Shown: one piece after another, positions 1-32,822 of the stretch | Layout of the letters: every line of letters starts with the position of its first letter | Position numbering within the stretch: position 1 is the first letter of the stretch | NCBI GenBank assembly: GCA_026001225.1 | Contig: BNZQ01000022.1 | Coordinates: 1 to 32,822, forward strand | Length of the DNA: 32,822 nucleotides | Source of the DNA: Clostridia bacterium | GTDB lineage: Bacteria > Bacillota > Clostridia > Christensenellales > DUVY01 | Direction of reading: 5' to 3' | Program-made: the position numbers and the translations under genes | Notes under the pieces: model-generated | Database searches by the model: none | Told to the model about the DNA's origin: nothing | Seen by the model: the letters and a program-made list of their open reading frames with translations, nothing else

Positions 1-1
1 C

Positions 2-85
2 GCCAACGGTTTGACCTTTCTGTTGGGCGCGGTCGTTTTTGTTTGCAAGCTTATCAATATCAAAAAGAACGGCGAAAAGCCGTAA
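2..85 (+). CDS. C-terminal end of an unidentified membrane protein (partial)
   Basis: An open frame enters from the left edge and stops at a TAA at 83-85, leaving 27 visible residues. They contain a hydrophobic run (LTFLLGAVVFVCKLI) followed by a short basic tail (NIKKNGEKP), as expected for the last transmembrane helix of an inner-membrane protein with a cytoplasmic C-terminus. The next gene starts 15 bases downstream on the same strand behind a GGGGAGAAAGG ribosome site, so the two are probably co-transcribed. The family cannot be named from so short a piece; a permease subunit is possible but unproven. Confidence 0.5.
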   Translation, partial: ANGLTFLLGAVVFVCKLINIKKNGEKP

Positions 86-100
86 AATGGGGAGAAAGGC

Positions 101-1030
101 ATGAATGGATTTATCGATATACACGCGCACGCGTACAGAGTTAAGCCGCCGGCGCCGCCGCCGTTTTGCACTGCGGAGGAATTGATCCGCGTTTACGACC
201 GCTTGGGGATAGACAAGGGCGTGGTTCTGCCTATCGTCAGCCCGGAGATCTATTTGCCGCAAAGCAACGAGGACGTTTTGGAAATGGCGGCAAAATACCC
301 CGACAGGCTGATTCCCTATTGCAACGTCGATCCGCGCGCGCTGACCAACGGCCCGAACGCGCCCTTAACGGACTTGCTGAAGCACTATAAAAAGAAAGGA
401 TGCAAGGGCGTGGGCGAGGTGATGCCCAATCTGCCCGTGTTCGATCCGATGGTGCAAAATTTATTTAAATGCGCGGAGGAAGCGGGCTTACCCGTCGTGT
501 ACGACGGCTCCGATCAGTTGACCGGCGATTTCGGGCTATACGACGACCCCGGCTTGCCGCAGCTCGAGCATACGCTGCAACGGTTTCCGAACCTGATTCT
601 ATTCGGGCACGGCGGCGCGTTCTGGTCGGAGATCGCGCGGCTGGATACGCCGGGCGAACGCAACGTGGTGTGGAATTTAAAGGGCGAGCAGGCGTATTAC
701 ACCGGCAAAAACGGGCGGCCCGAATTTTGGTTGCCCCGCGGAGAAATCAAAGAGGAGGGCGTCGTGCCCAAGCTTTTGCGGAAATACAAAAATCTATATT
801 TGGATTTGTCCGACTGCACGGCATACAACGCGCTGACGCGGGACGAAAGATACGGGCCGGCGTTTTTAGAGGAATTTCAGGACAGGGCGTTTTTCGGCAC
901 CGATATGGTTGCCCCCGACATGGAAGTGGATTTAATCGAGCTGTTGCTGGCGTGGAAAGGGAAAAAGATCAGCGAGAAAGCGTTTAAAAAAATCGCCCGC
1001 GAAAACGCCGAGAAATTTTTGGGGCTTTAA
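101..1030 (+). CDS. Metal-dependent amidohydrolase (Amidohydrolase_2 family)
   Basis: A 309-residue cytoplasmic protein with the layout of the amidohydrolase superfamily TIM barrel. The N-terminal metal ligands H8 and H10 lie in FIDIHAH, a further ligand H170 lies in LILFGHGGAFW, and the C-terminal catalytic aspartate D268 lies in FFGTDM. E106 in GVGEVMP may be an additional active-site acid. Length is normal for the family. The start follows a GGAGAAAGG ribosome site, and the alpha-L-fucosidase begins 23 bases after the stop, so the two form an operon. Family members hydrolyse C-N or C-O bonds or decarboxylate small rings, and some relatives open sugar lactones. A role on a sugar lactone or on an ester or amide of the imported glycan would suit the context but is inference. 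There is no signal peptide. The family call is firm; the substrate is unknown. Confidence 0.85.
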   Translation: MNGFIDIHAHAYRVKPPAPPPFCTAEELIRVYDRLGIDKGVVLPIVSPEIYLPQSNEDVLEMAAKYPDRLIPYCNVDPRALTNGPNAPLTDLLKHYKKKGCKGVGEVMPNLPVFDPMVQNLFKCAEEAGLPVVYDGSDQLTGDFGLYDDPGLPQLEHTLQRFPNLILFGHGGAFWSEIARLDTPGERNVVWNLKGEQAYYTGKNGRPEFWLPRGEIKEEGVVPKLLRKYKNLYLDLSDCTAYNALTRDERYGPAFLEEFQDRAFFGTDMVAPDMEVDLIELLLAWKGKKISEKAFKKIARENAEKFLGL

Positions 1031-1053
1031 AACGCAAAGGGAGAATCATAAGC

Positions 1054-2319
1054 ATGGACAAACAACAAAGAGTGGCAAATTTCAAAAAACTCGGCTTCGG
1101 CGTGTTCATTCATTTCGGATTGTTTTCTATTTTGGAAAGCGGCGAATGGGTCAAGTACGCGCAAGGAATTTCCGACGCGGACTATGAACCGCTCAAAAAT
1201 CGGTTCGAGGTCAAAGAGGATTGGGCCGAAAAGCTCGTCTCGGAAATCGAAGCGGCGGGAGCGAGGTACGCGGTGCTGACGACGCGCCATCAGGACGGGT
1301 TTTCGCTCTACGACACGAAGGGACTCAACGACTACGACGCGCCGCATTCGAAGTGCGGGCGGGATTTGGTGCGCGAGTTCACGGACGCGTGCAACCGTCA
1401 CGGCGTCGTACCGATCTTTTTTCACACCGTATTCGACTGGCGCGAAAAGACCTACGAAACGGATTTCAAAGCCTACCTGAAATATTTGCGCGCGAGTATC
1501 GAGGTTTTATGCAAAAACTACGGCAAGGTGGGCGGCTTTTGGTTTGACGGTATGTGGGACAAGCCCGACGCCGACTGGGAGGAAGCCGAGCTGTACGGTA
1601 TCATCCGCAAGTATCAACCGCAAGCCGTGATCGTCAACAATACGGGCTTGCACCGGCGCGGGGCGGTGGACAACGATTGGATAGACGTCGCGACGTTCGA
1701 GCGCGGCCGGCCGGACGCGCCTCTCGGCGACATGGCGGGAGAAATGTGCGAGACAATCGGGTCGCACTGGGCGCGCGCCGCAAGGGACGTCAACTTTAAA
1801 TCGGGGCGCGATTTGCTGACCAGCTATATGGCCTGCCGCCGTTACGGGGCGAACTTTTTGTTTAACGTCGGGCCGAAAGCGGACGGCGGCCTGTGCGCTT
1901 TGGATTTGGGGATTTTGCAGACGATCGGCGCGTGGAACCGGATTTTTGCAAAAGCGCTGCGCGATACCGCGCCCTCGGGCGTCGAAACAGGCGGCGGCGA
2001 CTTTGTACTGCGGGGCAAGGACGGCCGATATTATCTGTTTGTGGGCGGGCTCGCGATGGTCGTGGGCGACGCCAACGTGGTGCTGACGGACAACCAAGAC
2101 GACGCGCCGACGGCGGGCCGGGACGCGGTGCTGTCGGACGGAAAGACGAAAAAGAGAATCGTCTTGCGGGGCTTTGCCCAAACGATAAAAAGCGCGCGTT
2201 GGATAGACAGCGGCGAGGAGCTTGCCGTAAAAGCGACGCCGGAGGGCGCGGAGATCGTTTGCACCGCGTTCCGGTACGGCACGGATTTGGTTTGGCGCGT
2301 CGCGGAACTGCAAATCTGA
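1054..2319 (+). CDS. Alpha-L-fucosidase, GH29
   Basis: A 421-residue glycoside hydrolase that releases alpha-linked L-fucose with retention of configuration. The GH29 barrel begins at once: GVFIHFGLFS (H20) and LTTRHQDGFSLY (H79) match family signatures that line the fucose pocket, and FWFDGMW holds the predicted nucleophile D165. FNVGPKADG near residue 270 is another GH29 hallmark. After about residue 310 a small beta-rich C-terminal domain follows, as is usual. There is no signal peptide, so it should act in the cytoplasm on imported oligosaccharides. The start is set by an AAAGGGAG site upstream. It shares an operon with the preceding amidohydrolase and ends 5 bases from the convergent rhamnosidase stop, with no room for a separate terminator. 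The acid/base residue is not identified. Confidence 0.93.
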   Translation: MDKQQRVANFKKLGFGVFIHFGLFSILESGEWVKYAQGISDADYEPLKNRFEVKEDWAEKLVSEIEAAGARYAVLTTRHQDGFSLYDTKGLNDYDAPHSKCGRDLVREFTDACNRHGVVPIFFHTVFDWREKTYETDFKAYLKYLRASIEVLCKNYGKVGGFWFDGMWDKPDADWEEAELYGIIRKYQPQAVIVNNTGLHRRGAVDNDWIDVATFERGRPDAPLGDMAGEMCETIGSHWARAARDVNFKSGRDLLTSYMACRRYGANFLFNVGPKADGGLCALDLGILQTIGAWNRIFAKALRDTAPSGVETGGGDFVLRGKDGRYYLFVGGLAMVVGDANVVLTDNQDDAPTAGRDAVLSDGKTKKRIVLRGFAQTIKSARWIDSGEELAVKATPEGAEIVCTAFRYGTDLVWRVAELQI

Positions 2320-2324
2320 AAAAT

Positions 2325-4550
2325 TTACAGTTCGCTTTCAAAGAGGTTTTCGCCGCGCTTTAAAACGACTCTTTTGTCCTTATAAATCAATTCCGCGCGC
2401 AGTTTTCCGGTGATTGAAACCGTAACGGACAATTTTTTGCCGTCGTGCGTTTGAACGACGGACAGATTTCCGCTCCGTGTCGACAGGCTTCCGCTTATAC
2501 GGCGTAAAGCTTGTATCGGCGCGGGGCGGATTTCGATGTCGGCGAAAGCGGGGGATTTCCTCCGAATGCCCAAAAGCGTATAAAATAAATGCGTAACGGC
2601 CGCGCCGAACATCGGATGGTTGCGGGAGTCGGCGAGGACGGCGCGCTTTGTGCCGTCCCAGGACTCCCGCAAGGTGTTCGTCCCGTCGGCCATCATGAAA
2701 CCGAAGGAGGGATATTTGCGCGAGGACAGCAGTTGAAAGACCGTTTCCGCATAACCGTGTTCGGCTAAAACGTCCAACAGAATCGGCGTGCCGAAGATGC
2801 CGGTGTCGAATGTCCCCGTTTCTTGATAGCGTCGGGCCATGCGCCCGACGGCCTCCGCGCTCAGGAAACCGAGGTCGGCGGCGAACGCATCCGCGCCTTG
2901 TATCGAGCCGCACCACGAATCGCGGGCCGCGTCGTAAAATTCGGCGCGGAAAGACTTCTCGCTTTCTTTTAAATAGAAACCGAAACGTTCGGGCAATCCT
3001 TCGTTCAGAATTTCCGCGGTTCGGCGAATCGAACGCAAAGACTTGATATAAAAATAGGTGTTGACGTAATCGGCGGAGAGCGTCATCGGGTCGGGCGCGC
3101 TCCAATCGCCGAGATACCAACAATTGGGCGCGCCGCGCCGGACGACGCCGTTTTCGGTCATGCCGTGAAAGCAGTCTAACCAGCGCAGCATCCGTTTATA
3201 AAAGAACCGCAGCGTCTTTGTATCGCCCGTGTGCTCATAGTACCGCAAGGGCGCGTCGACGACGACGCAGCTCCAACCGCCGGGGCCGCCGCCGCCGCCG
3301 TAATAGGGGGCGGTATAGTGAACAAGCCCGGTCTTTTTATCTTGGCTGTCGGCGATATCCAAAAGCCATTTTTTGAGGAACGCGCCGTATTCCAGCGTCA
3401 GCAGCGCGGCGTCGGCGGTCAAGCGGCCGTCGCCGGTATACCCGAGCCGTTCGCGGTGCGGGCAGTCCATCGGCACGCCGCAATGAAGATTGGCCAGCTG
3501 CGAAGCGGTAAAAGCGCGGTAATACCAATTTAAAACGGCGTCGTCCGAATTGAAATCGGAATTTATGCGCACGTCGGCATGAACGACGCATACCTCTATG
3601 TTCCGCACGTCGCCCTCTATCTCGAAATAGCGGAAGCCGTGCCATGTGAACGACGGGGCGAGAGCGTCGCCGTTCCGCGCGTTCAGATAGAGATCCTCTT
3701 GCATCAAATCCGTGCCGTCGGCCACGCAGGTGGACGGATCGAGCGTGAGATCGGGATTGACAAGCTCCGCGTACCGGATATGCACGCGCGCTCCGCCGCA
3801 AGCGGTACAGCGCACCCAGCCCGAAATATTTTCGCCCGCGTCGTATACGCGCGCGCCGTCGGCCCGCATTCCCAAAAGCGCGGGCCGTATCGTTCGGACG
3901 AGCTTGTCGCGGGGGGATGCTTGTTTGGTCAAACGGGCTTTCGGAGCGGGGATTTCTTCCGCCGTGCTCCAAGCCGAATCGTCGAAACCGGGCAAGGCCC
4001 AACCGTCGATTTTCAGCGACAAGTCCTGAACCTCCCCGCGATAGACCGAGTTTTGCAGAACATGGCTCCGCCGCCAGCGAAAACCGCCGTCCGAAACGAG
4101 ATGCGTTTCCGAGCCGTCCGGGAGCGTTATTTTTAAGTCGAGCGCGAACAGAAGAGTATTGCCGTAGGTCATGTCGCCTTGGCAGACGTCCTCCTTTTGC
4201 CGGTACCAGCCGTTGCCCAAGGTAACGCCGACGCAATTTTCACCCTCGCGTAAAAATGCCGCGGCGTCGTATTCAAGGTAATAGACGCGGGGCGTGATTT
4301 TATAGTTCTCCGGCGGACGCAGGCTCTCGATCATAGTGCGTTTTAGATCGCGCTCGGCGTATTCCGACCACGCGGGCTTTAAACAATCGTCCGAAATCCG
4401 GTTCCCGTTGATGTACAGCTCGAAAAAGCCCAGTCCGCAGACCGTGACGGCGGCGGCGGAGGGCTTGCACCCGAGCCGAAAGGTTTTGCGCGCTTCGGGG
4501 CATTCTATTTCCGAAGGGAAACCGATCCAACGTGTTTTCTGACTGAACAT
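2325..4550 (-). CDS. Alpha-L-rhamnosidase, GH78
   Basis: A 741-residue protein with the GH78 order: N-terminal beta-sandwich domains (residues 1-330, including a rhamnosidase_N-like region with LGNGWYRQ), an (alpha/alpha)6 catalytic barrel (about 335-665) and a short C-terminal beta domain. The barrel has the family motif MDCPHRERLGYTGD, with E367 the likely general acid. The ADGTNTLRESWDGT motif has E629, the likely base, and is followed by NHPMFGA. It cleaves terminal alpha-L-rhamnose by inversion. No signal peptide is seen, so it is probably cytoplasmic and acts after import. It is transcribed away from the ABC transporter genes and converges on the fucosidase. No ribosome site precedes the ATG; a TATAAT lies 6 bases upstream, suggesting a leaderless mRNA. 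Confidence 0.93.
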   Translation of the reverse strand: MFSQKTRWIGFPSEIECPEARKTFRLGCKPSAAAVTVCGLGFFELYINGNRISDDCLKPAWSEYAERDLKRTMIESLRPPENYKITPRVYYLEYDAAAFLREGENCVGVTLGNGWYRQKEDVCQGDMTYGNTLLFALDLKITLPDGSETHLVSDGGFRWRRSHVLQNSVYRGEVQDLSLKIDGWALPGFDDSAWSTAEEIPAPKARLTKQASPRDKLVRTIRPALLGMRADGARVYDAGENISGWVRCTACGGARVHIRYAELVNPDLTLDPSTCVADGTDLMQEDLYLNARNGDALAPSFTWHGFRYFEIEGDVRNIEVCVVHADVRINSDFNSDDAVLNWYYRAFTASQLANLHCGVPMDCPHRERLGYTGDGRLTADAALLTLEYGAFLKKWLLDIADSQDKKTGLVHYTAPYYGGGGGPGGWSCVVVDAPLRYYEHTGDTKTLRFFYKRMLRWLDCFHGMTENGVVRRGAPNCWYLGDWSAPDPMTLSADYVNTYFYIKSLRSIRRTAEILNEGLPERFGFYLKESEKSFRAEFYDAARDSWCGSIQGADAFAADLGFLSAEAVGRMARRYQETGTFDTGIFGTPILLDVLAEHGYAETVFQLLSSRKYPSFGFMMADGTNTLRESWDGTKRAVLADSRNHPMFGAAVTHLFYTLLGIRRKSPAFADIEIRPAPIQALRRISGSLSTRSGNLSVVQTHDGKKLSVTVSITGKLRAELIYKDKRVVLKRGENLFESEL

Positions 4551-4556
4551 ACCGAT

Positions 4557-4584
4557 ATTATACCGCGTCCGCGCGGTGTTGCAA
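4557..4584 (-). promoter_or_regulatory. Candidate sigma-A promoter for the rhamnosidase gene
   Basis: On the minus strand a perfect TATAAT lies at 4562-4557, with a TTGCAA (4 of 6 matches to TTGACA) at 4584-4579 and a 16-base spacer. Six bases separate the -10 from the rhamnosidase ATG, so transcription would start at or next to the A of the start codon. No purine-rich ribosome site exists in between. This matches a leaderless transcript; it is a prediction from spacing alone. Confidence 0.5.
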
Positions 4585-4591
4585 TGGATTT

Positions 4592-4618
4592 TTGATAAAA
4601 AATTGACGATAGTATAAA
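4592..4618 (+). promoter_or_regulatory. Candidate promoter for the ABC transporter operon
   Basis: A TTGATA (5 of 6) at 4592-4597 and a TATAAA (5 of 6) at 4613-4618 are separated by a short 15-base spacer. An overlapping alternative uses TTGACG at 4603-4608 and TATTTT at 4626-4631 with a 17-base spacer. Either would give a leader of about 110-140 bases before the binding-protein gene, containing the hairpins at 4688-4732. The surrounding DNA is very AT-rich, so chance matches are easy; low confidence in the exact pair. Confidence 0.3.
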
Positions 4619-4687
4619 ATATTTTTATTTTTATCTAAATACAAATCGCATAAACGGTGTTAAACTATATATGTATTTGAATGGGGC

Positions 4688-4732
4688 CAAACGGGGTACC
4701 CCGTTTGTTTTTCGGAACGTAGTTCCGAAAAA
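4688..4732 (+). promoter_or_regulatory. Two overlapping leader hairpins, possible attenuator
   Basis: Bases 4688-4707 are a perfect palindrome (CAAACGGGGTACCCCGTTTG) followed directly by TTTTT, the form of an intrinsic terminator. The same T run is the 5' arm of a second hairpin: TTTTTCGGAAC at 4708-4718 pairs perfectly with GTTCCGAAAAA at 4722-4732 around a GTA loop. Using the T run in the second stem would remove the terminator's U tract from view. The pair lies in the leader of the sugar-binding lipoprotein gene, about 30 bases before its ATG. Regulation by attenuation or RNA processing is inferred from this geometry only. Confidence 0.45.
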
Positions 4733-4762
4733 AAGACCTTTGAGAGAAAGGAGATCGAAAAC

Positions 4763-6427
4763 ATGAAAAAGTTGGCTATGATCCTGGCGCTTATGCTGTT
4801 AGCGGCGACGGCGGCGCTGTCCTTGGCGGGCTGCGGCGGCCATGATGATAAGAATACCGACAAGGTCGACTCGACCCGTTCACAAATTTATGCGGGTATA
4901 ATGGACGGCGGCTGGGGCGACGCTTTTTTAGTGTCCGCGAAAGGGAAATTCGAGGAAAAGTATAAGGACGTTTCCTTTGAGGACGGCAAGACGGGCGTTC
5001 AGGTGATGATCGACAAGCAGAGAACCTACAACGGTGTCATCTTGCGCGAGAGCATGAAAACGACCTTCAACGAAATATTTTTTACCGAGAACATCAATTA
5101 CTACGATTTTATCAATGCGGGCGTACTGGCCGACATTACCGACGTCGTCACCGCGCCGCTTACCGAATTCGGTGAAACAAAGAGCATAGAGGACAAGATG
5201 TATCCCGAAGAAAAGGAATTCTTAAAGCGTAAGTCCGACAATAAATATTACGCCGTTCCGTTCGTCGAGCCGTATTCGGGCATTATTTACGACGCCGATT
5301 TGTTCGACAGCTACGGCTTTTATCTCGGTAAGGGCGGCGGATACGTGAACGCGGCGGGCGAGAAATCCGCGGGGCCGGACGGGCAGACCGGCACGTGGGA
5401 CGACGGTTTCCCCGCGACATACGACGAATTTTTCGACCTCGTGGACTATATCGACGGCTCCAGCGTCGTCCCGATTATTTGGTCGGGTCAATATCCCGAG
5501 TACGCCTCGTATGTGGGCACAAGCCTGTGGACGGACTATGAAGGCCCGGCTAACACGCGTCTGAATTTCACGTTCGGCGGCACGGCCGACAATCTTGTAT
5601 CGGCGGACGCCGCCGGCAACCTTACCCCGTTGGGTCCCACGGAGATCGGCGAGTCCAACGCCGCACTGCTGGGCAAGCAAGCGGGCCGTTTCTACGGATT
5701 GGACTTCCTGAGGCGGTTGGTTTTGTCGGGCGGATACCACAATTTGAGTTATTCGCCCACGCTGTCCCATACGAACACGCAACAGGAATTTTTGTACAGC
5801 GCGCATATGTCCGGCAAAAAGCCTATTGCCATGATGTGCGAGTGTACGTGGTGGGAGGGCGAGGCGACGCCGGTTTTTGAAGAAATGGCCGTCAATGACG
5901 CTTCTTTGGGTAAAAAAGCGAGGAACCTCGGATTCATGCCCTTGCCCAAGGCCACGACCGCCCAAATCGGGTCAAACGGAGGAAAGCAGACGCTGATGCA
6001 GCTCAACGAGAACGCGATTTTCGTCAACTCGAGAACCGCCCCCGCGAAATTGCCGCTCGTAAAAAAATTCTTGCAATTTTTCCTGACCGACGCGATGATG
6101 GTGAATTTCACGCAGGTTACGGGTAATCCTTTAGGCTACAATTACACGCTTACCGAGGCCGATCAGGCGGCGATGAGTCCTTTCGGGCGTTCGGTCTGGG
6201 CGACGAAAATGAATTCGACGATTATTTATACCGGCGCGGACAGCGCGTTGTACTTGAATCACCAAGGCGACGTTTTGAATACGCGCCTGATGTGGGACGC
6301 GGTTATCGGCTCGACGAGCTATCGGTTTCCCGTCACGTATTACAAGAACAATTCGACGCAGCCGACGAAAGCGTACTTTGACGGCGTCGGGAAATATTAC
6401 GCGAACATATTCGGAGAACCGAAATAG
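4763..6427 (+). CDS. ABC transporter sugar-binding lipoprotein (CUT1 type)
   Basis: A 554-residue extracytoplasmic solute-binding protein. The signal peptide is a basic start (MKK), a hydrophobic stretch and a lipobox LAGC with the lipidated cysteine at position 24, followed by a short charged linker. The body has features of family 1 sugar-binding proteins: an early EEKYKDVSFEDG segment, aromatic residues that could stack on sugar rings (for example LWTDYEGPAN and CECTWWEG), and the LPLVKKFLQFFLTD helix common in the C-terminal lobe. It is somewhat longer than the usual 420-500 residues. Two permease genes follow at once. The start has an AAAGGAG site 8 bases upstream. With no ATPase gene here, a shared MsmK-like ATPase is the likely partner. 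The ligand is probably an oligosaccharide bearing fucose or rhamnose, an inference from the neighbours. Confidence 0.88.
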   Translation: MKKLAMILALMLLAATAALSLAGCGGHDDKNTDKVDSTRSQIYAGIMDGGWGDAFLVSAKGKFEEKYKDVSFEDGKTGVQVMIDKQRTYNGVILRESMKTTFNEIFFTENINYYDFINAGVLADITDVVTAPLTEFGETKSIEDKMYPEEKEFLKRKSDNKYYAVPFVEPYSGIIYDADLFDSYGFYLGKGGGYVNAAGEKSAGPDGQTGTWDDGFPATYDEFFDLVDYIDGSSVVPIIWSGQYPEYASYVGTSLWTDYEGPANTRLNFTFGGTADNLVSADAAGNLTPLGPTEIGESNAALLGKQAGRFYGLDFLRRLVLSGGYHNLSYSPTLSHTNTQQEFLYSAHMSGKKPIAMMCECTWWEGEATPVFEEMAVNDASLGKKARNLGFMPLPKATTAQIGSNGGKQTLMQLNENAIFVNSRTAPAKLPLVKKFLQFFLTDAMMVNFTQVTGNPLGYNYTLTEADQAAMSPFGRSVWATKMNSTIIYTGADSALYLNHQGDVLNTRLMWDAVIGSTSYRFPVTYYKNNSTQPTKAYFDGVGKYYANIFGEPK

Positions 6428-6489
6428 CCCGACGCAGCCGTGTGAAAAATCGGTAGGACGCGGAACGGTATAAGGTAAGCTGTACGTTT

Positions 6490-7497
6490 ATGATGAAAAA
6501 AGAAAAACATACGAGGATGCTTTCCGGCGCGGTGTACGACCTGCGCGTAGCCTTGCATGGGCGTTTCGCGGGCAAGCGCAAGCCGAACCGTAAGTTTATG
6601 TCCAAAAAGACCAAGGACATGATTTTCTACACCGTCCTGATCGCGTTTCCGATTGCCCAATTCGCGTACTTTTATGTCGCTGTCAACGTAAACTCGGTCT
6701 TGCTCGCTTTCAAAAGCTACGACATCTTGTCCGGCGCGTACGGCTTCGCGGGCTTTTCCAACTTCATCAATATTTTCAAGGAGTTTTCCGGCTCGAACCT
6801 CATGGCAAAGACGGCGGTTAATTCGCTCGTCGCCTATGCCGTCGGCTTGATTGCGGGCGTGCCGCTCGCCTTGTTGTTTTCGTTTTATATAACCAAGAAA
6901 TTCCCGGGGCACGGCTTTTTCAAGGTCATACTTTTTTTGCCGTCCATCATCTCCGCGATCGTCATGGTCGTGCTGTTCAAATACTTCGTGGACCGGCTTT
7001 ATCCCGAATTTATGCTGCGCGTCTTTCACAAAACCGTCCCGGGACTTTTGACCGACAGCCGGTCGGCTTTCGCTACGGTTCTGTTTTACAGTATACTCGT
7101 CGGCTTTGGCACCGGCGTACTGGTCTATTCGGGCGCGATCGCGCGTATTCCGGCTTCGCTGACGGAGGCCGCCAAGCTGGACGGGATCACTTCCTTGCGG
7201 GAGTTTTGGTACATTACGCTGCCGCTGATCTTTCCGACGATCTCCACGTTCCTGATCGTCGGCGTGGCGGGCATTTTTACCAATCAGTTGAATTTATTCA
7301 GTTTCTTTTCGAGCAGCGCGGAGTACGAGGTCTATACGTTCGGGTATTTCCTGTTCGCGCAGACGGCCTACGCGGGTACGGCAAACTATCCCCGGCTTGC
7401 CGCCTACGGGCTGTTGTTCACTCTCGTCGCCGCGCCGCTGACGTTCGGCGTCAAAAAGCTTCTCGAAAAATTAGGGCCGGAGGCGACGGAGTTCTGA
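6490..7497 (+). CDS. Carbohydrate ABC transporter permease, MalF/UgpA-like
   Basis: A 335-residue inner-membrane protein with about six transmembrane helices after a basic cytoplasmic N-terminus of some 45 residues. The EAA loop that docks the ATPase is clear: EAAKLDG starts at E226 and runs into the helix FWYITLPLIFP. The first helix, IFYTVLIAFPIAQFAYFYVAV, is typical of CUT1 permeases. The ribosome site is weak (AAGGTAAG, some way from the ATG at 6490). A second ATG at 6598 would remove the unusual basic extension, so the start is uncertain. It lies between the binding protein and the second permease, whose ATG comes one base after this gene's stop, so translation is probably coupled. Confidence 0.9.
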   Translation: MMKKEKHTRMLSGAVYDLRVALHGRFAGKRKPNRKFMSKKTKDMIFYTVLIAFPIAQFAYFYVAVNVNSVLLAFKSYDILSGAYGFAGFSNFINIFKEFSGSNLMAKTAVNSLVAYAVGLIAGVPLALLFSFYITKKFPGHGFFKVILFLPSIISAIVMVVLFKYFVDRLYPEFMLRVFHKTVPGLLTDSRSAFATVLFYSILVGFGTGVLVYSGAIARIPASLTEAAKLDGITSLREFWYITLPLIFPTISTFLIVGVAGIFTNQLNLFSFFSSSAEYEVYTFGYFLFAQTAYAGTANYPRLAAYGLLFTLVAAPLTFGVKKLLEKLGPEATEF

Positions 7498-7498
7498 T

Positions 7499-8380
7499 AT
7501 GAAGCGAAAGATATGGAAAGTAAATAACATAGTATTCGTGCTCCTGTTCGCCGTGCTGCTCGTCTACGTCCTCCTGATTTTGTTGCCGCTCGTTTGGGGA
7601 TTGTATACCTCGCTCAAGACGCGCGAGGGTTTCGTGCGCGACGTGCTCTGGCCCGCGTGGCCCCCGACCTTCAATAATTATGTTTCGGCGTTCAGTAATT
7701 TTCAGATCAAGGTCGCCGGCCTGCAAGGCACGAAGGTCTTCTATATCTACGATATGTTTCTCAATTCGTTGCTCTACGCGTTGGGCGGAGCCGTCTGTTC
7801 GGCGATCGTGACTTGCGTGACGGCCTACCTCGTGGCCAAGTTCCCGTACCGGTTCAGTAAAATCGTCTACGGGATCGTGATCGTCGCTCTGATTTTGCCG
7901 ATCGTGGGCGCGTTGCCCTCTCAGCTTCAATTGACGCGGGCGATCGGCGTCTATGACAATATGATCGGCATGTGGATCATGAACGCGAGCTTTTTAAATA
8001 TCTATTTTCTCATATTCTACGCGACCTTCAAGACCGTGGCCAAGGATTACGCCGAGGCCGCGTCGATCGACGGCGCGTCCAATTTTACGATTCTGACGCG
8101 CCTTATGATTCCTTTGGTTAAAAACACGCTCTTCATGATTATTTTGCTGCAATTTATCGGCTTGTGGAACGATTACCAAACGCCCATGATGTTCCTGCCC
8201 TCCGCGCCCACGGTCGCGTACGGTATGTATCAGTTCAGTTTTTCCGCGCTCAATTCGTTCAATGTCGAAACGATCAAGATCACCGGCGGCATTATGATGC
8301 TCATGCCGGTCTTGATTCTGTTTCTTGTCTTTCATAAAAAACTCATCGGCAATCTGACGATGGGCGGGATTAAAGGATAA
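7499..8380 (+). CDS. Carbohydrate ABC transporter permease, MalG/UgpE-like
   Basis: A 293-residue membrane protein with six predicted helices, the second CUT1 permease. The first helix (FVLLFAVLLVYVLLILLPLVW) is followed by the LKTREGF segment typical of MalG-type subunits. The ATPase-docking loop reads EAASIDGAS from E186. The C-terminus ends LIGNLTMGGIKG, the family's usual ending, so the protein is complete. It starts one base after the stop of the first permease. The next gene lies about 50 bases downstream behind a good ribosome site, so the transporter and the large secreted proteins are likely one transcription unit. Together with the binding lipoprotein it forms an importer that lacks only an ATP-binding subunit. 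Confidence 0.92.
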   Translation: MKRKIWKVNNIVFVLLFAVLLVYVLLILLPLVWGLYTSLKTREGFVRDVLWPAWPPTFNNYVSAFSNFQIKVAGLQGTKVFYIYDMFLNSLLYALGGAVCSAIVTCVTAYLVAKFPYRFSKIVYGIVIVALILPIVGALPSQLQLTRAIGVYDNMIGMWIMNASFLNIYFLIFYATFKTVAKDYAEAASIDGASNFTILTRLMIPLVKNTLFMIILLQFIGLWNDYQTPMMFLPSAPTVAYGMYQFSFSALNSFNVETIKITGGIMMLMPVLILFLVFHKKLIGNLTMGGIKG

Positions 8381-8431
8381 CAAGGAAAAGAAGGCGAATT
8401 TGTTCGCACGAAAAGGAAGGGATTGGATCGT

Positions 8432-11400
8432 ATGAAAAAAAAGGTAAGTTTCTTGCTGGCCGCTGTGTTCGTCGCGGCGGCGGTCTGGACGGGGCTGGCG
8501 TTACCGTCGGCCAGCGCGGCCAACGTATTCACGGTCGGCTTGTTTAAGACGTCTTACGCTTCGTTGGATGTTTCCGCGGCGGCGGAGGACGGCGGCATGG
8601 GTCTGTTGGCGCGGGCCCGTACGGCGAACGCCTCGGTCGCTCTCGACCGCAGGCTTTGCGGCGTGTTCGACCTTGAATTCGGTATTCTGGAGGACAACGG
8701 CGCGGCGCCCGCGTTTTCCGCCGCGCTGCAAAACGAAAGCCCGGGCGCGGAGTCCTCGAGTACGGAGCTTGTTTTCCGCAAGGGCGCGAACGGCTATACC
8801 GTGTCCTCGGGCGGCAAAACCGTGCAAATCGCGGACGCGTCGCGGATTCGGCTGCGCTTCGATCCCGCAGCCCGGGCGATCACGCTGGACGGCGCGGCGG
8901 TTGGCTCCGTCGGCTCGGTCTGGCGGGAGTATTCATTCGGTCTGCGGTTTTCCGCACCCAGCGGAAACGGCGGCGCGATGCTGTACTATATCAACGGACA
9001 CAGCTTGGCGCAAGCGGTCATTCCCAACGCGTACGGTCCCTCCGTATTCGCCGATTTTTCGGTCAAGGCCGTGATCGACTCGCCGTATATTCTGCCCGAG
9101 CCGAACGCCTTCGATTTGCTGGACGGCCCGATTGCGAATATCAACGTCGAGGTCCTGTATCGTTCCGCGCCCGTTTTGACTTCCCGGCCCTATACCGCCG
9201 GTTTGAGCTTTACGCCGGCTTACGCGGACGGATATACGGTCAATTATTCCGCGCAGGATTCGGCGGGCAAGCTCGGTTCCGCGGGCTTCGCGCCGGCCGT
9301 GACGGGGCCGGCCGCGGCGGCGTCCACGACCTTTACGTTCGACGCGCGGACGGAGGATCGGACGCTGGGCGTCGGCTCCTCGATCGCCCTGCCGTACGGG
9401 AGCGTAGCCAACAAGGATTTGACGGATCGGTCGATGACCGCCGTTTTGACGGTTAAAAAGGACGGACAGACCGTGCAGGGCTATGACAAAGCGGTTTGCG
9501 GCCCCGACGACCGGTTCACGTTTTCGCAAGCCGGAGCCTATGAATTTATCTATACGGCGCCGGAGCCCAACGTGCCCGGCGCGAAAAGCTTTACGGTGAC
9601 CGCCTCCGCTTCGCAGCCCGCCGCCGCGTTGCCGAAATTCAATGCGTATTATTTGGTGGGCGAAGCCGTAAAGATTCCCGCCGTGTCCATGGCCCTGAAC
9701 GGTCTGACCTTGCCCGCCTCGTCGGTCGTATACGCTCCCGACGGCAGGGCGTTTGCCGCGGCGGAGACGGTTCTCAACCTGAAAGGCGTCTATACGGTCG
9801 AATACCGCGCGTTCTTTGCCGACAAGATTTACACCGTGCGTTTCGCTTTTACGGTCTACGACCCGGCGTATTCCGTCACCGGCGGTGACAGCCGCGCTTA
9901 TTACGGCGTTTCGCCCTACGACCCGGGCCGCGAAGGCGTGGCCGTCGAGCTTTCTCAAGGGCAGGAATTCCGTTTCAGCGGCACGGTCGATTTGACCGGA
10001 AAGAGAGCGGGCGATCCGATCGTGGATATCGACGTTTTGTCGCAAAAGGCCGGCGTTGCCGATTTTGTGCGGCTGGAGGTGACCTTTACCGACGTTCACG
10101 ACAGTTCCAACACCGTCACCGTCTCGGTGCGCAAGTCTATCGAGGACAATTACATGGCCTATCTGCAAGCGGGCTGCTACGGACAAGCGCGGGTGGGCTG
10201 GGAACAAGGCAATCCCGACCGCGCCTACGTGGAGCCGAGTATTTGGGGCGCCTATACCACTTGTACCTTTAACGGCGCGATCGATCCTACCGGCAAAGTC
10301 ATCAACACGTTCTCGGTCAGCTTCGATTATGAGGCGCGCGTCATTTATGTGAATCAGAAATTGATCGTCGATCTCTCCGATTCCCGGGCTTTCGATAACT
10401 TGTGGACGGGCTTTACGACGGGGGAGGCCTATGTTTCCGTCCGCGCCGAGGAATACACCGCGATGACCGCGCGCTTTCTGCTGACCCGGGCGGGAAGCAA
10501 CGATTTGCGGCAAAGCGTCCGGGAGGATACCGTTCCGCCCGAAATTTCGGCCGATACGCAAGGCTACGGCGAAAACGCCTTGCCCGCCGCCGAGGTTGGC
10601 AGGCCGTATAAATTGTTCCCCGCCTCGGCCGACGACAAGGAATGCGGCTCCGCGCCGGTCAATGCCTATGTCTATTACGCCTACGGCAGCACCGCGAGCG
10701 GTCGGGTCAACGTGACGGACGGCGCGTTTACGCCCTTCCGTTCCGGCGTCTATACGATCGTATACCGCTCGTCCGACTTGTTCGGCAACACGGCCGAGAA
10801 ACTGCTGCGCGTCACCGCGTCCGCCGCGCTGCCCGCTCTGGGCGTCGGCGTCGGCGCGCCGGGCGCGGGGCCGAATTTGGTCGGCCATCCCGTGCCCGTA
10901 CCCGCGGCGTCGGCGACCGGCGCGTCGGGGAACGCCGTTCTGACGGCCGTCGCCCGGCACAAGACGTCCGGGGCGGAGTATCCCGTGACGGGGGGTACGT
11001 TCATTCCCTACGCCGCCGGGGTTTACGCGGTTACCTATACCGCGACGGACTATATCGGCAGAACGGCGTCGGCGGTTTCCGCCGATATCGCGGTTGCGGA
11101 CGACGGCAAGCCGGTGTTTACCGGGGAGGCGTCCTTGCCCTTCGTGTTCATTGCGGACGCCGAATATACGTTGCCCGAGCTGTACGCTTACAGCTATGCG
11201 TCCGGCGCGCCCGTCGCCGTCAAGGCCGCTTTGAGCGTGACGGACGGAGCGGGAACGCGCGAGGTCGCCGACGGAAAGTATACGCCGTCCGGCACGGCGG
11301 CCGTCCTGACGTACACGGCGACGGCGGGCGGCTCCGGCTCCAAATCGTATTCGATTCCGATTCAAACGATCCGCACCGGTTCGGCTCCGAATTACGCGTA

Positions 11401-12508
11401 CGATATGCGGCAATTATTCCTGACGAGCGCGGCGGTGGAATCCAATGCGGCCAACGTGACGCTCGTCGCGAGCGCCGCGGGCGATACCTCGGTCAGATTC
11501 ATCAAGCCCTTGCTCGCCGCCAAATTCGAGTTTGAATTCGAGAGCGGCGGCGTTTCCGCCTTGAGCGCGGCGGGTCGGATCGACGTGTATTTGACGGATA
11601 GCGCGGATCCGTCCGTGAGGGTCAAGGTTTCCTTTATCAAAAACGGCGACGGGATATCGCTCTCCGTGGGCGACGGCAAGCCGATGCCCTCGGTCGGTTC
11701 GTTTACCGGCGCGAGTACATACAGACCGTTGGTCAAATACGACGCCGCGGGCCTAAAGTTCAAGGATGCGCAGAACAACGGGATTAAGGCGGTTTCCACC
11801 GTATCGGGCGCGCCCTTTACCGGCTTCCCGAGCGGCATGGTCTGGTTGGAATTCGTAATCGCGGACGTGAGCGGTTCGGCCCGTTTGGCCCTGCGCAACA
11901 TCGGCGGACAGCGGTTGACGAACAGCGCGGCCGATAACGTTTCGCCGGGGATTGACATACTCGGCGACTACGGCGGAAGCTATGAGCTTGGCTCTACGGC
12001 CGTCCTGCCGCGCGCGATCGCGCTGGACATATTGAATCTGTCCGTTACCTTTACGATGACCGTGCGCGGCCCGGACAACTCCGTTTTGCTCGATGCCGTC
12101 GATCCGGGGCGGGAGTATTCGATTCCGTTGAGCATGACCGGCGCGTATCAGGTGCGGTATACGGCCGTCGATTCCGCGCTTCCCGGCCGGCCGACACAGT
12201 TCTCCTATGCGATCACCGTACCGGACAGGTCGCTCCCCGAGCTTTCCATAGCGGGCGCGGCGCCGGAGACGGCCGTCGCGGGTAAAACCGTGACCTTGCC
12301 CGCCGCGACGGCGTCCAAAAACGGAACGGCGATCGAGGTTTATGTCTATATAACCGACCCGTTCGGCGTGATTAAAAAGCTCGATAAAAACGCGGCCGGA
12401 AAATACGACTGGACGCCGCTCATTCGGGGCGCGTGGTCCGTGGAGTATTTCACGGTGGACGCCGCCGGCAACACGGCGGAACGGCGCGTTGCCGTGACCG
12501 TATCCTAA
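8432..12508 (+). CDS. Large secreted protein with alternating LamG-like and Ig-like modules
   Basis: A 1358-residue exported protein that I cannot name. It begins with a Sec signal peptide (MKKKVSFLLAAVFVAA..., likely cut after SASA near residue 31). Three segments look like concanavalin-type LamG sandwiches: about 30-210, 485-695 and 990-1165. Between and after them lie Ig-like beta modules, each ending in a G-V-Y-T-V-x-Y motif, for example SGVYTIVYRSSD, AGVYAVTYTATD and RGAWSVEYFTVDAAGNT; I count about seven. There is no LPXTG, C-terminal helix or SLH domain, so how it is held at the surface is unclear. ATG 8432 was preferred to TTG 8423 because the AGGAAGGG site is well spaced for it and the signal peptide then starts normally. 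Glycan binding is inferred from fold type and position. Confidence 0.75.
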   Translation: MKKKVSFLLAAVFVAAAVWTGLALPSASAANVFTVGLFKTSYASLDVSAAAEDGGMGLLARARTANASVALDRRLCGVFDLEFGILEDNGAAPAFSAALQNESPGAESSSTELVFRKGANGYTVSSGGKTVQIADASRIRLRFDPAARAITLDGAAVGSVGSVWREYSFGLRFSAPSGNGGAMLYYINGHSLAQAVIPNAYGPSVFADFSVKAVIDSPYILPEPNAFDLLDGPIANINVEVLYRSAPVLTSRPYTAGLSFTPAYADGYTVNYSAQDSAGKLGSAGFAPAVTGPAAAASTTFTFDARTEDRTLGVGSSIALPYGSVANKDLTDRSMTAVLTVKKDGQTVQGYDKAVCGPDDRFTFSQAGAYEFIYTAPEPNVPGAKSFTVTASASQPAAALPKFNAYYLVGEAVKIPAVSMALNGLTLPASSVVYAPDGRAFAAAETVLNLKGVYTVEYRAFFADKIYTVRFAFTVYDPAYSVTGGDSRAYYGVSPYDPGREGVAVELSQGQEFRFSGTVDLTGKRAGDPIVDIDVLSQKAGVADFVRLEVTFTDVHDSSNTVTVSVRKSIEDNYMAYLQAGCYGQARVGWEQGNPDRAYVEPSIWGAYTTCTFNGAIDPTGKVINTFSVSFDYEARVIYVNQKLIVDLSDSRAFDNLWTGFTTGEAYVSVRAEEYTAMTARFLLTRAGSNDLRQSVREDTVPPEISADTQGYGENALPAAEVGRPYKLFPASADDKECGSAPVNAYVYYAYGSTASGRVNVTDGAFTPFRSGVYTIVYRSSDLFGNTAEKLLRVTASAALPALGVGVGAPGAGPNLVGHPVPVPAASATGASGNAVLTAVARHKTSGAEYPVTGGTFIPYAAGVYAVTYTATDYIGRTASAVSADIAVADDGKPVFTGEASLPFVFIADAEYTLPELYAYSYASGAPVAVKAALSVTDGAGTREVADGKYTPSGTAAVLTYTATAGGSGSKSYSIPIQTIRTGSAPNYAYDMRQLFLTSAAVESNAANVTLVASAAGDTSVRFIKPLLAAKFEFEFESGGVSALSAAGRIDVYLTDSADPSVRVKVSFIKNGDGISLSVGDGKPMPSVGSFTGASTYRPLVKYDAAGLKFKDAQNNGIKAVSTVSGAPFTGFPSGMVWLEFVIADVSGSARLALRNIGGQRLTNSAADNVSPGIDILGDYGGSYELGSTAVLPRAIALDILNLSVTFTMTVRGPDNSVLLDAVDPGREYSIPLSMTGAYQVRYTAVDSALPGRPTQFSYAITVPDRSLPELSIAGAAPETAVAGKTVTLPAATASKNGTAIEVYVYITDPFGVIKKLDKNAAGKYDWTPLIRGAWSVEYFTVDAAGNTAERRVAVTVS

Positions 12509-12522
12509 AGGAGGAGATAAAA

Positions 12523-14475
12523 ATGACTGCTGCAAAAAAAAGAAGGACGCGTATCATCGCGCTGATTCTCGCTTGCGCGCTTATAGGCGCAGGTTTAGGC
12601 GGGCTGATCGGCTGGCTGGCGGCCGACAAAGACAACCCTTCGGGCGGTTTGGGAATCATCGATCCGCCGGCGCCGCCGGTCCGCCCGCCCGTGGCGTTTA
12701 CGGATAAGACGTTTTTCGAGAACGGCGCGACCGACTATACGGTTGTGGTTCCCGCGGACGCGTCCGGTTACGTCCTGTTCGCCGCGGGCGAGCTGACCGG
12801 ATTTTTAAAGACCGCGACGGGCGTGGATTTCTCCGTGACCGACGACGCCTCCGCCGCGTATTCCGCCACGGCTAAATACCTCTCGGTGGGCAACACCTCG
12901 TTGCTGTCCTCCGCACTGCCGAACGTGGATACGAGGACGTTCGGCTTGTCCCAATACGCGCTCAAGACCGAGGGCGAATCCGTGTTCATGGCGGGCGGTT
13001 CCGATTACGGCACCCTGTACGCGGTTTACGGCTTTTTAAATATCATAGTCGATTTCGAGGCGTACGCCGAGGACGAAATTTACTTGACTCCTAAAACCGA
13101 GAGCAAGCTGCCGGACGTCGACTGGAACATCAAACCCTCCTTCGATTGGCGGTTGGGCAGCCGCGCTCCCGTTTGGCGCCAAAGCACCTATCAGAGCAGA
13201 ATGAGATTGCAAGGCATGGACGATTTTTTGATGTCCACATTCGGCTCGAAAAACCACAACACGTTCGATCTTTTGCCCAAAGAGATATACAATGACCCCG
13301 CCAAGCCCGAAACGTACCATCCCGAATTCTACAGCACGGACGGCGAGCAGCTGTGCTATTCCAACGCCGGGATGCGAAAGGAATTGGCCGAACGCCTGAA
13401 AATAGCGATCGAGGCGGATCCCGTTTCCGAGATCGTCATGATCGGCTTTCAGGATGTCGGGTCGTGGTGCCATTGCGACGCTTGCACGGCGGCGCACGAG
13501 CGCTACGGCACCGACGCGGGGGTCTATATTCAGGCGTGCAACGAGGTGGCCGACGAGATCAAGGCATGGCTGGCGGCCGAGCATCCGGAACGCCGCCCGT
13601 TGACAATCCTGCTGTTCGCGTATTATACGACCACCACGCCGCCGGTCACAAAGGGCGCGGACGGGGTATATCGCCCGATCGACGAAAGCGTCGTCATGCG
13701 CGACAACACGGCGATTTGGTTCGCGCCGATCTACACCGACTACACCCAATCGTGGAACGGCGTGGCTAACTATTCCATCGGCGAGGATTTCCGCGGCTGG
13801 TCGGCCGTGACGAATCAGATCCACGTATGGAACTACGCCGCGAATTTCCGCAATTATTTTGTTCCGTTCAACAGCTTTAACACCATGCAGGACAACTATA
13901 AATTCGCTTTGGAGTGCAGCGCGGTGGGGTTTCTGGATCAAGCGATCTACGACAGCTTCTCCTCCGGCTTCGAGGCGCTGCGGATTTGGCTCGAGTCCAA
14001 GCTGATGTGGGACGTCAACGAGAGTTTCAACGCGCTCGTGGACGCGTTTTTTACGCAGTATTATAAGGACGCCGCGCCGGGTGTGCGGAAATATTTCGAC
14101 AGCTTACGGTCGTGGTACGCCTATTTGGAGAACGAAAAGAGTATATCGGGCGCGATTTTTGCGGATTTGGACAAGGCGGAATATTGGCCGAAAAACAAGC
14201 TTGACCAATGGCAGGGGTATTTAGGCGAGGCTTACGCCGCGATCGAACCGTTGAAAACGTCCGATCCGCTTCTGTACAAGACCTTGTTTTTGCGGATTCA
14301 AAAGGAGAGCCTTTCTATCCGCTATTTGCTGATCGCCTTGTACGGAAATTTGTATTCCCAGCAAACCCTGCTGCAAATGAAGCTGGATTTCAAGGCGGAC
14401 GCGCTGACGCACAAGATTTCTCATATCAGCGAAAGCGTCCTGATCAGCGACGTGTACGTGCGGTGGGGCATTTGA
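12523..14475 (+). CDS. Membrane-anchored DUF4838 family protein
   Basis: A 650-residue protein with a short basic N-terminus and one hydrophobic segment (residues 9-31, IIALILACALIGAGLGGLIGW) that should anchor it outside the membrane. A proline-rich linker follows. Residues about 60-200 resemble the N-terminal domain of GH67 alpha-glucuronidases and relatives (AAGELTGFLKTATG). The middle matches DUF4838: HPEFYSTDGEQLCYSN, then FQDVGSWCHCDACTAAHERYG with a C316-H-C318-D-A-C321 cluster, and a long aromatic-rich C-terminal part. DUF4838 proteins occur in glycan-use loci and are suspected glycoside hydrolases or binding proteins; the reaction is not established to my knowledge. ATG 12523 follows an AAAGGAGGAG site, 14 bases after the previous stop. 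The family call is good; function is open. Confidence 0.75.
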   Translation: MTAAKKRRTRIIALILACALIGAGLGGLIGWLAADKDNPSGGLGIIDPPAPPVRPPVAFTDKTFFENGATDYTVVVPADASGYVLFAAGELTGFLKTATGVDFSVTDDASAAYSATAKYLSVGNTSLLSSALPNVDTRTFGLSQYALKTEGESVFMAGGSDYGTLYAVYGFLNIIVDFEAYAEDEIYLTPKTESKLPDVDWNIKPSFDWRLGSRAPVWRQSTYQSRMRLQGMDDFLMSTFGSKNHNTFDLLPKEIYNDPAKPETYHPEFYSTDGEQLCYSNAGMRKELAERLKIAIEADPVSEIVMIGFQDVGSWCHCDACTAAHERYGTDAGVYIQACNEVADEIKAWLAAEHPERRPLTILLFAYYTTTTPPVTKGADGVYRPIDESVVMRDNTAIWFAPIYTDYTQSWNGVANYSIGEDFRGWSAVTNQIHVWNYAANFRNYFVPFNSFNTMQDNYKFALECSAVGFLDQAIYDSFSSGFEALRIWLESKLMWDVNESFNALVDAFFTQYYKDAAPGVRKYFDSLRSWYAYLENEKSISGAIFADLDKAEYWPKNKLDQWQGYLGEAYAAIEPLKTSDPLLYKTLFLRIQKESLSIRYLLIALYGNLYSQQTLLQMKLDFKADALTHKISHISESVLISDVYVRWGI

Positions 14476-14563
14476 GGACGCGCGTAAAAAGAATAGTATT
14501 TTCAACATAATCTTAAAAAAACGGACACATAAACAGACACAGAATAAAAAGGAGAGCAAAAAC

Positions 14564-17500
14564 ATGAAACGTTGGTTGAAACTGACACTGGTAACCGTAA
14601 CGCTGCTGCTGGGCGCGGCTCTGGCCGCCGCTTGCGCCCCGAAAACCCCGCCCGAGGACAAGAATCCCTCGGTGACGCTGAACCATTCGGTGTATTCGTT
14701 GGACATCGGCGGGCAATTCACGCTGACCGCCGATGTAGAGAACACGCAGGAGGCGGTCGTTTGGACGACCTCGAACGCGGCCGTGGCGAGCGTCGCCGGC
14801 GGCACGGTGACGGGAACGGGCGAGGGCGCCGCCGAGATCACCGCCGCGGCGGGCGGCGCGAGCGCGAAATGCGTCGTGACGGTTTCGGCCGATTACGTTC
14901 CGTCGCTCGATATCGACGCGGCGACGGAATCCATTTTCGCCGGCCAATCCCTGACCTTGCGGGCGGTCGTTACCTATAAGGGCGCGACGGTTTCCGACGC
15001 CGCGGTGACGTGGACGTCCTCGGACACCGCGGTCGCGACGGTGTCGCCGTCGGGCGTGCTGACGGGCGTAACCGCGGGAAATGCGACGGTTACGGCCTCT
15101 TGCGTTTACGACGGCAAGACCGCGACCCCGCAGTCGGTTACGGTGGCCGTCAAGGATTTATTGTTCTTAGATATTTCCACGCTCCAAGATCAAGTGTTAA
15201 AAACGGGACAAACCCTGCAAATCAACGCTTCGGTGACGCGCAACGATATGCCGGTCGCGAGCCCGACGTTTACCTATACGTCCTCCGACGCCGCCAAGGC
15301 TTCCGTCGACGGCAGCGGCTTGATCACGGCGAAAAGCGCGGGCCGGTTCACGGTTACCGTGTCCTACAACGGCGAGGTCAGCTCGTATTTGGCGGTGAAC
15401 GCGGAATATACCAAGATTTTTGAAACGGCGGTCGAGCTTTTGCCGTCCGGCAATACGGGCGCGTTGAAGCTCGCCACAAGTCTTTCGGTGGATTCGGTGA
15501 TCGACGATTCGGGTGCGCCGGTGGCCTTTGCGCCGGTGTCGGGCGGCGTGGAAGTGGATCGATCGCTTTTCGATCCGGCCAAGCGGGAAAACAACCTGTA
15601 CGTCGTTTCCGGCGGCATCTCCTACGAGGCGGCGTTCTATACCGCGCTGAAAGGGTCTTCGGATATATTCGTGCCGAATCCCGGCGCGGACTACCGCGCC
15701 TCGGTGACCCGTAACGTAAACGAAGTCGGACGGACGGACTTGTCCCGTTTCGACGGCGGAGCCGGAGAGACATGGAGAAACGATCTGATCATTCCGGGCA
15801 AAGAACACAACACCTATGCGGCGCAAGGTTTTGCCGTCATGCTGATCGATATCTATTTTATTCCCGACAGCGGCAACGCCCTATTTTCCTTTGAAACGGA
15901 TAACGAAACCTTGGTCACTCTGTCGGTCGGCCAATCCTCGGCGAGTCATTTGAAGGTTTTTGATCCCCAGTATAATTTGACGCCGTTGGCGGCGAATCAA
16001 TGGCTGACCCTCGCGTGGGATTTGACGGGCTGGGATGTTGCCCCCGCGCATCTATGGAGCAACGGCGGCTTTAAGCTGTATATCGACAACGTGCGGTTCC
16101 TGTCGGCCGCGGCGTACGAAAAATACCTCGCGGGGGAATTGTCGATCGACACGTCCGCGACGGTCAAAACCGCCTATGTCGGCTCTCCCGTGAATTTGAG
16201 CGCGTCCGTTCTGTTGAAAGGCCAGGTTCAGACCGGCGCGGCCGTGACGTGGACGGTCTCGGACGGTACGGGCTCGGCGACGGTATCGGGAAATACGCTG
16301 ACCGGCATATCCAAGGGAAGCGTGACGGTCACGGCGACTTGCGCGTATCTCGGACAGACCGCCGTCGCAAGCTTTACGGCGGAGATTCTCAACCCGTATT
16401 ACGTGACGATCACCGCGCCGGGGGATCAGAGCGGCTTGTCCACGGGACAGACCGCGCAGATCACGGCTACCGCCGCGGAGGGTGCGACGCAGATCGTTAG
16501 TCCGACGTTTACCTATACATCCTCCGACGTCGCCAAGGCGTCCGTCGATGTCAATGGCTTGATCACGGCGAAAAGCGCGGGGGAAGTGACGATCAAGGTG
16601 TCCTACTATGTGTCGGGCGTGGAGGAAGGCTACTCGACCGTGACGCTCAACGTGACGTATACGGCGGCGGACGCGGCGAAAATCGTGGAGCTGTCCGCTT
16701 CCGGGAATACGGGAACGGTCAAGATCACAACCGCGTTTACCGTGGACAGCGCGAAAAACGCGGCGGGTCAGCCTATAACGCTGACTCAGGTCTCGGGCGG
16801 CTACACGGCGGACAAAGCCGATCTCGATCCCGATTTGGCGGACAACGTCTTGTATTTGAATGTGAACGGCGTCATCTATACGGCCGTGTTCCATATTACC
16901 AGAACGCTCGATAACGCGGCGGTGGTTGAAGATCCGTATAGTAAAGGGATGACGCGCAGCGACGGCGTTTCCTACATGGGCGGGAGCGGACTGACTCATA
17001 TTGTCGGAAGCGGAACCGGCGGATGGGAGAACGCTTGGCGTATCAATTTGAGCGCGTATAAAACGGCGGGCTATACGTATTTGCTGTTCGACGCCCGTTT
17101 CGAAGCGCAAGGGCAAAGCGAGTGCTATCCGCGATTCTGGCTTGATTTGACCGCCGACGCTCCCGTCAATATCCCGCTCGGCGGCGCGCCGGGAACGGGG
17201 ATCACGCTGTACGACGCGGCGCACAATCCCGTGACGGCCTTTGCCGACAATACATTGTATACGTATTGTATCGATCTCTCCTATACGCCGGGTGTGATTG
17301 AATTTTTCTCGAGAAACGCTTATGAAATGTATGTCGGCAACCTCCGCGCCGTCACCGCTCCCGGTCTGGCCGCGTTTGCGTCCGAGCACCCCGACACGGT
17401 CGCGGTCAATCACTCGGTGATCTATCATCAAGATAATACGGTGACGCGGACGAACGACGTCGCGTATAAGGGCAAGAGCGGACTCGTCAAATTCGCAGGC

Positions 17501-18412
17501 CAATATGGAATTAAGAACATGAACCAATGGTTCATGGATGTAAGCAGCTATAAGGCGGCGGGGTATACGTACGTACTGTTCGACGCCTACTTTACCGATC
17601 AAGGGGACGGCGGCTATCCGCGGTTTTGGATCGGTAACAATGCCGGCAGTCCCGCGGATATTCAGGTCGGCAACGCGCCGGGGGCGGGGATCACGCTGTA
17701 CGACGCGGCGCACAATTCCGTGTCGGCTTTTGCCCTCGACACATGGTATACGTATTGTATCGACCTTACGCAAATGCCGGCGGGGGATAAGATCATTATA
17801 TTCTTTGCCAATGACGATTATTTGATGTATATCAACAATATCCGCTTCGCCGTTTCGTCGGGCTTAACCGCGTTTACGTCCGTGCATCCGGCGGTCGTGA
17901 ATCCGGACGGCTCCGCATTTTTGACGAGCGGGCCTGCGCAGACGGCCGGATTGCATACTTACGGGGTTTCTTATCAAGGGAAAGAAGACTTGATGAAGAT
18001 GGCTTATTCGAAAGACAATACCGGTACGGCTTGGTATGAATTTTGGTTGGGGATTCAGACGCTTCAATATACCGCGGCGGGATACGGATATTTATTGGTT
18101 GACCTTTGGGTGGATGCGAGCTCCAGTAATAATTCGATCGGTTTTCAGTATGGCGTATCTCAGGATTTCACCTGGACGCCGTTCGACAATACTATGTCTA
18201 TCGACGGCATTACCGTTTTGGACGATACCGGCGCTTCGGCCGCACCGGGCAAGGGCCAATGGGTGACGTTGGCGTTTGATCTATCTTCCGCCAAATACTC
18301 GAATAGCAGTATATTTATCCTATGGTCGTGCAATGGAGGGTACGCGACGTTCTATGTCGGCAACGCCCGCTTTATGACGACGAACGCCTATACGGACTAT
18401 ACGACGCCGTAA
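14564..18412 (+). CDS. Large surface lipoprotein with Big2 and carbohydrate-binding-like modules
   Basis: A 1282-residue exported protein. The signal ends in LAAAC with C24 as probable lipidation site. Module order: Big2 Ig-like domains at about 33-112, 113-200 and 201-285; a linker domain (286-370); a jelly-roll-like module (376-516); Big2 domains at 526-611 and 612-700; a second linker domain (703-780); then three more jelly-roll-like modules at 790-943, 953-1109 and 1126-1282. The jelly-roll modules share the order VSYxGxxGL, AAGYTYLLFDA, ITLYDAAHN, WYTYCIDL and MYxxNxRF. They look like carbohydrate-binding domains, and no catalytic domain is seen. The start has an AAAAAGGAGAG site. Parts are recent internal duplications (separate entries). 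It probably holds a glycan at the cell surface for neighbouring enzymes; that role is inferred. Confidence 0.75.
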   Translation: MKRWLKLTLVTVTLLLGAALAAACAPKTPPEDKNPSVTLNHSVYSLDIGGQFTLTADVENTQEAVVWTTSNAAVASVAGGTVTGTGEGAAEITAAAGGASAKCVVTVSADYVPSLDIDAATESIFAGQSLTLRAVVTYKGATVSDAAVTWTSSDTAVATVSPSGVLTGVTAGNATVTASCVYDGKTATPQSVTVAVKDLLFLDISTLQDQVLKTGQTLQINASVTRNDMPVASPTFTYTSSDAAKASVDGSGLITAKSAGRFTVTVSYNGEVSSYLAVNAEYTKIFETAVELLPSGNTGALKLATSLSVDSVIDDSGAPVAFAPVSGGVEVDRSLFDPAKRENNLYVVSGGISYEAAFYTALKGSSDIFVPNPGADYRASVTRNVNEVGRTDLSRFDGGAGETWRNDLIIPGKEHNTYAAQGFAVMLIDIYFIPDSGNALFSFETDNETLVTLSVGQSSASHLKVFDPQYNLTPLAANQWLTLAWDLTGWDVAPAHLWSNGGFKLYIDNVRFLSAAAYEKYLAGELSIDTSATVKTAYVGSPVNLSASVLLKGQVQTGAAVTWTVSDGTGSATVSGNTLTGISKGSVTVTATCAYLGQTAVASFTAEILNPYYVTITAPGDQSGLSTGQTAQITATAAEGATQIVSPTFTYTSSDVAKASVDVNGLITAKSAGEVTIKVSYYVSGVEEGYSTVTLNVTYTAADAAKIVELSASGNTGTVKITTAFTVDSAKNAAGQPITLTQVSGGYTADKADLDPDLADNVLYLNVNGVIYTAVFHITRTLDNAAVVEDPYSKGMTRSDGVSYMGGSGLTHIVGSGTGGWENAWRINLSAYKTAGYTYLLFDARFEAQGQSECYPRFWLDLTADAPVNIPLGGAPGTGITLYDAAHNPVTAFADNTLYTYCIDLSYTPGVIEFFSRNAYEMYVGNLRAVTAPGLAAFASEHPDTVAVNHSVIYHQDNTVTRTNDVAYKGKSGLVKFAGQYGIKNMNQWFMDVSSYKAAGYTYVLFDAYFTDQGDGGYPRFWIGNNAGSPADIQVGNAPGAGITLYDAAHNSVSAFALDTWYTYCIDLTQMPAGDKIIIFFANDDYLMYINNIRFAVSSGLTAFTSVHPAVVNPDGSAFLTSGPAQTAGLHTYGVSYQGKEDLMKMAYSKDNTGTAWYEFWLGIQTLQYTAAGYGYLLVDLWVDASSSNNSIGFQYGVSQDFTWTPFDNTMSIDGITVLDDTGASAAPGKGQWVTLAFDLSSAKYSNSSIFILWSCNGGYATFYVGNARFMTTNAYTDYTTP
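15263..15342 (+). repeat. Intragenic duplication, Big2 copy 1
   Basis: Eighty bases encoding the end of the third Big2 domain (TFTYTSSDAAKASV onward). They match 16502-16581 at about 73 of 80 positions by eye, in the same frame and 1239 bases apart, far above the similarity of other Big2 copies in this gene. This marks the copied unit Big2-linker-jelly roll. Confidence 0.85.
16502..16581 (+). repeat. Intragenic duplication, Big2 copy 2
   Basis: Second copy of the 80-base segment at 15263-15342, encoding the end of the fifth Big2 domain. The offset of 1239 bases is a multiple of three, so the duplication keeps the reading frame and carries a linker and a jelly-roll module with it. Confidence 0.85.
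17185..17274 (+). repeat. Intragenic duplication, jelly-roll module copy 1
   Basis: Ninety bases encoding the PGTGITLYDAAHNPV region of the second jelly-roll module. They match 17674-17763 at about 80 of 90 positions by eye, 489 bases (163 codons) apart. Confidence 0.85.
17674..17763 (+). repeat. Intragenic duplication, jelly-roll module copy 2
   Basis: Second copy of the segment at 17185-17274, in the third jelly-roll module (PGAGITLYDAAHNSV). The in-frame 163-codon offset equals one module, so modules two and three arose by a recent tandem duplication. Confidence 0.85.
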
Positions 18413-18427
18413 ACGGCGCGGACGGAT

Positions 18428-19300
18428 ATGATCAGAATCGGTATCTTGGGAAGCGAGAACTCGCACGCGGACGCGTTTGCGGCGTACTTCAACGTGCCGC
18501 TCGCGGACGGGCGGTTCCGCTTTCCCGATATCCGCGTGACGGCCGTTTGCGGCGATTACCCGGAAAGCAACCGAGAACTCGCGGAAAAATATGGCTTGGA
18601 ATCCATCGCGGAACGGCCCGAGGACATGGCGGGGCGCGTGGACGCGGCGGCGGTCACCGCTCGCGACGGACGGCGGCACGCCGCGTTCGCCCGCCCTTGT
18701 ATCGCGCGGGGTATGCCCGTGTGGATCGACAAACCGTTTACCGCCGATCCGCGGGAGGCCGAGAGCTTGGCGCGGTTCGCGCGGGACGCGGGCGCGCCGC
18801 TTGCGGGCGGATCCTCGTTAAAGGACGCGCGGGAATTAAAACCTCTGCAAAAGGCGGTCGCCCAAGGGGCGGCGCGGGGCGGCGCGGTTTCCGCGCCGAT
18901 TTTTATGAACAGCGAATACGGCGGTTTTTGGTTTTACGCCTCTCACGCGGTCGAGCTGTGCTTGTCAACGTTCGGCTGGGCGCCCGCCGCCGTGACCGCG
19001 CGTCGAAACGCGTGCGGCGCGGCCGCGATATTTCACTATTCCGCTTTCGACGTGACCGTTCAATTTTTAGAGCATTGTTACGAATCCTATTCCGTCACGG
19101 TTTTCACCGAACGGGGAAATATCGTCCGCCCGGTTAACGCCGAGCGGTCCTGCGACGAGGAATGCGCGCGGTTCGCCCGCTTGTTGCGGACGGGGAAGCC
19201 GCTCCGCCCCGACGCCCGGCTTGTCGCGCCCGTCCGGTGTATCGCCGCGATCGAGCATTCCTTTCAGACCGGCGCCGCCGCTCCGATTTTTCAGCCATAA
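18428..19300 (+). CDS. Gfo/Idh/MocA family oxidoreductase
   Basis: A 290-residue cytoplasmic protein with an N-terminal Rossmann fold for NAD(P). The glycine motif is atypical (RIGILGSENSHADAF), but the rest follows the family: the strand VTAVCGD at about 37, the VDAAAVTA segment, and VWIDKPFTAD with the catalytic-site lysine K102 in DKPF. The C-terminal half is shorter than the usual 330-390 residue family members, so the substrate domain is reduced. Such enzymes oxidise or reduce ring carbons of sugars, inositols and sugar nucleotides. It begins 15 bases after the large lipoprotein gene with only a weak GGACGG site. The next gene follows within 11 bases, so these two and the aminotransferase form a metabolic sub-operon. 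The substrate is not known. Confidence 0.82.
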   Translation: MIRIGILGSENSHADAFAAYFNVPLADGRFRFPDIRVTAVCGDYPESNRELAEKYGLESIAERPEDMAGRVDAAAVTARDGRRHAAFARPCIARGMPVWIDKPFTADPREAESLARFARDAGAPLAGGSSLKDARELKPLQKAVAQGAARGGAVSAPIFMNSEYGGFWFYASHAVELCLSTFGWAPAAVTARRNACGAAAIFHYSAFDVTVQFLEHCYESYSVTVFTERGNIVRPVNAERSCDEECARFARLLRTGKPLRPDARLVAPVRCIAAIEHSFQTGAAAPIFQP

Positions 19301-19311
19301 AAGGAGGGCGA

Positions 19312-21324
19312 ATGAAGGATAGCGTGAAAAAGACAAGGTATAAAAAATTCAACATTCCGAAAACGCGCGAGCCTTTCGTGAATTGTCCGCTCATTCCGGC
19401 GGGGCGCGACCCCGAAACGGACGAGCAACGGTTTTGGATATCCTCGGTGAATCACAACGAGGGCGCGTCGGGCTTGCTCGTGACCGAAAGCGGTCAGTAC
19501 CGAACATACCGTTTCGGCGGAGAGGGGAGCAATCCCCTCGCGGAGGCGCGAGGCAGCTTTTACGCCGCGGTCTATACGGGGAACGAAACGCTGTGGCTGT
19601 GCGGCGGCCTGAACCGCGTTTATTCGCTGAACCTGTCCACGGGCGGGATAACGGGGTACGATACGGGCGCGCCGTCGGGGCTGGTTTTTTCGGGAATCAA
19701 TTATGACGAGAAAACGGGCAAGCTTTTGGTTTCCGCGTCGGCCGGCGAGGGCCGGATGCTGACCGTATCCTTCGATACCCGCGCGGGCAAGACCGCCCGC
19801 CTGCACGCGGCGGACGGCGGCAACGCGGCGTACGCCGGCTTTCCGAACGGCGACGGGACGTATACGCACGTGTATACGTCGTTCGGAGAAACGGAGAACG
19901 CTTTGACGTTTTTGCGCTGGAACCCGGCCGCCGAAACCTTGGAAACAAAGCTGCGGCTGCCGTACGGAAAAGAGGCGCAACTCTCTTATACGTACGTGCA
20001 AGACGAGAATTACAGGGCTTATGTGCCGGGGCGCGGATGGCTGAATCCCGCCGCGTACCGCTTGGAGGACGGGCCGAAGCCGGAAACGGAGCGCGGCGCG
20101 GTGTGGTTCGGCCGCCATAAGGACTATATCTACGGGATCGAGGGCATACCCTCTACGGCGGACGGCCGTTTATACCGTTGGGACAGACGGGACGGCAAGG
20201 TCGCGGAATTGCGCGGTCTGACCGATCTGTTCCGTAACTATGCCTTGCGGGTAACCGGCCGGGGAGAAATCGCGGCGGTCACGATGTACGGCGAATTCTA
20301 TAAATTCCTTGGAAACGGCGAACAATCGCTGCATACCGTGCCCGATTGCGTCGGAATCTGCGCGACCGACACGCTGGTTAAAATCGACGGGCACAGGATA
20401 TTGGGCACGCCGTTCATCACGCAACGGTTTTGGACGTTGGACACGGAGACCGGTCGGGGTTTTGACGCGGGGCGCGCCGCCGCGGGCGACGGCGAGGTTT
20501 TGATGACCTGGCGGCTTGCGGGCAAGGTGTATATGGCCAGCTATACCGAGGGCGTTCTGACCGAGTACGACCCCGACAAGCCGGGAGGATTTCCCGTCAA
20601 TCCCCGTACCGTCGTGCCGCATCCGCCCCATGCCATGCGGCCCTATTGCGGGGCGACCGACGGGGAAAGCCTTTATTATATGTGCAATCACAAGTACGGC
20701 AAGGCGGGCAGCACCGCGGTCAAATACGACGCGAAGACGGGCAAAGCGTCGATCAACGACGATATTCTGCCGGGGCATCAGATTTGGACGCTGCTCTACG
20801 ACAAAAAACGCGGTCTGTTGGTCGGCGGCGCGGCTTGTAAATTGGACATGGGCGGCTGCAAATCCGGCGCGCCCGGGACTTACGCGGTCACGATCGATCC
20901 GAGAACCATGCAAGTCGCGCAAAAATTCGAGGCGCCCGCCGGGTGCGACGATTTTTGGATCTTCGGGCAAAAGGACGGGGATTCCTTTTGGGCTTTTTAC
21001 ACCGTCGACGGGGTTCGGAGGATCGTCGCGCTCGACCTGGCCGCCGGCCGGATCGACGAAATCGGGCCGTACCGCGAAAGCGAAGTCCGCACACAGTACG
21101 GGCTGTACGCCGGGGAGACGTCCTTGTACATGGTTCGGCGGACGGACGATATCAATCGGTACGTCGGCGTTTGCGGCCGCCGGATTCACCGGCTGACGTT
21201 CGACGGCTCGGCGTTTCAGACGGTAAAGGTCTATGAGCCGGAGGACGAGTTTATCGATGTGTTTTATTCGCATGGCTCCGTATACGCGCTGACGGCGCGG
21301 GAAATCTATGCGTTTGACGCGTGA
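19312..21324 (+). CDS. Beta-propeller-like protein of unknown function
   Basis: A 670-residue protein without signal peptide or membrane helix, so probably cytoplasmic. It consists of repeating beta segments of about 40-55 residues with the pattern LYxxxxxxxVYxLNLxTGxI, for example LWLCGGLNRVYSLNLSTGGI, RFWTLDTETGRGF, TAVKYDAKTGKA and YAVTIDPRTMQVA. This is the rhythm of WD40, YVTN or PQQ-like propellers, perhaps two propellers in tandem. No catalytic motif is recognised. ATG 19312 follows a perfect AAGGAGGG site, 11 bases after the oxidoreductase stop. Its place between an oxidoreductase and an aminotransferase suggests a sugar-related role such as a lyase or binding scaffold, but nothing in the sequence proves it. 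Confidence 0.65.
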   Translation: MKDSVKKTRYKKFNIPKTREPFVNCPLIPAGRDPETDEQRFWISSVNHNEGASGLLVTESGQYRTYRFGGEGSNPLAEARGSFYAAVYTGNETLWLCGGLNRVYSLNLSTGGITGYDTGAPSGLVFSGINYDEKTGKLLVSASAGEGRMLTVSFDTRAGKTARLHAADGGNAAYAGFPNGDGTYTHVYTSFGETENALTFLRWNPAAETLETKLRLPYGKEAQLSYTYVQDENYRAYVPGRGWLNPAAYRLEDGPKPETERGAVWFGRHKDYIYGIEGIPSTADGRLYRWDRRDGKVAELRGLTDLFRNYALRVTGRGEIAAVTMYGEFYKFLGNGEQSLHTVPDCVGICATDTLVKIDGHRILGTPFITQRFWTLDTETGRGFDAGRAAAGDGEVLMTWRLAGKVYMASYTEGVLTEYDPDKPGGFPVNPRTVVPHPPHAMRPYCGATDGESLYYMCNHKYGKAGSTAVKYDAKTGKASINDDILPGHQIWTLLYDKKRGLLVGGAACKLDMGGCKSGAPGTYAVTIDPRTMQVAQKFEAPAGCDDFWIFGQKDGDSFWAFYTVDGVRRIVALDLAAGRIDEIGPYRESEVRTQYGLYAGETSLYMVRRTDDINRYVGVCGRRIHRLTFDGSAFQTVKVYEPEDEFIDVFYSHGSVYALTAREIYAFDA

Positions 21325-21348
21325 CAGAATAGGAAAGGAGATCGGTTT

Positions 21349-22662
21349 ATGTGTAAATTGGCGTTAGGGGGCGGTGAAAAAACCGTTAAGGAAAGCAAGG
21401 AATACGGCGTTCCGCTGGTCGCGGAGGAGACGTATTCCGTCATAGAGGAAATTTTGCGGAGCGGGCAAATTTCCGTCGCGTCCGTCACTGGACAGCTCGA
21501 GCGCGAGTTCGCGGCCTATGTCGGAACGCGGTACGCGCTGTGTACGCCCAACGGAACGACGGCTATACAAGCCGCGCTTTTCGCCGCGGGCGTAGGGCCG
21601 GGCGACGAGGTGATTGTTCCGTCGTTTACGTTTTGGGCGACCGTGGGGCCGGTCGTCGTCAACAACGCGGTACCGGTGTTCGCCGACGTGTCGCTTGACG
21701 GGCACAATCTGACGGCCGAAACGATCGCGCCGCATATCACGAAAAAAACGAAAGCGATTCTGCTCGTACACGTCTGGGGCGTACCATGCGACATGGATTC
21801 GATCGGCGCGCTTGCTAAAAAACACGGTTTGAAGGTGGTGACCGACTGCGCGCACGCGCACGGCGCGAAATACGGCGGCAAAAAGAATGCGATCGTCGGC
21901 GACGCGGCCGCGTTTTCGTTACAAGCCTCTAAAACCATGCCCGGCGGCGAGGGCGGCATTCTCGTGACGGACGACAGGGAGATCTACGAGAGGGCCGTCG
22001 CGCTCGGGCATTACGAGCGGCTGGGCGGACTGCCGCCGGATTCGTCCTATAATAGTTTGTCCTTGACCGGCGGGGGATACAAGCACCGTATTCATCCCGT
22101 CGCGGCGGCGATCGCCCTCGGGAATTTGCACCGCTTGGACGCCTCGACGGCCATCCGCAACGCAAACGCGGCGCGTCTCGAAGAATGGATCCGGGATTTG
22201 GATTTTATCGTTCTGCAGAAATCACCTCCAAAGTCCGGGCGGACGTATTCCTATCATTATATGCGTTATCTGCCGGACGGACTGAACGGGGTATCGACAA
22301 GCACGTTCTTAAAGGCTTTGGCGGCCGAGGGCGTACTCTGCGGCTCGTGCGGCTACGGCAGACTGCATACTGCGCCGCTGTATACGGGCGAGGGCAGCCC
22401 TTTCGGCAAGGCGGGGCCGTTTAAAAACCCATATTGGGAAAGGTATGCGCCGACGCGGGAGTTGCCGAATACGGAGCTTTTGGCACAAACCGCCTTTTTA
22501 GCCGCGCCGCGTTTTGAATATGCGGACGAAAAGGACGTGGAGCTATACGCCAAAGCATACCGCAAGGTAAGGGACAATGTAAAGGAATTGACGGCGTACG
22601 ATAAAAGCCACGGAGAGGCCTTCATAGACAACGCCGGCCGAAGCATCAACTATGTGAAATAG
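21349..22662 (+). CDS. DegT/DnrJ/EryC1/StrS family aminotransferase
   Basis: A 437-residue PLP enzyme of the sugar aminotransferase class. Visible family features are the N-terminal EETYSVIEEILRSGQIS segment, CTPNGTTAIQAAL (cofactor phosphate binding, about 65-77), DEVIVPSFTFWATVGPVV, VTDCAHAHGAKYGG with D166 under the pyridine ring, and LQASKTMPGGEGG with the Schiff-base lysine K195. These enzymes usually transaminate keto-sugars, some nucleotide-linked, using glutamate or glutamine; close relatives include dehydratases. The start has an AAAGGAG site at the right distance. Together with the Gfo/Idh/MocA oxidoreductase upstream it would form an oxidise-then-aminate pair, as in amino-sugar or aminocyclitol metabolism; that pairing is inferred. 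The gene appears complete and is followed by the 153-bp fold-back element. Confidence 0.9.
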   Translation: MCKLALGGGEKTVKESKEYGVPLVAEETYSVIEEILRSGQISVASVTGQLEREFAAYVGTRYALCTPNGTTAIQAALFAAGVGPGDEVIVPSFTFWATVGPVVVNNAVPVFADVSLDGHNLTAETIAPHITKKTKAILLVHVWGVPCDMDSIGALAKKHGLKVVTDCAHAHGAKYGGKKNAIVGDAAAFSLQASKTMPGGEGGILVTDDREIYERAVALGHYERLGGLPPDSSYNSLSLTGGGYKHRIHPVAAAIALGNLHRLDASTAIRNANAARLEEWIRDLDFIVLQKSPPKSGRTYSYHYMRYLPDGLNGVSTSTFLKALAAEGVLCGSCGYGRLHTAPLYTGEGSPFGKAGPFKNPYWERYAPTRELPNTELLAQTAFLAAPRFEYADEKDVELYAKAYRKVRDNVKELTAYDKSHGEAFIDNAGRSINYVK

Positions 22663-22668
22663 TTTTCC

Positions 22669-22679
22669 CGTTCCGCGCC
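22669..22679. repeat. Left copy of 11-bp direct repeat (possible target duplication)
   Basis: CGTTCCGCGCC at 22669-22679 is repeated exactly at 22833-22843. The match ends on both sides at those 11 bases, and the copies bracket the fold-back element, as expected of a target-site duplication. Confidence 0.6.
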
Positions 22680-22832
22680 GGGAGTGCGTAAATAGTGTCT
22701 ATTTCCGGTGTGCGCAAGAGTGGTTTTCAGACGGGCAACAGTTGTTTTGCCGCCGAAGGGAGTGTAGTTTGGTCTACATGACCGAGGCGGCAAGACAAAC
22801 GTAGCCCGTATCAAAGACACTATTGCGCACAT
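22680..22832. mobile_element. 153-bp MITE-like fold-back element
   Basis: The segment has imperfect terminal inverted repeats: GTGCGTAAATAGTGTCT at 22684-22700 and AGACACTATTGCGCAC at 22815-22830. Inside lie further nested arms: ACGGGC (22731-22736) with GCCCGT (22804-22809), a 13-14 bp stem of 22741-22754 with 22786-22800, and an apical TGTAG/CTACA hairpin at 22763-22778. A second copy of the terminal motif, TGTGCGCAAGAGTG, lies at 22709-22722. It is bracketed by exact 11-bp direct repeats and has no credible reading frame. A non-autonomous transposable element is the best reading; a structured small RNA is the alternative. Confidence 0.6.
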
Positions 22833-22843
22833 CGTTCCGCGCC
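22833..22843. repeat. Right copy of 11-bp direct repeat (possible target duplication)
   Basis: Exact second copy of CGTTCCGCGCC, immediately right of the fold-back element; see the left copy at 22669-22679. Confidence 0.6.
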
Positions 22844-22877
22844 TTGTTTTTAAGGGGAAACCATCGGGAGAAAGAGT

Positions 22878-24482
22878 ATGACGAAGCAGCGTAAATATTT
22901 TGAAATCATCGCCGGGATCGGGCGGCGCAGCGCGCCTGCGCCGGAGTTTCCGTATACGGCGGAGGGCTTGTCGGACGACATGGCGTATCACCGCGTGCAC
23001 GGCGCGCTCGTGACCGACATGACCGCGTTGGACTATTCCTTCGTGTCGGGCAACCGTTCCCTGTGCGAAACGTTGAAAAGCAATCCGCGTTTTGTGGGGG
23101 CGGCGCAGGTTCCCTCGACCGCGCTTTTAGAAACGGAGGACGGGGAATACTTCGAGAAGCTGTATCGGGGCGGCGTGCGTGCTTTTTACGCCGCGCCCGC
23201 GAAGTTTCGGCATTCCTTGCACCCCGACGATATGGAGGAAATCGCCCGGTTTTTGACGGAGAAAAAGCTGCCGCTTTTGCTTCGTTTCGACGAAGCGAAC
23301 AACGCCCATTTCGATATAGGCCCGTTTTTGCGGGCGTATCCCGAATTGAACGTCGTTTTGCTTGGCTGTTACTGGGCCTTTAACCGCTGGCTGTTCGCCG
23401 CGCTCGAACGGCATCCGAACCTGTATTTTGATATCGGCTGGAATCAAGCGAACGATTTGTTGGAATTGACGAAAAAGCATTTCGGGATCGAGCGCGCGCT
23501 GTTCGGAACCGATTGGCCTTCGCGGCCCATGGGAACGATCAAGGCCCTTGTCGAATACGCCGACCTTTCGGAAAAGGACAAGGATTTGGTAGCGGCCGGC
23601 AACGCGTTGCGGCTTTTGGGCTTGAGCGGCGATCGGTTTCCGCTCTATCCCGAAGCCGATTGCCGTTTAGACGCAATCGCCCGCGAAATGGAGGCGGGGA
23701 AGCCGTTGTCCGTACCGGTCTTCGACGCGCACACGCATATGATCCCGGCCGAGGACAAGACGGTCAGCGGCCAGCCGACGCTGCACGGCGATTGCGATAG
23801 CATCGTAAAGAAAATGGATCGGCTGGGCGTCGATTCGATTGTCACCGCGCCGTGGCAGGGTCTCAGCACGGACGGCAGGGCGGGTAACGCGCAAGCGGTG
23901 TACGCGGCGCAAAAATATCCGGGACGCGTTTACGGCTATTCCACTTGCAATATTCATTACGCCGAGGATGTAGAGGACTGCATACGGTACCACGAACGGT
24001 ATCCCGATATCTTTGTGGGAATCAAACCCTATTGGCCGTATCAGAAATTTGCGTTGACCGCTTCCGAATGCCGCCTATGGTACGAATACGCGGACAAGCA
24101 TCGGCTGCTGCTTTTGTTGCATACGGATTCGGAGAACAACGAAATCATCCGTCAAGCGGAGGAGCTGATCGTAAAGTATCCCGGTATGCGTTTCCTATTG
24201 GCGCACAGCGGCGGCGATTGGGACACGGCGCGCAGGAACGCGGCTTTAGCGAAGAAATACGCCAACGTTTATTTGGAGATCACGCTTACCTCCTGTACGC
24301 GCGGAGCGATAGAATATTTGGTCGCCGAAGCGGGCGCGGACAAGGTGTTATACGGTTCGGATACACCTTTACGCGACCCCGCGCCGCAGCTCGCCTGGGT
24401 GGCGTACTCGAAAATCTCCATAGAAGATAAAAAGAAAATATTCGCCGGTAATTTAAAGCGGCTGCTTGCGGCGATCGTATAG
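22878..24482 (+). CDS. Tandem amidohydrolase protein, first domain degenerate
   Basis: A 534-residue protein made of two Amidohydrolase_2-type barrels. The second (about 278-534) is complete: VFDAHTHM (H285, H287), a possible ligand H415 in LLLLHTDSEN, LAHSGGDW (H443) and LYGSDTP (D495). The first (about 1-250) keeps the fold outline and the final LFGTDWPSRP (D212) but has FEIIAGIG where the HxH should be and LLGCYWAF where a ligand histidine is expected, so it probably binds no metal. The first half resembles the second by layout, pointing to an old duplication with loss of activity in one copy. The start has a GGGAGAAAG site. It probably acts in the cytoplasm on a product of the upstream sugar enzymes; the substrate is unknown. 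Confidence 0.82.
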   Translation: MTKQRKYFEIIAGIGRRSAPAPEFPYTAEGLSDDMAYHRVHGALVTDMTALDYSFVSGNRSLCETLKSNPRFVGAAQVPSTALLETEDGEYFEKLYRGGVRAFYAAPAKFRHSLHPDDMEEIARFLTEKKLPLLLRFDEANNAHFDIGPFLRAYPELNVVLLGCYWAFNRWLFAALERHPNLYFDIGWNQANDLLELTKKHFGIERALFGTDWPSRPMGTIKALVEYADLSEKDKDLVAAGNALRLLGLSGDRFPLYPEADCRLDAIAREMEAGKPLSVPVFDAHTHMIPAEDKTVSGQPTLHGDCDSIVKKMDRLGVDSIVTAPWQGLSTDGRAGNAQAVYAAQKYPGRVYGYSTCNIHYAEDVEDCIRYHERYPDIFVGIKPYWPYQKFALTASECRLWYEYADKHRLLLLLHTDSENNEIIRQAEELIVKYPGMRFLLAHSGGDWDTARRNAALAKKYANVYLEITLTSCTRGAIEYLVAEAGADKVLYGSDTPLRDPAPQLAWVAYSKISIEDKKKIFAGNLKRLLAAIV

Positions 24483-24576
24483 GATTGGCTAATCAAGAGG
24501 TTTGTCCAAAGCGCTATCGGCTTTGATAAACTTGCTATACCGACCCTTTAGTATACAGACGCCGTGCGAGGGGGGG

Positions 24577-24626
24577 GTATATTAAAGTAAAATGTTAGGT
24601 ACTGCCGATATAGTGCTTTAATATAC
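24577..24626. repeat. 11-bp perfect inverted repeat
   Basis: GTATATTAAAG at 24577-24587 and CTTTAATATAC at 24616-24626 are exact reverse complements separated by 28 bases. The left arm directly follows the run of G. It could be a protein-binding site, a hairpin or the end of a small element; nothing decides between these. Confidence 0.5.
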
Positions 24627-24780
24627 ACATTTCCGTATAAAAACTGATGCAGATTAGGGGTAAAACGCGCAAAAAGACGAGCAGGATAAGAGTGAGATGC
24701 ACTTCGGGCTTTGCCATCGCGCACTCACGCGGTTGCGACAATCGGGATAGAGCCTACGCAAAAAGGATACCTTTTTGGCA

Positions 24781-24867
24781 AGATGATATGAAATATCGAA
24801 TGTATTCGACTTTTTGTATCATACATCAGTTAGATGATATGATTTGTCGAATTCTTTGATTTTCGAC
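24781..24867. repeat. Two direct repeats with internal TCGAA/TTCGA half-sites
   Basis: AGATGATATGA occurs at 24781-24791 and again at 24832-24842. Each copy is followed by a TCGAAT and then a TTCGAC (24797-24810 and 24848-24867), so both have the same spaced dyad. They lie just beyond the stop codon of the minus-strand deoxyribosyltransferase-like gene. They resemble paired operator or recombinase sites but no protein can be assigned to them. Confidence 0.4.
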
Positions 24868-24872
24868 ATTGA

Positions 24873-25319
24873 TCAAAGTCCTACCGTGTGGATATATGCC
24901 GCTAATTCTTTTTGGGCAATCTCAAAGTTAGAATTATTAAAGACTTTATCAAAGCATCCCACAAGCAATGGATTTAAGTCCATATTTATTTCTAATGAAC
25001 GAACATCAGTTTTAATGCCGTAACATTTTTTCCCTAATGCAAATGCGTAACCAAGTTCTACGCAAGCACCGTCATCCGGAACTCTGCCATCCAAAACCAT
25101 AAAAACAACATCTGCCTTTCGGATTTCTGCGGTGTCTTTCTCAAATATTAGTTTTATTTTTTCCGTTTCGGTTTTATCGCTTAACAGAGCCGCTTCATAG
25201 CCGTCTCTTTGTGGAAGAAAAACTTCATACCCCTCTTTTTCTAAAAATTGCGCCAATACAAGATTATAGTCTTTTTCTGCTTGGCAAAATAGAGGCCCCG
25301 CAAAATATATTTTCTTCAT
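24873..25319 (-). CDS. Nucleoside 2-deoxyribosyltransferase-like protein
   Basis: A 148-residue protein of the nucleoside 2-deoxyribosyltransferase family (PF05014 type). It begins KKIYFAGPLFCQAEKDYN, the usual nucleotide-pocket start, and contains ADVVFMVLDGRVPDDGACVELGYAFALGK, in which E88 is the expected nucleophile and D77 and D82-D83 line the pocket. Members move deoxyribose between bases or simply hydrolyse nucleosides or nucleoside monophosphates. Its ATG directly follows the stop of the HAD gene, with GGAGGAG at that gene's end serving as ribosome site, so the two are translated together. Both are much richer in A+T than the glycan locus, a sign of horizontal acquisition. Length is normal. 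Whether it transfers or hydrolyses cannot be told. Confidence 0.85.
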   Translation of the reverse strand: MKKIYFAGPLFCQAEKDYNLVLAQFLEKEGYEVFLPQRDGYEAALLSDKTETEKIKLIFEKDTAEIRKADVVFMVLDGRVPDDGACVELGYAFALGKKCYGIKTDVRSLEINMDLNPLLVGCFDKVFNNSNFEIAQKELAAYIHTVGL

Positions 25320-26264
25320 CTACTCCTCCACAATGTGCCTTGGCGGTTTCCCTGCACTTTTGTCGAGTGCATCTTTCATTTTCTGATATATTTTGTTTGC
25401 GATTTCCTCCACTCTGCGTGTTAGCCACATATTTGTTTGAGTTCCGCTTGAATAATCTGCTTCTGCATAAGAATCAATTCTTCCGCCTCTCAACAATAGT
25501 TCAACTTGGTCAAATGCCTCTTTGTTGCCTTTCGGATATATAGCAAAGGTACTGCCGCCATATTGTTTGAGGATAGAGAATACAGGTATATCACTCGGTC
25601 CATCTGCTATGTAGACCATATTCTCAAAAGGAACACGTCGGCTTTCAGCTTTCATTGTACTGTTAACATCAATATCTTTTGGGAAAACATTTGCCCCTTT
25701 ATTGATTTCGAATATCGCCCTAGTCTTTGATGTATTGTCGATAATGTAGCCGATTTGGCTTAGAATATCATCTCTACTTGAACTATTCTCCTTGCAAAGT
25801 TTTGTGGGAATAGGGTTCTCTATAAACTCACAACCCCAAATGTCTTTTATAAAAGGAGCAACTTTCGAACCACGAATCATTTGGGTGATTCCCGTACTTA
25901 CAATATAATTTTCAATATGTATATTGAATGTTTTAAATTGCGGTTTATCAATGATAGTATCTAATTGAGAAAAAATTTCTGGGATTCCATTATAAAACTC
26001 AATTTTCTGCCCAAGTTCTTTTAATAGTTTATTGTTAAGTCTGGGAAACAGTCCTTGCCGGACGCACGTTATCATGTGATTCAGATATATAGTATCTTTA
26101 TTGACTTTTATATCGGCTAAGGCATACTTTTCCGGCAACGAATTCACTTCCACCCAAAATTTAACCGGGTCAACTTTGAATTGCTCAAAAATCGGGTTTT
26201 GCATATAATTGGGAGTCAATGTTTTATCAAAATCCCAAATAATAGCTATCGTGTTCTGATCCAT
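25320..26264 (-). CDS. HAD-superfamily hydrolase
   Basis: A 314-residue HAD phosphatase-like protein. Motif I is IIWDFDKTLTP with nucleophile D11 and acid/base D13. A motif II threonine or serine is plausible in YIVSTGIT. Motif IV appears as MVYIADGPSDIPVFS, where the aspartates hold magnesium. A large insertion between motifs I and II (about residues 20-120) should form a helical cap that sets substrate choice. HAD enzymes mostly cleave phosphate from small metabolites, including nucleotides. It is the first gene of a two-gene minus-strand operon with the deoxyribosyltransferase-like gene, and its ATG follows an AGGAAG site. A joint job on nucleotides is suggested by that pairing, as salvage, removal of damaged nucleotides, or nucleotide depletion in defence. 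The substrate is unknown. Confidence 0.82.
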   Translation of the reverse strand: MDQNTIAIIWDFDKTLTPNYMQNPIFEQFKVDPVKFWVEVNSLPEKYALADIKVNKDTIYLNHMITCVRQGLFPRLNNKLLKELGQKIEFYNGIPEIFSQLDTIIDKPQFKTFNIHIENYIVSTGITQMIRGSKVAPFIKDIWGCEFIENPIPTKLCKENSSSRDDILSQIGYIIDNTSKTRAIFEINKGANVFPKDIDVNSTMKAESRRVPFENMVYIADGPSDIPVFSILKQYGGSTFAIYPKGNKEAFDQVELLLRGGRIDSYAEADYSSGTQTNMWLTRRVEEIANKIYQKMKDALDKSAGKPPRHIVEE

Positions 26265-26386
26265 AATTTCACTTCCTATTTCTCTAAATTAAGATGCTAC
26301 ATCGTGAATAAGACCAATGTATCATCTTGTTTGGCGGAGTAAGGGGAACAGCACCCGAACACCAAGGACATTATACCACGATTCAC

Positions 26387-26506
26387 TATATATTTGTCAA
26401 TGGAATTGCGGGGATTGTTGCGGATAGAGTTAAAAAGGTTAAGCCGTTAAGCCCGAAACATCACCTTGTGTTTGACGAGAACGGGCGGTTTTGCAAAAGG
26501 CGGTAA
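26387..26506 (+). pseudogene. Possible C-terminal remnant of an unidentified gene
   Basis: The frame ending at the TAA at 26504-26506 reads YIFVNGIAGIVADRV, then a lysine-rich stretch and LVFDENGRFCKRR. It looks like the tail of a real protein, but no start codon with a ribosome site precedes it and the frame is closed upstream at 26309. The rest of 26265-26546 holds only the ribosome site of the HAD gene and the terminator of the KilA-N gene. A chance open frame cannot be excluded. Confidence 0.25.
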
Positions 26507-26512
26507 AAGCGA

Positions 26513-26538
26513 AAGGCGGCGTTATTGAACGTCGCCTT
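26513..26538 (-). terminator. Intrinsic terminator of the KilA-N gene
   Basis: Eleven-base arms at 26513-26523 (AAGGCGGCGTT) and 26528-26538 (AACGTCGCCTT) pair with a single G-U wobble around a four-base loop. On the minus strand the stem is followed by TTTCGCTTTT. It lies 8 bases beyond the KilA-N gene's stop codon, the expected position. Confidence 0.7.
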
Positions 26539-26546
26539 ATCCTCTT

Positions 26547-27392
26547 TTACTTGCCGTTATTTAATAATAGCGGCGCATTTACAGCGTGAGTCCGCAAGAC
26601 GTTTAATTCCCGTTCGGCTATGCCGCGTAAACGGTCTAACCGTTCGTATTGAGGAAGTTTTTCCTCAATAAAACTTGCGTTGTGACTTTCCAAATTAGCG
26701 AGTACGAGCAACTCGTGCAGCGTCGCATAGTCGCGGATATTTTCGCCCTTGTCGGCTTCGGCCTTATGTTCTTGCCGCCACTGGCCGGCAGTCTTACCGA
26801 ACATGACGACATTCAGCAAGTCGGCTTCGTCGGCGTAAACATAACTTTTTTGCGCTTGCGTCAGTTCCGGTAAAATCAGATTGCCTTGTATAGCGTCCGT
26901 TTGAATATGATAGTTAATTCGGGCGAGTTCCCGTTTCGCGTCCCAAGCCAACTGTTTTTGTTCGCTGATTTTCAACCGCTTGTATTCTTGTATAAGATAG
27001 AGTTTGAATTCGGCTGAAACCCAACTTGCAAATTCAAAAGCAATGTCCTCATGAGCAAAGATGCCGCTGTCGTATTTTCCGGCGATGGCGACGATGCCGA
27101 TACCGTTTATTTTTTCCGCCCATTCTTTTGGTGAAAGTGAAAATGAGTTCGCACCGGCTTCGCTTTTAACCGTGTCGAATTCGACACGGTTAAAAGCCGG
27201 ATTGTTCAGCGTTTCCCATAATCCCAAAAAAGAAACGGTATCCTTATTTTTCAACCAACTGTAAACAATAAAGCGCGGATCTTTTTCATTTTTTAACCTT
27301 GCAATATCGGTGAGAGAAATATAAACACTCCCATGTTTTCCCTTTGTCCCGACTTCCAAGCCGTTCACCAACATTTTTTCTGCCTTTGCCAC
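26547..27392 (-). CDS. KilA-N domain protein
   Basis: A 281-residue protein whose N-terminal two thirds fit the KilA-N domain common in phages and mobile elements. Signs are VYISLTDIARLKNEKDPRFIVYSWLKNKDTVSFLGLWE, then NPAFNRVEFD, SLSPKEWAEKINGIGI and the conserved GIFAHEDIAFEFASWVSAEFKLYLIQEYKRLK. The C-terminal part (about 150-281) is helical and similar to other chromosomal KilA-N proteins. The domain is thought to bind nucleic acid; the role is unclear, with phage or element regulation the usual suggestion. The start is a GTG with an AAAGGAG site 7 bases upstream, a better choice than the ATG six codons further in. The 34-nt palindrome at 27163-27196 lies inside the gene. It has its own terminator and is divergent from the small-gene array. 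Confidence 0.85.
   Translation of the reverse strand: MAKAEKMLVNGLEVGTKGKHGSVYISLTDIARLKNEKDPRFIVYSWLKNKDTVSFLGLWETLNNPAFNRVEFDTVKSEAGANSFSLSPKEWAEKINGIGIVAIAGKYDSGIFAHEDIAFEFASWVSAEFKLYLIQEYKRLKISEQKQLAWDAKRELARINYHIQTDAIQGNLILPELTQAQKSYVYADEADLLNVVMFGKTAGQWRQEHKAEADKGENIRDYATLHELLVLANLESHNASFIEEKLPQYERLDRLRGIAERELNVLRTHAVNAPLLLNNGK
27163..27196. repeat. Perfect 34-nt palindrome inside the KilA-N gene
   Basis: CTTTTAACCGTGTCGAA at 27163-27179 is followed without a gap by its exact reverse complement at 27180-27196. Outside it, CCGG at 27154-27157 pairs with CCGG at 27197-27200 past a five-base bulge. It codes for FNRVEFDTVK, part of a conserved KilA-N stretch, so it is not an inserted segment. 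It could be an operator, a cruciform or a replication-related site. Confidence 0.8.
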
Positions 27393-27862
27393 TGAATAAC
27401 TCCTTTATACATAATGATGATAGCCGATTTTAACTCGTCTTATAAATCGTACCCATTATATCATTTATCCGTAAAATAACCAACCGGAACAGAGTCGACT
27501 TTAATCAATATTTCCTTACTGTTTTCCTAAAAGGTAATATCATATAATTCTTTATTCAGCCGTTTCCGGCTGTTGTGAGAGGGTACGACGCGGCTGGCCG
27601 CCGCAAAGCGGACGGGGGCGCGATGCGTATTCATTCGGGTATTCGGCTAAATTGTCATTTCACCTTTTTTCTCTTTCAGTTTAAGCCGCGCCCCTTTTTG
27701 CCTGTCGGCAAAAATTTTTCTCTATGTGACTAATCCTCCCCCATGTTACTACAAACTCCGAAAAACTCCCTGCGGGCCGCTTTGCGGATCGGCGGGCGCC
27801 GCGTCGTGCTTCGCGGGTCGAACAGCCGGGAAACGGCTGAATAAAAAAAGGAGTTTACGAAC
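27393..27862. other. Gene-free divergent region with nested inverted repeats
   Basis: About 470 bases between the divergent KilA-N gene and the small-gene array. The left 150 bases are AT-rich and hold the KilA-N ribosome site and presumably its promoter. The rest (27551-27845) is the nested inverted repeat described separately. The array's first ribosome site (AAAAAAAGGAG) directly follows the right arm. No coding frame is convincing here. Confidence 0.6.
27551..27845. repeat. Nested long inverted repeat spanning 295 bp
   Basis: The outer arms are 27551-27572 and 27823-27845, TTTATTCAGCCGTTTCC-GGCTG against its complement with one extra base. A second pair is GTACGACGCGGC at 27583-27594 with GCCGCGTCGTGC at 27798-27809 (11 of 12). 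A third is CCGCAAAGCGG at 27601-27611 with CCGCTTTGCGG at 27777-27787 (perfect). The centre is AT-rich and unpaired. Candidate roles are a MITE-like insertion, an element origin or transfer site, or a structured leader RNA of the following operon. No flanking target duplication is seen. Confidence 0.65.
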
Positions 27863-28168
27863 ATGAAACAAACCAGTAACAACAACGCAAATTTGATTGA
27901 TGAGGAGGTGATGAATGACTTTATCAGCGATAAACGCCGGTATTATTTAAGCGAATTTAAGTTGTATGATACCGACCATTTTGTAACATTCAACATCGTT
28001 TACATCGACACGGGTAAGAACGAAATAACCGTAGCGGTAACGAACGAGGGCAAGATAAGCGTTTGCAGTTTCGGCTTGCGTCAAGACGAAGAAGGCTGGT
28101 ATTTCGAGTACGGCAGGACGTTTGAAAGAATAGCCGTAGACGGTTTCGAGAAAATCGAGGAGGATTAA
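27863..28168 (+). CDS. Small hypothetical protein of a mobile-element accessory region
   Basis: A 101-residue acidic protein, first of the small-gene array. The start follows AAAAAAAGGAG. The sequence is mixed alpha/beta (NDFISDKRRYYLSEFKLYDTDHFVTFNIVYIDTG, then ITVAVTNEGKISVCSFGLRQDEEGWYFEYG) with no signal peptide, membrane helix or catalytic motif. It recalls short conserved proteins carried by conjugative elements of Clostridia, but I cannot name a family. The next start lies 5 bases beyond its stop. Confidence 0.65.
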   Translation: MKQTSNNNANLIDEEVMNDFISDKRRYYLSEFKLYDTDHFVTFNIVYIDTGKNEITVAVTNEGKISVCSFGLRQDEEGWYFEYGRTFERIAVDGFEKIEED

Positions 28169-28173
28169 AGGAT

Positions 28174-28329
28174 ATGAAATGCAGAACCGACAGCAAGAAA
28201 TATTGTATGGCTTGCGAGCATTGCGGATATTGCGACAAGGCGAACGTTTGTAACGGCGAATGTCACGAATGTGACGACGACGGATGCGAGAATAACCCCG
28301 AATACGGAAAAGGAGAATCAAAACAATGA
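28174..28329 (+). CDS. 51-residue cysteine-rich peptide, probable zinc-binding
   Basis: A very short gene between two better-supported ones. It has nine cysteines at positions 3, 11, 14, 17, 20, 26, 30, 33 and 38, spaced as CxxC, CxxC and CxxxCxxC, with histidines at 16 and 31. That spacing predicts two small metal sites, most likely zinc. The ATG lies behind GAGGAGG formed by the end of the previous gene, and its TGA overlaps the next ATG in an ATGA. No signal peptide is present. The context and metal-site spacing make it a real gene; the function is unknown. Confidence 0.65.
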   Translation: MKCRTDSKKYCMACEHCGYCDKANVCNGECHECDDDGCENNPEYGKGESKQ

Positions 28330-28550
28330 ATAACAATTATGTTAAATGCCCGGTGTGCGATCTGAACTATATGCACTCCGGCGAGAGATGCTGCGAGGTG
28401 TGCGACCCGAAAGCGCAAGGCAGGCTCATATCGACAGCGGCACAAGCCGATGACGAATATCGGTACACGAAATTACAGGAATACGACGCGCGCAAGCGGT
28501 CGATGGAAGCGTACAGGGCTTACAGATGGAACAGGGCGCAACGGCGTTAA
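28326..28550 (+). CDS. Small zinc-ribbon-like protein
   Basis: A 74-residue protein with an N-terminal metal site, CPVC at 8-11 and CCEVC at 22-26, followed by a basic, charged helix (YTKLQEYDARKRSMEAYRAYRWNRAQRR). This is the pattern of a small zinc ribbon with a possible nucleic-acid-binding tail. The ATG overlaps the stop of the preceding cysteine-rich peptide and has an AAAAGGAG site. No specific family can be assigned; it is a plausible small regulator or binding protein of the element. Confidence 0.7.
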   Translation: MNNNYVKCPVCDLNYMHSGERCCEVCDPKAQGRLISTAAQADDEYRYTKLQEYDARKRSMEAYRAYRWNRAQRR

Positions 28551-28564
28551 AGGAGGAAACGAAA

Positions 28565-28939
28565 TTGGCAAACATCAACGAATTGAAGAAGTACCTCGAT
28601 TGCGAGTTCAGTTCCGGGCCGTATGCGGGGCAAGACTATTTGACGTTTCAAACGAAGTACGTCAACTATCTGCGCGGCTTATGCAAAAGCAGCGGCTGGG
28701 AACTTGCCAAGGTCGGCAGGAATCACTATTGCTTTTCGGCGTTCATCAAGGACGGTCGGGGCAAGTACGTTTACCTGTCGGTGAGCGACGTGCGTTTTAA
28801 CAACGGTTGGTACAACAATATCCTTATCAGAACCGCTGCGGGCGACAGGGATTACACGGGCGGCCGGAATACCTACACGACATTGCCGGGAATACGCGAC
28901 GCCGTTACGAGGCTTTTAGCGGGAGGCGCGGTATCGTGA
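28565..28939 (+). CDS. Hypothetical protein, 124 residues, TTG start
   Basis: The frame is open further upstream, but the likely start is TTG 28565: it lies behind AAAGGAGG at a proper distance, and an upstream ATG at 28526 would overlap the previous gene without a ribosome site. The protein (LANINELKKYLDCEFSSG onward) has a conserved-looking core with YLTFQTKYVNYLRGLC and GWELAKVGRNHYCFSAF, then KYVYLSVSDVRF. That layout suggests a small alpha/beta domain. No motif for catalysis or membrane insertion is seen. Its stop overlaps the next start in a GTGA, so translation is coupled. Confidence 0.65.
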   Translation: MANINELKKYLDCEFSSGPYAGQDYLTFQTKYVNYLRGLCKSSGWELAKVGRNHYCFSAFIKDGRGKYVYLSVSDVRFNNGWYNNILIRTAAGDRDYTGGRNTYTTLPGIRDAVTRLLAGGAVS

Positions 28940-29184
28940 AGAACGGGAAGGAAGTGCAGGCGATTTTAACCGCTATTCACTGTATCAATTACACGGGCGA
29001 ACACCGTGACGGGGATATATGCAAAATCACCGATTACGCGTTCGGGCGGCTGTTCGGGGCGAACACGAACATGCTCACGTTATGCTGCGTCGGCAGAAGC
29101 AAGGCGGACATTATGCCCGAAATCACGGAACTGCTCGGACAGGACACGCAATACAAAAAATATTTGGAGGAGCACAAAAAATGA
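28936..29184 (+). CDS. Hypothetical protein, 82 residues, GTG start
   Basis: It starts at GTG 28936, overlapping the previous stop, behind a GGGAGG site. The product is MKNGKEVQAILTAIHCINYTG onward, with a mixed helix and strand content and two adjacent cysteines (LTLCCVG). Its TGA overlaps the next ATG (ATGA at 29181-29184). I do not recognise the family. The overlaps on both sides and the ribosome site support it as a real gene of the same operon. Confidence 0.6.
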   Translation: MKNGKEVQAILTAIHCINYTGEHRDGDICKITDYAFGRLFGANTNMLTLCCVGRSKADIMPEITELLGQDTQYKKYLEEHKK

Positions 29185-30161
29185 TGATCAGCAACAACGA
29201 AAACTTCATGAGATTCCTGCAAGACGGGAACGAGAGGCACTACGCCGAAAGGGTGAACGATTACAAATACCGCCTTTTCAAAATCCCGTATGACGGGGAT
29301 TGCGACTTTATCCACGTTTTAGACACCTATGTTTACAAGGGCAACGAGAAGCCCGGTTTAAACGACACAAGCGCGTTGGGCGGGATTTATGTCTATTCCC
29401 TCGGCTTGCTTTTCAACGCCGGATACGAACTGCGCGGATTTGTGTCCGCCGGCTACAAAACGCCGGACACAAAAGAGTATTACGGGCAACTGAAAAAGGA
29501 CGTTGCGGCCGAAGTCACGCGGAGGGTCGAAACGGGACTGTTTGACAGGGACGGAGCGGAACGGTTGGTCGGAGAGAGCGACAGGGATATCGAGTATTAC
29601 AAGGAATACCGCGAATACGATTCCGCAAGGCAAGCCTTTTTGGAGGGCAAGCGGTTCGATAAGCCCGAAATCCGCATTTACTACGACACGCAATGCGATT
29701 GCGACGTGGCCGCCGTTTTGGAATACCTGCGCTCGCCCGCCGAGGCTGTGAACGTCCGTGCCGACGCTTTTATGGAAACGGAAAAGGCGATGATTTACAA
29801 GCGGATTGTCTGCGCGGAAACTCGATTCCGGTCGTTTAAGGAAATCGAAGCCGACAAGAGCAACCCTCTCCGCTACCAAAGGGAAATCCGGCGCGTGATG
29901 AAAGAGGCCTGCGTGAAAACCGTGAATGTGACGTTCGAGCGGAACGGGCACGGCGTGACCGTCAAGACGGAAGCGGAGCGGTTGGGATACGGCGACAGCG
30001 CGTCCGATTGGTACGTCGTATCGGCAGACAGGCATCAATATCGGGAGATATTCGGGTACAAGACGGGCGGGGACGCGAAAATGGACGAGATAATGCTCAT
30101 CACCCACGGGAAGAAAGAGTTGTATAGCAAATCGGCGTTTGAAAAGACGCTGCGGCAATAA
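29181..30161 (+). CDS. Hypothetical element protein, 326 residues (DUF3849-like architecture possible)
   Basis: It starts at ATG 29181, overlapping the previous stop and preceded by GGAGG. The protein is soluble and charged. An N-terminal beta-rich part (FKIPYDGDCDFIHVLDTYVYKGNEKPGLNDTSALGG) leads into a long helical middle, then a C-terminal part with VNVTFERNGHGVTVKTEAERL and a final LITHGKKELYSKSAFEKTL. Large proteins of this style occur in accessory regions of Clostridial conjugative elements. The resemblance to DUF3849-type proteins is only an impression. No motif for catalysis is seen, and it is the largest member of the array. Confidence 0.55.
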   Translation: MMISNNENFMRFLQDGNERHYAERVNDYKYRLFKIPYDGDCDFIHVLDTYVYKGNEKPGLNDTSALGGIYVYSLGLLFNAGYELRGFVSAGYKTPDTKEYYGQLKKDVAAEVTRRVETGLFDRDGAERLVGESDRDIEYYKEYREYDSARQAFLEGKRFDKPEIRIYYDTQCDCDVAAVLEYLRSPAEAVNVRADAFMETEKAMIYKRIVCAETRFRSFKEIEADKSNPLRYQREIRRVMKEACVKTVNVTFERNGHGVTVKTEAERLGYGDSASDWYVVSADRHQYREIFGYKTGGDAKMDEIMLITHGKKELYSKSAFEKTLRQ

Positions 30162-30186
30162 CCGCAATAAAAAGGAGATTTTTATC

Positions 30187-30393
30187 ATGACAAGTTTTAA
30201 AACAATCGGCAGGATACACAGTTTGGACGGACAGGAGGGCGAAATTACGGTATTGAGCGAGAGAACGGACGGCGATCAGAAAATATATACCGTGGATTAC
30301 AAGGGCGTGAAATGCACGGCGATTTTTAACGTGTTCGTCAACCGCTATTACGTTGATTATGTGCAGAAAGATGTTATGTCGAGTAATTGCTGA
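30187..30393 (+). CDS. Small hypothetical protein, probably altered at its C-terminus by an insertion
   Basis: The start is ATG 30187 behind AAAAAGGAG. The 68-residue product has a compact beta pattern (IGRIHSLDGQEGEITVLSE, then KIYTVDYKGVKCTAIFNVFVNRYYVDY). Its last dozen residues (VQKDVMSSNC) fall where base composition drops and the recombinase segment begins. The natural C-terminus is therefore probably lost or replaced. The family is unknown; the protein sits last in the array before the insertion. Confidence 0.55.
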   Translation: MTSFKTIGRIHSLDGQEGEITVLSERTDGDQKIYTVDYKGVKCTAIFNVFVNRYYVDYVQKDVMSSNC

Positions 30394-30496
30394 AAAACCG
30401 CTACTGTTCGCATATTTTCTATAGGTGAACTCCGCATAATCCAGTATAATAAATAACCGGCAAATGCCGGAATAATTAACTGGAGGAATGTTTGGT

Positions 30497-31714
30497 ATGG
30501 AATTATCAGACAAAAACATGGATATCCCCGAGTTGAGTGCGGCCTTGTTGAAGCTGCTCGACAGCCGAGGATATTCAAAGAGTTACCACTATTTGGTTAG
30601 CAGTATTCTGCACCAATTGCGGGACCATTGTACAGCAAACAAAATTTGTTGTTACACTTGGGAAGTTGCGGAAGGCTTCATGGAAGCGAAGTATGGCGTT
30701 CCGCCCGGCATGGTTGGTACAAAGCATCGCTTTGTGCATCGCATCATGGGTATGCTATACGATTATCAACGCTTTAATGATGTTTTGGTGAAGAAGCGCA
30801 TTTATCGAGATTTTCCACCGTGTTTTAGCAAACATGCCGAGGAATATCTGGACGATTTGCGTGACGCTTGGAAAAGCAGCATTACTATTGGGAAGCACAA
30901 ATTATTCTTGTGGCGATTAACAGGCTTTTTTGTCGACCACGGTGTTTCATCCTATGATAATATTACAATCAATCTGCTCGCAGATTTTTTTAATTTGCTT
31001 TTGTGCAATCATTGCAGTCAGAGCATTAGGGAATATTCCAATATACTCCGGAAGTACTTTTCGTTTCTATATGAAAACGGGTATATGAAACAAAATTTTG
31101 CAACAAAGATACCGGCTTCTCCGACTGTCAAGATACCGCAGCGGCTTCCTTCAGTTTGGAGTTTGGATGAAATTGAGCGCGTCCTTAATTCCGTAGATAG
31201 GAGCAGTTCGCAAGGGAAGCGTGATTATGCCATATTAATTTTGGCCTCAAGGCTTGGGCTTCGCAGCATTGATATACGAAATCTTGATTTCAATGATATT
31301 GATTGGGAAAACCATCAAATCAATATTATACAGAAAAAGACAGGTGAACCGCTCTCGTTACCGTTGCCGTCTGACATCGGATGGGCTTTAATTGACTATA
31401 TCCAAAATGGTCGTCCGGTTTGTAACGAAAGCAAAATATTTGTACATTGCGCAGCACCATATGTGCCAATTCAGACACTTGATGGAATATTGGGAAAGTA
31501 TCTCAAAAGAGCAAACATCCACAATAATCGAAAAGTCCACCGTGGAATGCATGCGCTCCGTCATAGTTTAGCGACCCATATGCTCGAGAAAGAAACGCCC
31601 ATCCATGTCATACAGGATGTTCTTGGTCATTTAAGAATCAACACTACCAAAAACTATACTGCGGTCGATGTGAATAAGTTGCGTGAATGTGCTTTGGAGG
31701 TGCCGGGCATATGA
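30497..31714 (+). CDS. Tyrosine recombinase, complete
   Basis: A 405-residue site-specific recombinase of the XerC/D-integrase class. The N-terminal half (about 1-220) is a SAM-like DNA-binding region, with a core-binding domain near 110-205. The catalytic domain has all key residues: R256 in RLGLRSIDIR, a likely lysine in QKKTGEPL, H352 and R355 in HALRHSLATHML, H378 in VLGHLRINTTKNY and nucleophile Y387. ATG 30497 is preferred to ATG 30488 because GGAGG lies only two bases from the latter. The stop overlaps the next recombinase's start (ATGA). It should cut and rejoin DNA at the element ends, probably together with its partner proteins. Base use is AT-richer than in the neighbours. Confidence 0.9.
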   Translation: MELSDKNMDIPELSAALLKLLDSRGYSKSYHYLVSSILHQLRDHCTANKICCYTWEVAEGFMEAKYGVPPGMVGTKHRFVHRIMGMLYDYQRFNDVLVKKRIYRDFPPCFSKHAEEYLDDLRDAWKSSITIGKHKLFLWRLTGFFVDHGVSSYDNITINLLADFFNLLLCNHCSQSIREYSNILRKYFSFLYENGYMKQNFATKIPASPTVKIPQRLPSVWSLDEIERVLNSVDRSSSQGKRDYAILILASRLGLRSIDIRNLDFNDIDWENHQINIIQKKTGEPLSLPLPSDIGWALIDYIQNGRPVCNESKIFVHCAAPYVPIQTLDGILGKYLKRANIHNNRKVHRGMHALRHSLATHMLEKETPIHVIQDVLGHLRINTTKNYTAVDVNKLRECALEVPGI

Positions 31715-32604
31715 AAGATATCAAACCTTTAACGGTTCATTTTGCAAGCGTATTTGCGCTTTATGAATATGAGTATATCGGAATTCATCGCGCTCTTGGC
31801 AAAAAATTTAACACATATGCCGCATGTGCGAATCAATTTGACAAATATTGCATTGAGCATAATACATCGTCCGCTGTGCTTTCTGATGATTTGTTTAATG
31901 ATTTTTGTGCGCTGCGTCCCAATGAGGCCCCAATGAACCGTTATCACCGCGTGAATTTTTTGAGAAAATTTGCGCGGTTTCTTAACGAGAAAGGGATTGA
32001 AGCACCCGCACAATTTCACCCTATGCGGATGCCAAAGTCCGATTTTATGCCATATATTTTCTCAACAGAGGAGATTGCTCGATTCTTTAAAGCTTCCGAT
32101 AAGGTTGAGCCGAATAAAAAAAGTTCTTCCATACGGCATCTCGTCATACCCGTACTATTTCGTGTGCTGTATTGTTGCGGATTAAGATTGGGCGAAGCAC
32201 TCCATTTGAAAAATGACGAGGTCGACCTACAAGCAGGAATGCTTTTGATAAGGAATGCAAAGGGCAACAAAGACCGTCTTGTCCCCATGTCGGAATCTTT
32301 AACGCAACTATGTCGCGAATACAAAGCAAATAGCCATGTGCGCACTTTTGGTGGTGAGTATTTCTTTCCTTCCATAGACAGAGGTTTTTATGGAAACAGC
32401 TCTATGGTCAAACCTTTTCAAGAGCTATTATGGCAAGCCAATATCCCGTATGGCGGCAGAGGCAAAGGACCGCGTATACACGATTTCAGACATACTTTTG
32501 CTGTTCATACTCTTAGTGAATGGGCAAAAAATGGTAAAGATTTATATGTTTGTCTTCCTATTCTAAGCACATATCTTGGTCATTGCAATCTATCGGGTAC
32601 TACA
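31711..32604 (+). pseudogene. Second tyrosine recombinase, cut before the catalytic tyrosine
   Basis: It starts at ATG 31711, overlapping the first recombinase's stop, behind TTGGAGG. About 298 native residues are present. The core-binding domain is followed by the catalytic domain with R159 in GLRLGEAL, H257 and R260 in IHDFRHTF, and H291 in YLGHCNLSGT. In this family the nucleophile is expected about nine residues after that histidine, near position 300, but the native sequence ends there and the frame continues to 32787 as an unrelated 61-residue tail with no suitable tyrosine. The product should be unable to cut DNA on its own. It could still bind the element's ends and affect the intact recombinase. 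Confidence 0.85.
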
Positions 32605-32606
32605 GA

Positions 32607-32822
32607 CGGTCGGACGCTCCGGCGTTCATCGAGATGTTTAACCGGCACGAGCGGGAACGGACGGAAGCGGTCGCGGGCGACGCGACCGGCGAGGGCTATA
32701 TCTATGAAATGTTCGCGGACGAGTTGGCCGACCACGAGTATGATTATACCCATGATTTCGAGGATACGTTTGACGCGCTGGATTTGACTATGGAGCAGGT
32801 CATGAGCGACAAACGGCTGCGG
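32607..32822 (+). pseudogene. Remainder of a disrupted element gene, runs off the window
   Basis: In a different frame from the recombinase tail, 72 codons stay open from the junction to the window end. They read RSDAPAFIEMFNRHERERTEA and later GEGYIYEMFADELADHEYDYTHDFEDTFDALDL. The acidic, evenly composed protein sequence and return to GC-rich bases mark it as the real coding frame here and the recombinase-frame tail as its shadow. It lacks its start and resembles short accessory proteins of Clostridial conjugative elements. Where it ends is not visible. Confidence 0.6.

Follow-up and report, generated by a model that had tools for sequence, protein, structure and literature searches.

The question raised by this locus is whether a short fold-back sequence lying between two genes is a transposable element or a structured RNA gene. 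The window, that is, the whole stretch of 32,822 nucleotides under analysis, belongs to a draft assembly (G000; 2.19 Mb in 230 contigs, 78% complete). The element occupies positions 22680-22832 on the forward strand and has a length of 153 bp. It is bracketed by two exact copies of CGTTCCGCGCC, the left one at 22669-22679 and the right one at 22833-22843. The original prediction had described a fold-back element between exact 11-bp repeats, and its coordinates are right to the base. Since the bases directly outside and inside both copies differ, the flanking repeat is exactly 11 nt long and, as had also been claimed, ends at the edges of the element. The upstream neighbor is a gene of the DegT/DnrJ/EryC1/StrS aminotransferase family (21349-22662, forward strand; PF01041, E 3.6e-79) whose stop codon is located 6 nt before the left duplication and 17 nt before the element start. 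Downstream follows an amidohydrolase-family gene (22878-24482, forward strand; PF04909, E 1.3e-30). The neighboring DegT protein was not found in the five relatives G001-G005.

The predicted folding energy of 22669-22843 is -87.3 kcal/mol versus -53.8 +/- 3.6 kcal/mol for 200 dinucleotide shuffles, none of which folded as well (z -9.2). The strong fold-back structure that had been proposed is thus confirmed. A repeat search returned a single inverted pair, 22706-22754 with 22786-22834 (49 nt, 80% complementary); as its minimum length was 12, this search is blind to the 11-nt flanking repeat. On the forward strand the element can be divided as follows. Arm A (22680-22700) is the left terminal inverted repeat, which pairs with arm C and is partially similar to the GGAGTGGACAAA ends of an IS1-family element discussed below. 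Arm B (22708-22727) is an internal second copy of the end motif and at the same time the 5' outer stem of a hairpin; it also pairs with arm C, and this outer stem covaries. Then comes the conserved hairpin core (22728-22812), which is common to subtypes I-III, is covered by most blastn matches and is represented in our alignment A1. Within the core, the apical motif GGAGTGTA-loop-TACATGACCGAG (22759-22786), identified by pattern match, recurs across phyla. Arm C (22812-22832), delineated by the inverted-repeat pair, the fold and the duplex prediction, is both the right terminal inverted repeat and the 3' outer stem. The predicted duplexes with arm C amount to -24.1 kcal/mol for arm A (computed with 22680-22707) and -21.5 kcal/mol for arm B. 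The internal second end-motif copy reported earlier is therefore real, as either arm is able to pair with arm C. None of the Rfam 15 covariance models matched the window at its gathering score, and when matches up to E = 10 were admitted, the sole match was a plant miRNA (E 7.7), which is meaningless.

In G000, blastn with the 153 bp gave 40 scored matches, the window copy included. The closest copy is 92% identical over 149 nt; the similarity runs from 22681 to 22829 and thus nearly reaches the element edges. It is the only other nearly full-length copy in this genome, and most matches cover the 85-nt core or a part of it. The contig with this closest relative also holds a reverse-transcriptase domain (PF00078, E 6.9e-19; G000:C5:54456-54935). 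A covariance model (R1) was built from the 24 copies of alignment A1. It gave 72 matches in G000, corresponding to at least 64 places after dropping eight opposite-strand duplicates; 150 of 767 candidates were scored in this search. From 118 matches of the model on both strands of 71 fetched sources we retained 63 strong copies (at least 73 bits), of which 43 are from G000, 16 from its congener G001 and four from G003, a member of the same family. Reading by eye, we distinguish type I hairpins with the ends TAACGGC...GCCGTTA, type II with GAGTGGCAAAGAGTGG... ends, to which the window element belongs, and type III with AGCCGYCGCAGATTGG... ends. Type IV is more distant; one of its members gave 25 blastn matches, itself included, the last few being short. 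Since automatic subtype assignment disagreed for several copies, only type II was used in the counts of duplications, as a hand-picked list of 13 strong copies. An additional internal domain is present in the 3' half of four G000 copies (L019:10375-10495, L022:133-332, L031:243-359 and L033:1967-2103), and a motif resembling this domain is also found in L154, from another genome.

Exact flank repeats of at least 9 nt are present at four of the 13 type II copies, each repeat being different and 9-11 bp in length; the remaining 50 strong copies lack them. Pairing left and right flanks taken from different copies gave repeats of at least 9 nt in 6 of 932 combinations and an 11-nt repeat in none. 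The four duplications are CGTTCCGCGCC in the window, GGGACGAGAG at L010, AACGGATAA at L009 and CTCACGCGG at L110; the last is less clean because it overlaps the last three bases of the element. Near repeats were seen by eye at two further type II copies, L025 with one mismatch and L022 with 7 nt, the latter being a weaker copy outside the 13. At nine of the 13 copies, an exact repeat of at least 9 nt is absent. The forecast of near-identical copies with different 11-bp duplications held for the most part: there are many dispersed copies and several differing duplications of 9-11 bp, but the closest nearly full copy is just 92% identical and exact repeats of at least 9 nt flank only the 4 of 13 copies mentioned.

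The ends of the type II copies point to a possible source of mobility. We counted 29 occurrences of the end pattern GGAGTGGNCAAA in G000 and one of the reversed pattern. One pair of these ends encloses an 857-bp element of the IS1 family with GGAGTGGACAAA ends (L271:1501-2357). Its two reading frames of 93 and 183 codons both match the IS1 transposase model NF033558 (E 9.3e-11 and 3.5e-7), and the second frame also matches DDE_Tnp_IS1 (E 1.9e-4). Both transposase halves score below the curated cut-offs because each frame represents one half of a split frame. No clean target duplication was found at the 857-bp element itself. Copies of the L010 type have the GGAGTGGACAAA ends in common with it. 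The ends of the window element itself, GGGAGTGCGTAAATAGTG, show only a partial match to IS1-family ends, and the copy L297 is a hybrid with a window-like end on one side and a GGAGTGGCC end on the other. The window-like end pattern gave 10 matches in G000 versus two for the reversed pattern, some apparently within genes, and no insertion sequence bounded by such ends was seen among these matches. We also observed mini-elements of about 53 bp which have the same IS1-type ends and are devoid of the hairpin core (L277:1501-1553, L036:2072-2124, L276 and L295). IS1 elements duplicate about 8-11 bp of their target. The 11 bp of the window and the 9-11 bp of its sisters fall within this range.

The window element has 153 bp, no transposase of its own and several copies in the genome. 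The ends of type II copies resemble those of the 857-bp IS1-family element, which makes an IS1-family MITE the best reading of the window copy. It has in common with such MITEs a short noncoding unit with terminal inverted repeats, duplications of 9-11 bp in some copies and an IS1-type transposase in the same genome; it differs by its cargo, which is palindromic and conserved, by an internal repetition of the left end, and in that its ends match the insertion sequence found only in part. IS1-type mobilization appears to be the best reading for the window element, the suggested link running through intermediates such as L010 and L297. We consider it probable that the element is a recently inserted IS1-family MITE with a passenger hairpin from a much wider palindromic family. 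Dispersed copies, differing duplications and a candidate IS1-family partner with related ends all support the insertion of a nonautonomous transposon that had been proposed from the start. The alternative of a structured RNA, which had been offered alongside, retains some force for the inner hairpin, which shows RNA-like covariation and also occurs without transposon ends.

This inner hairpin recurs without insertion sequence ends or duplications. In alignment A1, 91.2% of the stem cells are paired, versus 74.2% with shuffled partners and 30-43% when the partner strand is slid. Doubly changed stem cells number 144 compared with 45 in the shuffles, and 24 of the 36 pairs have changed on both sides. 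The unpaired G-A positions are invariant in the 24 copies while the stems differ. The members of the passenger family are palindromes roughly 120 nt in length, whose internal loops are conserved (tandem G-A motifs) and whose stems vary freely but stay complementary. In the stems, G.T outnumbers A.C on the model strand, by 80:33 in 76 copies from other genomes, by 40:21 in the 44 of the 63 strong copies which could be split at the apex, and by 18:4 in 11 copies before start codons; in 21 copies flush with a stop codon the ratio is 12:13, without a G.T bias. A 50-sequence alignment comprised 49 of 77 listed sequences and the window element. Model R2, derived from the wide alignment, kept just eight base pairs and was not used. 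A T-run (at least four T in 8 nt) follows the hairpin on the reverse side in 26 and on the forward side in 20 of the 63 strong copies. The strong copies therefore show no clear T-run of the kind that an intrinsic terminator would have directly after the stem in gene sense; some alphaproteobacterial copies may be terminators, as A- or T-runs were seen by eye at the stem ends of L179, L215 and L240.

The hairpin is not confined to the relatives of the window's genome. We scanned one genome per species (84,980 species) for GGAGTGTA-N6..11-TACATGACCGAG and found at least 115 stretches, compared with about three expected for a 20-base pattern at even base composition. Among the matches listed are records from Clostridia, Coriobacteriia, Alpha-, Gamma- and Deltaproteobacteria, Helicobacter, Bacteroidales, Lentisphaerae and others; Desulfobacterales are also among the carriers. 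Most carriers are metagenome assemblies, and the isolates Helicobacter bilis, Grimontia marina, Dyella kyungheensis and Anaerocaecibacter muris are likewise among the listed matches. A single hairpin of at least 85 nt was predicted with 100-nt flanks at 84 of 107 loci versus 23 of 286 controls, for which the apex was given flanks from 300-700 nt away; matches less than 100 nt from a locus end were excluded. Within the order to which the window belongs, the exact motif is present in 20 of 396 genomes, two of which hold 14 and 16 copies, and a search of the 396 genomes for the reversed motif gave no match. G149 has 16 copies of the motif, the other sampled members of its genus none. The records L127 and L214, labeled as an uncultured bacterium and Candidatus Egerieousia excrementavium, share a stretch of about 550 bp that includes the hairpin and is 99% identical. 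No match was found in phages and plasmids by blastn (E 0.01) or in viral contigs with the exact motif. At 15 further loci, the only Rfam models which matched were those of tmRNA and tRNA, and no family covers the hairpin. Word searches of the open-access literature, together with one sequence fragment, retrieved no description of this hairpin. It appears, as far as these searches show, that the family has not been described.

A surprising feature of the hairpin family is its polarity toward gene ends. Both ends of the hairpin were treated alike, and we asked for a reading frame of at least 100 codons with its stop between -15 and +25 of the edge. Among types I and III, a stop codon is located at the tail of 31 of 50 copies and at the head of four. 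For the other genomes, the 107 wide hairpins were reduced to 73 by keeping lengths of 85-190 and removing duplicates, with seven loci dropped from the wide set (three of G001, one of G003, two of another assembly and one Helicobacter bilis duplicate); here the figures are 43 of 73 for the tail and three of 73 for the head. In type II a stop codon is found at the tail of five of 13 and at no head; since these five are also at a stop codon, type II may mix MITEs with ordinary gene-end hairpins. In flush copies the model strand, that is, the strand with the G-A loop, is antisense to the adjoining gene. Any preference of the tail for start codons is weak, with 17 (tail) versus 11 (head) of 50 for types I and III and 12 versus 11 of 73 for the other genomes. 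In the ribosomal operon of G000 (L019:3000-6523), four hairpins start on the stop codons of nusG, rplA, rplJ and rplL (genes named by eye). RNA genes are also joined. Six copies from other genomes adjoin tRNA genes, with the tail to the 3' end of tRNA-Asn, tRNA-Ser and tRNA-Leu and, in the other three, to the 5' end of tRNA-Gly (two of these share a contig), and one copy of G000 (L016:2013-2136) is located 4 nt from the 5' end of tRNA-Phe. Two copies lie inside an alphaproteobacterial tmRNA gene; the match to alpha_tmRNA in L156:2206-2983 extends over 778 nt and scores 192.7 bits. L171, another record, has a hairpin which is 97% identical to the L156 copy, with similar flanks.

Orthologous sites give an impression of the dynamics. 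The 3' ends of nusG and rplA carry a hairpin in G000 and are empty in G001, with 90% identity of the rplA protein; the two genomes are too diverged to reveal the insertion boundaries at either site. At rplJ, G001 has by eye a diverged type IV copy, which model R1 did not report. A hisF-like gene (named by eye) is preceded by a type III copy in both G000 and G001 (L081:2060-2186 and L097:2038-2162), and among the strong copies no other site common to these two incomplete genomes has long similar flanks on both sides. Of 48 pairs at the hisF site, six have changed on both sides with pairing kept, four have changed on one side and five are broken. The corresponding numbers for the 44 pairs at rplJ are four, two and seven, and one pair is affected by a gap. 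Conservation of the unpaired positions does not exceed that of the paired ones (0.69 versus 0.77 at hisF and 0.80 versus 0.80 at rplJ). In addition, one genome has, at two unrelated loci, copies with 99.2% identity over 125 nt, and the identity stops at the ends of the hairpin. From the gain or loss at orthologous sites, the pairing at hisF and rplJ and these nearly identical copies we conclude that the hairpin moves and that much of the pairing is kept afterwards, be it by selection or by template switching. The compensatory changes at the hisF and rplJ sites would also fit a host function of the passenger.

How should the passenger be understood? It is conceivable, with the odds somewhat against it, that the main role of the hairpin is that of a functional RNA or cis-regulatory structure, such as a 3' UTR or leader element, and that the window copy was captured by IS1 ends. 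The massive stem covariation, the pairing largely maintained between G000 and G001 at the hisF and rplJ sites, the excess of G.T over A.C on the model strand and the precise placement at stop codons, beside tRNA genes and inside a tmRNA gene all speak for this. However, the stop-codon-flush copies are antisense to their gene and lack the G.T bias, the distribution is very patchy, the orthologous nusG and rplA sites are empty and no Rfam family exists. Moreover, template switching between inverted-repeat arms, a mechanism described for hairpins, can yield compensatory changes (PMC8794818). That such correction of quasi-palindromes is the only cause of the covariation, which would then carry no information on function, we hold to be unlikely. 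The equal numbers of G.T and A.C in the stop-codon copies and the lack of better conservation at unpaired positions of the hisF and rplJ sites are in line with it, but it leaves unexplained why the unpaired G-A positions are invariant in 24 copies with differing stems and why the hairpins have a gene-end polarity. A chance inverted repeat or an assembly artefact is next to impossible: the window does come from a fragmented draft assembly of 230 contigs, yet the folding z-score of -9.2, the 40 blastn matches, the lack of any reversed-motif match in 396 genomes and the presence of the same family in isolate genomes refute this.

A further possibility, which we regard as quite improbable, is that the passenger belongs to the REP/REPIN type and is mobilized by a Y1 (RAYT) transposase. 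Like these elements it is palindromic, dispersed and extragenic, and some REPs of E. coli are reported within 15 nt of stop codons, where they stall ribosomes (PMC12306157). Matches to Y1_Tnp were present in 6 of 10 carrier genomes versus 3 of 10 genomes that lack the motif. Of the six matches in carriers, however, five are partial or weakly scoring, and none was found in G149 (16 motif copies, 96% complete), G379 (nine copies, 94% complete) or G000 (78% complete). In size and form the two also differ: REPs are described as 20-40 bp long with a GTAG or CGTC tag (PMC3733652), whereas the passenger has about 120 nt, a conserved apical core and internal loops, and a fixed polarity to the gene end; no terminal GTAG or CGTC tag was seen on these hairpins. 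Since the high-copy carriers G149 and G379 are without a Y1/RAYT gene, a Y1 transposase was rejected as mobilizer. The same holds for a reverse transcriptase, which is present in 4 of 10 carriers versus 1 of 10 noncarriers and absent from G149 and G379; with so few genomes compared, a weak link may have gone unnoticed. The Rickettsia palindromic elements RPE-4 and RPE-6 and other CGTC-tagged repeats resemble the passenger in being palindromic with no known dedicated mobilizing enzyme; the CGTC repeats have stems of 8-9 bp and loops of 4-5 nt (PMC3733652), whereas the passenger has several stacked stems with conserved internal loops.

Another known system shows similarity in placement. The attC site of integrons is a long imperfect hairpin on a stop codon whose folding strand is antisense to the gene. 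The passenger is likewise a long hairpin on a stop codon with an antisense folding strand, but among its neighbors are nusG, rplA, rplJ and rplL, which are housekeeping genes of a conserved operon rather than cassettes.

We suggest the following scenario. In our reading, the passenger is a selfish or semidomesticated mobile hairpin which would spread by means of an enzyme in single-stranded or folded form. IS1-type ends may then have come to flank one such hairpin, and this would be the origin of the MITE. An IS1-family enzyme would have moved the window element in trans. As a nonautonomous MITE, it came to lie between the DegT gene and the amidohydrolase gene, and its insertion led to the duplication of 11 bp of target. 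For the family as a whole we put forward, as a serious possibility that falls a little short of an even chance, that the passenger stands for a new class of mobile hairpins that spans phyla. These would insert with fixed polarity exactly at gene ends (at stop codons, at tRNA ends and inside permuted tmRNA genes) by an unknown enzyme or by a route coupled to RNA or the ribosome, and would often supply the stop codon of the gene which they join.

In summary, the MITE is ordinary but its cargo is not. The cargo has a length of about 120 nt, is structured and has an apex that recurs; its range extends from Clostridia to Helicobacter, Alphaproteobacteria, Desulfobacterales and Bacteroidales. Its frequent placement to the base on gene ends suggests an unknown mechanism of mobility or RNA processing at stop codons, and the hairpin family is a natural data set to separate selection from template-switch correction in the evolution of hairpins.
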